A stretch of DNA of 64,000 bases from Pedomonas mirosovicensis (GTDB lineage: Bacteria; Pseudomonadota; Alphaproteobacteria; Sphingomonadales; Sphingomonadaceae), in the NCBI RefSeq assembly GCF_022569295.1, contig NZ_JAKFIA010000001.1:325001-389000 (forward strand), written 5' to 3'. The notes below the pieces were generated by a model. The model worked only from the letters and a program-made list of their open reading frames with translations. It was not told the origin of the DNA and made no database searches. This document shows positions 1-64,000 of this stretch, piece after piece. A program made the translations under genes and the position numbers. Positions within the stretch are counted from its first letter, which is position 1, and every line of letters begins with the position of its first letter.

Positions 1-1
1 C

Positions 2-127
2 GATCCCGAGATCGAGGAATTGCAGCAGCGCATCGCCGAGCGGCTGGGCTATCGCCTCGTCGACCATCGAATGGAGCTGTACGGCGTGCGGATCAACCCG
101 CAGGGCAACGAGCGGAAGAACAACTGA
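2..127 (+). CDS. fur: Fur family metal-responsive regulator, C-terminal fragment
   Basis: The window opens inside this gene. The last 41 codons read as a Fur-type C-terminus: an acidic IEELQQRIAERLGY helix followed by DHRMELYGVR, the segment that in Fur proteins closes the dimerisation domain. The DNA-binding domain and most metal ligands lie upstream and cannot be checked, so Fur, Irr or another member of the superfamily is possible. A Fur-like gene directly before an acyltransferase and miaB is a common alphaproteobacterial arrangement and supports the call. The stop is TGA at 125-127. Confidence 0.72.
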   Translation, partial: DPEIEELQQRIAERLGYRLVDHRMELYGVRINPQGNERKNN

Positions 128-288
128 GGCCTGGCCGGCGGCCCGCCCACAGGCCGACACAACCTGCCGGATGTTTCGTGGCAATCATGCCAGAAATGCA
201 ATAAACTAACGCCAGGGTCGCGCCCGATGGCGCACGGCCCCACGGGTCTGTTAACCTGAACAAGACGGGTTGCTTCTAGGCAGGACAT

Positions 289-1104
289 ATGGGCACCGCC
301 CCCTTACTCAACCCCTTCTCCGATAGCTTTGACCGGGATTGGCGGGCCGTTCGCGCGCTCACCTGGGCTTCGCTGGGCCTTGCCCTCTACGGCCCGGCCC
401 AGGCCGCGAGCCTGCGCCTGCGGCCCGAGGCGGCGCCGCGCATTCCCCGCGCCTTTCACCGGCTGTTCTGCCGCGCCATCGGCATGAAGGTGGATGTGAT
501 CGGCGCGCCCGTTTCCGCCAAGCCCACGCTTTATGTCTCCAACCACATCTCGTGGGTGGATATTCCGGTGCTGGGCTCGCGCATCCTTGGCAGCTTCGTC
601 GCCAAGTCGGAAGTGGGCCAGTGGGGCATGGTCGGCCGCCTGTCGGACCTCCAGCGCACCATCTACGTGGAGCGGGAGCGGCGCACCCGCTCGCGGGAGC
701 AGTCCAACGTCATCGCCGAGCGCATGGCCGCGGGCCACAGCATCATCCTGTTTCCCGAAGGCACCAGCACGTCAGGGCGCACGGTCAAGCCGTTCAAGAC
801 CTCCCTCTTCGCCATTGCGGAAGCGGACGGAATGGACGCGACGGTGCAGCCGGTCACGCTTGCCTACACCCACATCAACGGCCTGCCCATGCTGCGCTCC
901 ATGCGCCACAAGGTGGCATGGATCGGCGACATGGACCTCCTGCCCCACGCGTGGGAGCTGTTCGGCCTGGGGCGCGTCAGGGCGCTCATTCAGTTCCACG
1001 AACCGGTGCGGCCGTCTGACTTTGCCAACCGCAAGGAACTGGCCCGCCACTGCGAGCAGGTGATCGCCGAGGGCCTGCTGCGCGCCAACCGGGGCGAGGT
1101 GTAG
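289..1104 (+). CDS. 1-acyl-sn-glycerol-3-phosphate acyltransferase-like protein (PlsC/LPLAT family)
   Basis: Predicted membrane-associated lysophospholipid acyltransferase transferring an acyl chain to a lysophosphatidic-type acceptor. The family HX4D motif is present as NHISWVD (residues 85-91, catalytic His86 and Asp91), and the substrate-phosphate motif as FPEGTS (155-160). A hydrophobic segment at residues 25-42 may anchor it. At 271 aa it has normal length. The ATG at 289 follows an AGGCAGG ribosome site. It sits between a Fur-type regulator and miaB. Which lysolipid it uses cannot be told; ornithine-lipid OlsA-type enzymes share the same motifs, so plsC is not assigned. Confidence 0.85.
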   Translation: MGTAPLLNPFSDSFDRDWRAVRALTWASLGLALYGPAQAASLRLRPEAAPRIPRAFHRLFCRAIGMKVDVIGAPVSAKPTLYVSNHISWVDIPVLGSRILGSFVAKSEVGQWGMVGRLSDLQRTIYVERERRTRSREQSNVIAERMAAGHSIILFPEGTSTSGRTVKPFKTSLFAIAEADGMDATVQPVTLAYTHINGLPMLRSMRHKVAWIGDMDLLPHAWELFGLGRVRALIQFHEPVRPSDFANRKELARHCEQVIAEGLLRANRGEV

Positions 1105-1250
1105 GACGAAAAGCATAGGATGCCCCCGCGGAAGCGGGCAGCACTCCATTGAGAACACGGCCGCATTGGGCTATCTAGCCGGGAAGAGACGGCCAAGGGA
1201 ACGGAGCAGCATTCGCTGGCGTTCGACGCACAGGTAAGAGCGAGCATTTT

Positions 1251-2639
<1,389 letters not shown>

Positions 2640-2651
2640 ACGCGAGGCTCG

Positions 2652-3672
2652 ATGGGCAAGAAACCATACCGTAACAGCCCCCCGCGCCGGTGACGGCGGA
2701 GATGATGGCAGCCTGCAACTCGAATTCGAGGAAGGGCGGCTGCTCGGGCCGCTGTTCGGCGAGTTCGACCAGCACCTGATTGCGCTGGAAAACCGGCTCG
2801 GCGTGTTCATCGCCGCGCGCGGCAACCGCCTGACCATCGAGGGTGAGCCGGAAGCTGCGGCGCGCGCGCGGGACGTGCTCATCACCCTCTACAACCGGCT
2901 CCAGCAGGGCGGCGAGATCGAACTGGCCGACGTGGAATCCGCCGTGGCGCTGTCCGATGATATTCTGAAGCGGGGCGATCTCTCCCCGGAGGCGGGCGAT
3001 GACTCGCCAGTGCAGATTCGCACCCGGCGCAAGACCATCCAGCCGCGCTCGCCGACCCAGGTGCGCTACATGCAGCACCTGCACAAGAGCGACATGATCT
3101 TCGCCCTCGGCCCCGCAGGCACCGGCAAGACCTACCTGGCCGTTGCCCAGGCCGTGCACGAACTCATTACCGGCGGGGTGGATCGCATCATCCTCTCCCG
3201 CCCGGCGGTGGAGGCGGGCGAGAGGCTCGGCTTCCTGCCCGGCGACATGCGCGAGAAGGTGGACCCTTACCTGCGCCCGCTCTACGACGCGCTCAACGAC
3301 ATGCTGCCGCCCGAACAGGTGGAGCGGCGGCTGGCCTCGGGCGAGATCGAGGTGGCGCCGCTGGCCTTCATGCGCGGCCGCACCCTCTCCGACGCCTTCG
3401 TCATCCTCGACGAGGCGCAGAACACCACGCCGATGCAGATGAAGATGTTCCTCACCCGCTTCGGCGCGCGCTGCCGCATGGTCATCTGCGGCGACCCCAG
3501 CCAGGTGGACCTGCCGCCGCCGCAGCGCTCCGGCCTTGCCGATGCGGTTGCGCGGCTGGAAGGCATCGAGGGCATCGCCACCGTTCGGTTCGACCCGAAG
3601 GAGGTGGTTCGCCACCCGCTGGTCGGACGCATTGTTGAGGCTTACGACGCAGACCGCCATGTTGAGAATTGA
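2652..3672 (+). CDS. PhoH family ATPase (PhoH/PhoL-like), with an apparent 1-base frameshift at its start
   Basis: P-loop ATPase of the PhoH family, commonly co-transcribed with ybeY and thought to act in RNA and ribosome quality control. GPAGTGKT (Walker A) is encoded at 3109-3132 and FVILDEAQN supplies the Walker B region. From about 2684 onward the protein is open in one frame, but that frame has no ATG, GTG or TTG between the miaB stop and the GTG near 2803. The natural start is ATG 2652, preceded by GAGG, encoding MGKKPYRNSP in a different frame. Removing one C from the C6 run at 2678-2683 joins the two frames. Translation as written from 2652 stops after 13 codons. The gene overlaps ybeY by 14 bases. 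Confidence 0.85.
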
Positions 3673-4183
3673 AACTGAGGTGGAGGCTCCGGCCTGGGAA
3701 GAGGCCGGGCTTGCCTGGGATCAGCTGGCGGCCGGCGCGGTTCATGCCGCCGTGGGCGCAACCCCCTTCGCCACGCTGGACCAGTGGCCGGACATCACCG
3801 TGGAGGTGGCGTTGCGGTTCGTCGACGACGAGACCATCCGCGAGCTGAACCGGGAGTACCGGGGCAAGGACAGCGCCACCAACGTGCTCTCCTTCCCCAT
3901 GGCCGAGCCGGAGGAGCTTGAGGACCCGAAGTTTCTCGGCAAGGAGTTCCTGCTGGGCGACATCGTGATCGCCCACGAGACCACGCAGGCCGAAGCCGAG
4001 GCGCAGGACAAGCTGCTGGCGGCCCACGTCACCCACCTCATTGTTCATGGAACCTTGCATTTGCTAGGCTACGATCATGAGATCGATGAAGAGGCCGAAG
4101 CCATGGAATCGCTGGAGCGTTCCATCCTTGCTTCCCTTGGTCTGCCAGACCCCTATGCCAACGGCCCGATAGGCCATGACTGA
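3659..4183 (+). CDS. ybeY: Endoribonuclease / rRNA maturation factor YbeY
   Basis: Metal-dependent endoribonuclease needed for 16S rRNA 3'-end maturation and 70S quality control. The family zinc motif is present as HGTLHLLGYDH near residues 125-135, giving the three metal-binding histidines. The N-terminal half carries the expected NREYRGKDSATNVLSFP segment. The ATG at 3659 lies inside the end of phoH and gives 174 aa; an upstream ATG in the same frame would extend deep into phoH and is not credible. The stop overlaps the corC start by 8 bases, so phoH, ybeY and corC form a tightly coupled unit. Confidence 0.95.
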   Translation: MLRIETEVEAPAWEEAGLAWDQLAAGAVHAAVGATPFATLDQWPDITVEVALRFVDDETIRELNREYRGKDSATNVLSFPMAEPEELEDPKFLGKEFLLGDIVIAHETTQAEAEAQDKLLAAHVTHLIVHGTLHLLGYDHEIDEEAEAMESLERSILASLGLPDPYANGPIGHD

Positions 4184-5079
4184 CTCCACCGCCTCCGAAC
4201 CTGGAAGTAACGTTGTCAGCCGCCTGTTGGCTGGCCTTCTCCACCGCCTTCACAAGCGTCACGGCGACGGCACGCTGCGCCAGAGCCTCGAGGACGTGAT
4301 CGAGGAGCACAGAATCCGACGCCGAGCAGGACGATTTGTCCCTGGCGGAGCGGACCATGCTCCGCAACCTGCTGAGCTATGGCGAGTTGCGGGTGGACGA
4401 CGTGGCGGTGCCGCGCCCGGACATCATCGCCTTCGACGCCGCCGGCAGCTTCGATGAGCTGGCCCGGCTGTTCGCGGAGGCGGGCCATTCGCGCCTGCCG
4501 GTCTACCGCGAGAGCCTGGATGCCATCATCGGCATGGTCCACGTCAAGGATGTCTACCAGCATCTGGTCCAGCCATCCGACGCGGGCCCGCCCAGGGTTG
4601 AGCAGCTGCTGCGCTCCGTGCTGTTCGTGCCGCCCTCCATGCGGATTCTCGATCTTCTGGCCCGCATGCGCGCCAGCCGCACCCACATGGCCATCGTGGT
4701 TGATGAATATGGCGGCACCGATGGCTTGGTGACCATCGAGGACCTCGTCGAGCAGATCGTCGGCGAGATCGAGGATGAGCACGACGAGGCCGAGGCCAGC
4801 CTGCTGCGCCAGCTGCCCGGCGGCATCTATGAGGCCGATGCCCGGCTGTCCGTGACCGAGCTGGAGACCGAGCTGAACACCGACTTCCTGCCGGAAGACG
4901 ACGACAGCGACATCGACACCGTGGGCGGGCTCATCTTCGTGCTGGCCGGGCGGGTGCCCGCCATCGGCGAGGTGATCGAGCACCCCTCCGGCTATCGGTT
5001 CGAGATCGTGGACGGCGAGCCCCGGCGCATCACCCGGGTGCGCGTTCATCCGCCCGCCGACTCTGAGGCGGAGGGCTGA
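4176..5079 (+). CDS. CorC/HlyC family CBS-domain protein, with an apparent 1-base frameshift
   Basis: Cytoplasmic hemolysin/CorC-type protein with paired CBS domains (about 4440-4770) and a C-terminal CorC_HlyC transporter-associated domain (about 4790-5040), linked to magnesium/cobalt efflux. The N-terminus begins at ATG 4176 (MTDSTASEPG...) and is open to about 4310. The continuation ESDAEQDDLSLAERTM is in the next frame and runs to 5079. One extra base between 4308 and 4315, around GAGCACAGAATCC, would fuse the two. Read literally, the longest ORF is a truncated protein from ATG 4336. Position after ybeY and before lnt matches the conserved alphaproteobacterial order. Confidence 0.83.
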
Positions 5080-5150
5080 TGGTCCGCCTCCTTGTTCCCG
5101 CCGCCTGACGCCGGTATCCGAACCGGCAGCCGACCGAACCTCCAGCCTGA

Positions 5151-6734
5151 GTGTCCGCCTTGTCTGTGCCAAGCCGCATCGAAACCGCCGCCGCGCGCGC
5201 CGCTGACTGGGTCCGGCGTCAGCCGCCGAGCCACCAGAATACCCTCGCCCTGGCAGCAGGAGCCCTGAGCGCGCTCTCCTTCGCGCCACTCCACCTGTTC
5301 CCACTCATGCCGCTGGCGCTGGCGGCGCTGCTGTGGCTGCTCGATACCGCCCGCACCACCCGGCGGGCAGCGGCGCTGGGCTGGCTGTTCGGCTTCGGCC
5401 AGTTTGCCATCGGCCTTTACTGGATCGCCATTGCCTTTCGCTATCAGAGCAACATGCCGCCCGCGCTCGGCCTGCCGGCCGTGCTGCTGCTCGTTGGCGG
5501 CTTCGCCATCTTCATCGCGCTCACCACGGCTGCCGCTCACCGGTTCTGGAGCGGGCGGGCGCGGCGCGCCCTGGTGCTCGCCCTCGTGTGGGTGGTGTTC
5601 GAGTGGCTGCGCGGGCACCTGCTGACCGGCTTTCCCTGGAACCTGGCGGGCAACGCCTGGCTGCCGGTGCTTCCCGTGGCGCAGGCGGCTTCGCTCACGG
5701 GCGTCTATGGCCTCTCCTTCCTCATGCTGCTGACCGGCGGCGCCATCGCCGTGCTCGCCGACCATACCCAGGGCGCGCGGCGACTGGCGGGCTTCACGGC
5801 GATCCTCGTCATCGGCCTTGGCCTGTGGGGCACGGCCCGGCTGATCCTTGATCGGCCCGAGGCCGACACCGGCGTGCAGCTGCACATCGTACAGGCGGGC
5901 ATCGGGCAGGACGAGAAGTGGGATCCCGCCGCCGAGCGCCGCCACCTGTGGGCGCACCTTGACCTCACCGCCAAGGCCATCGAGCGCCACGGCCCCGGCA
6001 TCGTCATCTGGCCGGAAACCGCCATTCAGAACTTTATCGAGAACGAGCCGAGCACCCGCTACCTGATGGGCCGGCACATCGAGCCGCCGGGCGTGCTCAT
6101 CACCGGCGGCATCCGCGTCGATTACGAGGCGGACGGCACGCCGGTCGCCCTTCGCAACAGCCTGTTCGTCCTCTCGCCCGATGGCGCGATTCAGGCCCAT
6201 TACGACAAGGCCCATCTCGTCCCCTTCGGCGAGTACATGCCGCTGCGCCACCTGCTGGCCCCGCTGGGGCTCGACCGGCTCGCTCCCGGCGATGTCGACT
6301 TCGTGCCCGGTCCCGGCGTTCGCACGCTTGAAGTGCCCGGCGTGCCGGATTTCGGGCCGCTCATCTGCTACGAGGTGATCTTCCCCGGCAACGTGGTGGA
6401 CCGGGCCAAGCGTCCGGCCTGGCTGGTCAACATCTCCAACGACGCCTGGTTCGGCGAGTCGTCCGGCCCCTATCAGCACCTGGCCATCGCCCGGATGCGC
6501 GCCATCGAGGAAGGCCTGCCCATCGTGCGCGCCACGCCCACGGGCGTCTCCGCCATCATCGACTCCGAAGGAAGGCTGACCGCCAGCCTGCCGCTTGGAA
6601 CCGCCGGCGTCCTCACCGGAGCCCTGCCCGCGCCGCACTCCGTCACGCTTTATGCTCGCTTTGGCGATGTGCCGCTGCTTTTTGGTTTGTTTCTGCTCAG
6701 CTTCGGTCTTGTGATCGTCCGGCGAACCGCTTGA
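5151..6734 (+). CDS. lnt: Apolipoprotein N-acyltransferase Lnt
   Basis: Inner-membrane enzyme that adds the third acyl chain to the N-terminal Cys of lipoproteins. About seven hydrophobic segments fill residues 30-230, followed by a periplasmic nitrilase-type domain and a final C-terminal membrane helix. The catalytic triad is visible: Glu289 in WPETA, Lys353 in [12 protein letters not shown] and Cys406 in LICYE. Length 527 aa is usual. The start is GTG 5151; TTG 5160 is an alternative. It follows corC after 71 bases, as in many proteobacteria. Lipoprotein substrates in this window include MltA and the proteins at 28.8 and 48.0 kb. Confidence 0.95.
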
Positions 6735-6813
6735 AGCCACCCGACGGGCTTACTGCCGTCGGCAAGCAAAGACCGGCAAGCGAAGCATTCAACTGTGTAG
6801 CGTTGGTCGAGTT

Positions 6814-7251
6814 ATGTCAGAGAGTCCACATCCCGTTGATGTTCACGTTGGCGGCCGGGTCCGGGCGCGGCGGCGCCTGCTCGGCATCACCCAGGAAAAG
6901 CTGGGGGAGGCGCTCGGCCTCACCTTCCAGCAGGTGCAAAAGTACGAGCGCGGCAGCAATCGCATCAGCGCCAGCCGCCTGTTCGAGCTGTCCCGCATCC
7001 TCTCGGTGCCCATCACCTACTTCTACGAGGGGGCCGAGGCCCTGGCCGAAGAGGCCAATCCCATGCCCGAGGCAGTGTCGAGCCCGATCGAGGCGAGCCA
7101 CCTCTCCTCCCGCGAGACCCACGAGCTGCTGCGCTGCTACTACAGCCTGCCCGACCCGCAGGTGCGCCGCCGCTTCCTCGATCTCTTGCGGGCCATGACC
7201 CCGGCCGGCGACGACCAGTCCGGCCTCGCCGCGCGCATGGCCGCCGAATAA
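6814..7251 (+). CDS. XRE-family helix-turn-helix transcriptional regulator
   Basis: A 145-aa DNA-binding protein with a single Cro/C1-type HTH in its first 70 residues: [20 protein letters not shown], then the recognition helix [14 protein letters not shown], then [12 protein letters not shown]. The remainder is a short acidic and polar tail with no recognised ligand domain. The ATG at 6814 gives the family's usual length; no strong Shine-Dalgarno is visible. The gene sits between lnt and metK, a position this regulator type keeps in many Alphaproteobacteria, but its target genes are not evident from the sequence. Confidence 0.88.
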
Positions 7252-7277
7252 AGCAACCTGCTTTTACAAGTCCTTAG

Positions 7278-7300
7278 CCAAGGGAGAGGCGCTCCCTTGG
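7278..7300 (+). terminator. Stem-loop after the XRE regulator
   Basis: Perfect 8-bp inverted repeat CCAAGGGA / TCCCTTGG with a 7-base loop, 27 bases after the regulator's stop. A T-run occurs only 13 bases further on, so on its own it is a weak terminator. It may act with the next hairpin. Confidence 0.5.
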
Positions 7301-7317
7301 CGATCTCCCTGCTTTTT

Positions 7318-7351
7318 CCGAAGGATGCCTGCGGCAAATCCTTCGGTTTTC
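7318..7351 (+). terminator. Rho-independent terminator between XRE regulator and metK
   Basis: Perfect 8-bp stem CCGAAGGA / TCCTTCGG with a 13-base loop, followed directly by TTTTC. This is a standard intrinsic terminator, so metK probably has its own promoter. An ATG at 7325 inside the stem is in frame with metK but should not be taken as its start. Confidence 0.7.
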
Positions 7352-7355
7352 TTGC

Positions 7356-7373
7356 CCCTGTCGTCCCACAGGG
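7356..7373 (+). promoter_or_regulatory. Short hairpin upstream of the metK regulatory region
   Basis: CCCTGT / ACAGGG perfect 6-bp inverted repeat with a 6-base loop, the third consecutive stem-loop between 7278 and 7373. Its role is unknown. It is followed by the AT-rich putative promoter/operator segment. Confidence 0.3.
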
Positions 7374-7383
7374 AATTTAAAGA

Positions 7384-7403
7384 CATAAATATAACTTTAT
7401 ATG
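7384..7403 (+). promoter_or_regulatory. Imperfect palindrome upstream of metK, candidate operator
   Basis: CATAAATATAACTTTATATG is an AT-rich imperfect palindrome in an otherwise GC-rich leader, about 70 bases upstream of the GTG start. Its right half (CTTTATATG) resembles palindromes reported upstream of methionine-cycle genes in Alphaproteobacteria and attributed to ArsR-type SAH-responsive regulators. That comparison is from memory and not verified. It probably overlaps the metK promoter. Confidence 0.4.
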
Positions 7404-7474
7404 CCTTTGATGTTTTGGAGGGGCTGTGGTATCACCCCGCCAAGCGACGATATATTCAGTCAAGGATTTCAAGC

Positions 7475-8647
7475 GTGGGCCGCACCAACTACGTCTTTAC
7501 CAGCGAGTCCGTGTCGGAAGGCCATCCGGACAAGGTTGCTGACCAGATTTCCGACGCCATCGTTGACCTGTACCTCTCGAAGGATCCCGTCGCCCGCGTG
7601 GCCTGCGAAACGCTGGTCACCACCAATCGCATCATCCTGGCGGGCGAGGTGCGCTCGGCGGTCGAGGTAACGCACGCCGAACTGGAAGAGGCCGCCCGCA
7701 AGGTGGTTCGCCGCATCGGCTACGCGCAGGACGGCTTCCATTGGGAAACGGCGGAGTTCGCCTGCCACCTGCACGAGCAGTCGGCCCACATCGCCCAGGG
7801 CGTCGATGAAGACTCCACCAACGGCAAGGACGAGGGCGCGGGCGACCAGGGCATCATGTTCGGCTACGCCTGCGACGAGACGCCGGAGTTCATGCCCGCC
7901 ACCCTGTTCTACGCCCACCGGATTCTGGAAAAGCTGGCGGAAGAGCGCCACTCCGGCCGCGCGCCCTTCCTGGAGCCGGACGCCAAGAGCCAGATCACCC
8001 TCGCCTATGAGAACGGGCGGCCGGTGCGCGCCACCAAGCTGGTGGTCTCGACCCAGCATGCCGCCGGCTACGACCAGGCCGCCTTGCGCGCCTATGTGAA
8101 GAACATCGCCGCCGAGGTGCTGCCCGAGGGCTGGCTACCGGAGGATGCGGGTATTTACGTCAACCCCACCGGCCTGTTCGAGATCGGCGGACCGGATGGC
8201 GATGCTGGCCTCACCGGCCGCAAGATCATCGTTGATACCTACGGCGGCGCGGCGCCCCATGGCGGCGGCGCCTTCTCGGGCAAGGACCCCACCAAGGTGG
8301 ACCGCTCGGCCGCCTATGCCTGCCGGTATCTCGCCAAGAACGTGGTGGCGGCCGGGGTTGCCCGCCAGTGCACGGTGCAGATTTCCTACGCCATCGGCGT
8401 GGCCGAGCCCCTCTCCTTCTATGTGAACCTGCACGGCACCGGCCAGGTGCCGGAGGAGAAGCTGGAGCAGCTGCTGCCCACCCTGATGAAGCTGACGCCG
8501 AAGGGCATCCGCACCCATCTGGGGCTGAACAAGCCGATCTACGAGCGCACCGCCGCCTACGGCCACTTCGGCCGCGCGCCGGAAGCGGACGGCGGCTTCT
8601 CGTGGGAGCGCACCGATCTGGCGGAAGCCATCAAGGCCGCGCTTTAA
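7475..8647 (+). CDS. metK: S-adenosylmethionine synthase
   Basis: Makes SAM from methionine and ATP. The family start [19 protein letters not shown] carries the ATP-phosphate His, and [12 protein letters not shown] and [16 protein letters not shown] are the two MetK signature motifs. The GTG at 7475 is preferred: it follows AAGGA (from 7462) and places the conserved N-terminus correctly, giving 390 aa. An in-frame ATG at 7325 lies within a terminator hairpin. The product feeds the SAM-dependent enzymes encoded nearby (TrmB, MiaB). Confidence 0.96.
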
Positions 8648-8657
8648 TTACCGGACC

Positions 8658-8679
8658 GGCGCGGCACCCCCGCGCCTTT
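8658..8679 (+). terminator. Stem-loop after metK
   Basis: GGCGCGG / CCGCGCC perfect 7-bp stem with a 5-base loop, followed by TTT. It lies 10 bases past the metK stop. The U-tract is short, so efficiency is uncertain. The rest of the 260-base gap to trmB shows no other gene. Confidence 0.5.
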
Positions 8680-8907
8680 GGCCCTTATTCCACCTCTTCC
8701 AACGGCTCGCCGCCCCCATGTTCATGCCGGGCGGCGGGCCGTTTCCGCAAAGGCCGCGCCGGCCTTTCCTGCGGCTGCGCCCGGTGCGCCGAAAAGCGGT
8801 TTTCGTCCTGAGGCCGGATGCGCTAACAAGGCGCCGCCGCGGCCATGGCCCGGCCGAGCATTGGAATGCCCAAACCCCGACCGACCACAAGGACAGCAAG
8901 CCGCCGC

Positions 8908-9603
8908 ATGACCCAGGACCCCACCACCCTTCGTCGTCTTTATGGCCGGCGCAAAGGCTTCAAGCTGCGTAACCGCCAGCAGCAGCTGGTGGAGGACCTG
9001 CTGCCGCGCGTCGCCGTGCCGGTGCCGCCGGAAGGCGAGACGCTGGACCCCGCCGCCCTGTTCGACCAACCGGTGAAGGACGTGTGGCTGGAAGTGGGCT
9101 TCGGCAAGGGCGAACACATGGCGACGCTGGCCGAGGCAAACCCGGACATCGGCTTCATCGGCTGCGAGCCGTTCCAGACCGGCGTCGTCGGCGCGCTCAA
9201 CCACATCGACGAGAAGCAGCTGCCCAACGTGCGCCTACACATGGGCGACGCGCTGGAAGTGCTGGAGCGCCTGCCCGATGCCAGTTTGGGGCGCGTGTTC
9301 CTGCTGCATCCAGACCCCTGGCCCAAGGCCCGCCACGCCAAGCGGCGCTTCGTGAACTCCGGCCCCCTTGATGTGGTGGCCCGCAAGCTCCGCCCAGGCG
9401 GGGAGTTCCGCCTGGCGACGGACCATCCGGTTTACATGCGCTGGGCAGTGATGCAGATGAACCGGCGCGCGGATTTCCTGTGGACCGCCGAGACGCCGGC
9501 CGACTGGGAAACCCGGCCCGCCGACTGGCCCGCCACCCGCTACGGCCAGTGGGCCGAATCCGAGGGGCGGCCGATCTGGTATTTCCGCTACCTGCGCCCC
9601 TGA
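8908..9603 (+). CDS. trmB: tRNA (guanine-N7-)-methyltransferase TrmB
   Basis: SAM-dependent methyltransferase forming m7G46 in the tRNA variable loop. The SAM-binding motif is VGFGKGEHM, and the family motif DPWPKARHAKRRFVN is present in the second half. The ATG at 8908 is chosen because MTQDPTTLRRLYGRR is the conserved beginning and AAGGA lies upstream; it gives 231 aa. An in-frame ATG at 8845 would add a poorly conserved 21-residue extension. It stands next to metK, which makes its cofactor. Confidence 0.94.
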   Translation: MTQDPTTLRRLYGRRKGFKLRNRQQQLVEDLLPRVAVPVPPEGETLDPAALFDQPVKDVWLEVGFGKGEHMATLAEANPDIGFIGCEPFQTGVVGALNHIDEKQLPNVRLHMGDALEVLERLPDASLGRVFLLHPDPWPKARHAKRRFVNSGPLDVVARKLRPGGEFRLATDHPVYMRWAVMQMNRRADFLWTAETPADWETRPADWPATRYGQWAESEGRPIWYFRYLRP

Positions 9604-9631
9604 AATAAAAACATCAAATTAGCGCCGCCAT

Positions 9632-9655
9632 CCGCCGAATTTTGCCGTTCGGCGG
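9632..9655 (+). terminator. Stem-loop after trmB
   Basis: CCGCCGAA / TTCGGCGG perfect 8-bp inverted repeat with an 8-base loop, 28 bases after the trmB stop. No U-tract follows, so this may be a factor-dependent terminator or an mRNA-stabilising structure. Confidence 0.4.
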
Positions 9656-9672
9656 CATGTTCCGGCGTGGCC

Positions 9673-9701
9673 TTGTCTTTCTCGCCATTTCGGCTTATAT
9701 C
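9673..9701 (+). promoter_or_regulatory. Candidate promoter of the rimP-nusA-infB operon
   Basis: TTGTCT at 9673-9678 and TATATC at 9696-9701, separated by 17 bases, resemble a housekeeping -35/-10 pair. They lie about 100 bases upstream of rimP and downstream of the trmB hairpin. Confidence 0.4.
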
Positions 9702-9799
9702 CCTTGCAATCTTCCACATGGTTACAACCCTGAGGAAGTCGCCACAGGGGCTGGGGCGGCAACCCAGGGGTTTTACTTTAAGCGTTACGGGAAACGGAT

Positions 9800-10453
9800 T
9801 TGGCCAATATTGAACGCCTGCGCGCCCTCATCGAACCCATCCTCACCAAGATGGGCTATGAGCTGGTGCGCGTGACGTTCGGCGGCGGCGAGCGGCGCGC
9901 CACCCTTCAGGTGATGGCCGAGCGGCCCGAGACCGGCCAGCTGGTCATCGAGGACTGCGCCGAGATCAGCCGCGCCCTTTCCGAAATGCTGGACGAGGTG
10001 GACCCCATCCCCGGCGAGTATCACCTGGAGGTCTCCTCCCCCGGCATCGACCGGCCGCTCACCCGGCCCAAGGATTTCGTGACCTGGGCCGGGCATCTGG
10101 CCCGCCTCAACGCCAAGGCGCCGGTGGACGGGCGCAAGCGTTTCTCCGGCACGCTGCTCGGCCTTGAGGGCGAGGACGTGCTGATCGAAACCGAGACCGG
10201 CACGGCCCGCATTCCGCTGAGCGAGGTGGACACCGCCAAGCTGGTGCTGACCGACGCGCTGATCGAGGCCACCATGCCCGAATGGCGCGCCGAGGCGGAC
10301 GCCGCGGCCCGCGAGGCCAAGGACGCAAAGAAGAAACCGAAAAAGGCAGACGGGAAGAAGAGCAGGGCTGCAGCACCTGACAGCGGCCATAATGGCCCCG
10401 CCCAGACCGCCAACGACGACACCGACGACACCCTAGAGAACGAAGACAACTAG
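9800..10453 (+). CDS. rimP: Ribosome maturation factor RimP
   Basis: Assists assembly of the 30S subunit. The N-terminal RimP domain includes LIEPILTKMGYELVRV and the SSPGIDRPLTRPKDF motif; a C-terminal SH3-like domain ends near residue 155. After that comes an unusual charged tail of about 60 residues: a Lys/Ala-rich block followed by a Thr/Asp/Glu-rich end, making it longer (217 aa) than most RimP proteins. The TTG at 9800 is the only start upstream of the conserved region. It is the first gene of the rimP-nusA-ylxR-infB operon. Confidence 0.92.
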   Translation: MANIERLRALIEPILTKMGYELVRVTFGGGERRATLQVMAERPETGQLVIEDCAEISRALSEMLDEVDPIPGEYHLEVSSPGIDRPLTRPKDFVTWAGHLARLNAKAPVDGRKRFSGTLLGLEGEDVLIETETGTARIPLSEVDTAKLVLTDALIEATMPEWRAEADAAAREAKDAKKKPKKADGKKSRAAAPDSGHNGPAQTANDDTDDTLENEDN

Positions 10454-10469
10454 GAAACGCGAGGACATC

Positions 10470-12014
10470 ATGGCTACCGCTGTCAGCGCCAACAAGATGG
10501 AACTGCTTGCCATTGCCGACGCCGTGGCGCGCGAGAAGGGCATCGACAAGACGGTCGTGCTCGAGGCGATGGAAGAGGCGATCCAGCGCGCCGCCCGCGC
10601 CCGTTACGGCTCGGAGAACGACATCCGCGCCAAGATCGACCCGCGCACCGGCGACATGCGCCTGTGGCGCGTCGTCGAGGTGGTCGAGCAGCCGGAAGAC
10701 CTGTTCAAGCAGATCTCGGTGGTCGACGCCCAGTCCCGCAAGGAAGGCGCGGTCATTGGCGACTTCATCGCCGATCCGCTGCCGCCGCTGGATTTCGGCC
10801 GCATCGCCGCCCAGACCGCCAAGCAGGTGATCGTGCAGAAGGTGCGCGACGCCGAGCGCGAGCGCCAGTACAACGAATACAAGGACCGCGTGGGTGAGAT
10901 CATCACCGGCGTCGTCAAGCGGGTGGAATTCGGCCACGTGGTCGTTGATCTCGGCCGGGCCGAGGGCGTCATCCGCCGCGACCAGCAGATCCCGCGCGAG
11001 ACGCTGCGCGTCGGCGATCGCGTCCGCGCCTACATCGCCAGCGTGCGCCGCGAGAACCGCGGCCCGCAGATCTTCCTGTCCCGCGCGCATGGCGACTTCA
11101 TGCGGAAGCTGTTCGCGCAGGAAGTGCCGGAGATTTACGACGGCGTCATCGAGATCAAGGCCGTGGCCCGCGATCCGGGGTCGCGCGCCAAGATCGGCGT
11201 CATCTCCAACGACAGCTCGATCGATCCGGTCGGCGCGTGCGTCGGCATGAAGGGCAGCCGCGTGCAGGCCGTCGTGCAGGAACTGCAGGGCGAGAAGATC
11301 GATATCATCCCCTGGTCGCCGGACCCGGCCACGTTCATCGTGAACGCGCTGCAGCCGGCGGAAGTCACCAAGGTGGTGCTCGATGAGGAAGACCGCCGCA
11401 TCGAGGTGGTGGTGCCGGACGATCAGCTGAGCCTCGCCATCGGCCGCCGCGGCCAGAACGTGCGCCTGGCCAGCCAGCTGACGGGGTGGACCATCGACAT
11501 CCTCACCGAGGCCGAAGAGTCCGAGCGTCGCCAGAAGGAATTTAAGGAACGCTCCGAGATGTTCATCAACGAGCTGGACGTTGACGAGACGCTGGCCCAG
11601 CTGCTGGTGGCCGAAGGCTTCACCGAGCTGGAGGAAGTGGCCTACGTCGAGATCGAGGATCTGGCCGAGATCGAGGGTCTGGACGAGGACGTGGCCGCCG
11701 AGCTGCAGAACCGCGCCCAGGAAGCGCTGGAGCGCCGCGCCGAGAAGGCCCGCGAGGAGCGCCGCGAACTGGGCGTGACCGACGAACTGGCCGCCATCGA
11801 GGGGCTCACCGAGCCCATGCTGGTGGCGCTCGGCAAGGCGGGCATCAAGACGCTCGATGATCTGGCGGACCTCGCCACCGACGAGCTGATCTCGAAGCGC
11901 GACGGTATTTTGAAGGATTTCGGCCTCAGCGAGGAAGAGGGCAACGCGGTCATCATGGCGGCGCGCGCCCACTGGTTCGAGGACGAAGCCGGGGAAACGA
12001 GTGACCAGGACTGA
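10470..12014 (+). CDS. nusA: Transcription termination/antitermination factor NusA
   Basis: RNA polymerase-associated factor controlling pausing, termination and antitermination. Domain order: N-terminal polymerase-binding domain (1-130), S1 domain starting near residue 139 (ITGVVKRVEFGHVVVDLG), KH1 near 241 (DPVGACVGMKGSRVQ), KH2 near 319 (LAIGRRGQNVRLASQLTGW), then two acidic C-terminal repeats (about 365-500). Length 514 aa is normal for Alphaproteobacteria. It follows rimP by 16 bases, and its stop overlaps the ylxR start by 14 bases. Confidence 0.97.
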   Translation: MATAVSANKMELLAIADAVAREKGIDKTVVLEAMEEAIQRAARARYGSENDIRAKIDPRTGDMRLWRVVEVVEQPEDLFKQISVVDAQSRKEGAVIGDFIADPLPPLDFGRIAAQTAKQVIVQKVRDAERERQYNEYKDRVGEIITGVVKRVEFGHVVVDLGRAEGVIRRDQQIPRETLRVGDRVRAYIASVRRENRGPQIFLSRAHGDFMRKLFAQEVPEIYDGVIEIKAVARDPGSRAKIGVISNDSSIDPVGACVGMKGSRVQAVVQELQGEKIDIIPWSPDPATFIVNALQPAEVTKVVLDEEDRRIEVVVPDDQLSLAIGRRGQNVRLASQLTGWTIDILTEAEESERRQKEFKERSEMFINELDVDETLAQLLVAEGFTELEEVAYVEIEDLAEIEGLDEDVAAELQNRAQEALERRAEKAREERRELGVTDELAAIEGLTEPMLVALGKAGIKTLDDLADLATDELISKRDGILKDFGLSEEEGNAVIMAARAHWFEDEAGETSDQD

Positions 12015-12651
12015 GGACGAGCACATATCTGAGAGGCGCTGCCTTCTCACCGGCGAAAGCGGGGACCGCGCGGGGCTGATCCGCCTGGCGCTCGGTCCCG
12101 ATGGTGAGCTGGTGCCCGACCTCGGAGCCAAGCTGGGCGGGCGCGGCGCGTGGATCAGCCCGGACCGCCCGGCGCTGGAGGAAGCCCTCGCCAAGGGCAA
12201 GCTGAAGGGGCTGGCGGCGCGCACCCTGCGAACGGATGCGCGCAAGCTGATGGTGCCGGAGAACCTGCCCGAGCAGATCGCCACCGGGCTGGAACGGCGC
12301 TGCTTCTCCCGCCTGGGGCTTGAGAATCGGGCCGGAAACCTGACCTACGGGTTTGACCGGATTCTCAGTGCCATCCGCGCCGGACGCGTATATGCTCTGG
12401 TGCACGCAGGCGACGCAGCCCATGATGGGGCCGCCAAGCTGGACGGCGCGCTGCGCCAGATCCGGCCTGACGGTTATATGCTGCGATTACCCGCCGCCAG
12501 AGCCGAATTGAGCTTGGCGTTGGGTCGTGAAAATGTGGTACACGCTGCGGTCACCGACTCGGGGGCCGCGCGTCGTATATTGGAAGATGCGCGCCGCTGG
12601 TGCGCTTTTGTTGAATTTCCGGGCTCGGAAATTGGGACGGTTCGTGGATGA
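12001..12651 (+). CDS. RNA-binding protein: YlxR (DUF448) domain fused to an L7Ae-like domain
   Basis: The N-terminal half is a YlxR/DUF448 domain with the signature [20 protein letters not shown] and [17 protein letters not shown]. Residues about 110-205 look like a ribosomal L7Ae/L30e-type RNA-binding fold ([22 protein letters not shown]). The fused form is typical of Alphaproteobacteria; Firmicutes encode the two parts separately. Work on Bacillus YlxR (RnpM) links it to RNase P, but the role here is not known. The start is GTG 12001 inside the nusA end, and the stop overlaps the infB ATG by 4 bases. Confidence 0.88.
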
Positions 12652-15578
12652 CTGACGATAAGAAACTCACCCTAGGCTCGCGGCCACCGCTGGGCATCAA
12701 GAAAACAATTGAAGCCGGCAAGGTCAAGCAGAGCTTTAGCCACGGGCGCTCCAAGACCGTCATGGTCGAGGTGAAGAAGCGCCGCGTGCTGAAGCGGCCG
12801 GGTGAGGACGAGCAGCACGAGGAGCAGGAGGTCGTCACCACGGCCCCCGAGGCACCCGCCGCTGCCCAGCCTGAACCCGTGGCTCAGCCGGAACCGGCGC
12901 CTGCGCCGGCTCCCGAGCCTGTGGCCCAGCCCGCGCCTGCGCCCGAACCGGCCCCCGAGCCCGCGCCGGTTGCCGAGCAGCCCGCAGTTGCCGAACCCGA
13001 GCCTGCGCCAGCCCCCGAGCCCGAACCGGCCCCGGTTGCCGCTGCTCCGGCAGCGCCGGAGCCTGCGTTGACGCCGGCGGCTCCCGCCCCGGCCGCACCG
13101 AAGCCCGCGCAGCCCCAGGGCCGTGATGGCCGCGAGGCCCGTGATGGTCGTGAAGCTCGGGGTGGCCAGCCGCAGGGTGGCCGTGGCGGTCGCGATGGTC
13201 GTGGCCAGGGCCAGGGCCGTGGCGGCCAGCAGCAGCGCCGTGGCGGCGCGAGCGGCGGCCCGATCACCGATCTTGACCGCCTGACCCGCCAGGAGCGGGT
13301 GCAGGCCGCGCTGCGCCAGGCCGAAGAGGAGCGCATGCGCGCCCTCGAGGAACAGCGCCGCCGTGCGGATGCCGAGCGCGAAGCCGCGCTTCAGGCCGAG
13401 AAGGAAGCCCGCGAGGCCAAGCGCAAGGCCGAGGAAGAGGCTGCCCGCCTCGCCGCCGAGGAAGCCAAGCGCAAGGAAGAAGAAGCCAAGCGCAAGGCCG
13501 CCCAGCCCAAGCCGGCCGCTGGCGAGCGCCCGGCTGGCGAGCGCGCCGCTCCGGCCGCCGGTGTCGAGCGTCCCGGCAAGCGCCCGGTGGTGGCGGACGA
13601 CGAGGAAGAGGTCCGTCGTGGCCCTGCCGGTCCCGCCAAGCGCAAGCCCGAGGCTCCGAAGGTTGCCCGCCCGCGTTCGGACGAGCGCCGCCAGTCCGGC
13701 AAGCTCACCGTGGTGCGCGCGCTGAACGACGACGACTCGGTTCGCGTCCGCTCGCTCGCCGCGCTGAAGCGCGCCCGGGAGAAGGAAAAGCGCCTGCACG
13801 CCTCGCAGGGCCCCGCCGCCAAGCAGGTCCGCGAAGTGGTCGTGCCCGAGACCATCACCGTTCAGGAACTGGCCAACCGTATGGCCGAGCGCGGCTCGGA
13901 CGTCATCAAGGCCCTGTTCAAGATGGGCATGGTGGTGACGCTCAACCAGTCGATCGACCAGGACACCGCCGAGCTGATCGTGACCGACTTCGGCCACACG
14001 GTGAAGCGCGTCGCCGAATCGGACGTGGAAATCGGCCTGACCGGCGGCGAGGACCTCGAGGAAGCGCTGCGTCCGCGTCCGCCGGTGGTGACGATTATGG
14101 GTCACGTCGACCACGGCAAGACCTCGCTGCTCGATGCCCTGCGCGGCACCGATGTGGTGGCGGGCGAAGCCGGCGGCATCACCCAGCACATCGGCGCCTA
14201 CCAGGTGACGCTGAAGAGCGGCGAGAAGATCACCTTCCTCGACACGCCGGGCCACGAGGCCTTCACCGAGATGCGCGCCCGCGGCGCCAACGTCACGGAC
14301 ATCGTCATCCTCGTGGTGGCGGCCGATGACGGCCTGATGCCGCAGACCATCGAGGCCATCAACCACACCAAGGCCGCTGGCGTGCCGATGATCGTGGCGA
14401 TCAACAAGATCGACAAGCCGGCCGCCAACCCGACCAAGGTGCGCGAGGCGCTGCTGAGCCACGACGTTCAGGTGGAAGCCTTCGGCGGCGACGTGCAGGA
14501 CGTGGAAGTCTCGGCTCTCAAGAAGCTGGGTCTCGACCAGCTGACCGAGAAGATTCTGCTGCAGGCCGAACTGCTGGAGCTGAAGGCCAACCCGGATCGT
14601 CCGGCGGAAGGCACGGTCATCGAAGCCAAGCTCGACAAGGGCCGTGGCCCGGTGGCCACCATCCTCGTCAACCGCGGCACCCTGAAGGTGGGCGACATCT
14701 TCGTCGTCGGCGCCGAATGGGGCAAGGTCCGCGCCCTCGTCGACGACAAGGGCCGCCAGGTGAAGCAGGCGGGTCCCGCCCAGCCGGTGGAGGTGCTCGG
14801 CATCTCCGGCGTGCCGGGTGCGGGCGACAGCTTCTCGGTCGTTGAAAACGAAGCCCGCGCCCGCGAAGTGGCCGAATACCGCGCAACGCTGGCCCAGCGG
14901 AAGCGCCAGGCCGTGGCCCCGACCACGCTGGAATCCATGTTCTCGGCGCTCAAAGCGTCGAAAGCGCAGGAATTCCCGGTGCTCATCAAGGCCGACGTGC
15001 ACGGCTCGGTCGAGGCGATTGCCCAGGCGATCTCCAAGCTTTCCACCGAGGAGATCAAGGCCCGCGTGCTGCACGCGGCCGTGGGCGGCATCACCGAGTC
15101 CGACGTCACGCTGGCGAAGGCGTCCAATGCGCCGATCGTCGGCTTCAACGTCCGCGCCAATGCCAAGGCGCGGGAAGTCGCCGAGCGGGATGGCGTGGTC
15201 ATCAAGTACTACGACATCATCTACGATCTGGTGGATGACATGAAGGCCGCCATGGCCGGTCAGCTCGGCCCCGAGCTGGTGGAGAACGTGGTGGGCCGCG
15301 CCGAGGTGCGCGAGGTGTTCCAGGCAGGCAAGGCCGGCAAGGCGGCGGGTCTCATCGTCCGCGACGGCACGCTGCGCCGCAACCTCAAGGCACGCCTCCT
15401 GCGCGACGATGTCATCGTCTACAACGGTGCCCTTTCGAGCCTGCGCCGCTTCAAGGACGACGTGAACGAAGTTCGCGCCGGCCTGGAGTGCGGTATCACG
15501 CTCGAGAACTTCCAGGACATCAAGGTGGGCGACGTCGTCGAGGCCTACGAAATCGAGCAGCGCGAGCGCACGCTCTAA
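12648..15578 (+). CDS. infB: Translation initiation factor IF-2
   Basis: GTPase that places initiator tRNA on the 30S subunit. At 976 aa it is at the long end for IF-2. After a short IF2-associated N-terminus comes a Pro/Ala/Glu/Val low-complexity region (about residues 65-150), a Gly/Arg/Asp-rich stretch with GRDGR repeats (about 155-200) and a charged coiled-coil (about 205-290). The G domain has GHVDHGKT at 485-492, DTPGHEAF and NKIDKP, followed by the domain II and IV beta-barrels and domain III. It overlaps ylxR by 4 bases and ends the rimP-nusA-ylxR-infB operon. Confidence 0.97.
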
Positions 15579-15584
15579 GACACA

Positions 15585-15612
15585 GCGGGGGTTCTGGCGA
15601 CAGAGCCCCCGC
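15585..15612 (+). terminator. Strong stem-loop after infB
   Basis: GCGGGGG-T-TCTG / CAGA-G-CCCCCGC forms a 12-bp stem with one T-G wobble and a GCGA tetraloop, 6 bases past the infB stop. No long U-tract follows. It probably ends or attenuates the nusA-infB operon before rbfA. Confidence 0.6.
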
Positions 15613-15725
15613 CCAGTTTCGTCACGCCCGCGGGCGGTTTCTCCAAAGCCTGTGGCAACAGGCGCAGGAGAAGCCGCCCGCAACGGCATTCGGGACCTGG
15701 CGGTTTTGATCTTCAACGGGATGTT

Positions 15726-15890
15726 TGCAGGAGGGTTTTAAACCCTCCTGCACCTCCCATTCGTTTTTCAGGGACGCGCGAACGGCATCGCCCAATCCAT
15801 CCCCCGGTATCCGAATGGGCCACGCCCGCGATGACGCGCACGGCCCGCTAAAACGAATGGGGTGCAGGGGTCCAAGACCCCTGCAAAAAG
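15726..15890. repeat. Full-length palindromic intergenic repeat, copy 1 (infB-rbfA)
   Basis: Left arm: a 27-base near-perfect palindrome TGCAGGAGGGTTT / AAACCCTCCTGCA at 15726-15752, then CCCATTCGTTTT. Right arm: AAAACGAATGGG at 15850-15861, then the hairpin TGCAGGGGTC-CAA-GACCCCTGCA (15863-15885) and AAAAAG. The arms are inverted around a roughly 80-base centre containing GCGCACGGCCCG. The same layout recurs at 48467-48636, and single arms occur at other intergenic sites in the window. Both hairpins could terminate transcription outward. The surrounding infB-rbfA gap (15579-15941) shows no gene. Confidence 0.8.
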
Positions 15891-15941
15891 ACAAGAAAAC
15901 GTATTAACGACAGGGCTCACAAGGCCGAAGGACACTGAACC

Positions 15942-16427
15942 ATGCGTCATCAAACCACCGATACCGGCCGCTCCGTGCGTCTGCTGCGCGTGGGCGAGCA
16001 GATCCGCCATGTGCTCTCCGAGGTGCTGGCGCGCGGCAACGTGCAGGATGACGTGCTGGCCAACCATCTCGTCACCGTGACCGAGGTGCGGATTTCGCCT
16101 GACCTGCGCCATGCCACCGTGTTCGTGGTGCCGCTGGGCGGTTCGGACGAGGCGGAGGTGATGAAGGCCCTGCGCCGCAATGCGCGTTTCCTCAAGGGCG
16201 AGGTCGGCCACCGCATCCGCATGAAGTACACGCCGAACCTCGTGTTCCGGGTGGATGAAAGCTTCAACGAGGCGAGCAAGATCGACACTCTGCTGCGCGA
16301 TCCGCGCGTGGCGCAGGACCTGGGCCGCTATCAGCCGCCCGAGGATGATGACGACGAGGACGGCGAGGACACCGGCCCACGCATGATCTCCGGTGGCGAT
16401 GATCCGGAAGACACCGGCCGGGAGTAA
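15942..16427 (+). CDS. rbfA: Ribosome-binding factor A
   Basis: Binds the 16S 5'-terminal helix during late 30S maturation and cold adaptation. The KH-like fold is recognisable from [34 protein letters not shown] and [20 protein letters not shown]. The last 40 residues are an acidic Asp/Glu tail beyond the core domain, making 161 aa in total. It follows infB after a 363-base gap filled by a terminator and a palindromic repeat, so it may be transcribed separately from infB. Confidence 0.94.
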
Positions 16428-16447
16428 GCTCTACTGAACTGCCAAGC

Positions 16448-16480
16448 ACGGCCTCGATCCCTGATCGGGGCCGTTGTCTT
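16448..16480 (+). terminator. Terminator after rbfA
   Basis: 12-bp stem ACGGCCTCGATC / GATCGGGGCCGT with one wobble pair and a 3-base loop, followed by TGTCTT. It lies 21 bases past the rbfA stop and separates rbfA from the inserted Abi-type gene. Confidence 0.65.
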
Positions 16481-16616
16481 ATCGGCAGTCTGGAAAAGAG
16501 CGGGACGCTTGTCCCCAGAAACACGTTACCCCGGGCGCATGCTGGAAGCAGAGGCGGCACCGGGGTGTACAAGAGCTAGATAGCGTAACGGCGGGGATCA
16601 TTCAAGCTGAATCGGC

Positions 16617-16660
16617 ATTTTACAATATTTCTATTATAGTCCTTATTATATAACCGAGGC
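16617..16660 (+). promoter_or_regulatory. AT-rich promoter-like segment upstream of the Abi-type gene
   Basis: A 44-base AT-rich island (TTTACA, TATTATA and TTATTATATAA elements) 35-75 bases before the ATG at 16693, in sharp contrast to the GC-rich surroundings. TTTACA resembles a -35 box, but no -10 sits at the ideal 17-base spacing, so the exact promoter is not assigned. Confidence 0.35.
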
Positions 16661-16692
16661 CGATCGCATTGAACTGACGATTCGGACTCTAG

Positions 16693-17340
16693 ATGCTTCT
16701 GACGCCCCTCCAGACAGCGTTTTCTCAGGAAAGGATGGGGCGTTACCTTGAATGGTCAAACGGCGACCCGGCTGCTGCCGTCCAGCTTTACACCCTGAAC
16801 GCCCAGTTTTCCGAAGCGCTCTACATTCCACTGCAGGTGCTGGAGCTTGCGCTCCGCAACCGGGTGCATGGCGTGATGAGCGGCGCGTATGGCGAGGGGT
16901 GGCTGCTGGAGGCCGGTTCTTGTCTCCGTGACAAGCAGAAGCAAAAGGTCCAGCATGCGCTTGATGACCTCAACCGGAACCGCAAGGCGCCTACACCGGG
17001 ACGGGTGGTATCCACGCTTTCCTTTGGGTTCTGGACCGCCCTGCTGGGCAGGGAATACGAAGAGCTATGGCGTAAAGTGCTGCATCAGATCGCACGCACG
17101 CCGAGCGGAAAGGGCCTTCCACGCAAGAGTCTGTCAGGCCCCCTCAAAACTATTCGCGAATTGCGTAATCGGATCGCTCATCACGAATCGATCCTTCATT
17201 ACGACCTGCCACACTACCATGCCGACATCCGCCAGATCATCGGCTGGCTGTCGCCCGAGGCGGAGCAATGGTGCGCCGAGTGCGACCGCTTTCCAGCGCT
17301 CTACCAAGCCAGCACGTATCAACTGGCGAGAGCAGCCTGA
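16693..17340 (+). CDS. Abi family protein (Abi_2/AbiD-AbiF type) with a HEPN RNase motif
   Basis: A 215-aa protein with the Abi_2 layout: an N-terminal helical part (YTLNAQFSEALYIPLQVLELALRN, listed in part as NAQFSEALYIPLQVLE) and a C-terminal IRELRNRIAHHESI, where R158-x4-H163 is the HEPN catalytic signature. Members of this family include abortive-infection proteins AbiD and AbiF, and HEPN motifs usually cut RNA, so a phage-defence role is plausible. The gene is alone, inserted between rbfA and truB with its own AT-rich upstream region. No antitoxin partner or mobile element is visible. ATG 16735 is an alternative start. Confidence 0.78.
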   Translation: MLLTPLQTAFSQERMGRYLEWSNGDPAAAVQLYTLNAQFSEALYIPLQVLELALRNRVHGVMSGAYGEGWLLEAGSCLRDKQKQKVQHALDDLNRNRKAPTPGRVVSTLSFGFWTALLGREYEELWRKVLHQIARTPSGKGLPRKSLSGPLKTIRELRNRIAHHESILHYDLPHYHADIRQIIGWLSPEAEQWCAECDRFPALYQASTYQLARAA

Positions 17341-17454
17341 AATCACCGCCGGGTATCAGGTAAGGGCTTGTCAAACGGCCCGCCAGCCGTGACATGAGGG
17401 CGCTTCGGACACGGCGTCGGCCGTGCCATTGTCGTTACGAATCCTGAGTAGCCC

Positions 17455-18369
17455 ATGACCGCACCGAGCCCCGCCCCCGCCAAGCTCCACGGCTGGCTGA
17501 ACATCGACAAGCCCCTGGGGATGAGCAGCGGCCAGGTGGTGGCCGCCTGCAAGCGCATCTTGCGCCCGGTCATGCCCAAGGGGTGGAAGATCGGCCACGG
17601 CGGCACGCTCGACCCGCTGGCGACCGGCGTTCTCCCCATCGCCTTGGGCGAGGCGACGAAACTCACCGGCTATATCCTCGACGCCACAAAGGGGTACGAC
17701 TTCACGTTACGCTTCGGCGAGGCCCGCTCGACGGACGACGGCGAGGGAGAAGTCATCGCCACCTCCGACATGCGCCCCGGCGAGGAGGCCATCCGCGCCG
17801 CCCTCCCCCGCTTCTTGGGCGAGATCGAGCAGGTGCCGCCCATCTATTCGGCGCTGAAGGTAGACGGCGAGCGGGCCTACAACCTCGCCCGCGCCGGCGA
17901 GACCGTGGAGCTGAAGGCCCGCCGCATCACCATTCACCGGATCGACCTGGTGGACATGAGCGCGGATGAGGCCCGATTCTCCGTTCTCTGCTCCAAGGGC
18001 ACCTACATCCGCTCGCTGGCGCGGGACATCGCGCAAGCGCTGGGCACGGTCGGTTACGTCTCCGCGCTAAGGCGCACCAAGGCGGGGCCCTTCACCCTGC
18101 AAACCGCGATTCTGCTGGACAATCTTGACCGACTCGTTCAAGACCACCAACCGGAACAGGCGCTTTTGCCTGTGACCGCAGGGCTGGACGACATCCCGGC
18201 TCTGGCGGTCGACCCCCGCGAGGCTCTCCTGCTGCGGCAGGGCCAGAGGCTCGACGGGACCTCCCTTCGCCCAGGGACCTACATGGCGATGGATGGGCAG
18301 ACGCCCGTTGCCATCGTTGAGGCCATTGCTGGCCAGGTCCGGGTGCTGAGGGGGCTCAACCTGACGTGA
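17455..18369 (+). CDS. truB: tRNA pseudouridine(55) synthase TruB
   Basis: Forms pseudouridine 55 in the T-loop of tRNAs. The catalytic aspartate is Asp53 in [14 protein letters not shown], and the active-site segment [16 protein letters not shown] and the thumb-loop region follow. [15 protein letters not shown] and [15 protein letters not shown] are further family motifs. Length 304 aa is standard. Only 10 bases separate it from rpsO, giving the classic truB-rpsO-pnp order. Confidence 0.96.
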
Positions 18370-18382
18370 TAAGGAGACCATG

Positions 18383-18652
18383 ATGTCGATTACGGCTGAA
18401 AAGAAGCAGGCGCTCATCGCTGACTTTGCCCGTGGTGGCACCGACACCGGTTCGCCGGAAGTCCAGGTTGCGATCCTCACCGAGCGCATCGCCAACCTCA
18501 CCGAGCACTTCAAGACCCACAAGAAGGACAACCACTCCCGTCGTGGCCTTCTGATGCTGGTCAACAAGCGCCGCAAGCTGCTTGACTACGTGAAGTCGCG
18601 CGACGTTGCGCGTTATCAGGCTCTGATCGAGCGCCTGGGTCTGCGTCGCTAA
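18383..18652 (+). CDS. rpsO: 30S ribosomal protein S15
   Basis: Primary 16S rRNA-binding protein of the 30S platform; 89 aa from [18 protein letters not shown] to the basic end ERLGLRR. The rRNA-binding segment [23 protein letters not shown] is seen ([19 protein letters not shown]). Two tandem ATGs exist (18380 and 18383); the second is 6 bases after AAGGAG and matches the family start. It lies between truB and pnp. Confidence 0.97.
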
Positions 18653-18687
18653 GTGCGACTGCCGAACCAAAAGCGGTTTTAGCAGGC

Positions 18688-18722
18688 GGGGAGGGAACCG
18701 GCCAACGGCCGGGTCCCTCCCC
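18688..18722 (+). terminator. Large stem-loop between rpsO and pnp
   Basis: GGGGAGGGA-CCGGCC / GGCCGG-TCCCTCCCC, 15 bp with one symmetric mismatch and an AAC loop, followed by GTCTTGC. Its position matches the rpsO-pnp attenuator/processing hairpin known in other bacteria. Here it is probably a terminator or RNase site. The rest of the 319-base gap holds no gene. Confidence 0.65.
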
Positions 18723-18971
18723 GTCTTGCATATGAGCTGGATATATTTTCTGGCGAATCAGCCCCTTAAGGGCCTTTGTGTTTGTTGCGTTCTGAGGCAC
18801 AGTCCTTGGCCGAAGCATCTCCGCCGCGCTTCGCGGACAACATGTTTTCACAGGCGGATACCGGGAGCGATCGCAGGCGTTGATCAGCAACGTATGCGGG
18901 AATTGCCCCGACAACTCAGCAAGCTGTGCGGCTGGGCAATAGGGCCCGGTTGCGGATGAGAAAGACACTCA

Positions 18972-21212
<2,241 letters not shown>

Positions 21213-21281
21213 GGCCTGCGACCAAAGGGGGAGTTGAATAAGGGCCAGCGTCCCTTATCTTCTCCTCCGTGACTTGTGGTG

Positions 21282-21306
21282 AAGGGCCCCCTGTCGGGGC
21301 CCTTTA
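21282..21306 (+). terminator. Rho-independent terminator after pnp
   Basis: Perfect 9-bp stem AAGGGCCCC / GGGGCCCTT with a 5-base loop (CTGTC), followed by TATCAT, 70 bases past the pnp stop. The remaining gap to 21567 has a small UUCG-type hairpin (GCCGC-TTCG-GCGGC near 21482) but no convincing gene. Confidence 0.7.
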
Positions 21307-21567
21307 TCATGTGACCTGCCCACTGCCGCCGGAAGAAGCGGAACAGGGCTGGCCCGCATGGAGCGCTCGTGTGCTGCCGCGCTCCGCCTGGGGCCAAACG
21401 CCGAAAACGCGATAAATTGCGTGAAGGTCGTGACACCAACGGCCGTTTCGTGCGTAAACTGGGCGTTGGCGGGTCGTGTGCGCCGCTTCGGCGGCTTGAC
21501 CCTCGCCTTTATCTCTCGAACCCTGTATGGCAGACACTTTGGAAAGTACCCGGAAAGGCGCAAGCCC

Positions 21568-22977
21568 ATGTTTAAATCGCTCAATGCCGTTCGGATCGGT
21601 GGACGTGAAGTCCTTCCGCTGATTGAAGGCGGCAAGGGCATTTCCGCCACCAACCACATGTCCTCTGGCGCCTGGGCGCTGGCCGGTGGCATCGGCACCG
21701 TATCGGCCGTGAACGCCGATTCCTATGACGCCGACGGCAACATCATCCCGCAGATTTATAACGGCCGCACCCGCCGCGATCGCCATGAGGAGCTGATTCG
21801 CTACGCCATCGAAGGCGGCGTGGAGCAGGTGCGCCGGGCCTGGGAAGTCGCTTCCGGCAAGGGCGCGATCAACATCAACATCCTGTGGGAAATGGGCGGC
21901 GCGCAGCGCGTGCTCGAAGGCGTGCTGGAGCGCACCAAGGGCCTGGTCGCGGGCGTCACCTGCGGCGCGGGCATGCCCTACCGGCTTTCCGAAATCGCAG
22001 CTTCGCACGGCGTGCACTACTATCCCATCGTCTCCTCCGCCCGCGCCTTCCGCGCGCTGTGGAAGCGCGCCTACCACAAGGCGGCCGAATGGCTGGGCGC
22101 GGTGGTCTATGAAGACCCGTGGCGGGCGGGCGGCCACAACGGCCTCTCCAACGCCGAAGATCCGCTGAAGCCGGAAGATCCGTACCCACGCGTCAAGGCG
22201 ATCCGCGATGTGATGCGCCAGGAAGGCATTCCGGACGACGTGCCCATCGTCATGGCGGGCGGCGTCTGGAACCTCTCCGAGTGGGAGCACTGGATCGACA
22301 ACAAGGAGCTGGGGGCCGTCGCCTTCCAGTTCGGCACCCGGCCGCTCGTCACCCAGGAAAGCCCCATCCCGGATGAGTGGAAGCAGCGCCTCCTCACGCT
22401 GGAAGAAGGCGACGTGCTGCTGCATCGCTTCTCGCCGACCGGCTTCTACTCCTCTGCGGTGCGGAACCCGTTCCTGCGGGAGCTGGAAGCCCGCTCCGAG
22501 CGGCAGATCCCCTTCACCACCGAGGAGGTAGGCGAGCACGTGTTCGAGCTGGACGCCGGCAACCTGCCGCGCGGCCAGAAGGCGTTCGTGACGCAGGGCG
22601 ACCTGTTCCGCGCCCGCGAATGGGCGGCGCTGGGCTACACCGAAGCGCTGAAGACGCCGGATTCGACCCTCGTGTTCGTGACGCCCGAAAGCAAGGCCGA
22701 GATCCGCAAGGACCAGTCGGACTGCATGGGCTGCCTGTCGCAGTGCAGCTTCTCCAGCTGGGCGGACAACGAGAAGAACACCACCGGGTATCTCGCCGAC
22801 CCGCGCTCCTTCTGCATCCAGAAGACGCTGCAATCCATCGGCCATGGCGGCGATGTGGAACAGAACCTCATGTTCGCCGGCCACAACGCCTACCGCTTCA
22901 AGAGCGACCCGTTCTACTCCAACGGCTTCATCCCCACGGTGAAGCAGCTCATCGAGCGCATCGTCTCCGGCAAGTAA
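21568..22977 (+). CDS. Nitronate monooxygenase-family flavoprotein
   Basis: A 469-aa TIM-barrel FMN protein of the 2-nitropropane dioxygenase / nitronate monooxygenase family. Visible elements are an N-terminal LPLIEGGKGISATNHMSSG, VTCGAGMPYRLSEIAA, AGGHNGLSNAEDP, an AGGVWNLSEW glycine loop and FQFGTRPLVTQESP for FMN phosphate. The C-terminus has a cysteine cluster CMGCLSQCSFSSW at about residues 387-399, not part of classical nitronate monooxygenases; it may bind an Fe-S cluster or metal. ATG 21568 is chosen over the in-frame ATG at 21358. Substrate unknown. Confidence 0.82.
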   Translation: MFKSLNAVRIGGREVLPLIEGGKGISATNHMSSGAWALAGGIGTVSAVNADSYDADGNIIPQIYNGRTRRDRHEELIRYAIEGGVEQVRRAWEVASGKGAININILWEMGGAQRVLEGVLERTKGLVAGVTCGAGMPYRLSEIAASHGVHYYPIVSSARAFRALWKRAYHKAAEWLGAVVYEDPWRAGGHNGLSNAEDPLKPEDPYPRVKAIRDVMRQEGIPDDVPIVMAGGVWNLSEWEHWIDNKELGAVAFQFGTRPLVTQESPIPDEWKQRLLTLEEGDVLLHRFSPTGFYSSAVRNPFLRELEARSERQIPFTTEEVGEHVFELDAGNLPRGQKAFVTQGDLFRAREWAALGYTEALKTPDSTLVFVTPESKAEIRKDQSDCMGCLSQCSFSSWADNEKNTTGYLADPRSFCIQKTLQSIGHGGDVEQNLMFAGHNAYRFKSDPFYSNGFIPTVKQLIERIVSGK

Positions 22978-23005
22978 GCCAGACCGCACGCATCGCTGAA
23001 CCGAG

Positions 23006-23033
23006 AAAGCCCGGCTTCCGCCGGGCTTTTTTA
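23006..23033. terminator. Bidirectional terminator between two convergent genes
   Basis: AGCCCGGC-TTCC-GCCGGGCT, a perfect 8-bp stem, followed by TTTTTT on + and preceded by AAA (TTT on -). It lies 30 bases past the flavoprotein stop, and the stop codon of the minus-strand gene at 23031 touches its T-run. Confidence 0.85.
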
Positions 23034-23825
23034 TTGGTAATCAATGGTTTGAATAGTCGCTTTTATATCAGAAAAGCTAATATTTCTTTCATTCAAAGCA
23101 GTCCGTAGCGGTTCGACGCACGATTCTCCATCCTCAGTTAAATCTTCGCCGTACTCTTTTAGAAAATCCTCAAATTCTGCAAAATTTATTAGTTCTAATA
23201 TAAAATTTGAGCTGTGAATAATTTCAAATGTTATTTTCGATTGCTCTCTAAGCCTATTTTGCAACTCGAAAACATCCTTCCCTGAAGTTGTATCAGTAAT
23301 AATTTTCGTACAAATAAAAATAATTCGGCTTACCGGCACCCTGAGCATAGCATTATAAGAAAATTCTTCCTTAATAGATTCCACGCGTTTAATATCTTCT
23401 AAAATTTTTTCTGTAATATTATTCAGCCTATCCGCGCCCAGGCACGCATCAAACGATCTAACCAACGACACAATATTCGCCAATCGTGACCCCAACTCGG
23501 CCCTCAGGGACAATCGATGTTTGTCCATTGGGTCATTCTCTTTGGAGAGCTTGACTTTAATCAAGTTTTTATAGTTAGTTATGGCCTCTTGGTCAGATTT
23601 CCAAACGAAATAAGGCGCAGATAGCAGCCTTAAAAAGGCTATTACCCCTGCCGTAACCAAGACACCTGTCCCTACAAGCGCATCAATATTTTCTGGAATT
23701 GGCGCTTTTAAAAAGTAGAGCCCGGCCATGGTCAGCGGACCAAGTGCGATAGACAGCTTATCAATTGTTTGAAACGTGCGGCTAAAAGCCTGACGTCCTA
23801 CCAGCCTTAAATATCTGACAACCAT
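23031..23825 (-). CDS. Hypothetical AT-rich membrane protein
   Basis: Not recognised. The 264-aa protein has two hydrophobic segments near the N-terminus (about residues 26-40 and 48-66), then RLLSAPYFVWKSDQEAITNYK and a long, mostly helical, charged cytosolic-type region with few Trp or Cys. Base composition is strikingly AT-rich, with many ATT, AAA and TTA codons, unlike every neighbour, which points to recent transfer. It is alone between a terminator and a palindromic repeat, with no integrase nearby. A two-TM protein with a cytosolic helical domain could be a phage- or defence-derived effector, but nothing in the sequence proves it. Confidence 0.6.
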   Translation of the reverse strand: MVVRYLRLVGRQAFSRTFQTIDKLSIALGPLTMAGLYFLKAPIPENIDALVGTGVLVTAGVIAFLRLLSAPYFVWKSDQEAITNYKNLIKVKLSKENDPMDKHRLSLRAELGSRLANIVSLVRSFDACLGADRLNNITEKILEDIKRVESIKEEFSYNAMLRVPVSRIIFICTKIITDTTSGKDVFELQNRLREQSKITFEIIHSSNFILELINFAEFEDFLKEYGEDLTEDGESCVEPLRTALNERNISFSDIKATIQTIDYQ

Positions 23826-23904
23826 CTAGGCAGAATGATGTATTTCGGTGGTGATGTGAAGCACCCAATGCGAACTGAAGAGACTACTAATCTACGGTGA
23901 AAAG

Positions 23905-23935
23905 GGGGTGCAGGGGTCCGAGACCCCTGCAAGAA
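23905..23935. repeat. Palindromic intergenic repeat, single arm (copy 2)
   Basis: Hairpin TGCAGGGGTC-CGA-GACCCCTGCA (23909-23931) preceded by AAAGGGGG and followed by AAGAAAA. The stem is the same as the right arm of copy 1, with a different loop. The rest of the element is missing or too diverged to see. It lies just past the end of the usp gene and can serve as its terminator on the minus strand. Confidence 0.7.
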
Positions 23936-23951
23936 AACCAGAAACCGAAAC

Positions 23952-24512
23952 TCAATCGATCTGCGCGATGGCGTCGGTGGCTTCGGGGGTCATGCTGCCG
24001 GGGACGATGGTGACGGGGCACGGCAGGGAGCCGGCGATCTGGCCGGAGAAGAAGGCCACCAGCGGGCCGGGGTCGCCCTTGGCCGAGGCGGCGAGGATGA
24101 GGCGCACCACGCTGGGATCGTCGCGGATGACGGCCTGCACCTGGTCGATGGACTTGCCCTGGCGGATTTCGATTTGGGCCGGGCAGCCGCAGATCTTCTC
24201 CACGTCCACGGCGAAGGCTTCCAGCAGGGCTTCGGCCTGTTCGCGGGCCTCCTGCTCCATCACGTTCTGCACGCCGCCCCATTGCACGAAGTCGAGCGGG
24301 GGCAGCACGTAGAGGATAACCACCTGCCCGCCGGGCGTATGGCGGGCCCGCCCGGCCGCGTAACGGAGGGCGACCCGGCATTCCGGCGTCTGGTCGACAA
24401 CCACAACATATTTGCGAGCGCGCCCGCTCTTGCTGCCGCTGCCGCTTCCACTGTGCTGGCTGCCGCCTTCCGGCGCGCCGCCAGCAGCCTGGGGATTGGA
24501 CTGCTCAACCAT
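23952..24512 (-). CDS. Universal stress protein (UspA) family protein
   Basis: 186 aa. After a Gly/Ser/Gln-rich, probably disordered 30-residue lead comes a Usp fold: YVVVVDQTPECRVALRYAA (first strand and helix), VVILYVLPPLDF, and LILAASAKGDPGP followed by PCPVTIVPGSM, where the ATP-binding G-x-G pattern is degenerate. It may therefore be a non-ATP-binding Usp. It is divergent from copA with about 255 bases between them. A terminator-like repeat follows it. Confidence 0.8.
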   Translation of the reverse strand: MVEQSNPQAAGGAPEGGSQHSGSGSGSKSGRARKYVVVVDQTPECRVALRYAAGRARHTPGGQVVILYVLPPLDFVQWGGVQNVMEQEAREQAEALLEAFAVDVEKICGCPAQIEIRQGKSIDQVQAVIRDDPSVVRLILAASAKGDPGPLVAFFSGQIAGSLPCPVTIVPGSMTPEATDAIAQID

Positions 24513-24699
24513 GCATCAACTCTGCCATTGCCCGAGGGCACCCGCAAGCACAGCTTGCAATTCGTTCGACCGCAAGCGGAGCCTGCGCCCTTCGCCCGAA
24601 ACAGCGCTTGCAGAGCACGCAAGGCGGGGCCCCGGCCTGTGGTTCCTTGGAAGCGTTCAAAAAAACCGAAGAGCCCGCTCCCGGCCCGATTGAACCGGC

Positions 24700-24730
24700 T
24701 TGACCTTGACATAGTGTCAGACTCCACTCT
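24700..24730 (+). promoter_or_regulatory. Candidate promoter/operator of copAB
   Basis: TTGACC at 24700-24705 resembles a -35 box and is followed by the perfect dyad TGACA-TAG-TGTCA at 24707-24719. A dyad placed just after the -35 element is the layout of MerR/CueR-type metal-sensing promoters. The -10 is poor, and no merR-type gene is in the window. Confidence 0.35.
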
Positions 24731-24767
24731 GGCGCAGACTGTCTTCCCGTTGCCGAGCAAGGACCGG

Positions 24768-26579
24768 ATGATGAACATACCTCTCAAGCGGCGAACCCTG
24801 TTGCGCGCCGGGGCGCTGGGCCTGGCGGGCGCGTGCCTGCCCTCGCTGCTGCCCGCCTGGGCGCGCAGCGGCACGCAGGGCCTCACGGCCGGCGCTTCCC
24901 CCCTTACGGGCGAGGACATTCACCTGCACGTCGGGCATAGCCGCTTCACGGTGGGCGGCCGGTCGGGCCATGCGGTCACGCTGAACGGCGTGCTGCCCGC
25001 CCCGCTCATCCGCCTGCGCGAGGGGCAGAAGGTGCGCCTTCACGTGCACAACGGGCTTGAGGAAGACACCTCCATCCACTGGCACGGGCTCATCCTGCCG
25101 TTTCACATGGATGGCGTGCCGGGCATCAGCTTCCCCGGCATCGCGCCGAAGTCCGTGTTCACCTATGAGTTTCCGGTCAAGCAGAGCGGCACCTACTGGT
25201 ATCACAGCCACTCCGGCCTGCAGGAGCAGCAGGGGCATTACGGCCCGCTGGTGATCGACCCCAAGGACGCCGACCCGGTGCACTACGACCGCGAGCACGT
25301 CATCGTGCTGTCGGACTGGACCTTCCTTCACCCGCACAAAATTCTGGAGAAGGTGAAGCAGGAGGGCGGCTATTTCAACCGCCAGCGGCAGACCGTATTC
25401 GGCGGCCTTGCGGGTGATGACCCCGAGGAGCGCATGACCCCGATGGAGCGCTTCGCCTGGGGCCGGATGCGGATGGACCCCACGGACATTTCGGATGTAA
25501 CGGGCTCGATCTACACCTATCTCATCAACGGCCACGGCCCTGAGGAAAACTGGACCGGCCTGTTCAGGCCCGGCGAGCGCGTGCGGCTGCGCTTCATCAA
25601 CGCCTCGGCCATGACCATCTTCAACGTGCGGATTCCGGGCCTGCCCCTCACCATCGTGCAGGCGGACGGGCAGAACGTGAAGCCGGTGGAGACGGACGAG
25701 TTCCAGATCTCCGTCGCCGAGACCTACGATGTCATCGTCACGCCCACCGAGGCGCAGGCCCACACGATCGTCGCTGAATCCATCGACCGCTCAGGGCTCA
25801 CCCGCGCGACGCTCGCGCCCCGGCTTGGCATGGAAGCGCCCGTGCCGCCCTTGCGCCCCCGCCCCACCCTTTCCATGCGCGACATGGGGATGGGCAGCAT
25901 GGATCATGGCAGCATGGATCATTCCGGGCACGGCGCATCCTCTCCGGTGAAGATCGGCGTCGGCGTGGACATGGTTGCCGCCATGCCGGTCGACCGCACC
26001 GCCGATCGCCCGCTGGGGCTGGAGAACGAGCCCCACCGGGTGCTCACCTACCACCAGCTGACGCCGCTCACGCCCTTTGCGGACATGCGCCCGCCCACAC
26101 GGCGCATCGACATCCACCTCACCGGCAACATGGAGCGGTTCATGTGGTCGTTCGACGGCCAGAAGCTGAACGAGGGGCTGGAGCCGATCCGCCTCGCCCG
26201 CAACGAGCGGGTGCGGGTGCGGCTCATCAACAACAGCATGATGAACCATCCCATCCACATCCACGGCCACTTCTTCGAGCTGGTGACCGGAATGCCGGGC
26301 GGCAACCCGGTGAAGCACACGGTGAACGTGATGCCGGGCGGCACGGCCAGCTTCGATTTAACCGCCGACGCTCCCGGCGACTGGGCGTTCCACTGCCACC
26401 TGCTCTACCACATGCACGCAGGGATGATGAATGTGGTGAAGATTCGCCCGCTGGACGATATCGCGGCGGCGTCCCCGTCGCCGGAGGATCACTCCGGCCA
26501 CGGCGCCCACGCGCCGCCCGCCGCCGAGGCGCATGGCGCGCATCACGGCCACCACGCCATGACGGGAGACGACGCATGA
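24768..26579 (+). CDS. copA: Copper resistance multicopper oxidase CopA
   Basis: Periplasmic multicopper oxidase of the CopA/PcoA family, which oxidises or sequesters Cu(I). A Tat signal is visible (KRRTLLRAGALGLAGACLP). Copper ligands appear in order: HWHG, WYHSHSG, then HPIHIHGHFFEL and HCHLLYHMHAGM near the C-terminus. A Met/His-rich loop (MRDMGMGSMDHGSMDHSGHG) around residues 370-390 is typical of copper-trafficking proteins. ATGs at 24768 and 24771 follow AAGGA. Length 603 aa. An in-frame upstream extension to 24174 overlaps usp and is rejected. The stop overlaps the copB start (ATGA). Confidence 0.93.
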   Translation: MMNIPLKRRTLLRAGALGLAGACLPSLLPAWARSGTQGLTAGASPLTGEDIHLHVGHSRFTVGGRSGHAVTLNGVLPAPLIRLREGQKVRLHVHNGLEEDTSIHWHGLILPFHMDGVPGISFPGIAPKSVFTYEFPVKQSGTYWYHSHSGLQEQQGHYGPLVIDPKDADPVHYDREHVIVLSDWTFLHPHKILEKVKQEGGYFNRQRQTVFGGLAGDDPEERMTPMERFAWGRMRMDPTDISDVTGSIYTYLINGHGPEENWTGLFRPGERVRLRFINASAMTIFNVRIPGLPLTIVQADGQNVKPVETDEFQISVAETYDVIVTPTEAQAHTIVAESIDRSGLTRATLAPRLGMEAPVPPLRPRPTLSMRDMGMGSMDHGSMDHSGHGASSPVKIGVGVDMVAAMPVDRTADRPLGLENEPHRVLTYHQLTPLTPFADMRPPTRRIDIHLTGNMERFMWSFDGQKLNEGLEPIRLARNERVRVRLINNSMMNHPIHIHGHFFELVTGMPGGNPVKHTVNVMPGGTASFDLTADAPGDWAFHCHLLYHMHAGMMNVVKIRPLDDIAAASPSPEDHSGHGAHAPPAAEAHGAHHGHHAMTGDDA

Positions 26580-27553
26580 GCCGCCTCGGCCTGCTTGCCG
26601 CCGCCTGCGCCCTTGCCGTCCTTGCTGCTCCCGCCAGGGCGCAGGAGGCCAACCCCCACGCCGGGCACGACATGGGCCAGCTGCCCACGAGCCCTGAGAG
26701 CATGGATCATGGGCAGATGCAGCATGGCGCCCACGCCGGGCACCAGATGATGCCTGCCCCCATGTCCCCGGCCGAAGCGAGCCAGCCCCCGCTGGCCCCG
26801 CCGCCACCTGAAGCCTTTACCGGCCCGGAGAACGCGGCCGACATCGTGTGGAACCCCAAACTCATGGCCCGCGTCCGCAAGACCGAGCTGATCGATATGC
26901 ACGGCCGTTTCCGCGGCTCCAAGCTGATGGTCGACCGGCTGGAATACCGAGGGCAGGACGGCCGCGATGGTTACCTGTGGGACGCCGAGGGGTGGATCGG
27001 CGGCGATTACGACAAGCTGTGGATCAAGACCGAGGGCGAAGGCGCGTTCGAAGAAGCGCTTGAAAGCGCCGAGGTGCAGGCGCTGTGGAGCCACGCCATC
27101 AGCCCCTGGTTCGATGTGCAGGCGGGCGTGCGCTATGACATTCGCCCCCGGCCCAAGGGTTCCGACGCCGGCCGCGCCCATGCCATCCTCGGCCTCCAGG
27201 GCCTCGCGCCCTACTGGCTTGAGGTGGACGCCGCCCTGTTCCTCTCCGGAAAGGGCGACCTCACCGCGCGGATCGAGGCCGAGCACGACATGTGCCTCAC
27301 CAACAGCCTCATCCTCCAGCCCCGGGCGGAGGTGGACCTCGCCGCACAGAACGTCGCGGAGACCGGCACCGGCTCCGGCCTTTCTTCCTTCGAGGCCGGC
27401 CTGCGCCTGCGCTACGAATTCATCCCCGAGTTCGCGCCCTACATCGGCATCGAATACGCCCGCCTGTTCGGCAACACCCGCGATTACGCCCGCGCCGAAG
27501 GCGAGGATACGGGCGGATGGTCCTTCCTCGTCGGCGTGAGAACATGGTTTTGA
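26576..27553 (+). CDS. copB: Copper resistance protein CopB (outer membrane)
   Basis: 325-aa outer-membrane copper-binding protein that partners CopA. A Sec signal peptide ends near APARAQ (residue 22). Mature residues about 25-70 are His/Met-rich (HAGHDMGQL, MDHGQMQHGAHAGHQMM), the expected copper-binding stretch. The conserved CopB domain follows: WDAEGWIGGDYDKLWIKTEGE, then beta-strand-rich sequence ending in an aromatic terminus (VGVRTWF), as in outer-membrane barrels. ATG 26576 overlaps the copA stop. Confidence 0.93.
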   Translation: MSRLGLLAAACALAVLAAPARAQEANPHAGHDMGQLPTSPESMDHGQMQHGAHAGHQMMPAPMSPAEASQPPLAPPPPEAFTGPENAADIVWNPKLMARVRKTELIDMHGRFRGSKLMVDRLEYRGQDGRDGYLWDAEGWIGGDYDKLWIKTEGEGAFEEALESAEVQALWSHAISPWFDVQAGVRYDIRPRPKGSDAGRAHAILGLQGLAPYWLEVDAALFLSGKGDLTARIEAEHDMCLTNSLILQPRAEVDLAAQNVAETGTGSGLSSFEAGLRLRYEFIPEFAPYIGIEYARLFGNTRDYARAEGEDTGGWSFLVGVRTWF

Positions 27554-27560
27554 GAGTTTT

Positions 27561-27583
27561 TGCAGGGGCCTGAGGCCCCTACA
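27561..27583. terminator. Terminator hairpin between convergent copB and the DUF2333 gene (repeat-like)
   Basis: TGCAGGGGCC-TGA-GGCCCCTACA: stem of about 9 pairs with one C/A mismatch, preceded by TTTTT. It resembles the hairpins of the palindromic repeat family (TGCAGGGG... core) without the ATTCGTTTT element. It is 8 bases past the copB stop. Confidence 0.65.
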
Positions 27584-27613
27584 TCAGCAAGAACCTTGTC
27601 CCGAAAGGCAGCC

Positions 27614-28699
27614 CTACCGACGGCGGGTTTGCGTCGTTTGTGTCGTCGCGGGGGCCTGCCGCAGCGCGGCGGCAAGCGCGCGGATTTGCTGCTCGGTGCG
27701 CTGGAGGGCAAAGCCCTGTTCCATCAGGTGATTCTTGATGAGGAAGCTGCCGGGATCGCCGGCGGTGACGATGAGCGGGTCGAGGGCGACCACGGTCTCC
27801 AGGCTGCGGGCCATGGTGGCCCACCGGGCAGCCAGCTGGCGCTGGCGGATGAGCGGTTCGAAGTCCTCGCGCAAGCCGCCGAGGATCAGCAACGAGGCGT
27901 AGGCTTCGCCGCGCACGGTGTAGAACATCTCGTCGTTGCCCAGCCGCTTATCTTGCGCCGTCTCGTCCCCCGAGACGTGCTGGCCCAGCATTTCCTCGCT
28001 CTCGGCCAGGGTATCGGCCATGCGATCCAGCAGCGTGGCGAGCGTCGCGGCGTCCCGGGTCAGGGTGACGCGGCCCCCGGCCACGTGGGCGTTGTAGCTG
28101 CGGATGGCCTCCACGGCCTCGCGGTAGCTGGAGGCGGAGGCGGTTCGCACCCACGGCCAGTTCGTGCCGATCCACCAGCGGTCGGGCGGATAGTCCAGCG
28201 CCTGCGCCGCGCGCGCAAGATCCGGGTCTTCGGCCTGGAGGCTTTGCAGGGAGGCAACGAAGCGCAGCACGCCCAGGCGCAAGCCCCGCTGCCAGGCGGG
28301 CATGTTGTCGAGGAGGGCCGTGGGGTAGAACCAGGGGTCGTCCGCCTTCCAGCCATGCTCGTTCAGTTCCCGGTCGAGCACGGCGCTGGCCATGCCGACG
28401 GCGACGCTGCCGCCGGGCGACAGGTCCGCCTCCGCAGGGCGGAACGCCATGTTGTCATCGATGGTGGAGCTGAGCAGGCCGCCAAGGCCAAAATAAAGCA
28501 CGAGGAACACGATCACCAGCGCGGCGGCGAACACCGGCCGCGACCGGGTGATGAAGGCAAGCGTGGCCCGGACGGGCCGGGCACGCAAAGAGGGAGCGCT
28601 GGAAGGCTGGGAGTCGGGGGTGCCCCCTGTCGTATCGGCACCTTGCGGATGGGCCAAAGATCCGACCCATCGCCTCAACCCGTCCAGCCAGACCAACAT
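27614..28699 (-). CDS. DUF2333 family membrane protein
   Basis: 361 aa with one clear transmembrane helix near residues 57-77 (AAALVIVFLVLYFGLGGLL) and a large, probably periplasmic domain matching DUF2333, with GMASAVLDRELNEHGWKADD, PWFYPTALLDNMPAWQRG and NHLMEQGFALQRTEQQIR. The function of the family is not established. ATG 28699 is chosen because GGGGGAG lies just upstream; ATG 28720 has no ribosome site. It is convergent with copB. Confidence 0.82.
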   Translation of the reverse strand: MLVWLDGLRRWVGSLAHPQGADTTGGTPDSQPSSAPSLRARPVRATLAFITRSRPVFAAALVIVFLVLYFGLGGLLSSTIDDNMAFRPAEADLSPGGSVAVGMASAVLDRELNEHGWKADDPWFYPTALLDNMPAWQRGLRLGVLRFVASLQSLQAEDPDLARAAQALDYPPDRWWIGTNWPWVRTASASSYREAVEAIRSYNAHVAGGRVTLTRDAATLATLLDRMADTLAESEEMLGQHVSGDETAQDKRLGNDEMFYTVRGEAYASLLILGGLREDFEPLIRQRQLAARWATMARSLETVVALDPLIVTAGDPGSFLIKNHLMEQGFALQRTEQQIRALAAALRQAPATTQTTQTRRR

Positions 28700-28784
28700 T
28701 GCTCCCCCTTGCAACAACATTCCTGATTTGGTTCGCGCCCTGATAGGAAACGCTTCAGCGTCAGTCAGGGTAATTAAATCAGGA

Positions 28785-29430
28785 TTATTTGTTGGGCAGG
28801 TCGATCTTCACCTGCTTGGTTACGCCTGACGTTCCTGGGAAGTCCGTGAACATGGCCTGAACCAGATAGGGCATCACCTCCGGCAGGCGGTTGTCCTTGC
28901 CAACCGATTCCACCCGTCCCTCGAACAGCGGCACCGCACCGGCATCCTTTCCGCCCGTGCCCGGACGCACGATGTCCATGCTCAGGGTGCGGGTGTAGAC
29001 GGTGTAGGAATAGACCTCGGTGTCGTTGAACGGGCCGCCCCAGAAGGGGTCATACGCACCCCAGCCCCAGGGGTAGAAGGCCCGGTAGCGCCAGCTGTAG
29101 TAGTAGGGCGCGAAGGTGGTGCCGGGGCGGCTCGCGATCTTCTCGCGGCCGGGCGATACGCCGTAGTCCAGCTTCACCTCCAGCGTCGCGGCGCTGGGGG
29201 GTCTGCGCGCGGGTGTAACCCTGCTTCACCATTTCGGCCGCCACATATTCGGCGTAGGTGGCGAACTCCAGGCTGCCCTGCTTCTGCGGGTCGGCCGCGA
29301 CAACGCGGAAGGACTCGCCCTGCGGCGGCGGCAACCGGTGGAACCGTGCCACGTCTGACTTGATCTGGCTGGCGCAGGCCGCCAGAACCAGCAGCATCAG
29401 GCCAGCGAACACTTTACTGATGTGGGACAT
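28785..29430 (-). pseudogene. DUF4136-type lipoprotein, disrupted by an apparent 1-base insertion
   Basis: Two frames together make one lipoprotein. The first part (from ATG 29430) has a lipoprotein signal (MLLVLAACAS, lipid-bearing Cys19) and continues to VKQGYTRAQTP. The second part picks up in another frame with EVKLDYGVSPGREKI and YYSWRYRAFYPWGWGAYDPFWGG, typical of DUF4136, ending at 28785. Deleting one C from the C6 run (minus strand; G6 at about 29197-29202) restores a single reading frame of about 214 residues. As written, the protein is truncated. The in-frame gap and conserved C-terminus suggest a sequence error or slippage, not decay. Confidence 0.8.
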
Positions 29431-29948
29431 AAAACCTTACTCCTAGGCCCTTCCCGCTCACTTGGCTGTTGTTTGGAGTTCCTCCAAAATCCACTGTAAG
29501 GAATTGGCACTGAACCCCGTCTGAACAACCCGAACTGCCACGGCACGGTAGCGAGCGGGCAACACCCCCCCGGTTTTCACCCTCCGTAGCGTGTACAAAA
29601 GCTATTGTGCCCCTCTCTCCGCAAGAGAGCAAAAGGATTGTTTTAGGGTAACAATATTTTAAGCCGAATGGAGGGTCCGGCGCGCGCCAGGTTCGGCTTC
29701 GCCATTCCGCCTCATCCGGCCGGTTGCCTGCCACTCTTTAGGATGGCTTTAAGACGCTTTCTTGACAGAAGGCCTCATGCGCGGGGCCAGGCGGCCAACC
29801 ACGGGACCATCCCCGGATGCCCGGCCTTGTTGGTCCGCCAAAGAGACGGGCCGTGCCCGCCATTGCGCGCACGGCCCGGTAAGAGATGGGACGCAAGGGC
29901 CCGAGGCTCTTGCAAGAAACCCTCAAGCCAAAAGCAATCCCGAATGCC
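29431..29948. other. Intergenic region between the DUF4136 lipoprotein and trpS
   Basis: 518 bases with no convincing gene. It contains a perfect 7-bp hairpin TTTGGAG-TTC-CTCCAAA (29472-29488) in the lipoprotein's leader, a CTCTCT/AGAGAG hairpin at 29613-29629, an AT-rich patch near 29635-29662 that may hold a promoter, and a diverged palindromic repeat arm at 29840-29920. Confidence 0.5.
29840..29920. repeat. Palindromic intergenic repeat, diverged right arm (copy 3)
   Basis: Contains GCGCACGGCCCGGTAAGAGATGGG, of which GCGCACGGCCCG is shared with copy 1, then the hairpin GCAAGGGCC-CGA-GGCTCTTGC (29893-29913) and AAGAAA. The stem differs from other copies but remains paired with one mismatch. 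It lies 35 bases past the trpS stop (minus strand). Confidence 0.6.
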
Positions 29949-30950
29949 TCAGGGGCGCAGGAAGCCCACCGTGTCGTAGACCTTGTCCAGCACCGGACGG
30001 GCGATGGCGTCGGCCTTCTCGGCCCCTTCCCGCAGCACCGCGTCCACATAGGCCGGATCGGCCAGCAGCTCGCGGAAGCGGGCGGCGATGGGCGCAAGCT
30101 TGGAGACGGTCAGCTCCGCCAGCGCCGGCTTGAACGCGCCGAAGCCCTTGCCGGCGAACTCGGCCAGCACGGCCTCCACCGTGGTGTCGGCGAGCGCGGC
30201 GTAGATGCCAACGAGGTTCTGCGCCTCCGGGCGGCCTTCCAGCCCCTCCTTGGTTTCCGGCAGCACCTCGGGATCGGTCTTGGCCTTCTTGATCTTGGAG
30301 GTGATGGCGTCCGCGTCGTCGGTCAGGTTGATGCGGCTCATGTCCGAGGGGTCGGACTTGCTCATCTTCTTCGAACCATCCCGCAGGCTCATCACGCGGG
30401 TGGCCGGGCCGGTGATGACCGGCTCGGGCAGCACGAGCAGCTCGGTCTCGTAATCGTTGTTGAACTTCTGGGCGATGTCGCGCGCCAGCTCGATGTGCTG
30501 CTTCTGGTCCTCGCCCACCGGCACGTGGGTCGCCTGGTAGGCCAGAATGTCCGCCGCCTGGAGCACGGGGTAGACATAGAGGCCGACGCTCGCGCCCTCC
30601 CGGTCCTTGCCCGCCTTTTCCTTGAACTGGGTCATGCGGTTCAGCCAGCCGATGCGGGCGACGCAGTTCAACACCCAGCTCAGCTCCGCGTGGGCGGTGA
30701 CGGCGCTCTGGTTGAACAGGGTCGCCTTCTTGGGATCGACGCCCGCCGCCAGGATGGCCGCCGCCATTTCCCGCGTCTGGGCGCGCAGCTCGGCCGGGTT
30801 CTGCTTGACCGTGATGGCGTGCAGGTCAACGACGGAGAAGATGCACGGCGCGTCTTCCTGCCAGCGCACCCAGTTCCGGATCGCCCCCAGGTAGTTGCCG
30901 AGATGCAGATTGCCGGTGGGCTGGATGCCCGAGAAGACGCGCTTGGTCAT
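29949..30950 (-). CDS. trpS: Tryptophan--tRNA ligase
   Basis: Class I aminoacyl-tRNA synthetase charging tRNA-Trp; 333 aa, the normal bacterial length. The ATP motifs are clear: [13 protein letters not shown] (HIGH-type) near residues 11-23 and KMSKSD (KMSKS loop) near 200. The ATG at 30950 starts [13 protein letters not shown], the standard beginning. It lies downstream of murJ on the same strand, separated by a block of three tandem hairpin repeats. Confidence 0.97.
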
Positions 30951-31044
30951 GGGTTTGCTTCCTGTCGCCTGGCCACCCCGGCCCCACTGGCCCGGCGGCT
31001 CGAATTTCTCGTGCCGGGGTCATACCACCCACCGCGAAGGGGTC

Positions 31045-31137
31045 AATCACCCGCGCGTCAAAGACGCGCAATCCTGGCACCCGCGCGTCAAAGACGCGCA
31101 ATCCTGGCACCCGCGCGTCAAAGACGCGCAATCACTG
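31045..31137. repeat. Three tandem 30-bp repeats, each with a perfect hairpin
   Basis: The unit CCGCGCGTCAAAGACGCGCA plus ATCCTGGCAC occurs at 31051, 31081 and 31111 (the last diverges after ATC). Each copy contains the perfect 7-bp inverted repeat GCGCGTC-AAA-GACGCGC. The block begins about 95 bases upstream of the trpS start, and the murJ stop codon (31132-31134) lies inside the third copy. It may act as a multiple terminator or variable-length element. Confidence 0.9.
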
Positions 31138-32710
31138 GCTTTGGCGTCCAAGGCGCGCCTTGAGCTCGGCCAGCGGCATCGCGCCGAACAGCGCCGCCGC
31201 AAGGAAATACACCGCCCCGCCCACCGCCACCGCCAGCAGCACGGCCCCCGCCCGCTCAAACGCGGGCCCGTCGAAGCTGAGGCCGGTGACGCTCAGGAAC
31301 GCCCATAGCGCGCCCGCCATCACGGCGGAGGCCGCCGCCGCCCCCAGCGCCCGCCGCCTGAGCCGGGCATCGAAGCGGAACGCCCCCGTCCGCCGCAGCA
31401 CGGCGTAGAGCAGCGCGCAGTTGCCCCAGGCGGCCAGCGCCGTCGCCCAGCCCAGCGCCGCCACTTGGAAGCGGTCGATCAGCAGCAGGATGAGCGCCAC
31501 GTTGAGCGCCATGGCGGCGAGCGCGGTCCTGACCGGCGTTGCCGTGTCCCCCCCGCGCGAAGAAGCCGGGGGTGAGCACCTTGACGAGCACGTAGGCGGG
31601 CAGCCCCGCCGCCAGGCCGGTGAGCACATGGCCGGTCCACGCCGCATCCTCGCCGCCGAAGCGTCCGCCCACATAAAAGGCGGTGGCGAGCGGGTGGCTG
31701 AGCACCATCAGCCCGGCTGCGGCGGGCAGGGCGAGAAACAGCGCCATCTCCGCCGCCCGGTTTTGCAGGTGGACCGCCTTCGCCTCCTCCCCTTCCGCCA
31801 CGTGGCGGGAGAGCGCGGGCAGCAGCGCCGTGCCGAGCGCGATGCCAACAACCCCCAGCGGCAGCTGGTTCAGCCGGTCGGCGTAATTGAGGTAACTAAG
31901 CGCACCCTGCGGCAGGTGACTGGCGAAGAACAGGTCGATGAGCTGGCCGATCTGGTAGATGCCCGCGCCCACCGCCGCCGGAACGACCGTGCGGCCGAGG
32001 CGGCGCACACGGGGGCCAAAGCTGGGCCACCGCAGGCGCAGGCGCACCCCCGCCCGGCGGCAGGCCCACAGCAGCCACAGGAATTGCAGCAGCCCGGCCA
32101 GCGCCACGCCCCAGGCGAGCGCGGTTGCGGTCATCGCCTCCCCATCTCCTGCGGCCAGCAGCATGGCGGCAATCAGCACCACGTTCAGCAGCACCGGCGC
32201 GGCGGCAGCGGCGGCGAAGCGGCCGAGGCTGTTGAGGATGCCGCCCATGAGCGAGGCGAGCGCAATGAACAGCAGGTAGGGAAAGGTGAGGCGCGACAGC
32301 GCAACCGCCAGGTCGAACTTGCCCGGAACATCCAGAAAGCCGCCGCCGCCGTTCATCAGCCACAAGAGGCCGGGCATGGCGATCTCCGCCAGCGCCGTCA
32401 GCAGCAGGAGGAGGGGGAGGAAGACCGAGAGAATATCCTCGGCGAAGCGCCTTGCCGCCTCCAGCCCCCCTTCGGCCTTCTCCCGGTTGAAGAGCGGCAC
32501 GAAGGCGGCCGAGAATGCCCCTTCCGCGAACAGGCGGCGGAAGATGTTGGGCAGCTTGAAGGCGAGGTTGAAGGCGTCGGCGGCAAGCCCTGCGCCGAGC
32601 AGGCGCGCCATCACCATCTCGCGCGCGAAGCCGAGCACGCGGCTGACGAGCGTCAGCCCGCCGATAAGGCTTGCGGCCCGAACGAGACTGGCGGCCCGGA
32701 TCGGGGTCAT
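31132..32710 (-). pseudogene. murJ: Lipid II flippase MurJ, reading frame broken by an apparent 1-base insertion
   Basis: MOP-superfamily flippase moving lipid II across the inner membrane. The start ATG 32710 (MTPIRAASLVRAASLIGG) and most of the protein, with about ten membrane helices and motifs such as SRVLGFAREMVMARLLGAG and NIFRRLFAEGAFSAAFVP, are in one frame down to GFFARG. The rest (DTATPVRTALAAMALNVALIL... to the stop at 31132) is in another frame. Removing one base from the C7 run at 31548-31554 (G7 on the coding strand) restores about 525 residues. MurJ is normally essential, so an error or slippage is more likely than a dead gene. Confidence 0.88.
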
Positions 32711-32787
32711 CGGCCCCGGCCCGAACCGCCAGTATGACGCCATGTCGCGCGCGCGGGCAGCGTCAGGCTCCCCGCGCAAAGGCGTGA

Positions 32788-33294
32788 TTAGGCATTGCCC
32801 GCCACTTCGCCCGACAGGTCGGCCCCGCCGTTGGCCTGGCGCTGCTGCACGAACAGCGCGGCGAAGTCGATCGGGTCCAGCAGCAGCGGCGGGAAGCCGC
32901 CGTCGCGGGTGCAGTCGGCGATGATTCGGCGCGCGAACGGGAAGAGCATGCGCGGCGCTTCCACCAGCAGGAACGGCTCCAGCGCCTCTTCCGGCACGTT
33001 CTTCAGCGCGAACAGGCCGGAGTACATCAGCTCCACCTGGAAGGCCTTCTGGGCTTCATGACGGGCGATCGCCTCGATCCGCAGGTCCACCTCGTAGGCC
33101 TCGTCGGCCACGCGGCGCACGCCCACGTTCACGTTCACCTCGATGCGCGGCTGGGCACCGGCGTTCTGCAGGGACTGGGGCGCGTTCGGGTTCTCGAACG
33201 ACAGGTCCTTCACGTACTGGGCGAGAATGCCCACCTGCGGCGTGGTGTCCTCGCCGGCCGCAACCTCGGTGGTGTCTTCGGGTTGTTCGCTCAT
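32788..33294 (-). CDS. secB: Protein-export chaperone SecB
   Basis: Tetrameric cytosolic chaperone delivering preproteins to SecA. The 168-aa protein shows the family core QYVKDLSFENPNAPQ, EVDLRIEA and VEAPRMLFPFARRIIADCTRDGGFPPL. A short acidic N-terminus (MSEQPEDTTEVAAGEDT) precedes the domain, as in Alphaproteobacteria. ATG 33294 is chosen; an upstream in-frame extension to 33522 lacks conservation and runs into the regulatory region. It is divergent from the Tim44-like gene. Confidence 0.95.
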   Translation of the reverse strand: MSEQPEDTTEVAAGEDTTPQVGILAQYVKDLSFENPNAPQSLQNAGAQPRIEVNVNVGVRRVADEAYEVDLRIEAIARHEAQKAFQVELMYSGLFALKNVPEEALEPFLLVEAPRMLFPFARRIIADCTRDGGFPPLLLDPIDFAALFVQQRQANGGADLSGEVAGNA

Positions 33295-33623
33295 GGATAG
33301 CCTTTGCTTTATGTCTGCTTTGAAACGAGAAACGGTTGATATCAGTCTTGCCCCCGGCGTTAGCATGGCGCGGCGAACAGAGGCAAGTGCGCCACCGGCG
33401 GCCTCTTTTGAAATCGGCGCAGGTTCGGGCGTTTTTGCCTGCGGCAAGAGGGCGAGAGGAGAAAATGCGCCCCCTCGTGCATGGATTGCGCCCAGCTTGG
33501 GTTGCGGATGAGGGGGAAGCACTTAAGTGGAAACGGGGTAAAGATAGACCGCCCGCTGTCCTGTTGCTATGGTAACAGAGAAGGATGTGGGCGTTTTACC
33601 AGTGAGAGACCGGGCCGGATCGA
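33295..33623. promoter_or_regulatory. Divergent regulatory region between secB and the tim44-like gene
   Basis: A 329-base gap that must hold both promoters. An 18-base imperfect palindrome CTGTTGCTATGGTAACAG lies at 33561-33578 (7 of 9 positions symmetric), about 46 bases before the tim44-like ATG, and is a candidate operator. No gene is evident. Confidence 0.4.
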
Positions 33624-34298
33624 ATGTCTGACAGTACTCAAATCATCGAGATCGTGTTCCTCGCGATGCTGGCGGGCTTCGTCGCCCTGCGGCTGGTCAG
33701 CGTTCTGGGCCGTCGCACGGGCAACGAGAAGCCGGCAACCGATGTGGTCTCGGGCTCCGACACCGCCGGCGCGGACAACGGCAACGCCAATGCGCGCACC
33801 GAGCCGCGCGGCGCGGCCCTGCACCTGCCCTCGGACATCTCCGCCGAAACCCGCGAGGGCCTCCAGCAGATCGCCGAGGCCGACGGCCAGTTCGACGCCC
33901 GGATGTTCATGGAAGGCTCCCGCGCCGCCTACCGCATGATTCTGGAAGCCTTCTGGGGCGATGATCTGGACTCGGTGAAGCCGTTCGTCGCCGACCACGT
34001 GCTGGAGCAGTTCCGCCGCGCCATCGACGCCCGCAAGGCCGAGGGGCTGGTGCTCGACAACCGCCTCATCAGCATCGATCGCGCCGCCATGGTGGAGGCC
34101 ACCCTCTCCGGTGCGATGGCGGAGGTGACCGTGCGCTTCGACGCGACGCTGGCCGCCGTCACGCGCGACCGCGACGGCAAGGTGATCGCGGGCTCGGAAA
34201 CCGATGCGGTCAAGACTCACGATATCTGGACCTTCAGCCGCCACACCCGCTCGCCGGACCCCAACTGGCTCCTCACGGCAACTGACACGGCGGCCTGA
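33624..34298 (+). CDS. Tim44/TimA-type membrane-associated protein
   Basis: 224 aa with one N-terminal transmembrane helix (IIEIVFLAMLAGFVALRLVSVLG), a short Gly/Asn-rich linker and a C-terminal Tim44-like domain (about residues 85-215, with FMEGSRAAYRMILEAFWGDDLD and THDIWTFSRHTRSPDPNWLL). This is the bacterial relative of the mitochondrial import-motor subunit. In Alphaproteobacteria it lies between secB and mltA, as here. Its function in bacteria is not settled; a link to envelope protein export is inferred from position. Confidence 0.88.
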   Translation: MSDSTQIIEIVFLAMLAGFVALRLVSVLGRRTGNEKPATDVVSGSDTAGADNGNANARTEPRGAALHLPSDISAETREGLQQIAEADGQFDARMFMEGSRAAYRMILEAFWGDDLDSVKPFVADHVLEQFRRAIDARKAEGLVLDNRLISIDRAAMVEATLSGAMAEVTVRFDATLAAVTRDRDGKVIAGSETDAVKTHDIWTFSRHTRSPDPNWLLTATDTAA

Positions 34299-34303
34299 CC
34301 CCC

Positions 34304-35581
34304 ATGAGCCGTAACGCGTTCTGGACGGCGGTTGCCGTCACGGTCAGCCTGTCTGTCCTCGCCGCCTGCACCCAAACCCCGAAACAACCGGTCACGCCCG
34401 CACCGCCCGCCGAGCCCGCGCCAGCGCCGGCCCCGCCCAAGCCTCCCGAGGCGCAGGAGCCGATCAGCGCCCTTGAGCTGCCCCGCACGAGCGGGCCTCT
34501 CGTGTCCCAGCTTCCCGGCTGGCAACAAGCGGACCTGCTGCCCGCGCTTCAAGCCTTCAACAAGTCGTGCCGGTCGCTGCAGAAGCGGCAGGACGTCTCC
34601 GGCCTCACCCGGCCGGAAGACTGGAGCGAGGCTTGCGCTAGCGCGAGCACGACGCCGCAAACCTCCGCCGATGCCCGCCGCTTCTTCGAGACCCGCTTCG
34701 CCACCCTGCGCGTGGGCGATGGCACCGGCCTCAACACCGGCTACTACGAGCCCGAACTGGCGGGCTCGCGCACGTGGTCGGTGGAATATTCCGTGCCGCT
34801 CTACAAGCGCCCGCCCGAGCTGGTGGATGTGGACCTCGGCGCGTTCCGCGTCTCCTTGCGCGGCCAGCGCATCGCGGGCCGAGTGCAGGGCAAGAGCCTC
34901 GTGCCCTATTACGACCGCGGCCAGATCGAGGACGGCGCGCTGAAGAACCGCGGCCTCGAACTCGCATGGGTCAAGGACCCCTATGAGGCGTTCTTCCTCC
35001 ATATCCAGGGCTCGGGCCGGATCAAGCTGCCGGACGGCTCGGTGATGCGGGTGGGCTATGACGGGCAGAACGGCCACGCCTACGTGGGGCTGGGCCGCCG
35101 CCTGCTCGACATGGGGCTCCTGCCGCCGGGTCAGGCCACCATGCAGGGCATCATCGCCTGGGCGCGGGCCAACCCGGACAAGGCGCGGGACGTGATGCGC
35201 GAGAACCGCTCTTTCATCTTCTTCCGCGAGCTGACGGGCGACGGCCCGCTCGGCGCGATGGGCGTTGCGTTGACGCCGGAAACCTCCGTCGCGAGCGACC
35301 CGCGCTTCATCCCGCTGGGTGCGCCCTTGTGGCTGCAATCCGCCTACCCCAACCCGCAGAACCGCCAGCAGCAGCTGCCCATCGCCAAGATGATGGTGGC
35401 GCAGGATACGGGCGGGGCCATCAAGGGCGCGAACCGGCTGGACCTGTTCTGGGGCGCAGGCGAGCGCGCTGCGCTCATCGCCGGCGGGCTGTCGTGGCGC
35501 GGCATCACCACGCTCCTGCTGCCCAAACAGGCGGTTGAGCGGCTGCTCTCGACGCCTCCTGTCGCCAGTCCCACCTCATGA
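34304..35581 (+). CDS. mltA: Membrane-bound lytic murein transglycosylase A
   Basis: Outer-membrane lipoprotein that cleaves peptidoglycan glycan strands. A lipoprotein signal ends with LSVLAAC (lipid-bearing Cys near residue 22), followed by a Pro/Ala-rich linker. The MltA barrel (about 120-300) includes GTGLNTGYYEPELAGSR and IQGSGRIKLPDGS, and a 3D domain follows with AQDTGGAIKGANRLDLFWG, where the conserved acid residues of the active site lie. Length 425 aa. The start is 5 bases after the Tim44-like stop, and its end overlaps smr (ATGA). Confidence 0.95.
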   Translation: MSRNAFWTAVAVTVSLSVLAACTQTPKQPVTPAPPAEPAPAPAPPKPPEAQEPISALELPRTSGPLVSQLPGWQQADLLPALQAFNKSCRSLQKRQDVSGLTRPEDWSEACASASTTPQTSADARRFFETRFATLRVGDGTGLNTGYYEPELAGSRTWSVEYSVPLYKRPPELVDVDLGAFRVSLRGQRIAGRVQGKSLVPYYDRGQIEDGALKNRGLELAWVKDPYEAFFLHIQGSGRIKLPDGSVMRVGYDGQNGHAYVGLGRRLLDMGLLPPGQATMQGIIAWARANPDKARDVMRENRSFIFFRELTGDGPLGAMGVALTPETSVASDPRFIPLGAPLWLQSAYPNPQNRQQQLPIAKMMVAQDTGGAIKGANRLDLFWGAGERAALIAGGLSWRGITTLLLPKQAVERLLSTPPVASPTS

Positions 35582-36192
35582 CCCGCCGCCTGCGCCCGGA
35601 TGAGAAGGCGGCGTGGGAGGCCATGGCGGCGCAGGTCGGCAAAAAGGAAAAGCCCTCACGCAAGCCCCGCGAGCTGCGCCCCGAAGAGGCGGCCCTGTGG
35701 GAGCAGATCGCCGCCTCCGTGCGCCCGCTCGGCAACCGGCCGGCCGCGCCCGCCCTGCCGCGCGTCAAGCCGCCCGAGGGGCCGCGCGCCGAACCGGTCC
35801 TGCCCGCCGTCGCCCACCATCTGGCCGGAATTTCCGTCACCGACGCCACGCTGGATGCGGTGTGGGACCGCAAGATCCGCACCGGCGAGGTGCTGCCCGA
35901 CCTTGTGATCGACCTGCACGGCTACACCCGCGAGGCCGCCTACAACCTTCTGGAACGCCGCATCCGCCAGGCGCACGAGCGTCGTGCCCGCGTCGTGCTC
36001 ATCGTCACCGGCAAGGGCCGCTCGACGACGCCATGGCCCGAGACCCCGCGCGGCATCCTCAAGGAAGAACTGCCCCGCTGGCTCGACCAGCCCGGCCTTC
36101 GCCCCTACATCTCCGCCCTGCGCCCCGCCCACCAGCGCCACGGCGGCATGGGCGCGTTCTACGCCATCCTCCGCCGCACGCGGGGCGAGTGA
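35578..36192 (+). CDS. Smr domain-containing protein
   Basis: 204 aa. A basic, Pro/Glu-rich N-terminal half (residues 1-95) leads into a C-terminal Smr domain with LVIDLHGYTREAAYNLLERR and VLIVTGKGRS, the family's DLHG and TGKG nuclease motifs. Smr domains act as DNA- or RNA-nicking modules; YdaL-type stand-alone proteins like this have no assigned role. It overlaps the mltA stop by 4 bases, forming tim44-mltA-smr. Confidence 0.9.
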   Translation: MTRRLRPDEKAAWEAMAAQVGKKEKPSRKPRELRPEEAALWEQIAASVRPLGNRPAAPALPRVKPPEGPRAEPVLPAVAHHLAGISVTDATLDAVWDRKIRTGEVLPDLVIDLHGYTREAAYNLLERRIRQAHERRARVVLIVTGKGRSTTPWPETPRGILKEELPRWLDQPGLRPYISALRPAHQRHGGMGAFYAILRRTRGE

Positions 36193-36519
36193 GCAAGCCA
36201 GGTTTTTGGTTTTTAGGTTTTTTGCGGGAGGTCTAAACCCCCGCGCCCCATTCGTTTTATCGGAACGTGCGCGGGTTCACCGTCGTGCGAACGGGCCTTG
36301 AGCGCTGAATTTGGGAATTAAGGGCCGCACCAGGCGGCTACCGCAGCGCCCCCGCTTCACCCTTCACAACGATCTGAATGATTTTTAAGGAGCACTTTCG
36401 CCAGCCGTCCCGAAGGGCTTGGCGGCCAGTGCGGGGCTCGGCCCGTTCAAACAAAGGGGGCGACGGGGGGCGCAAGCCCCTCCCGCAACTCCTCTACTCT
36501 CCGCAAGGAGTTCGCTCCC
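36193..36519. repeat. Intergenic region smr-GGDEF with palindromic repeat left arm (copy 4)
   Basis: A 327-base gap between convergent genes. Near smr is a left arm: T-rich lead, imperfect hairpin GCGGGAGGT-CTAA-ACCCCCGC (36224-36244), then CCCCATTCGTTTT (36246-36258) and CGTGCGCGGG. A second hairpin GGGGC-GCAA-GCCCC lies at 36467-36480 near the other gene and may be a diverged right arm. No gene is seen. Confidence 0.65.
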
Positions 36520-37701
36520 TCAGCCGATGGCCTGCTTTCCCGGCAGGCACTTCAGCTCCACCTTGTCCACCGCAACCGTGCAGTTCCGCCCGGCGGCCTT
36601 GGCGGCGTAGAGGCGGCGGTCCGCCTTTCGCATCAGGGCCTGGAGGCTCTCGCTGCCCTCGCGCTCGGCGATGCCGAAGCTGGCCGTCACCGTTCTTGCC
36701 CCGCCGAGGGGGGGGAAGCGCCACCCCTCCAGCCGCTGGCGCACGCGCTCGCACAGCTCAAAGGCCCCGGCCCGCGCGGTGCCCGGCAGCAGCACGAGAA
36801 ACTCCTCGCCGCCGGTCCGCCCGATGATGTCGGTGCCGCGGGCCGTATCCCGTAGGAGCGCGCCGAAGGTCCGCAGCACCTCGTCGCCCGCCTCATGGCC
36901 GAAGGTGTCATTGATGCTTTTGAAATGGTCGAGGTCGCAGGCCACCAGCGTCATGGGCGCGCTGCGGCCGTGCCGCAGGGCAGCGCCCGCCTTGTCCAGA
37001 AAGCCGCGCCGGTTGAAGACGCCGGTCAAGGGGTCCGTGTCCCGCTCCCGGCGCAGGTCGTCCATCACGTCGGTGAGCGCCGCTGCCAGAATGGTGAAGC
37101 CAAGGCCCGATCCGAAGATGGCCAGCGAGAACTGGAGCACCTGCCAGAAGGGAGAGCTGGCGAACTCCTGCACGCTGGTGAAGGTACGCAGCCCCAAGGT
37201 GAGCACCGTGCGCGGGAAGAACTGCGCGGCAAAGATCAGCATGAACCAGAACAGGGCGCGGTCGACCCTGCGTCCGCGCGCCAGCGGGCGCAGCTTCAGC
37301 GCCGTCATCAGCAGGATCGCGCCATAGCCGAAGTTCTGCAGATAGATGCGCGCCAGCAGGTTCGGCCACACATAGGCGAAGCACCCGAGCAGCCCGACCA
37401 TGCCCACCAGGACGCCGGCGAACACGCCCCTCCCCAGCCGTTTGCCGGAGCGCGTCAGCACGCCCTCGGCGGTCAGCAGCACGGCCAGCGTATGGAAGAG
37501 GCCCGAGAACAGGGAATTGGGGCCGGTGCCGGGCGGCAACCCGAACACCTGCGACAGGCTGCCGATACAAAAACACAGGCAAGCGCCGGCCAGCAGCAGC
37601 AGGTAATGGCGCTTGCGCTCGATCGACCATGCCCACAGGAACGCCAGCCCGAAAACGGTCAGCACCCCCGGCGCAATGATGGCGGCTGATAAGGTGGGCA
37701 T
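36520..37701 (-). CDS. Membrane-bound diguanylate cyclase (GGDEF)
   Basis: 393 aa. About seven hydrophobic segments fill residues 1-200, forming an N-terminal membrane sensor without a recognisable ligand pocket. The catalytic domain follows: RDTDPLTGVFNRRGF, CDLDHFKSINDTFGHEAGD, and the active-site signature GGEEF with the inhibitory I-site RGTD placed five residues upstream. Both motifs are intact, so it should make cyclic di-GMP and show product inhibition. ATG 37701 is used; TTG 37722 is an in-frame alternative. Confidence 0.92.
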   Translation of the reverse strand: MPTLSAAIIAPGVLTVFGLAFLWAWSIERKRHYLLLLAGACLCFCIGSLSQVFGLPPGTGPNSLFSGLFHTLAVLLTAEGVLTRSGKRLGRGVFAGVLVGMVGLLGCFAYVWPNLLARIYLQNFGYGAILLMTALKLRPLARGRRVDRALFWFMLIFAAQFFPRTVLTLGLRTFTSVQEFASSPFWQVLQFSLAIFGSGLGFTILAAALTDVMDDLRRERDTDPLTGVFNRRGFLDKAGAALRHGRSAPMTLVACDLDHFKSINDTFGHEAGDEVLRTFGALLRDTARGTDIIGRTGGEEFLVLLPGTARAGAFELCERVRQRLEGWRFPPLGGARTVTASFGIAEREGSESLQALMRKADRRLYAAKAAGRNCTVAVDKVELKCLPGKQAIG

Positions 37702-37942
37702 GGGGGTTACTGCTTCGGTCAATTCGGGGTCGTCGCTCTGCTGGGGATAGCGGCATCGTTTCCGCTCATGCCGGGATCATTTCTCCGTTGGGCACGCGCG
37801 GCGCTGTGCGAACGCAGGATCCGGGCGAGCAATAATCTTGCCTCGCTGTGCTCGCGCTACACGCGTGCCGCGCTGATGGCAAGAATGAGGGGCCCCTGTT
37901 CGTCGCATCCCGCCCGGAAGAGCCGGGTTTTATCCAGAACGG

Positions 37943-38638
37943 CTATTCTGGCAGCCGATAAACGAACCGGCACTTGTTCATCGCCAGGCTGCCGGTGGTC
38001 GGGTTCATGTTTCCCTCGATACGGAAGAGGGTCTCTCCCGCCGATTTGACAGCCGCCACAAGCGCCGCGTGGGCCGGGCCATCATTAGCATGCGCGGCGG
38101 GCAGAATGACGGTGGTCCGCCCGACAAGCGACCGTATGGCGATGCCCGAGGCTTCGGCGTCCCCGCCCTTCTCCACCAGCTGGCCGGTCACGGCGAACGG
38201 GCCGCCCACCGGCTCGCCCTTGGCCTCCGGCGCGGGCGGCAGGGCCGTTACCAGCACGGGCACCTGTGGCAGGTCCAGCTCGGCTGGCCGGCGGTCCTCC
38301 GGCAGCACCTCGTTGAGCGCGGCCAGGCGCTCCAGGTAGACGCGGCGCAGGCAGTCCTCGTTGTCGCCGCAGGGCTTGCGGACCTCGGCCTCCCAGCGCG
38401 CCTCGTCTTCCGACAGGCAGATCGCGCCATCGCTCAGCGCCGCCTTGGCCGCGCCGAGGGAAACCTGAAGCTGGCGGTCCAGCTCCGGCAGGGTCTTGCC
38501 ATGACAGACGGCCGACGCCACCGGGCCCGTGGCCGCCTCGCAGTCAACCGTGCCGGTCCGCGCCGGGACCGCGAGGGTGAACAGCGCAAGGCAGCCCAGC
38601 AGTGCGGAAACCAGAAATCCCAAAGCCCTGTCCATCAT
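37943..38638 (-). CDS. Secreted LprI-like (DUF1311-type) protein
   Basis: 231 aa with an N-terminal signal (LGFLVSALLGCLALFTLAVPA) and a Cys-containing domain: VDCEAATGPVASAVCHGKTLPELDRQL, and CLSEDEARWEAEVRKPCGDNEDCLRRVYLERL. The paired cysteines and the C-x(n)-L-x-W-x5-R-x-C pattern match lysozyme-inhibitor LprI / DUF1311 proteins. The C-terminal 110 residues are not recognised. Lysozyme inhibition is not proved. ATGs at 38638 and 38635 are both possible. It lies 241 bases upstream of the GGDEF gene on the same strand. Confidence 0.72.
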   Translation of the reverse strand: MMDRALGFLVSALLGCLALFTLAVPARTGTVDCEAATGPVASAVCHGKTLPELDRQLQVSLGAAKAALSDGAICLSEDEARWEAEVRKPCGDNEDCLRRVYLERLAALNEVLPEDRRPAELDLPQVPVLVTALPPAPEAKGEPVGGPFAVTGQLVEKGGDAEASGIAIRSLVGRTTVILPAAHANDGPAHAALVAAVKSAGETLFRIEGNMNPTTGSLAMNKCRFVYRLPE

Positions 38639-38703
38639 CCTGCTTCCCCTTGCCTGCTCCACCTAAAAACCACGCTTCACCCAACCGCCGCCCCAAATAC
38701 AAA

Positions 38704-38736
38704 AGGGCGAGCCCCGAATGGCCGAGGCTCGCCCCT
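38704..38736 (-). terminator. Terminator of the hslVU operon
   Basis: AGGGCGAGCC / GGCTCGCCCCT hairpin with a 12-base loop. Read on the minus strand, the stem is followed by CCCTTTTG, a short U-tract. It lies about 70 bases beyond the hslU stop. Confidence 0.65.
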
Positions 38737-38806
38737 TGTCTCATAGGCGTCTGGCAATGTCAATAGGTTTTTAACTATTGCCGATGTTTTACACCTGCCA
38801 AGGCCC

Positions 38807-40201
38807 TTATAGAATGAACCGGCTGAGGTCGGTGTTCTTGGCGAGGCCTTGGAGTTGCCCTTCCACATAGCCGCCGTTGATGGCGATGGTCTCGCCCGGC
38901 TTCTCGGTGGCGTCGAAGCTGATTTCCTCCAAGAGGCGCTCCATCACCGTTTGCAGGCGGCGGGCGCCGATGTTCTCCACCGTCTCGTTCACCTCGAAGG
39001 CGATGCGGGCGATGGCATCGATGCCGTCTTCCGTGAAGTCGAGCGTCACCTGTTCGGTCGCCAGCAGCTCGCGGTACTGGCGGATGAGCGAGTTGGTGGG
39101 CTCGGTCAGGATGCGGCGGAAGTCATCCTTGGTCAGCCCCTTCAACTCCACGCGGATCGGCAGGCGGCCCTGAAGTTCGGGCAGCAGGTCCGAGGGCTTG
39201 GCCACGTGGAACGCGCCGCTGGCGATGAACAGGATGTGGTCCGTCTTCACCGGGCCGTACTTGGTGGCGATGGTGGTGCCCTCGATCAGCGGCAGGAGGT
39301 CGCGCTGCACGCCCTCGCGGGAGACGGAACCGCCCTGCACGTTGGAGACGGCGATCTTGTCCACCTCATCGAGGAAGACGATGCCGTTCTGCTCCGTGGC
39401 GCGGATGGCCTCGCGGGTGATCTCCTCCTGGTCCAGCCGCTTGTCCGATTCCTCGGCCACCAGCACGTCCCAGGCCTGGTCGACGGTCATCTTGCGCCGC
39501 TTGGTGCGCGGCCCCAGCGCCTTGCCCAGCATGTCGCCGATGTTGATCATGCCAACGGATGCCCCTGGCATACCGGGAATATCGAAGGAAGGCATGCCGG
39601 CGCCGGTGTCCTGCACCTCCAGCTCCACTTCCTTGTCGCCCAGCTGGCCGTTGCGGCCCATCTCGCGGAAGCGCTCGCGCGTGGCGCTGGAGGCATCCTT
39701 GCCGACGAGCGCATCGAGCAGCCGCTCCTCGGCGGCCTTCTCGGCGGCCTCGCGCACGCCCGCGCGGCGGTTTTCCTTCACGAGGCGAATGGCCTCTTCC
39801 ACCAGATCGCGGATGATGGAATCCACGTCCCGGCCCACATAGCCCACTTCCGTGAACTTGGTGGCCTCGATCTTGAGGAACGGCGCATTGGCAAGCTTGG
39901 CGAGGCGGCGGCTGATCTCGGTCTTGCCGCACCCCGTCGGCCCGATCATCAGGATGTTCTTAGGGCTCACCTCGTCGCGCAGCTCGGGGGAGAGCTGCTG
40001 CCGCCGCCAGCGGTTGCGAAGCGCGATGGCCACGGCCTTCTTCGCTTCCCTCTGGCCGATGATGTAGCGGTCCAGCTCGGCCACGATCTGCTTCGGCGTC
40101 AGCTCGGCCATGGCGCGGGCCTCCGCGCTGCTACCGGCTACCGGACCATTGCCGCCGGAGCCGTTGCCGCCGGATTGGGCGGAATTCTGGGACTCGTACA
40201 T
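38807..40201 (-). CDS. hslU: ATP-dependent protease ATPase subunit HslU
   Basis: AAA+ unfoldase that feeds substrates into HslV. Walker A is GPTGCGKT (residues 87-94), and [11 protein letters not shown] gives Walker B. The intermediate I-domain runs about 120-250, followed by sensor residues and a C-terminal tail ending LSRFIL, which in HslU inserts into HslV. A Gly/Asn/Ser-rich 30-residue lead (GGNGSGGNG) precedes the usual [22 protein letters not shown] 40201 follows a GAAGG site; Met31 is an alternative. It starts 5 bases after hslV. Confidence 0.95.
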
Positions 40202-40206
40202 GGATT

Positions 40207-40770
40207 TTAACCTTCAATCTTTTCAATGGTCAGGTTGTTGTTGGTGTAGACGCAGATGTCCGCCGCGATGGCCATGGCCTTGCGGGCGACGGCTTCGGGG
40301 TCCATGTCCAGGTCCACAAGCGCGCGGGCAGCGGCGAGCGCATAGTTGCCGCCCGAGCCGATGCCGATGACGTTGTCCGTCGGCTCCAGCACGTCGCCGG
40401 TGCCGGTGATGACGAGGCTCACGTTCTTGTCCGCCACGGCCATCATCGCCTCCAGCCGGCGCAGGTAGCGGTCGGTGCGCCAGTCCTTGGCCAGTTCAAC
40501 GGCGGCGCGGGTCAGCTGGCCGGGGAAGCGCTCCAGCTTCTGCTCCAGCCGCTCGAACAGGGTGAAGGCGTCGGCCGTTGCGCCGGCAAAGCCCGCGATC
40601 ACCGAGCCGTCGCCGATGCGGCGCACCTTGCGGGCGTTGTTCTTGATGACCGTCTGGCCGAGCGAGACCTGCCCGTCGCCGGCAATCACCACCGTGTTTC
40701 CCTTCCGCACGGCGAGGATGGTGGTGCCGTGCCACTGCGAGGCATCGAACGGGCTGGGCTGCTGAGACAA
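40207..40770 (-). CDS. hslV: ATP-dependent protease subunit HslV
   Basis: Threonine peptidase of the HslUV protease. The conserved mature N-terminus is [21 protein letters not shown]: the catalytic Thr follows a propeptide of about 15 residues ([15 protein letters not shown]). [14 protein letters not shown] is a further family motif. Length 187 aa. It forms an operon with hslU, transcribed away from the his cluster. Confidence 0.96.
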
Positions 40771-40951
40771 AGGGGAACTCCTTTAAAGTTACGGGAAGAA
40801 AGACCGGATGAGAAATCCACAGGCCCGATATGGGGACGGGCGCGGTGCCTGAAAAGGGCTTTGCCGAAGAGGCTGCGGCACTGGGAGTTTGCCAAAAGAA
40901 TTGGCGGATCGCGCCGGAGCCGCTATAGCCGCCCTTCTAAGGAGCACGGCC

Positions 40952-41551
40952 ATGCGGACAGCAACTCTCGAGCGCAAGACCAAGGAAACCGAGATCAAGG
41001 TAACGGTGAACCTCGACGGCACCGGCACCTACCGGGTCTCCACCGGCATCGGCTTCCTCGACCACATGCTGGAGCAGCTCTCCCGCCACTCGCTCATCGA
41101 CCTTGAGGTGGAAGCCAAGGGCGACCTGCACATTGATTTCCACCACACCACGGAAGACACCGGCATCGCCATCGGCCAGGCGTTCGCGCAGGCGCTGGGC
41201 GACATGAAGGGCATCACCCGCTATGGCGATGCGCTCATCCCCATGGATGAGACGCTGACCCGCGTGGCGCTGGACATCTCCGCCCGCCCCTACCTCATCT
41301 GGAAGGTGGCGTTCACCCGCGACAAGCTGGGCGATTTCGATACCGAGCTGTTCAAGGAGTGGTTCCAGGCGTTCGCGCAAGGCGCGGGCATCACGCTGCA
41401 CGTCGAGAACCTCTACGGCACGAACAACCACCACATCATCGAATCCTGCTACAAGGCTTTGGCGCGGGCGCTTCGCACTGCCCTTGCCATCGACCCGCGC
41501 AAGGCCGACAGCGTTCCCTCCACCAAGGGCACGCTGGGCGGCACCCTCTAA
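40952..41551 (+). CDS. hisB: Imidazoleglycerol-phosphate dehydratase
   Basis: Sixth step of histidine synthesis. This is the monofunctional 199-aa form. Manganese-binding motifs: [15 protein letters not shown] and [29 protein letters not shown] is the N-terminal signature. ATG 40952 sits 7 bases after TAAGGAG; an in-frame ATG at 40889 would lengthen the protein without conservation. It opens hisBHAFE, divergent from hslVU. Confidence 0.97.
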
Positions 41552-41575
41552 GCCACAAGCAGGAGAAACGGGCGC

Positions 41576-42232
41576 GTGGCCGAAACCCTCGTTCTCATCG
41601 ATTACGGCTCGGGCAACCTGCGCTCCGCCGCCAAGGCGTTCGAGCGGGCGGCCGCCGACCTTGGGCTGGACACGCAGGTGAAGGTCTCCGGCGCGCCGGA
41701 AGACATCTCAAGCGCGGACCGCCTCGTGCTGCCCGGCGTTGGGGCCTATGGCCAGTGCTCGCGGGCGTTGCGCTCCATTCCCGGCCTCGAAGACGCGCTG
41801 GTGGAAACCGTTCAGGCGAAGGCCCGCCCGTTTCTCGGTATCTGCGTTGGGATGCAGCTGCTCGCCACACGCGGGCTGGAGCACGGCGAACACGCAGGGC
41901 TGGGCTGGATTCCGGGCGAGGTGGTGCCGCTTGAACCCGCCGACCCGCAGCTGAAGATCCCCCACATGGGCTGGAACACCGTGAGCCTGACCGAGGGCGG
42001 CGCAGCGCACCCGGTGTTCTCCCGGCTTCCCGACAACGGCTTTGCCTACTTCGTCCACAGCTATCACTTCCGCGCCGCAAGCGAGCCTCACGTGCTCGGC
42101 CGCACCGACTACGGCGGGCCCGTGACGGCGCTGGTGGGGCGGGACACCATGATCGGAACCCAGTTCCACCCTGAAAAGAGCCAAGGCTACGGCCTTGCCC
42201 TGCTGCGCGCCTTTCTGGAGTGGCGTCCATGA
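41576..42232 (+). CDS. hisH: Imidazole glycerol phosphate synthase, glutaminase subunit HisH
   Basis: Releases ammonia from glutamine for HisF. Class I glutamine amidotransferase with DYGSGNLRSAAKAFE at the start, nucleophile Cys90 in GICVGMQLL and the His-Glu pair in GTQFHPEKSQ. Length 218 aa from GTG 41576. Its stop overlaps the hisA ATG (ATGA), giving tight coupling. Confidence 0.96.
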   Translation: MAETLVLIDYGSGNLRSAAKAFERAAADLGLDTQVKVSGAPEDISSADRLVLPGVGAYGQCSRALRSIPGLEDALVETVQAKARPFLGICVGMQLLATRGLEHGEHAGLGWIPGEVVPLEPADPQLKIPHMGWNTVSLTEGGAAHPVFSRLPDNGFAYFVHSYHFRAASEPHVLGRTDYGGPVTALVGRDTMIGTQFHPEKSQGYGLALLRAFLEWRP

Positions 42233-42981
42233 CCTGCACCCCTTTCCGCATCTTCCCCGCCATCGACCTCAAGGGCGGTCAAGTCGTCCGCCTGCGCGAG
42301 GGGCTGATGGATCAGGCGACCGTCTTCGCCAATGACCCCACCGCCCCCGCCGCCGACTTTGCGAAAGCCGGGGCCGAGTGGCTGCACATCGTGGACCTCG
42401 ACGGCGCGTTCGCGGGCCACGCGGTCAATGCAAAGGCCGTTGAGGCTATCTTACGCACCTTCCCCGGCAAGACCCAGGTCGGCGGCGGCATCCGCGATAT
42501 GGAAGGCATCGAGCGCTGGCTGGGGCTGGGCGTCGAGCGCGTCATCATCGGCACGGCGGCGCTCAAGAACCCGGAGCTGGTGAAGGCCGCCGCGAAGCAA
42601 TACCCGAACCGGATCGTCGTCGCGGTGGATGCGAAGGACGGCATGGTGGCGACGGACGGCTGGGCCGCCGTGTCGGATGTTTCCATCGTCGAGCTGGCCA
42701 AGCGCTTCGAGGATGCGGGCGTCGCTGCCGTGCTGTTCACCGACGTGGGCCGGGATGGCCTGCTCAAGGGCGTGAACCTGGAGGCGACCGTCCAGCTTGC
42801 GGAGGCGACCAGCCTTCCCGTCATCGCCTCGGGCGGCGTTGCAGGCATTGAAGACATCGAGGCGCTGGTGAAGGCCGCCGCCACGGTGCGCGGCACGCTG
42901 GAGGGCGTCATCACCGGCCGGGCGATCTACGACGGCCGCCTCGTGCTGGAAGACGCCCTGCAACTGGCGAGAGCGGCATAG
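42229..42981 (+). CDS. hisA: ProFAR isomerase HisA
   Basis: TIM-barrel enzyme opening the ribose ring of ProFAR. The catalytic acids lie in FPAIDLKGGQVVRL and FTDVGRDGLLKG, and the phosphate loops are GGGIRDM and ASGGVAG. 250 aa from ATG 42229, which overlaps the hisH stop. GTG 42220 is a less likely start. Followed by hisF after 3 bases. Confidence 0.96.
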   Translation: MTCTPFRIFPAIDLKGGQVVRLREGLMDQATVFANDPTAPAADFAKAGAEWLHIVDLDGAFAGHAVNAKAVEAILRTFPGKTQVGGGIRDMEGIERWLGLGVERVIIGTAALKNPELVKAAAKQYPNRIVVAVDAKDGMVATDGWAAVSDVSIVELAKRFEDAGVAAVLFTDVGRDGLLKGVNLEATVQLAEATSLPVIASGGVAGIEDIEALVKAAATVRGTLEGVITGRAIYDGRLVLEDALQLARAA

Positions 42982-42984
42982 GCC

Positions 42985-43740
42985 ATGCTGACCAAGCGCA
43001 TCATCCCCTGCCTCGACGTGAAGGACGGCCGCGTCGTCAAGGGCGTGCAGTTCGTCGATCTCATCGACGCAGGCGATCCGGTCGAGCAGGCCAAGGTCTA
43101 CGACGCGGCTGGCGCGGATGAACTCTGCTTCCTCGACATCACCGCCTCCTCCGAGAACCGGGGCATCCTCCTCGATGTGGTCGCCCGCACGGCGGAGGCG
43201 TGCTTCATGCCGCTGACCGTCGGCGGCGGCGTCCGCACGGCGGAAGACGTGCGCCGCCTGCTGCTGGCAGGGGCTGACAAGGTTTCGCTCAACACCGCCG
43301 CCGTCAACCGGCCGGAGGTGGTTCGGGAGCTGGCCGAGCAGTTCGGCAGCCAGTGCATCGTGGTGGCCGTGGACGCCAAGCGCGTCGGCGACCACTGGGA
43401 GATTTTCACCCACGGCGGCCGCCGGGAGACCGGCATCGATGCGGTCGCCTTCGCCAAACAGGTCGCCTCGCTGGGTGCGGGCGAGATCCTGCTGACCTCC
43501 ATGGACAAGGACGGCACCAAGAGCGGGTTCGACAACGCGCTCGTGCGCGCCGTCTCCAGCGCCGTGCCGGTGCCGGTCATCGCCTCGGGCGGGGTCGGCA
43601 CGCTGGAGCATCTGGCCGAAGGCGTGATCGAGGGCGGGGCGAATGCCGTGCTTGCCGCCTCCATCTTCCACTTTGGCACCTACACCATTGCCGAAGCCAA
43701 GGCGCACATGGCCTCCCGCGGCATTCCGGTCCGCCTGTAG
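42985..43740 (+). CDS. hisF: Imidazole glycerol phosphate synthase, cyclase subunit HisF
   Basis: Uses ammonia from HisH to make imidazole glycerol phosphate and AICAR. Catalytic aspartates are in [14 protein letters not shown] (N-terminus) and [13 protein letters not shown]; phosphate loops are VGGGVRT and [10 protein letters not shown]. 251 aa, typical. It lies between hisA and hisE. Confidence 0.97.
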
Positions 43741-43757
43741 ACCGATCTGGAGCCCAC

Positions 43758-44084
43758 ATGACGAATACGCCCGACTTCCTCGCCGAGCTTTACGCCACCG
43801 CCATTGCCCGCAAGGGGGCGGACCCCGAGAGCAGCTATGTGGCGAAGCTCTACGCCAAGGGCCGGGCCAAGATCGCGCAGAAGGTGGGCGAGGAAGGGCT
43901 GGAGACAGCCTTGGCGGCCGTGAGCGAGGACCGCGCGGCGGTCGTCGCCGAATCCGCCGACCTGCTGTTTCACCTTGCCGTGCTGTGGGCCGAGTGCGGC
44001 ATCGACCCCGCCGACGTGGCGGCTGAGCTGGCGCGGCGCAAGGGCACATCGGGACTTGTCGAGAAAGCCAACCGGAAGGAGTGA
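43758..44084 (+). CDS. hisE: Phosphoribosyl-ATP pyrophosphatase HisE
   Basis: Hydrolyses phosphoribosyl-ATP in the second step of histidine synthesis. 108-aa all-helical protein with SSYVAKLYAKGRAKIAQKVGEEGLE (recognised from KVGEEGLETALAA) and ESADLLFHLAVLWAE, the MazG-like metal-binding pattern. ATG 43758 gives the standard length; earlier in-frame starts lie inside hisF. The hisI partner is not in this window. Confidence 0.95.
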   Translation: MTNTPDFLAELYATAIARKGADPESSYVAKLYAKGRAKIAQKVGEEGLETALAAVSEDRAAVVAESADLLFHLAVLWAECGIDPADVAAELARRKGTSGLVEKANRKE

Positions 44085-44089
44085 GGCAC

Positions 44090-44476
44090 ATGGCCGTTGA
44101 TGCGCGTTCGACCTACGACACCAACAACATCTTCGCCCGCATCCTGCGCGGCGAGATTCCGTGCAAGAAGGTCTATGAGGACGAGTTCGCCCTCGCCTTC
44201 CACGACATCAACCCGCAGGCGCCCACCCACGTGCTCGTCATTCCGAAGGGCGAGTACGTCTCCATGGTAGACTTCACCGCCAACGCCCCCGAGTCCCTGA
44301 TCGCTGGCTTCTTCAAGGCGGTCGGCAAGGTGGCCGATGAGCTGGGCCTTGTGGACGGCGGCTACCGCATCCTCGCCAACGCCGGGGTGAACGCCCATCA
44401 GGAGGTGCCGCACCTGCATGTTCATATTTTTGCAGGCGCTCCCCTCGGGCCGATGCTCGCCCGCAAGGCCGGCTGA
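44090..44476 (+). CDS. HIT family protein (HinT-like nucleotide hydrolase)
   Basis: 128 aa with the histidine-triad active site HLHVHIFAG near the C-terminus and FARILRGEIPCKKVYEDEFALAF at the start, matching HinT/YcfF purine nucleoside phosphoramidases. ATG 44090 is 8 bases after AAGGAG, so it is preferred to the GTG at 44081. It directly follows hisE and is likely read from the same transcript, a frequent neighbourhood in Alphaproteobacteria. Confidence 0.93.
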   Translation: MAVDARSTYDTNNIFARILRGEIPCKKVYEDEFALAFHDINPQAPTHVLVIPKGEYVSMVDFTANAPESLIAGFFKAVGKVADELGLVDGGYRILANAGVNAHQEVPHLHVHIFAGAPLGPMLARKAG

Positions 44477-44639
44477 CGCATGGTCTAAGCCGAAACGATT
44501 GCGCGGAAGGGCGCCTTTTCGGCCCCTCCCGCCAGCCATTGAAATTTTATGTCTTTACGACGTCGCTGGCCTCGCTAGCTTGGGACGCGCGAAAACTTAC
44601 AAGCAATAAAACCCCGGATGCGGGGAGGAGACGGAAAAC

Positions 44640-46037
44640 ATGAACTGGCGGGTAAAGCCGCTCGAGCAGATCATCGAGGGGGCAGGCCGCAAAAGCCTGC
44701 ATCGATCGCTCGGCGCATTCCAGCTTACCATGCTCGGCATCGGCGCCATCATCGGCACCGGCATCTTCGTGCTGACGGCCGTCGGCGCGGAACGTGCCGG
44801 ACCGGGCCTGATGCTTTCATTCATCATCGCGGCCACCGTGTGCGGCTTTGCCGCCCTGGCCTACGCCGAACTGGCGGCCATGGTGCCGGTGGCCGGCAGT
44901 GCCTACACCTACTCCTACGCCGTGCTGGGCGAAGTCGTCGCCTGGCTTGTCGGCTGGTGCCTTATCCTTGAGTATGCCGTGGCGGCCTCCGCCGTGGCGG
45001 TGGGCTGGTCCGGCTATGCCGTGGGATTCCTTGAATCCGTTGGGATGCCGCTGCCGCACGCCCTTACGGTCGGCCCGCACGCCGGGGGCATCATCAACCT
45101 GCCCGCCGTGTTCATTACGGTCGTGGTCAGCGCGCTCCTGATCGTCGGCACGCGCGAAAGCGCCACCGTCAACGCCATTCTGGTGGCGATCAAGATTGTC
45201 GCGCTGGTGCTCTTCATCGGCCTCGCCGGCCCGCACATCGAGCCCGCGCACTTCCAGCCGTTCATGCCGTTCGGCTTCTCGGGCGTCATGGGCGCGGCGG
45301 CCCTTATCTTCTTCGCGTACGTCGGCTTCGATGCCGTCTCCACCGCCGCCGAGGAAACCAAGGACCCCAACCGCAACGTGCCCATCGGCCTCATCGGCTC
45401 GCTGGTCATCTGCACCCTGTTCTACGTGCTGGTCACCGCCGGCGCCGTCGGCGCCCTGCCCTACACCCAGCTGATCGGCAACACCGAGCCGCTGGCCCAT
45501 GTGATGCGCATGCTGGGCTATGACAGCGTCGCCCAGCTGATCGGCGTCGCCGCCATCGTCGCCATGCCGACCGTCATCCTGATGATGCTGTTCGGCCAGA
45601 CCCGCATCTTCTTCGTGATGGCCCGCGACCGCATGCTGCCGGACGTCTTCGCCCAGGTGCACCCGCGCTTCAAGACGCCGCACGTCGTCACCATGCTGAC
45701 CTGCGTGTTCGTGGCCGCCGTCGCCGGCTTCTTCCGCGTGGACGAAATCGCCGAGCTGTCCAACACCGGCACGCTGTTCGCCTTCATCTGCGTGTCCCTC
45801 GGCGTCATGGTGCTGCGCCGCACCCAGCCCGACCGGCACCGGCCGTTCCGCTGCCCGAGCGTGTGGTTCGTCGGCACCGCCTCGATCATCGGCTGCGCCT
45901 ACCTGTTCATCAGCCTGCCGGGCCACACCATCGAGCGCTTCTTCGGCTGGGTCGCCATCGGCGTCGTGGTCTACGCCCTCTATGGCTACCGTCGCAGTCC
46001 GCTGCGCGAGGGAGCCTCGGCCAGCGAGGCCGCCTAA
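44640..46037 (+). CDS. Amino acid permease (APC superfamily, cationic amino acid/GABA-type)
   Basis: 465-aa inner-membrane transporter with about 12 membrane helices. TM1 carries the broken-helix motif GIGAIIGTGIFVLT, and TM6 the FFAYVGFDAVSTAAEETKDPNRNVP segment, both of the YfnA/CAT-type branch. Substrate cannot be set from sequence; branched or cationic amino acids are typical. It follows the his/hit cluster after 163 bases and ends with a strong terminator. Confidence 0.9.
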   Translation: MNWRVKPLEQIIEGAGRKSLHRSLGAFQLTMLGIGAIIGTGIFVLTAVGAERAGPGLMLSFIIAATVCGFAALAYAELAAMVPVAGSAYTYSYAVLGEVVAWLVGWCLILEYAVAASAVAVGWSGYAVGFLESVGMPLPHALTVGPHAGGIINLPAVFITVVVSALLIVGTRESATVNAILVAIKIVALVLFIGLAGPHIEPAHFQPFMPFGFSGVMGAAALIFFAYVGFDAVSTAAEETKDPNRNVPIGLIGSLVICTLFYVLVTAGAVGALPYTQLIGNTEPLAHVMRMLGYDSVAQLIGVAAIVAMPTVILMMLFGQTRIFFVMARDRMLPDVFAQVHPRFKTPHVVTMLTCVFVAAVAGFFRVDEIAELSNTGTLFAFICVSLGVMVLRRTQPDRHRPFRCPSVWFVGTASIIGCAYLFISLPGHTIERFFGWVAIGVVVYALYGYRRSPLREGASASEAA

Positions 46038-46065
46038 GCCTCAGCGCCGTAAGGCCTGACACGAG

Positions 46066-46099
46066 AAAGCCGGCGTGCGGGGAGGCACGCCGGCTTTTT
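46066..46099 (+). terminator. Rho-independent terminator after the permease
   Basis: Perfect 13-bp stem AAAGCCGGCGTGC / GCACGCCGGCTTT with a GGGGAG loop and T5. It also works on the minus strand for the convergent PfkB-type gene (stop at 46156). Confidence 0.9.
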
Positions 46100-46155
46100 C
46101 TTTGGTTCTTCCCCCTGCGCGGAGGCGCGCAAACTTCAGAGTCCCCCCAGCCCCC

Positions 46156-47145
46156 TTACCCCAGACGCGCCGCGACCATCGCCTTCAGGTCGGCCTCGGG
46201 CCGCGCGCCCACGTGGCTGATAACCTCGGCGGCGGCAAGGCAGCCCATGGCGCCGCAGTCGGCAAGGCTCCGGCCGGCGGTGAGGCCGTGGAGGAACCCG
46301 GCGGCGAACAGGTCGCCCGCGCCGGTGGTATCCACCACATGCACGCCCGCAATCACCTGCACCTCATGCCGCTCCGCACCCGCGAGCACCCATGCGCCCT
46401 TTTCGGAGCGGGTGATGGCGGTGATGGCGCAGTCCGTTGCTGCCTGTGCGGCGGCGGTGTGGGCGTCTCCGGTCTGGTAGAGGGATTTGATCTCCGCCTC
46501 GTTGGCGAAGAGGATGTCCACGTGATTGCGGACCAGCTCCAGAAACTCCGCCCGGTGCCGGTCCACGCAAAAGCTGTCGGACAGGGTGAAGGCCACCCGG
46601 TTGCCCGCCGCCTTGGCCATGCCGATGGCGTCCAGAATGGCCTGCTTGGCCTCCGGCGCATCCCACAGGTAGCCCTCGACGTAAATCACGTCGGCGCGCT
46701 CGATCTGCTCCCGGTTGAGATCGCTGGAATTGAGCCGGGTGGAGGCGCCCAGAAACGTGTTCATCGTGCGCTGGCCGTCCGGCGTGATGAAGATGAAGCA
46801 GCGCGCCGTCGCCAGCCCGTTGGTGGCGGGCGCGGTCTTGTACTCCACCCCTTGCGCCCGGATGTCGTGAGTGAACACCTCGCCCAGCTGGTCATCGCGC
46901 ACCCGGCCGATGAAGCCGACGCGTGATCCCAGCGCCGCCAGCCCCGCCGCCGTGTTGGCCGCTGCGCCGCCGGAGATTTCCTTGGCCGGGCCCATCTGGC
47001 CGTAGATCTCCTCGGCCTCCTCCTCGCTGATGAGGCGCATGGAGCCCTTCACCATGCCCTTGTCATGAAGGAAGGTATCATCCGTCTTGGCCAGCACATC
47101 AACGATGGCATTGCCGATGGCAAGTACATGCAGGCGATCCGTCAC
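46156..47145 (-). CDS. PfkB family carbohydrate/nucleoside kinase (adenosine kinase-like)
   Basis: 329-aa ribokinase-fold kinase. N-terminal HVLAIGNAIVDVLAKTDD, GGAAANTAAGLAALG for substrate and DTTGAGDLFAAGFLHGL (catalytic Asp and anion hole) are clear. The alphaproteobacterial orthologues with this N-terminus are usually named adenosine kinase or sugar kinase. GTG 47145 follows AAAGGA and gives the conserved start; an in-frame ATG at 47274 adds an unconserved 43-residue leader. It is convergent with the permease and divergent from the EI24-type gene. Confidence 0.9.
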   Translation of the reverse strand: MTDRLHVLAIGNAIVDVLAKTDDTFLHDKGMVKGSMRLISEEEAEEIYGQMGPAKEISGGAAANTAAGLAALGSRVGFIGRVRDDQLGEVFTHDIRAQGVEYKTAPATNGLATARCFIFITPDGQRTMNTFLGASTRLNSSDLNREQIERADVIYVEGYLWDAPEAKQAILDAIGMAKAAGNRVAFTLSDSFCVDRHRAEFLELVRNHVDILFANEAEIKSLYQTGDAHTAAAQAATDCAITAITRSEKGAWVLAGAERHEVQVIAGVHVVDTTGAGDLFAAGFLHGLTAGRSLADCGAMGCLAAAEVISHVGARPEADLKAMVAARLG

Positions 47146-47285
47146 GCTCGTCCTTTCTGGTTTTTCAACCGTTGCTTGCCCTTGAGTAATGGTACGGGGT
47201 CCACCGGGCAACTCTGGAGAGCTTGGGGCGCCAACAGGGCAGCAGGAGTTGACGGCGGCGGCCCGCTCCGCCACTCTCGCCGGCG

Positions 47286-47978
47286 ATGCTTCGCGCCCTT
47301 GCCCTTTCCGTCGCCCAGCTTTCCGACCGGCGCTTCCTGCGGATTTTCCTCGCCGCCACCGGCCTCGCGCTGGTGCTGTTCGGCCTGCTGTGGTGGGGAA
47401 TAGACTGGGGCCTTGCCGCCGTTTCCACCACCGGCTGGCCCGCCTGGCTCGCCCGCGCGTGGGGCTGGCTGGAAAATGCCCTGGCCATCCTCGGCCTGCT
47501 TGCCGCCCTCTGGTTCCTGTTTCCCGCCGTTGCCACCGGCATCATGGCCCTGTTTCTCGACAGCGTGGTCGATGCGGTGGAGGACCGCCACTACCCGGCG
47601 GACCGCGCCCCGCGCGACCCCAGCCTCGCCGAGAACGCGCTGCTCGGCCTCCGCTCGTTCCTGCGGCTGGTGGGCTACAACCTGCTCGCCCTGCCGCTCT
47701 ACATCTTCCTGCTGTTCACGGGCCTGGGCCCGCTCATTCTGTTCCTTGCCATCAACAGCGCGCTGCTCGGGCGGGACATGATCGAGATGGTCACCGTCCG
47801 CCACCTTTCCCGCCACGAGCGGGAGGCCTTCCGCACCCGCCACGGCTGGCTCATCCTGCAGGTGGGTATCCTTACGACGCTTCTGTTCCTGGTGCCCATC
47901 GTCAACCTGTTCGCGCCGCTCATGGGAGCGGCCCTTGCCACCCATGCCTTCCACCGCACGCGCGGCGAGCGCCCTTAA
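47286..47978 (+). CDS. EI24 domain / CysZ-like membrane protein
   Basis: 230 aa with about five hydrophobic segments (for example FLRIFLAATGLALVLFGLLWW and LIFLAINSALLG-type helices) and the family segment DSVVDAVEDRHYPADRAPRD and HGWLILQVGILTTLLFLVPIVNL. This matches the EI24/CysZ family. CysZ is a sulfate channel in some bacteria, but no cys gene is nearby, so substrate is not assigned. It is followed by a small lipoprotein 6 bases later. Confidence 0.82.
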   Translation: MLRALALSVAQLSDRRFLRIFLAATGLALVLFGLLWWGIDWGLAAVSTTGWPAWLARAWGWLENALAILGLLAALWFLFPAVATGIMALFLDSVVDAVEDRHYPADRAPRDPSLAENALLGLRSFLRLVGYNLLALPLYIFLLFTGLGPLILFLAINSALLGRDMIEMVTVRHLSRHEREAFRTRHGWLILQVGILTTLLFLVPIVNLFAPLMGAALATHAFHRTRGERP

Positions 47979-47984
47979 AAGACC

Positions 47985-48434
47985 ATGTTCAGGATTACCC
48001 CCATGCCGAGGCTCACCTGGCTTCCCCTCCTGCTGCTGGCCGCCGCTTGCTCGCCCATGGCGACCACCACCCGGCCCGCCACCGCGCCCGCGCCGGCCAC
48101 CGCCCCGCAGAAGAAGGAACCGACCGCCTCCGCCCCGGCTACGACAGACGCCCCAAAACCTGAGCCCAAGCCCCGCGGCACCGAAGAGATTCTGGGCAAA
48201 CCGGCCGAGGCCGTGCTCGCCCTTCTCGGCGCAGCCACCCTCGACCGCAGCGAAGGCACCGCCCGCCACCTCCAGTTCGGTGACGGCCCCTGCATCCTCG
48301 ATGTCTACTTCTACCCCAAGACGGCGGGCACCCCGGCCGTCGCCACCTATGCGGAAGCCCGCATGGCCGATGGCCGCGACGCCGTGGCGGACGCCTGCGT
48401 CGATGCGCGCCTGCGCGAGCGAGCCACGTCCTGA
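47985..48434 (+). CDS. Small hypothetical lipoprotein
   Basis: 149 aa with a lipobox LLLAAAC (Cys22), a Thr/Ala/Pro-rich linker (about 25-60) and a globular end with EEILGKPAEAVLALLGAATLDRSEG, HLQFGDGPCILDVYFYPK and a second Cys pair. The GxPAexVxxLLG...R-EG pattern resembles small periplasmic lipoproteins of the SmpA/BamE-like type; this is a structural impression only. ATG 48003 is an alternative start giving a shorter signal. It is likely an operon with the EI24-like gene. Confidence 0.72.
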   Translation: MFRITPMPRLTWLPLLLLAAACSPMATTTRPATAPAPATAPQKKEPTASAPATTDAPKPEPKPRGTEEILGKPAEAVLALLGAATLDRSEGTARHLQFGDGPCILDVYFYPKTAGTPAVATYAEARMADGRDAVADACVDARLRERATS

Positions 48435-48466
48435 GGGGCCTGAAAAGGTTGTTTTGTGAGATTTTT

Positions 48467-48636
48467 TGTAGGGGACTTGTCCCCTACAACCCCATTCGTT
48501 TTCCGGGCCGTGGTTCAGGTACCCGCACGGAAAGCGCGGCTCGATGAATTCTCAATCGAACATGTTTCCAGTACGCACCGGAAACGCGCTCGTAAAAACG
48601 AATGGGAGTGCAGAGGGTCCGCGACCCTCTGCAAAA
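48467..48636. repeat. Full-length palindromic intergenic repeat, copy 5
   Basis: Left hairpin TGTAGGGGA-CTTG-TCCCCTACA (48467-48488), then CCCCATTCGTTTT (48490-48502). Right AAAACGAATGGG (48595-48606), then hairpin TGCAGAGGGTC-CGC-GACCCTCTGCA (48609-48633) and AAAA. The layout is the same as copy 1, but both stems differ in sequence and stay fully paired. It sits between the convergent lipoprotein and queG genes, whose stop is 3 bases beyond, so it serves as a two-way terminator. Confidence 0.85.
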
Positions 48637-49740
48637 CTAACCCACCCACTCGCGGGCGACATCGGCATCCGTTTCGCCAGGCAGGCGGGCGGCGCGTTCC
48701 GCTTCGATCTCTGCCTCGTTCGCAAGCTGGCGGAAGGCCCACACTGCCGTTCCCCGCACCACCGGCTCGGGGTCGTCGAGCAGCGGGCGCACCCGCTTGA
48801 GAAGTGCCGGGTTGCCGCTGTTGCCTGCCGCGATGAGCGCGTTGCGGATGAAGCGGTTGCGGCCCACCCGTTTGATGGGGGAACCTGCGAACACCTGCCG
48901 AAATGAGGCGTCGTCCAGCTGCAGGAGGTCGGCAAGCGCGGGCGCGGTCAGTTCGGCGCGCGGGGCGAAGGCCAGCTCGTGCGAGGCTTGCGCGAACTTG
49001 TTCCACGGGCAGACGGCAAGGCAATCGTCGCAGCCGTAGATGCGGTTGCCGATGGCCTTGCGGAATTCGTGGGGGATCATCCCCTTGTTCTCGATCGTGA
49101 GGTAAGAGATGCAGCGCCGCGCATCCAGCTGGTAGGGCGTGGGGAAGGCCGCCGTGGGGCAGGCGTCCTGACAGGCCGAGCATCTGCCGCAGCGGTCCGC
49201 ATGGGGGCTGTCGGGCGCAAGCTCGGCCGTGGTGTAGATCGCGCCCAGGAACAGCCAGTTGCCGTGTTCGCGGGAGACGAGGTTGGTGTGCTTGCCCTGC
49301 CAGCCCAAACCCGCTGCCCGCGCCAGCGGCTTTTCCATGACGGGCGCGGTGTCCACAAACACCTTCACGTCCGCCTGCGCGCCGCTTTTCCCGGTATGCT
49401 CCACGAACCAGCGGGCCAGTTGCTTCAGACGCCGCTTGATGAGGTCGTGGTAGTCGCTCCCTTGCGCGTAGACCGAGATCACCCCCACATCCGGGTGCTC
49501 CGCATGGCGCAGCGGGTCGAGCGCGGGGCCGTAGTTGGTGCCCAGCATGATGACGGAGCGCACCTCCGGCCACAGCCCCTGCGGGCTTTCGCGGTGGTGC
49601 AGCCGTTCCTCCATCCACAGCATGTCGCCGTGGCGGCCTTCGGCCACGAACGCGCGCAGCCGCTCGCCCGCCTCCGGGCAGGCGTTTGCGGGCGCAATGC
49701 CGATGGCATCAAAGCCGATGGCCTTCGCCTGCGCTTTCAG
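48637..49740 (-). CDS. queG: Epoxyqueuosine reductase QueG
   Basis: Last step of queuosine synthesis in tRNA, using cobalamin and two 4Fe-4S clusters. Cysteines CGRCSACQDACPT and CDDCLAVCPWN are the cluster ligands. N-terminal AKAIGFDAIGIAPAN is the family start, and a C-terminal HEAT-like segment follows (about 270-365). The start is uncertain: no ATG, GTG or TTG lies between the upstream gene's stop and the conserved region; CTG 49740 is given as the least bad choice, while ATGs further upstream fall inside that gene. Confidence 0.9.
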   Translation of the reverse strand: MKAQAKAIGFDAIGIAPANACPEAGERLRAFVAEGRHGDMLWMEERLHHRESPQGLWPEVRSVIMLGTNYGPALDPLRHAEHPDVGVISVYAQGSDYHDLIKRRLKQLARWFVEHTGKSGAQADVKVFVDTAPVMEKPLARAAGLGWQGKHTNLVSREHGNWLFLGAIYTTAELAPDSPHADRCGRCSACQDACPTAAFPTPYQLDARRCISYLTIENKGMIPHEFRKAIGNRIYGCDDCLAVCPWNKFAQASHELAFAPRAELTAPALADLLQLDDASFRQVFAGSPIKRVGRNRFIRNALIAAGNSGNPALLKRVRPLLDDPEPVVRGTAVWAFRQLANEAEIEAERAARLPGETDADVAREWVG

Positions 49741-49748
49741 CGCGTCGG

Positions 49749-50420
49749 TTAGAAGTCGAGCTTCTCGTAGTAGCTCGGCGGCACGAGGCCGGGCATCCGC
49801 TCCCCGAGGAACGGACGGAAGCTCGGGCGGGACTTGATCGCCGAGTACCATTGCTTCGCCTGATCGTGCGTCTTCCAATCGATGCCGCCCAGATAATCTA
49901 CCACGGAGATGTGTGCAGCAGCCGCCATGTCCGCAAGACTGAATGTGGCGCCGCCCAGCCACCGGCGATGGTCCAGCAGGTACTCGATATAATCAAGGTG
50001 AGTTTCGATTGCCTGGTGGGCCTGCCGCAGCAACGTGGTGTTGGGCGGCTGGTGGGTGACGAGCCGGTTGTACATCCGCTCCTGCAAGAGGATGACCCCC
50101 ACCTCGGCGAAGAACTTCTGGTCGAACCAGGCCACCACCCGGCGCACCTCGGCCCGCTCCAGCGGCCCGGAGCCCAGCACCGGGCTCTCCCGCACCGTTT
50201 CCTCGAAATACTCAATAATCGCCGCTGAGTCGCACAGCACGCACTCGTTGTCCTTCCAGGCGACGACCGGCGTCTGCCCCGCCGGGTTCATCTGGAGGAA
50301 GGCGTCGCGCCCCTGCCACGGGTATTCATCCACCAGTTCGAAGCTCACGCCCTTCTCGGCCAGGGCCAGCCGAACCTTCCTGGAGAATGGACAAAGCGTA
50401 TATTGGTAAATCCGCCACAT
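49749..50420 (-). CDS. Glutathione S-transferase-like protein, candidate FzlA
   Basis: 223-aa GST fold. The N-terminal thioredoxin-like domain has YTLCPFSRKVRLALAEKG and MNPAGQTPVV, and the C-terminal helical domain ends KSRPSFRPFLGERMPGL and EKLDF. In Caulobacter a GST-like protein of this size and ending, FzlA, binds FtsZ and controls constriction. Adjacency to queG and uppP fits the alphaproteobacterial locus. FzlA rather than an ordinary GST is inferred, not shown, because FtsZ-contact residues cannot be compared here. Confidence 0.82.
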   Translation of the reverse strand: MWRIYQYTLCPFSRKVRLALAEKGVSFELVDEYPWQGRDAFLQMNPAGQTPVVAWKDNECVLCDSAAIIEYFEETVRESPVLGSGPLERAEVRRVVAWFDQKFFAEVGVILLQERMYNRLVTHQPPNTTLLRQAHQAIETHLDYIEYLLDHRRWLGGATFSLADMAAAAHISVVDYLGGIDWKTHDQAKQWYSAIKSRPSFRPFLGERMPGLVPPSYYEKLDF

Positions 50421-50524
50421 AGGGCCGCCAACATAGCCGCCCGGTCCCGCAACGGGAAGGGCGCGTGATGCAGGTTGAGCGCCTGAACCGCCGAATTTTT
50501 TCGAACGAAGGTTGGAAGTTTTAA

Positions 50525-50650
50525 TGCAAGGGTCGCGGACCCCTGCACCCTATTCGTTTTCAGGACCGCGCTGACCGTGCGTGCGCCAGAAACGCGGCCC
50601 GATAAGGAAAGGGGGATCGCCAAGGGGCCCCGCGACCCCCTTGGCAAAGA
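50525..50650. repeat. Palindromic intergenic repeat, copy 6 (gst-gltB)
   Basis: Left hairpin TGCAAGGGTC-GCG-GACCCCTGCA (50525-50547, one A/C mismatch), then CCCTATTCGTTTT. The middle has AACGCGGCCCGATAAGGAAA, and the right side has the hairpin GCCAAGGGG / CCCCTTGGC (50619-50645) followed by AAAGAG. The ATTCGTTTT motif is kept on the left and diverged on the right. It lies 6 bases beyond the gltB stop. Confidence 0.75.
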
Positions 50651-50655
50651 GCCCC

Positions 50656-55206
<4,551 letters not shown>

Positions 55207-55265
55207 GTGGCGCTCCTGTGCGCTCTGAAATCTGAACAGGTCTGCTGAAGAACGGGAGCTGGGGC

Positions 55266-56702
55266 TCAGGCTGCTTTCGCTTCCACCTGCGCCGCCAGAT
55301 AGTCGTGCATGGCCCGCGCCGCGTCGCGGCCGTCGCGGATGCCCCACACGACGAGGCTCGCGCCGCGCACGATGTCGCCCGCGGCGAACACGCCGTCGAG
55401 GTTGGTCATCTGCGTCTGGTGGTTCACCCGCACCGTGCCCCAGCGGGTCACGCCCAGCTCCGGAGCATCAAACAGCACCGGCAGTTCTTCCGGCTCGAAG
55501 CCCAGCGCCTTGATGACCAGATCCGCCTCCATGCGGAACGCGGAGCCCGGCTCCGGCTCGGGCAGGCGGCGGCCGGTGGCATCGGGCGAGCCGAGGCGCA
55601 TGCGGATCACCTGCACCGCCTCTACCTTGTCCTTGCCGTGGAAGGCTTCCGGCGCGGAGAGCCACACAAACTCGACGCCCTCTTCCTCCGCGTTCTTCAC
55701 CTCGCGCATGGAGCCCGGCATGTTCTCCTTGTCGCGGCGATAGAGGCACTTCACCGACTTCGCGCCCTGGCGGATGGCGGTGCGGACGCAATCCATCGCC
55801 GTGTCGCCGCCGCCGATGACGACCACGTTCTTGCCCGCGGCATTGAGCGTGCCGTTCTCGAACGCGGGCACGGTGTCGCCCAGCGACAGGCGGTTGGAGG
55901 CGGTCAGGTACTCCAGCGCGGGCACGATGCCGGCAAGGCCGCTGCCGGGGGCCTTCAGGTCGCGCGCCTTGTAGACGCCGGTGGCGATCAGCACCGCGTC
56001 GTGGCGCTCGCGCAGCTGGGCGAGGGTTGCATCCTTGCCCACCTCGAAGCTGGTGTGGAAGATCACGCCGCCGTCGGCGAGGCGCTGGGTGCGGCGCTGC
56101 ACCACGTCCTTCTCCAGCTTGAAGCCGGGGATGCCGTACATCAGGAGGCCGCCGGGGCGGTCGTGCCGGTCGTAGACATGCACCTCGTAGCCCTTCACGC
56201 GCAGCTGCTCGGCGGCGGTGAGGCCCGCCGGACCCGCGCCGATGATGGCGACGGACTGGGAGGAGCGATCCGCCACGGGCTGGAGCGGCTTCACCCAGCC
56301 CTCTTCCCACGCGGTGTCGGTGATGAACTTCTCCACCGAGCCGATGGTGACCGAGTTGAAGCCCTTCTCGATGACGCAGTTGCCCTCGCACAGCCGGTCC
56401 TGCGGGCAGATGCGGCCGCAGATCTCCGGCATGGACGAGGTGGCGGAGGAAACCTCATAGGCTTCCTCGAGGCGGCCCTCGGCGGTCAGCTTCAGCCAGT
56501 CGGGGATGTTGTTGTGCAGCGGGCAGTGCACCGAGCAGAAGGGCACGCCGCACTGGGAGCAGCGGCTGGCCTGCTCGGTCGCCTTCTCGGCGATGTAGCC
56601 GCCGTAAATCTCAAGGAAGTCGCCCCGCCGTTCCTCGGCGGACCGTTTGTCCGGATAAGCCTGATCCAGGCTGACGAATTGCAGCATCTTGGACTTGGCC
56701 AT
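55266..56702 (-). CDS. gltD: Glutamate synthase small subunit (GOGAT beta)
   Basis: 478-aa FAD/NADPH-binding subunit feeding electrons to GltB. N-terminal Fe-S cysteines are CSQCGVPFCSVHCPL and CGRICPQDRLCEGNC. The FAD motif is GAGPAGLTAAEQL and the NADPH motif is IGGGDTAMDCVRTA. ATG 56702 is chosen for the family start MAKSKMLQFV. It is the promoter-proximal gene of gltDB. Confidence 0.96.
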   Translation of the reverse strand: MAKSKMLQFVSLDQAYPDKRSAEERRGDFLEIYGGYIAEKATEQASRCSQCGVPFCSVHCPLHNNIPDWLKLTAEGRLEEAYEVSSATSSMPEICGRICPQDRLCEGNCVIEKGFNSVTIGSVEKFITDTAWEEGWVKPLQPVADRSSQSVAIIGAGPAGLTAAEQLRVKGYEVHVYDRHDRPGGLLMYGIPGFKLEKDVVQRRTQRLADGGVIFHTSFEVGKDATLAQLRERHDAVLIATGVYKARDLKAPGSGLAGIVPALEYLTASNRLSLGDTVPAFENGTLNAAGKNVVVIGGGDTAMDCVRTAIRQGAKSVKCLYRRDKENMPGSMREVKNAEEEGVEFVWLSAPEAFHGKDKVEAVQVIRMRLGSPDATGRRLPEPEPGSAFRMEADLVIKALGFEPEELPVLFDAPELGVTRWGTVRVNHQTQMTNLDGVFAAGDIVRGASLVVWGIRDGRDAARAMHDYLAAQVEAKAA

Positions 56703-56818
56703 GGCGCGACTCCTGTTTCTCACAAGCAATAAAAGTTCACCCGGCACCCTCCGAGGGGTCGGGTCATTGCGTGCTTAATGGAAGGTCTGCCTCTGTTCTA
56801 GGGAAAAATAAGGGGTAA

Positions 56819-56833
56819 GTCAGCATTGCTGAC
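56819..56833. promoter_or_regulatory. Perfect palindrome upstream of gltD
   Basis: GTCAGC-ATT-GCTGAC, a perfect 6-bp inverted repeat in an AT-rich stretch about 117 bases upstream of the gltD start and beyond the uppP stop. It is a candidate operator or terminator element; the regulator is unknown. Confidence 0.4.
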
Positions 56834-56864
56834 CTAAAAAGCAATAAACTTATCCAAAAGCAAC

Positions 56865-56897
56865 GAAGCGCCCGCGACAAACCGTTGCGAGCGCTTC
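56865..56897 (-). terminator. Stem-loop after uppP
   Basis: GAAGCGC / GCGCTTC outer stem with an inner GCGAC/GTTGC pairing. Read on the minus strand it is followed by GTTGCTTTTGG. It lies about 32 bases past the uppP stop, a likely terminator. Confidence 0.5.
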
Positions 56898-56928
56898 TCA
56901 TTCCTCCCTGATTAGTACCAAATCGGAC

Positions 56929-57735
56929 CTATTGGCCCAAAAACAGCAGAATCAGGGCCAATCCGCCTATGATGATTCGGTACCAGGCGAAGGGCGCGAA
57001 GCCGTGCTTGCCGACGAACGCCACCAGCGTCTTCACCACGGCCAGCGCCGCAAGGAAGGCCATCAGGAAGCCGATGGCGATGTATGCGCCCTGGCTGAAA
57101 TCGAGCACGTCCCACTGCTTGTAGAGGTCGTAAACCGTGGCGCCCGCCATGGTCGGCACGGCGAGGAAGAAGGAGTATTCCGCCGCCGCCTTGCGCTCGA
57201 CGCCCATGAGCAGCGAGCCCATGATGGTCGCGCCCGAGCGGGAGACGCCGGGGATCATGGCGAGGCACTGGACGAGACCGATCCGCAGCGACAGGCCGGG
57301 CGAGAATTCCTCGACGCGATTGAAGCGCACCCGCTTCACCATGCGCTCGATGACGAGGATCGCCACGCCGCCGATCACCAGCGCCCAGGCCACGCCCCAC
57401 GGATTGTTCAGCAGCGCCTTGATGTGCTTGTAGGCGACGACGCCGATGAGCATGGCGGGCAGGAAGCCCAGCAGCACCGCCGTGGTGAAGCGCAGCGCGT
57501 CCCGGTCGCGGCGGACGAGCCCTGTGGTCACGGAGACCAGCTTTTCCCGATAGGCGAAGCAGATGGCGAGAATCGCCCCCAGCTGAATGGCGATCTTGAA
57601 GGTGTCCCCGGCGTCCTCGAAGCCGAGGAAGTGCCCGCCTAGCACCAGATGGCCGGTGGAGGAGACGGGGATGAACTCGGTAAGCCCTTCAAGGAGACCC
57701 AGAATGACGACCTTAATCAGTTCTATGCCTTCCAC
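56929..57735 (-). CDS. uppP: Undecaprenyl-diphosphate phosphatase UppP (BacA)
   Basis: Inner-membrane enzyme recycling the undecaprenyl carrier for cell-wall synthesis. 268 aa, about eight membrane helices. Catalytic motifs LTEFIPVSSTGHL and PGVSRSGATIMGSLLMG are both present. GTG 57735 follows GGGAGG and gives the normal length; the in-frame ATG at 57816 adds an unsupported leader. It complements MurJ in the same pathway. Confidence 0.96.
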   Translation of the reverse strand: MEGIELIKVVILGLLEGLTEFIPVSSTGHLVLGGHFLGFEDAGDTFKIAIQLGAILAICFAYREKLVSVTTGLVRRDRDALRFTTAVLLGFLPAMLIGVVAYKHIKALLNNPWGVAWALVIGGVAILVIERMVKRVRFNRVEEFSPGLSLRIGLVQCLAMIPGVSRSGATIMGSLLMGVERKAAAEYSFFLAVPTMAGATVYDLYKQWDVLDFSQGAYIAIGFLMAFLAALAVVKTLVAFVGKHGFAPFAWYRIIIGGLALILLFLGQ

Positions 57736-57805
57736 GGAGCCTCCCGTTCGCAACAGCAGCGTTTGCGCCGTCTTAGACCACAACAGCTTGGCAGACAAAC
57801 ACGAG

Positions 57806-57855
57806 AAGCGCGCCATCCGGCGACCCGGGCAACCGCCCGGCCGAATGGCGCGCTT
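57806..57855. terminator. Long stem-loop between the NDUFA9-like gene and uppP
   Basis: Perfect 11-bp outer stem AAGCGCGCCAT / ATGGCGCGCTT with a GC-rich internal part (CCGGCGACCCGGGC...). It lies 45 bases past the NDUFA9-like stop; the U-tract is weak on the minus strand. Confidence 0.55.
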
Positions 57856-57900
57856 GGAAAAACGGCACGAAACGGGAGCCCCGTGCGGGGTCCCTCAGCC

Positions 57901-58863
57901 TCAGCGCGGCTGCGCCGTGTCGATGGGCTGGGAGAACCGGCCCTTGGGGCGGTAGCGCACCAGATAGCTCGGCGCGATTGCCTCCATCGGGGTCGGCGTG
58001 ATGCCGAACGCTTCCAGCCCTTGCGCGCCGGGCGCGGTCACATTGTCCTTCTGCAGCATCATGAGCTGATCGGTGGTCAGCGGCGCATTGGGCAGCAGGC
58101 CCAGCAGCGATGCCTGAACCTTGGCGAGCGCATCGGGGATGTTCACCAGCTCTTTCTTGCACATGATCTCTTCGCGCACATAGGCCATGACCTCGCGCAT
58201 GGTGAGCACGCTCGGCCCGCCCAACTCGAAGGTCTTGCCGGCGTAGCGCACCGGATCATGCAGCGATGCGACGATGGCCTCGGCCACGTCGCCCACGTAG
58301 ACCGGCTGGAAGCGGGTCTTGCCGCAGATCACCGGCACGATGGGCAGCATCTTGATGAGCCCGGCAAAGCGGTTGAGGAAGCCATCCTCCGGGCCGAACA
58401 TCACCGAGGGGCGCACGATGGTCGCCTTGGGGAAGGCCTCGCGCACCCGCGCCTCGCCGAGGCCCTTGGTGCGGGCATAGCCGGCCTGCGATTCGGGGTC
58501 CGCGCCGATGGCGGAGACATGCGCCAGCCCCAGGCAGCCGGCCTGCGCCGCGGCACGCGCCACGTTGGCCGCACCTTCAACATGGATCGCATCGAACTTC
58601 TGGTGCCCGGCTTCCGACAGGACGCCCACCAGGTTGATGACGGCGGTGGAGCCCTCCACGGCTTTTGCCACCGACTGGGGGTCACGCACGTCGGCGTAGA
58701 CCAGTTGAATCTGTCCGATATGCCCCAGGGGCTTCAGAAACGCGGCCAGATAGGGTTTGCGAACCGCGACGCGCACCCGGTGCCCTTGGGCAGCCAGCCG
58801 CTGCACCACATGCCGGCCCAGAAAACCGGACCCGCCGAACACCGTGTACAGACCATAAGCCAT
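57901..58863 (-). CDS. Complex I NDUFA9 subunit family protein (NAD(P)-binding SDR)
   Basis: 320-aa atypical short-chain dehydrogenase with an N-terminal Rossmann motif TVFGGSGFLGRHVVQRLAAQG and a YARTKGLGEARVREAF segment that replaces the classic YxxxK with a variant. This family is homologous to the mitochondrial complex I accessory subunit NDUFA9, and the bacterial version is common in Alphaproteobacteria next to uppP. Direct association with complex I is inferred. ATG 58863 is preceded by GGAGG. Confidence 0.87.
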   Translation of the reverse strand: MAYGLYTVFGGSGFLGRHVVQRLAAQGHRVRVAVRKPYLAAFLKPLGHIGQIQLVYADVRDPQSVAKAVEGSTAVINLVGVLSEAGHQKFDAIHVEGAANVARAAAQAGCLGLAHVSAIGADPESQAGYARTKGLGEARVREAFPKATIVRPSVMFGPEDGFLNRFAGLIKMLPIVPVICGKTRFQPVYVGDVAEAIVASLHDPVRYAGKTFELGGPSVLTMREVMAYVREEIMCKKELVNIPDALAKVQASLLGLLPNAPLTTDQLMMLQKDNVTAPGAQGLEAFGITPTPMEAIAPSYLVRYRPKGRFSQPIDTAQPR

Positions 58864-59019
58864 GGATATTGCCTCCGGGAGAGACTGTGAAACGAGAGAC
58901 TGCGAACTCGGGCACTTTTGCCCTATCGAATTTATGATGACAACGATGTTGACAACCTCTCCGGACCCCCTTAAACGCTCGCCTCGCACTTGAACGCATC
59001 AAGACTTTCTTAGCCCCGT

Positions 59020-59106
59020 GCCCAGGTGGCGGAATTGGTAGACGCACTAGCTTCAGGTGCTAGCGCCTTCACGGGCGTGGAGGTTCGAGTCCTCTCCTGG
59101 GCACCA
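59020..59106 (+). tRNA. tRNA-Leu (anticodon CAG)
   Basis: 87 bases including an encoded CCA. Acceptor stem GCCCAGG pairs with CCTGGGC, followed by A-CCA. D-arm GGCGGAATTGGTAGACGC and anticodon arm CTAGC-TTCAGGT-GCTAG place CAG as the anticodon. A long variable arm (class II tRNA) and T-loop GTTCGAGTC are present. It reads CUG, the main Leu codon in this GC-rich genome. Confidence 0.97.
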
Positions 59107-59335
59107 TCGCTTCTCACAGAAGAAGCGCTTCGCTGAGAAAGATTTCCCCGCCCGGCGGGCCCCGCTCAGGCAGCGATTTTCCAGCTAAAAAAGATTTCAG
59201 TAAGGCCCAAACCGGCAAGCAGCAGCGCTTTGCTGGTGCTTCGCCTTGCATCCGCCAAATCGACACGCGGCGTTGCAGCCGATTCGCACCGCCCGATGAC
59301 GGGCGCGGCCCGATAAGAGCCGGGGTGCAGGGGTC

Positions 59336-59337
59336 CA
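59336..59337. repeat. Target-site duplication CA of the IS element (partner at 60193-60194)
   Basis: CA directly flanks both IS ends. The uninterrupted hairpin at 15863-15885 has a single CA in this position, so a 2-bp duplication fits exactly. Confidence 0.75.
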
Positions 59338-60192
59338 GGCTGTGGTGACATTTTAATTATTTGAGCCAGAGCATGATGCTGACAAGCTTTACGAATCCGA
59401 GGAAGGTGGCGGCGAGCTTGTCGTAGCGGGTGGCGATGCGCCGCCATTGCTTGAGCTTGGCGAAGAAGCCCTCGATGCCCCATCGCTGTTTGTAGGCAAA
59501 GCGGTCATAGCCATGCTGGCATCTGCGGTGCCGGCGCGGCGGGATGACCGGACTGCCGCCCTGTTCGCGGACGAGGTCATAGACGCAGTCGGCATCATAG
59601 GCGCGGTCGCCCAGAACCAGCAGCGCGTGCAGGCCGTACAGCAGCTCGCAGGCCGGGGTCATGTCGCTCTGCTGACCCGGACCAAGGGCGAAGCGGACCG
59701 GCAGGCCCAGCGCGTCAACTACGGCATGGATCTTGGTCCCGAAACCGCTACAGGAGCGGCCAAGAGCCTGGGCTTGCGGTCCCCCCTTTTTTTGGCGCCC
59801 GCCCGCCGCCTGAGCTTGAGCGCGGACCACCGTGGCGTCGATCGCCAGCCACTCCATGTCCGGGTCCGAGGCCACCGCCTCGAAGATGCGATCAAATACG
59901 CCCTGCTCGATCCAGCGGTAATAGCGCCTCTTGACCGTCTGGTAGGGGCCAAAACGATCCTCCGGCAGATCGCGCCAGCGTGCCCCCGAGCGCGCCAGCC
60001 ACAGCAGCGCATCGAAGAACCGCCGCCCGTCGCTGCGCGGACCGCGTTTGCCCTTGCGGCCGCCGGGCACAAACGCGCGCAGCCGCTCCCACTGATCGTC
60101 CCGAAGAACCTCGCCTTCCACACCAGCCTCCATCAGCCAGCCGTGAACCACGCCTCCCGAAACGCATCACCTCCTAAAATGTCACCGCAGCC
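59338..60192 (-). mobile_element. IS5-family insertion sequence (IS427-like), intact, 855 bp
   Basis: Terminal inverted repeats are GGCTGTGGTGACATTTTA at 59338-59355 and its complement, with one mismatch (17 of 18), at 60175-60192. It encodes one uninterrupted DDE transposase. It is bordered by a CA duplication and sits in a palindromic repeat between tRNA-Leu and the GH97 gene. Nothing in it looks decayed, so it may still be able to move. Confidence 0.9.
59357..60151 (-). CDS. IS5-family transposase
   Basis: 264-aa single-frame DDE transposase. The catalytic acids are Asp105 (WLAIDATVVRAQ), Asp182 (LVLGDRAYDAD) and Glu227 (RWGIEGFFAKLKQWRR), the last in the Y-R-E-K-type signature. The N-terminal region (DDQWERLRAF, GGRRFFDALLWLARSGARWRDLP) is the DUF4096-type domain of IS427-like elements. 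Many members of this subgroup need a frameshift; this one does not. ATG at 60151; Met7 is an alternative. Confidence 0.94.
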   Translation of the reverse strand: MVHGWLMEAGVEGEVLRDDQWERLRAFVPGGRKGKRGPRSDGRRFFDALLWLARSGARWRDLPEDRFGPYQTVKRRYYRWIEQGVFDRIFEAVASDPDMEWLAIDATVVRAQAQAAGGRQKKGGPQAQALGRSCSGFGTKIHAVVDALGLPVRFALGPGQQSDMTPACELLYGLHALLVLGDRAYDADCVYDLVREQGGSPVIPPRRHRRCQHGYDRFAYKQRWGIEGFFAKLKQWRRIATRYDKLAATFLGFVKLVSIMLWLK

Positions 60193-60230
60193 CAAGACCC
60201 CTGCAAAAAACCCTTATCGAATCACACGAC

Positions 60231-62231
60231 TCACTCCGCCTTGAAGTGCAGCACGCCGCCGCCGCTGGGAGCGAGCTTGAGCGTGAGCGGCGACCGGTCG
60301 CCCCCGCCCAGCTTGCGCCGGTCGATCTTCAGCGCGGTGGGCTTGTCGCCGTCCGTCCAGCTGGTGAGTGCGTAGCCGCCCTTGCCGAGGAAGGTCAGCG
60401 GCACCTCGACGGCGCGGCCCTCTTCGTTAGTCATCGCGCCGACGAACCAGTCCTTCCCCTTGCGGCGGGCGACGACGATGTACTGGCCGATCTCGCCGCC
60501 CAGCACGCGGATCTCATCCCAGGTGGTCGGCACAAGGGAGATGAAGTCCAGCCCCGGCTGGCCGCGCAGGTTGTCCGGGCTGTCGGCAACGATACCCATG
60601 GGGCTGTCGTAGACCACATACATGGCCAGCCCCTGCCCGCGCGTCGTCTGCACCATGGGCGGCGCGTTGCGGATGGTGAAGTCTTCGGGGCGCACGTTGA
60701 GGAAACCGCCCGGCGTATAGTCCATCGGCCCCAGCAGCATGCGGGTGTAGGCCAGCATCACGTTGTGGCCGGCGGTGATGCGGCGGGTCCACTTGTTGTA
60801 TTCCGCGCCCAGCACGCCTTCCTGCGTCAGGTAGTGCGGGTAGGTGCGGATGAGCCCCGTCGGCTTGTAGGCGCCGTGCAGGTTCACCATCAGCTTATGC
60901 TTGGCCGTCTGGGTGAGCACCTTGTGATACCAGTCGACGATCTCCTGGTCCGAGCGGTCCATGAAGTCGACCTTGATGCCCTTGATGCCCAGTTTCTCGT
61001 AGAGCGTCAGCGCCTCTTCCATCTGGGCGTCGAGCGCCTGCCAGTTGAGCCACAGCCACAGGCCGACGCCCTTCTTACGGCCGTATTCCACCAGCATCGG
61101 CAGGTTGATCTCAGGGATGGTGCGGGTCACGTCCACGCCCGGCCGCACCGTGCCGCCGCCGCCCGCGCCGGCGTACCAGCCCTCGTCGATGAGCATGTAT
61201 TCAAGGCCCGCCTCGGCGGCGAAATCGATGTAGGCCTTGATGGTCGCGTTGTTCATGCCGGCCTTGGGCACGCTGGCCAGCGTCGGGCCGTTCCACCAGT
61301 CCCACGCCGCCTTGCCCGGCTTCACCCAGGAGAAGTCGAGCGCCGGGTCGGGATCGGGGTTGAGGTTGGTGATGAGGGTCGATTCGATCAGCTTGCCTGG
61401 GGTGTCGCCCAGCATCACCACCCGCCACGGAGATTCGATATCGGAGCCGATGCGGGTGCGGACGGCCACCTTGCGGTCTTCCTGCCGGGGCGTTAGGCGC
61501 ACCTGCGCGCCGAGGCCGCCGTCATCCCGTCCTTGCAGATACATGCCCGAGTAATTCTTCAGGTCGGCCTCGGTGAGGGCGAAGGTGGTCTGGCCCTCCT
61601 TGGTGCGGCACACCAGCGGCGGTTCATAGAGGTTGTGCGGCCGCAGGTGCGATGCCTGAACGGGATCGTATTCGCCCTCGTGCGCCGTGTCGTAGCGGCC
61701 AAGGTTCAGGCCCCAGCAGGAATAGTCCTTCGGGAAGTCGAACTCGGTCACTTCGCTGCGGATGTTCACCGCCTCCAGGCCCGGCTGCACCGGCAGGCGG
61801 TAGCGGAAGGCCGCGCCGTCATCATAGGCGCGGAAGACCAGCTGCAGCGTGCGGCCTGCTTCGCCTGTTTCCTTCAGGTCGACCACCAGCTCGTTGTAGT
61901 GGTCCCGCGCGGTGCTCACCTTGCCCGCCACCAGCGTATAGGTCTTGTCGGCCGAACGCCGCTTGGAGCCCGTTACCGCAAGGCCGGTGGCAAGCCGCCC
62001 GCCCTTGTCGAGGTTCAGCCCCAGGGGCGAGGGGGCGATGATCGGATGGCCGTTGAACGATACGGCGTAGGTGGGCTGCTGCTCCGCGTTGGCATCCAGC
62101 ACAATTTCCACGCGACCGTCGGGCGAGGCGAGCTTCAGCGCCTCCGCTTGCGCCGCAAACGGCAGGCCAGCCGCCGCAAGAATAAGAAAAGCTCCAAGCT
62201 TCCGCTGTCCCAGCGCGGTTGCGACACGCAT
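60231..62231 (-). CDS. Glycoside hydrolase family 97 protein
   Basis: 666-aa secreted enzyme (signal AFLILAAAGLPFAAQA, cleaved near residue 29) of the GH97 family, which includes alpha-glucosidases (SusB) and alpha-galactosidases. Domain order: N-terminal beta-sandwich (to about 290), TIM barrel with EYMLIDEGWYAG, LWLNWQ and GIKGIKVDFMDRSDQE, and a C-terminal beta domain. The Asp-rich VDFMDRSDQE segment resembles the retaining (alpha-galactosidase-type) branch, in which an aspartate is the nucleophile; this is a judgement from memory. No TonB transporter or Sus partner is nearby. Confidence 0.88.
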   Translation of the reverse strand: MRVATALGQRKLGAFLILAAAGLPFAAQAEALKLASPDGRVEIVLDANAEQQPTYAVSFNGHPIIAPSPLGLNLDKGGRLATGLAVTGSKRRSADKTYTLVAGKVSTARDHYNELVVDLKETGEAGRTLQLVFRAYDDGAAFRYRLPVQPGLEAVNIRSEVTEFDFPKDYSCWGLNLGRYDTAHEGEYDPVQASHLRPHNLYEPPLVCRTKEGQTTFALTEADLKNYSGMYLQGRDDGGLGAQVRLTPRQEDRKVAVRTRIGSDIESPWRVVMLGDTPGKLIESTLITNLNPDPDPALDFSWVKPGKAAWDWWNGPTLASVPKAGMNNATIKAYIDFAAEAGLEYMLIDEGWYAGAGGGGTVRPGVDVTRTIPEINLPMLVEYGRKKGVGLWLWLNWQALDAQMEEALTLYEKLGIKGIKVDFMDRSDQEIVDWYHKVLTQTAKHKLMVNLHGAYKPTGLIRTYPHYLTQEGVLGAEYNKWTRRITAGHNVMLAYTRMLLGPMDYTPGGFLNVRPEDFTIRNAPPMVQTTRGQGLAMYVVYDSPMGIVADSPDNLRGQPGLDFISLVPTTWDEIRVLGGEIGQYIVVARRKGKDWFVGAMTNEEGRAVEVPLTFLGKGGYALTSWTDGDKPTALKIDRRKLGGGDRSPLTLKLAPSGGGVLHFKAE

Positions 62232-62333
62232 TCATCACTCCCCGACTTACAAATAAAATGTCACGTCGGGTGTAATGACTTTACCTTAAATTGCAAACCC
62301 TCCCTCGGGCAGGGCGTCAGAAGGGGCCTGCCT

Positions 62334-63227
62334 TCAGGACATGGGATTGGGCGGCGCGGCCGGTTCGCCCGGCAGGGGGATGAACTCCTGGTTGTCCAGG
62401 TCGGGCAGTTTCATGCGGCCCGCGCGCCAGTCAGCCTTGGCCTGCTCGATGCGCTCCCTGGACGAGGAGACGAAATTCCACTCGATATAGCGCGGGCCGA
62501 TCGGCTCGCCCGCCAGCAGCATGATGATGGCCGGTTCCGCAGCCGCAAGCGTCACCGGCTGGCGCGGGGTGAACACCAGCATCTGGCCCGCGCCATAGCG
62601 GCGGCCATCCACCTCGACGCTGCCCGAGGCAATGTAGGCCGCCCGCTCGGCATAGTCGTCCGGCACGGCGGCGCGCGCGCCCGCGTCCATGACCAGATGC
62701 ACATAGGCCATGGGCGAGAAGGTGCTCACCCCCGCCTTAAGGCCAAAGGCCTCGCCCGCCACCACCCGGCCCCACACGCCGTCCTCCTGCCACACCGGCA
62801 GGTCCGCGCCGCCCACATGCTCGAAGCCGGGTTCGGTTTCTTCATGCGCTTCGGGCAGCGCCACCCAGGCCTGGATGCCATCCATGGGTCCGCCCTCGCG
62901 CCGGGCCCTCTCGAAGCGCTCGCTGTGGGTGATGCCGCGTCCGGCGGTCATCCAGTTCACCTCACCGGGGCGGATGGGCTGCTCCGTCCCCAGGCTGTCG
63001 CGGTGCATGATCTCGCCCTCGAACAGGTAGGTGATGGTGGACAGCCCGATGTGCGGGTGCGGCCGCACGTCGACGCTGCGGGGCAGCCCTGCCGGAAACT
63101 CCACCGGCCCCATGCGGTCGAAGAAGATGAACGGCCCCACCATGCGCCGCTTCGCATAGGGCAGCACCCGCCCTACCTCGAAGCCGCCCAGGTCCCGGCA
63201 CCGCTGTTCGATCGCCAGCTCGATCAT
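62334..63227 (-). CDS. Pirin family protein
   Basis: 297-aa bicupin. The N-terminal cupin has metal ligands in VRPHPHIGLSTITYLFEGEIMHRDSLG and the conserved TAGRGITHSER; C-terminal pirin domain follows (ARAAVPDDYAERAAYIASGSVEVDG, GEPIGPRYIEWNFVSSSRERI). Several pirins are quercetin 2,3-dioxygenases; substrate is not known here. ATG 63227 gives MIELAIEQRCRDLGGFEVGRV, the family start. It is divergent from the OsmC-type gene. Confidence 0.93.
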   Translation of the reverse strand: MIELAIEQRCRDLGGFEVGRVLPYAKRRMVGPFIFFDRMGPVEFPAGLPRSVDVRPHPHIGLSTITYLFEGEIMHRDSLGTEQPIRPGEVNWMTAGRGITHSERFERARREGGPMDGIQAWVALPEAHEETEPGFEHVGGADLPVWQEDGVWGRVVAGEAFGLKAGVSTFSPMAYVHLVMDAGARAAVPDDYAERAAYIASGSVEVDGRRYGAGQMLVFTPRQPVTLAAAEPAIIMLLAGEPIGPRYIEWNFVSSSRERIEQAKADWRAGRMKLPDLDNQEFIPLPGEPAAPPNPMS

Positions 63228-63427
63228 ATGAGGTCTCCTCTCCTCGCCGCATGTGGCGACAACGCATTGCGCCGCGCCATGGTGGCCTGTCTCGCGCCGC
63301 GCGGCAATGCCGTGCTTGCCCCGGTCCGGGGAACCGGCGCGTCCGGCAATGCGCTTCCCTCCGCGGGCAGGCGGAACTACCTTCTCATCGGTTCCCAAAC
63401 GCAGCTTCGAACTTCAGGGAGGTCAGC

Positions 63428-63850
63428 ATGATCCGCAAGGCACGCGCCGTCTGGCGCGGTACGGGCAAGGAGGGCACCGGCGCGCTTACCACGGACTCAG
63501 GGGTCCTGAACGGCACCGCCTACTCCTTCCGCACCCGCTTTGAGAATGGCGAAGGCACCAACCCGGAGGAGCTGATCGCAGCTGCCCATGCCGGCTGCTT
63601 CACCATGGCCCTCGCCTTCCAGCTTCAGAACGCGGGCGTCACGCCCACTGAACTGACCACCGAAGCGGCGGTAACGCTGGAGAAGGAGGGAGAAGGCTTC
63701 AAGGTCAGCCGCTCGGCCCTCACGCTGACCGCCGACGTGCCGGGCATCGAGCGCGCACAGTTCGACGAGCTGGCGAACAAGGCCAAGGCGGGCTGCCCCA
63801 TCTCCAAGCTGCTGAACGCCGAGATCACGCTCGACGCCACGCTTAAGTAG
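63428..63850 (+). CDS. OsmC-type peroxiredoxin
   Basis: 140-aa OsmC/Ohr-family hydroperoxide reductase. The two catalytic cysteines are in [15 protein letters not shown] and [14 protein letters not shown], and [13 protein letters not shown] is the OsmC signature. [18 protein letters not shown] is the usual OsmC start. ATG 63428 is preferred over an upstream in-frame ATG. Its end overlaps by 8 bases the end of the convergent LysR gene. Confidence 0.93.
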
Positions 63851-64000
63851 CCTGCGCCTCTTCCGGCCGTTCGGCCCAGGGAGCGGAGGCGAAGCGGCGG
63901 GCGAGGAAGTCGATGAGCACGGACACCCGGGCCGGGCGCAGCCCACCCGGGGGCGTGACGATGTAGAGGCTGATGGGCGGCAGCGACCAGTCGGGCAGCA
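63843..64000 (-). CDS. LysR-family regulator, C-terminal fragment
   Basis: The window ends inside this gene. The last 52 codons read [20 protein letters not shown] and [16 protein letters not shown], the typical end of a LysR effector-binding domain (an L-P-x-W start, then x-R-V-x-x-x-I/V-DFLxxRF). The DNA-binding part is outside. It is convergent with the osmC gene. Confidence 0.75.

Follow-up and report, generated by a model that had tools for sequence, protein, structure and literature searches.

The sequence analysed here, called the window throughout, is a stretch of 64,000 nucleotides from Pedomonas mirosovicensis, in which an Abi-type gene, here abi, separates rbfA from truB. The genes and features between and around the two flanking genes are as follows, with the evidence in brackets.

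15942–16427, plus strand: rbfA, the left flank (open reading frame; tblastn to relatives)
16448–16474, plus strand: terminator-like stem after rbfA (terminator scan)
16493–16570, minus strand: proposed antitoxin RNA transcript with putative ends (promoter position, terminator-like site, fold)
16501–16517, minus strand: terminator-like stem followed by CTCTTTTCC, for the minus-strand RNA (terminator scan)
16528–16566, minus strand: conserved RNA hairpin, the proposed antitoxin, with outer stem ACCCCGG/CCGGGGU, CUC bulge and inner stem UGC/GCA (covariance model, covariation, fold)
16577–16582, minus strand: RNA promoter −10 box TATCTA after a 17-nt spacer, a weak consensus match in a conserved place (letters, comparison)
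16600–16605, minus strand: RNA promoter −35 box TTGAAT, its place conserved in relatives (letters, comparison)
16612–16640, plus strand: possible abi promoter, TCGGCA-17-TATAGT, weak, 0.3 such expected by chance (promoter scan)
16693–17340, plus strand: abi, 215 aa, an AbiF/Abi_2 HEPN protein and predicted RNase toxin (open reading frame, Pfam, alignment, fold)
17164–17181, plus strand: codons of the HEPN motif R158-N-R-I-A-H163 (letters; conserved in a 60-row alignment)
17455–18369, plus strand: truB, the right flank (open reading frame; tblastn to relatives)

An earlier sequence-only reading of this DNA had given the gene the span 16617–17340. The open reading frame is real, but an in-frame TAG lies immediately 5' of the ATG at 16693, and a start at 16617 takes in the promoter region. 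The AT-rich upstream region and the terminator before the gene that it described were both recovered, the former as a G+C of 0.376 at 16600–16692 against 0.662 for the window and the latter as the plus-strand stem at 16448–16474. An imperfect inverted repeat at 16656–16690 lies directly 5' of the start codon and may affect toxin translation; by eye, no Shine–Dalgarno sequence is evident before the start.

The abi protein matches Pfam Abi_2 (PF07751) over residues 10–167 with 36.6 bits (curated cut-off 25.6), while the Swt1-like HEPN family reaches 25 bits, below its cut-off of 27.5, and NCBIfam gives no real match. The best PADLOC models are PD-T4-5 (6.9e-10) and AbiD (3.7e-08), both weak and of partial coverage. 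The HEPN signature R-x4-6-H near the C terminus is present as R158…H163, and R158, N159, R160, H163 and H164 are invariant across all 60 alignment rows, the window row included; the motif named earlier is thus intact. Among the matches listed, the closest relatives of the protein are about 50% identical. The AF2 model has a mean pLDDT of 95.1. A sequence search of the PDB with the protein gave just a weak Csm6 row (E 0.14), and none of the 50 Foldseek rows listed reached E ≤ 0.001; the sole row with probability 1.00 among them was 8vz6 (E 0.01), the structure of PbAbiF bound to its noncoding RNA. Re-alignment to 8vz6 gave Z 13.4 and rmsd 3.1 over 203 of the 215 residues at 14% identity, and the next-best chain had Z 5.6. 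Helical bundles can reach Z values of about 13, and the 8vz6 score lies well above the other rows of the re-alignment. As 8vz6 stands out among the fold matches, the protein is AbiF-like, beyond being HEPN-like, and its predicted model has the AbiF fold.

The position of the gene had been read as the interruption of a conserved order in a ribosome-maturation cluster, an unusual and meaningful site with a possible link to translation. We found truB in 97 of 98 genomes and took its region from all 58 genomes of the same family (Sphingomonadaceae). In 44 of these the fetched stretch has rbfA on the strand of truB and upstream of it; the other 14 showed no rbfA, some of them being cut off by the end of the contig or stretch. 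The gap between the two genes is tight in just 3 of the 44 (−20, −22 and 23 nt), the nearest relative by TruB (68%, G055) having this form, and measures 454–4700 nt and is filled in the other 41 (loci among L039–L096). Six of the gap open reading frames were tested and encode a thymidine kinase, a GNAT acetyltransferase, an M50 peptidase, an S41 peptidase, an AbgT transporter and a DUF6491 protein. Outside the family but within the order, both genes were seen in 8 loci and lie close together in all of them, with alignment gaps of −12 to 107 nt; these loci come from 8 of the 39 such genomes looked at. The arrangement in the other families and in G055 suggests that the tight order is probably ancestral and that the Sphingomonadaceae junction is an open site.

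An abi gene was found at the junction in 0 of the 44 genomes and in the truB region in 0 of the 58, so the finding that would have told against an inserted gene, its presence at this site in most relatives, did not appear. Likewise, in 155 other abi loci, whose flanks are often short, rbfA is within reach in none and truB in one, about 3.4 kb off and on the other strand. The broken conserved order of the sequence-only reading is thus only partly right: the two genes are close in the loci seen from other families, but within the family uninterrupted junctions are a small minority and other sequence fills the rest. A meaningful placement finds no support, and a link to translation through gene position is rejected. 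The premise is better put as an open, integration-tolerant spot in a ribosome gene cluster.

Between rbfA and abi, and read away from abi, sits the hairpin at 16528–16566. Heuristic hairpin finders located a stem in 58 of 82 upstream regions, and after five doubtful loci (L150, L152, L171, L177, L187) had been dropped, 53 were aligned on both strands. The consensus of the homologues, in plus-strand reading, is ACCCCGG-CCGCRTGCC-loop-GGCAGAGRCGG-CCGGGGT, and the distance from stem to protein match is nearly constant (48–125 nt in the 53 rows). On the minus strand, RNAalifold gave 14 pairs in three helices with the CUC bulge, 8 of the pairs being changed on both sides, and 96.8% of cells were paired, with 23 further pair types and a covariation score of 0.261; the separately made plus-strand alignment had 91.5% of cells paired, 12 further pair types and a score of 0.137. 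Read on the minus strand, the pair cells of 52 distinct rows include 45 G–U against 3 A–C, the former spread over 10 of the 14 pair columns and the latter over 2, though the rows are related and the cells are not independent events. An 81-nt stretch with the hairpin folds at −33 kcal/mol (z −3.1).

We built a covariance model, R1, from the 53 rows including the window, whose own match is then by construction, and therefore also a leave-one-out model, R3, from the 52 other rows. R3 matches the window at 16518–16574 on the minus strand with 69.0 bits (E 3.4e-22), the next match in the 64 kb reaching 13 bits. It is the single RNA match beside abi, and no tandem-repeat array was found in 16300–17500. 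These comparisons indicate that a conserved structured RNA adjoins abi on the minus strand.

The signals expected at the two ends of such an RNA are also present. A sigma70-like −10 box stands at a fixed place, 35 or 36 nt before the core end, in 42 of the 53 loci, and the mean promoter score on the minus strand is 8.15 of 12, while shuffled sequence scores 6.49 and the other strand 6.60. The window row falls outside this set of 42, and the free scan settled on another site there. At least five T in eight follow the hairpin on the RNA strand in 41 of the 53 loci and on the opposite side in 1. In the window, where the best stretch has 5 T in 8, the hairpin has no direct U-run of the kind common among its relatives, and its RNA probably needs a second stem to terminate; judged by its letters, the stem at 16501–16517 with its T-rich tail can end the RNA. 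Altogether, 6 terminator-like sites were found on the two strands of 16300–17500, where 0.9 were expected. By these signals the RNA is directed towards rbfA, and the terminator-like stems at the ends of the two face each other.

The same RNA accompanies relatives of abi from several phyla. The genome scan for abi homologues confirmed at least 562 stretches, and in the best 80 of these R1 matched 55 loci at E ≤ 1e-3, all on the minus strand and upstream of abi; 52 of the 55 are training rows, and L170, L154 and L178 are from outside training. Seven weaker matches (E < 1) share this strand, the exceptions being a weak plus-strand match overlapping the strong one in L120 and a weak match elsewhere in L153, and 8 of the 80 loci have no convincing RNA. 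Further matches from outside training, upstream of abi and divergent, came from 6 of 31 viral contig loci (E ≤ 1e-3) and from the plasmid locus L236. Three plasmid RNAs duplicate training rows and are not independent (L233 is identical to L115, L234 to L112 and L235 to L119), and the same holds for L003 (identical to L159) and for L200 and L201 (identical to L198/L199); the upstream sequence of L100, from the same family as the window, is the same as that of L170.

Over the whole genome of the window R1 has one strong match (69.9 bits) and a second of 28 bits (L224), which we took as noise; no abi-like open reading frame was noticed alongside, and the open reading frame just before it is presumably a topoisomerase/gyrase subunit A-like gene. 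Scores above 60 bits occurred in 2 of the 98 genomes, both beside abi, and scores of 22–28 bits in 4 others, all without an abi homologue. Of the 6 genomes among the 98 with an abi homologue, 4 have no R1 match, which suggests that some homologues in the order have another RNA type or none.

A second model, R2, was made from 18 loci, the majority with an RNA that has CCUCUCCC as its core, with rows chosen by eye and L167 taken on the plus strand, and was run on 28 of the 31 viral and 17 of 19 Bacteroidales loci. It adds the divergent viral locus L216 (L200 and L201, also matched, duplicate training rows). Bacteroidales, the order of the L167 genome, have an abi homologue in 15 of 247 genomes, and R2 finds an RNA beside 11 of the 17 loci at E < 1e-9, two of them overlapping training. 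Ten of the 11 are divergent, as are 3 weaker matches, and one lies on the abi strand (L240, the same as L167). In L167, at 4905–4969 on the plus strand, the RNA gene is therefore on the strand of abi, unlike the other clear-match loci, preceded by a TATATTTGC sequence, which we take to be a Bacteroidota promoter, and followed by a T run on the plus strand. By its sequence, this is a natural inversion of the RNA gene.

Several neighbouring observations concern related loci. Six (L102, L103, L105–L108) carry another minus-strand hairpin upstream of abi, in several of them with a GNRA- or UAAC-type loop, beside a terminator-like stem; neither R1 nor R2 scores them well, and by eye they look like a further class of AbiF RNA. 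Also by eye, L247 and L248 have yet another minus-strand hairpin upstream of abi, built around GCCUCUUU and accompanied by a terminator-like stem, and R2 does not match it. Upstream of the RNA, 28 of 113 loci (L112–L115, L118–L120, L233, L235 and L236 included, and near copies counted) have an HTH_36/DnaD_N-type gene; its product may be a third component or a plasmid passenger, and no such gene was found in the window. L004 (G058) holds a truncated abi homologue, its C-terminal 133 aa at about 49% identity, with no R1 or R2 match, and from its sequence appears to be a decaying copy. In L110 (2930–3044), both strands of a long near-perfect inverted repeat are matched by a plant miRNA model, presumably by shape alone.

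The "lone" or "solitary" Abi gene of the sequence-only reading needs correcting as well. The window gene is the sole Abi_2 match in the genome, but that description overlooked the conserved RNA partner and a 32% identical relative elsewhere, an Abi_2-like gene under the Pfam cut-off (G000:C1:570333-570938; L008, L097). A weak, divergent R1 match (13 bits) lies just upstream of this second gene, which is possibly part of a toxin/RNA pair of another class.

Rfam 15, including RF03085 (abiF RNA), has no match at the window hairpin, and the best RF03085 match in the genome lies elsewhere (21.6 bits, cut-off 37). None of 7 genomes with related loci exceeded the RF03085 cut-off, and neither did any control genome, so this comparison had no positive control. 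In the homologous loci, the Rfam abiF model gave no match in 36 at E up to 1 or 5 and none in 14 at the gathering score. As RF03085 misses both the window hairpin and the homologous loci, this comparison gives no support for homology to a proven AbiF antitoxin RNA. The best Rfam row near abi, Clostridiales-2 at 15850–15935 (26 of 58.6 bits), was discounted; it overlaps a palindromic repeat. This palindrome, GCAGGGGTCNNNGACCCCTGC, is dispersed at 15864–15884, 23910–23930 and 50526–50546 and, more weakly, at 27562 and 34964; five matches with up to 3 mismatches lie in the window, where 0.07 are expected, and by sequence it is a REP-like repeat.

The relatives of abi have the mobile, defence-type kinship that had been proposed for an Abi_2/HEPN protein. 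They occur in 842 of 72,556 plasmid records and in 7 of the 50,697 from phages, and 31 came from 2.9 million viral contigs searched by pattern; the best plasmid match, from Gluconobacter albidus, is 54% identical. In the order, abi is patchy (17 of 396 genomes). In a tree of 97 rows, the window protein groups within 21 rows (support 98/89) that include Rhizobiaceae, Acetobacteraceae, Caulobacteraceae and Lysobacteraceae among others and none of the 12 taken from its own order, and its terminal branch is long (0.69). The gene has a G+C of 0.597 and a GC3 of 0.69, against 0.677 and 0.872 in truB. Patchy presence, plasmid match, tree placement and lower G+C and GC3 fit a horizontal gain, which these comparisons make likely; the tree singles out no one recent donor.

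We consider it probable that the locus is an AbiF-kind toxin with a divergently transcribed RNA antitoxin, a type III-like pair gained horizontally between rbfA and truB. The family, the intact motif, the AbiF fold, the conserved minus-strand RNA and the association of RNA and gene are established computationally, while toxicity, RNA–protein binding and neutralisation are carried over by analogy from the AbiF proteins of Clostridioides difficile and Prevotellaceae. The abi protein would be a dimeric HEPN ribonuclease cutting single-stranded RNA. The hairpin RNA of about 80 nt, made from its own minus-strand promoter and transcribed away from abi, is predicted to inhibit the protein by binding to it and blocking the active site. 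Loss of the RNA, as might follow if a phage shut off or degraded the RNA of its host, would free the enzyme to cut cellular RNA and stop growth, by which an infection might be aborted or the module kept in the population; the trigger and the phage protection are conjectural parts of this scheme.

Instead, the hairpin could regulate abi, either as a DNA operator bound by a protein or as an attenuator in a plus-strand leader. The nearly constant upstream distance would suit such a role, and the lactococcal AbiD1 gene has a structured 5' UTR that controls its translation (PMC12373285). A DNA operator would have no strand bias, whereas the G–U cells of the related rows are strongly one-sided and the minus strand carries a positioned promoter and U-rich tail; nor would an operator or leader easily survive the turning round of the RNA relative to abi in L167 and L240. 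The strand tests (pairing, G–U and U-rich tail) reject the plus-strand leader, and we regard a regulatory element of either kind as unlikely.

We give still less weight to a stand-alone abortive-infection RNase that works without an important RNA partner and might act on translation. Abi_2 proteins do include abortive-infection systems, and abi does lie between two ribosome-maturation genes; against this, the RNA is conserved beside relatives of several phyla, and the filled junctions and the 155 loci away from rbfA and truB speak against a role tied to the site. Least probable of all, and only barely credible, is a decayed or domesticated copy without activity. Loss of activity is conceivable for a protein whose listed relatives are only about 50% identical, and the lower G+C and GC3 and the long end branch point the same way, but the reading frame is uninterrupted, both catalytic residues (R and H) remain and R3, built without the window, still gives the RNA 69 bits. 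The toxin with its divergent RNA antitoxin therefore remains our preferred reading.

A broader proposal, which we hold tentatively and at somewhat less than even confidence, is that a large multi-phylum AbiF branch keeps its RNA antitoxin as a separate, divergent, self-terminating RNA gene outside the toxin operon. If so, two opposed promoters, rather than terminator read-through, would set the toxin dose, and the RNA gene, of a family not found in Rfam 15, would be able to flip, as in L167/L240. AbiF–RNA systems as such are already known, and covariance models of AbiF RNAs exist, by Zilberzwige-Tal et al. (named in PMC12804078). No description of a divergent AbiF RNA was found in the literature searched, which was accessible in part and to which Zilberzwige-Tal et al. 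(Cell 2025) and Weinberg et al. (2017) do not belong; if not already described, the opposite-strand arrangement changes how the ratio of toxin to antitoxin is set. Once an RNA missed by standard annotation is taken into account, the "lone Abi gene" becomes a pair that can be tested, and with the covariance models built here the RNA partner could be located beside many AbiF-type genes.

Among known systems, the classical type III operon has its antitoxin RNA on the strand of the toxin, co-transcribed with it, and as a tandem repeat; in the window, by sequence evidence, the RNA is on the opposite strand, and it has no tandem repeats. The ToxIN toxin fold differs from the AbiF-type fold. ToxIN-type systems resemble the proposed pair in joining an RNA antitoxin to an RNase toxin and differ in their tandem-repeat antitoxin and same-strand operon, where the window has a single divergent hairpin (PMC12373285). 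The AbiFCd–RCd22 pair of C. difficile phi027 is closer, with an Abi_2/AbiF protein, an upstream hairpin RNA and a spacing of R202 and H207 equal to that of R158 and H163; this AbiF is toxic, and its RNA neutralises it by direct binding (PMC12373285). RCd22 lies on the strand of the toxin, is co-transcribed through a leaky terminator and has two RF03085 motifs (PMC12373285), whereas the window RNA has one motif, the opposite strand and no RF03085 match. Hairpin RNAs accompany AbiF-type proteins, which are reported to be relatives and likely ancestors of Cas13 (PMC12373285, PMC12737573, PMC12165695). Phage defence is a role reported for the AbiF family. Lactococcal AbiD and AbiF share the Pfam family of the window protein, which the PADLOC AbiD and PD-T4-5 models match, weakly and in part.

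The nearest structural parallel is the AbiF–AbiFr pair of a Prevotellaceae bacterium (PbAbiF, PDB 8vz6), reportedly the work of Zilberzwige-Tal and colleagues in Cell in 2025. It differs from the window protein in sequence (14% identity) and agrees with it in fold over 203 of 215 residues and in the R-x4-H spacing, and its partner is likewise a small hairpin RNA with a single-stranded bulge, a likeness of the RNAs known from description rather than from sequence. PbAbiF with R210A and H215A is inactive (PMC12373285), and AbiF is a non-specific single-strand ribonuclease held by AbiFr through bulge nucleotides (PMC12737573). The same catalytic spacing, the AbiF fold and the bulged hairpin RNA thus point, by analogy, to a toxin and its RNA antitoxin between rbfA and truB.
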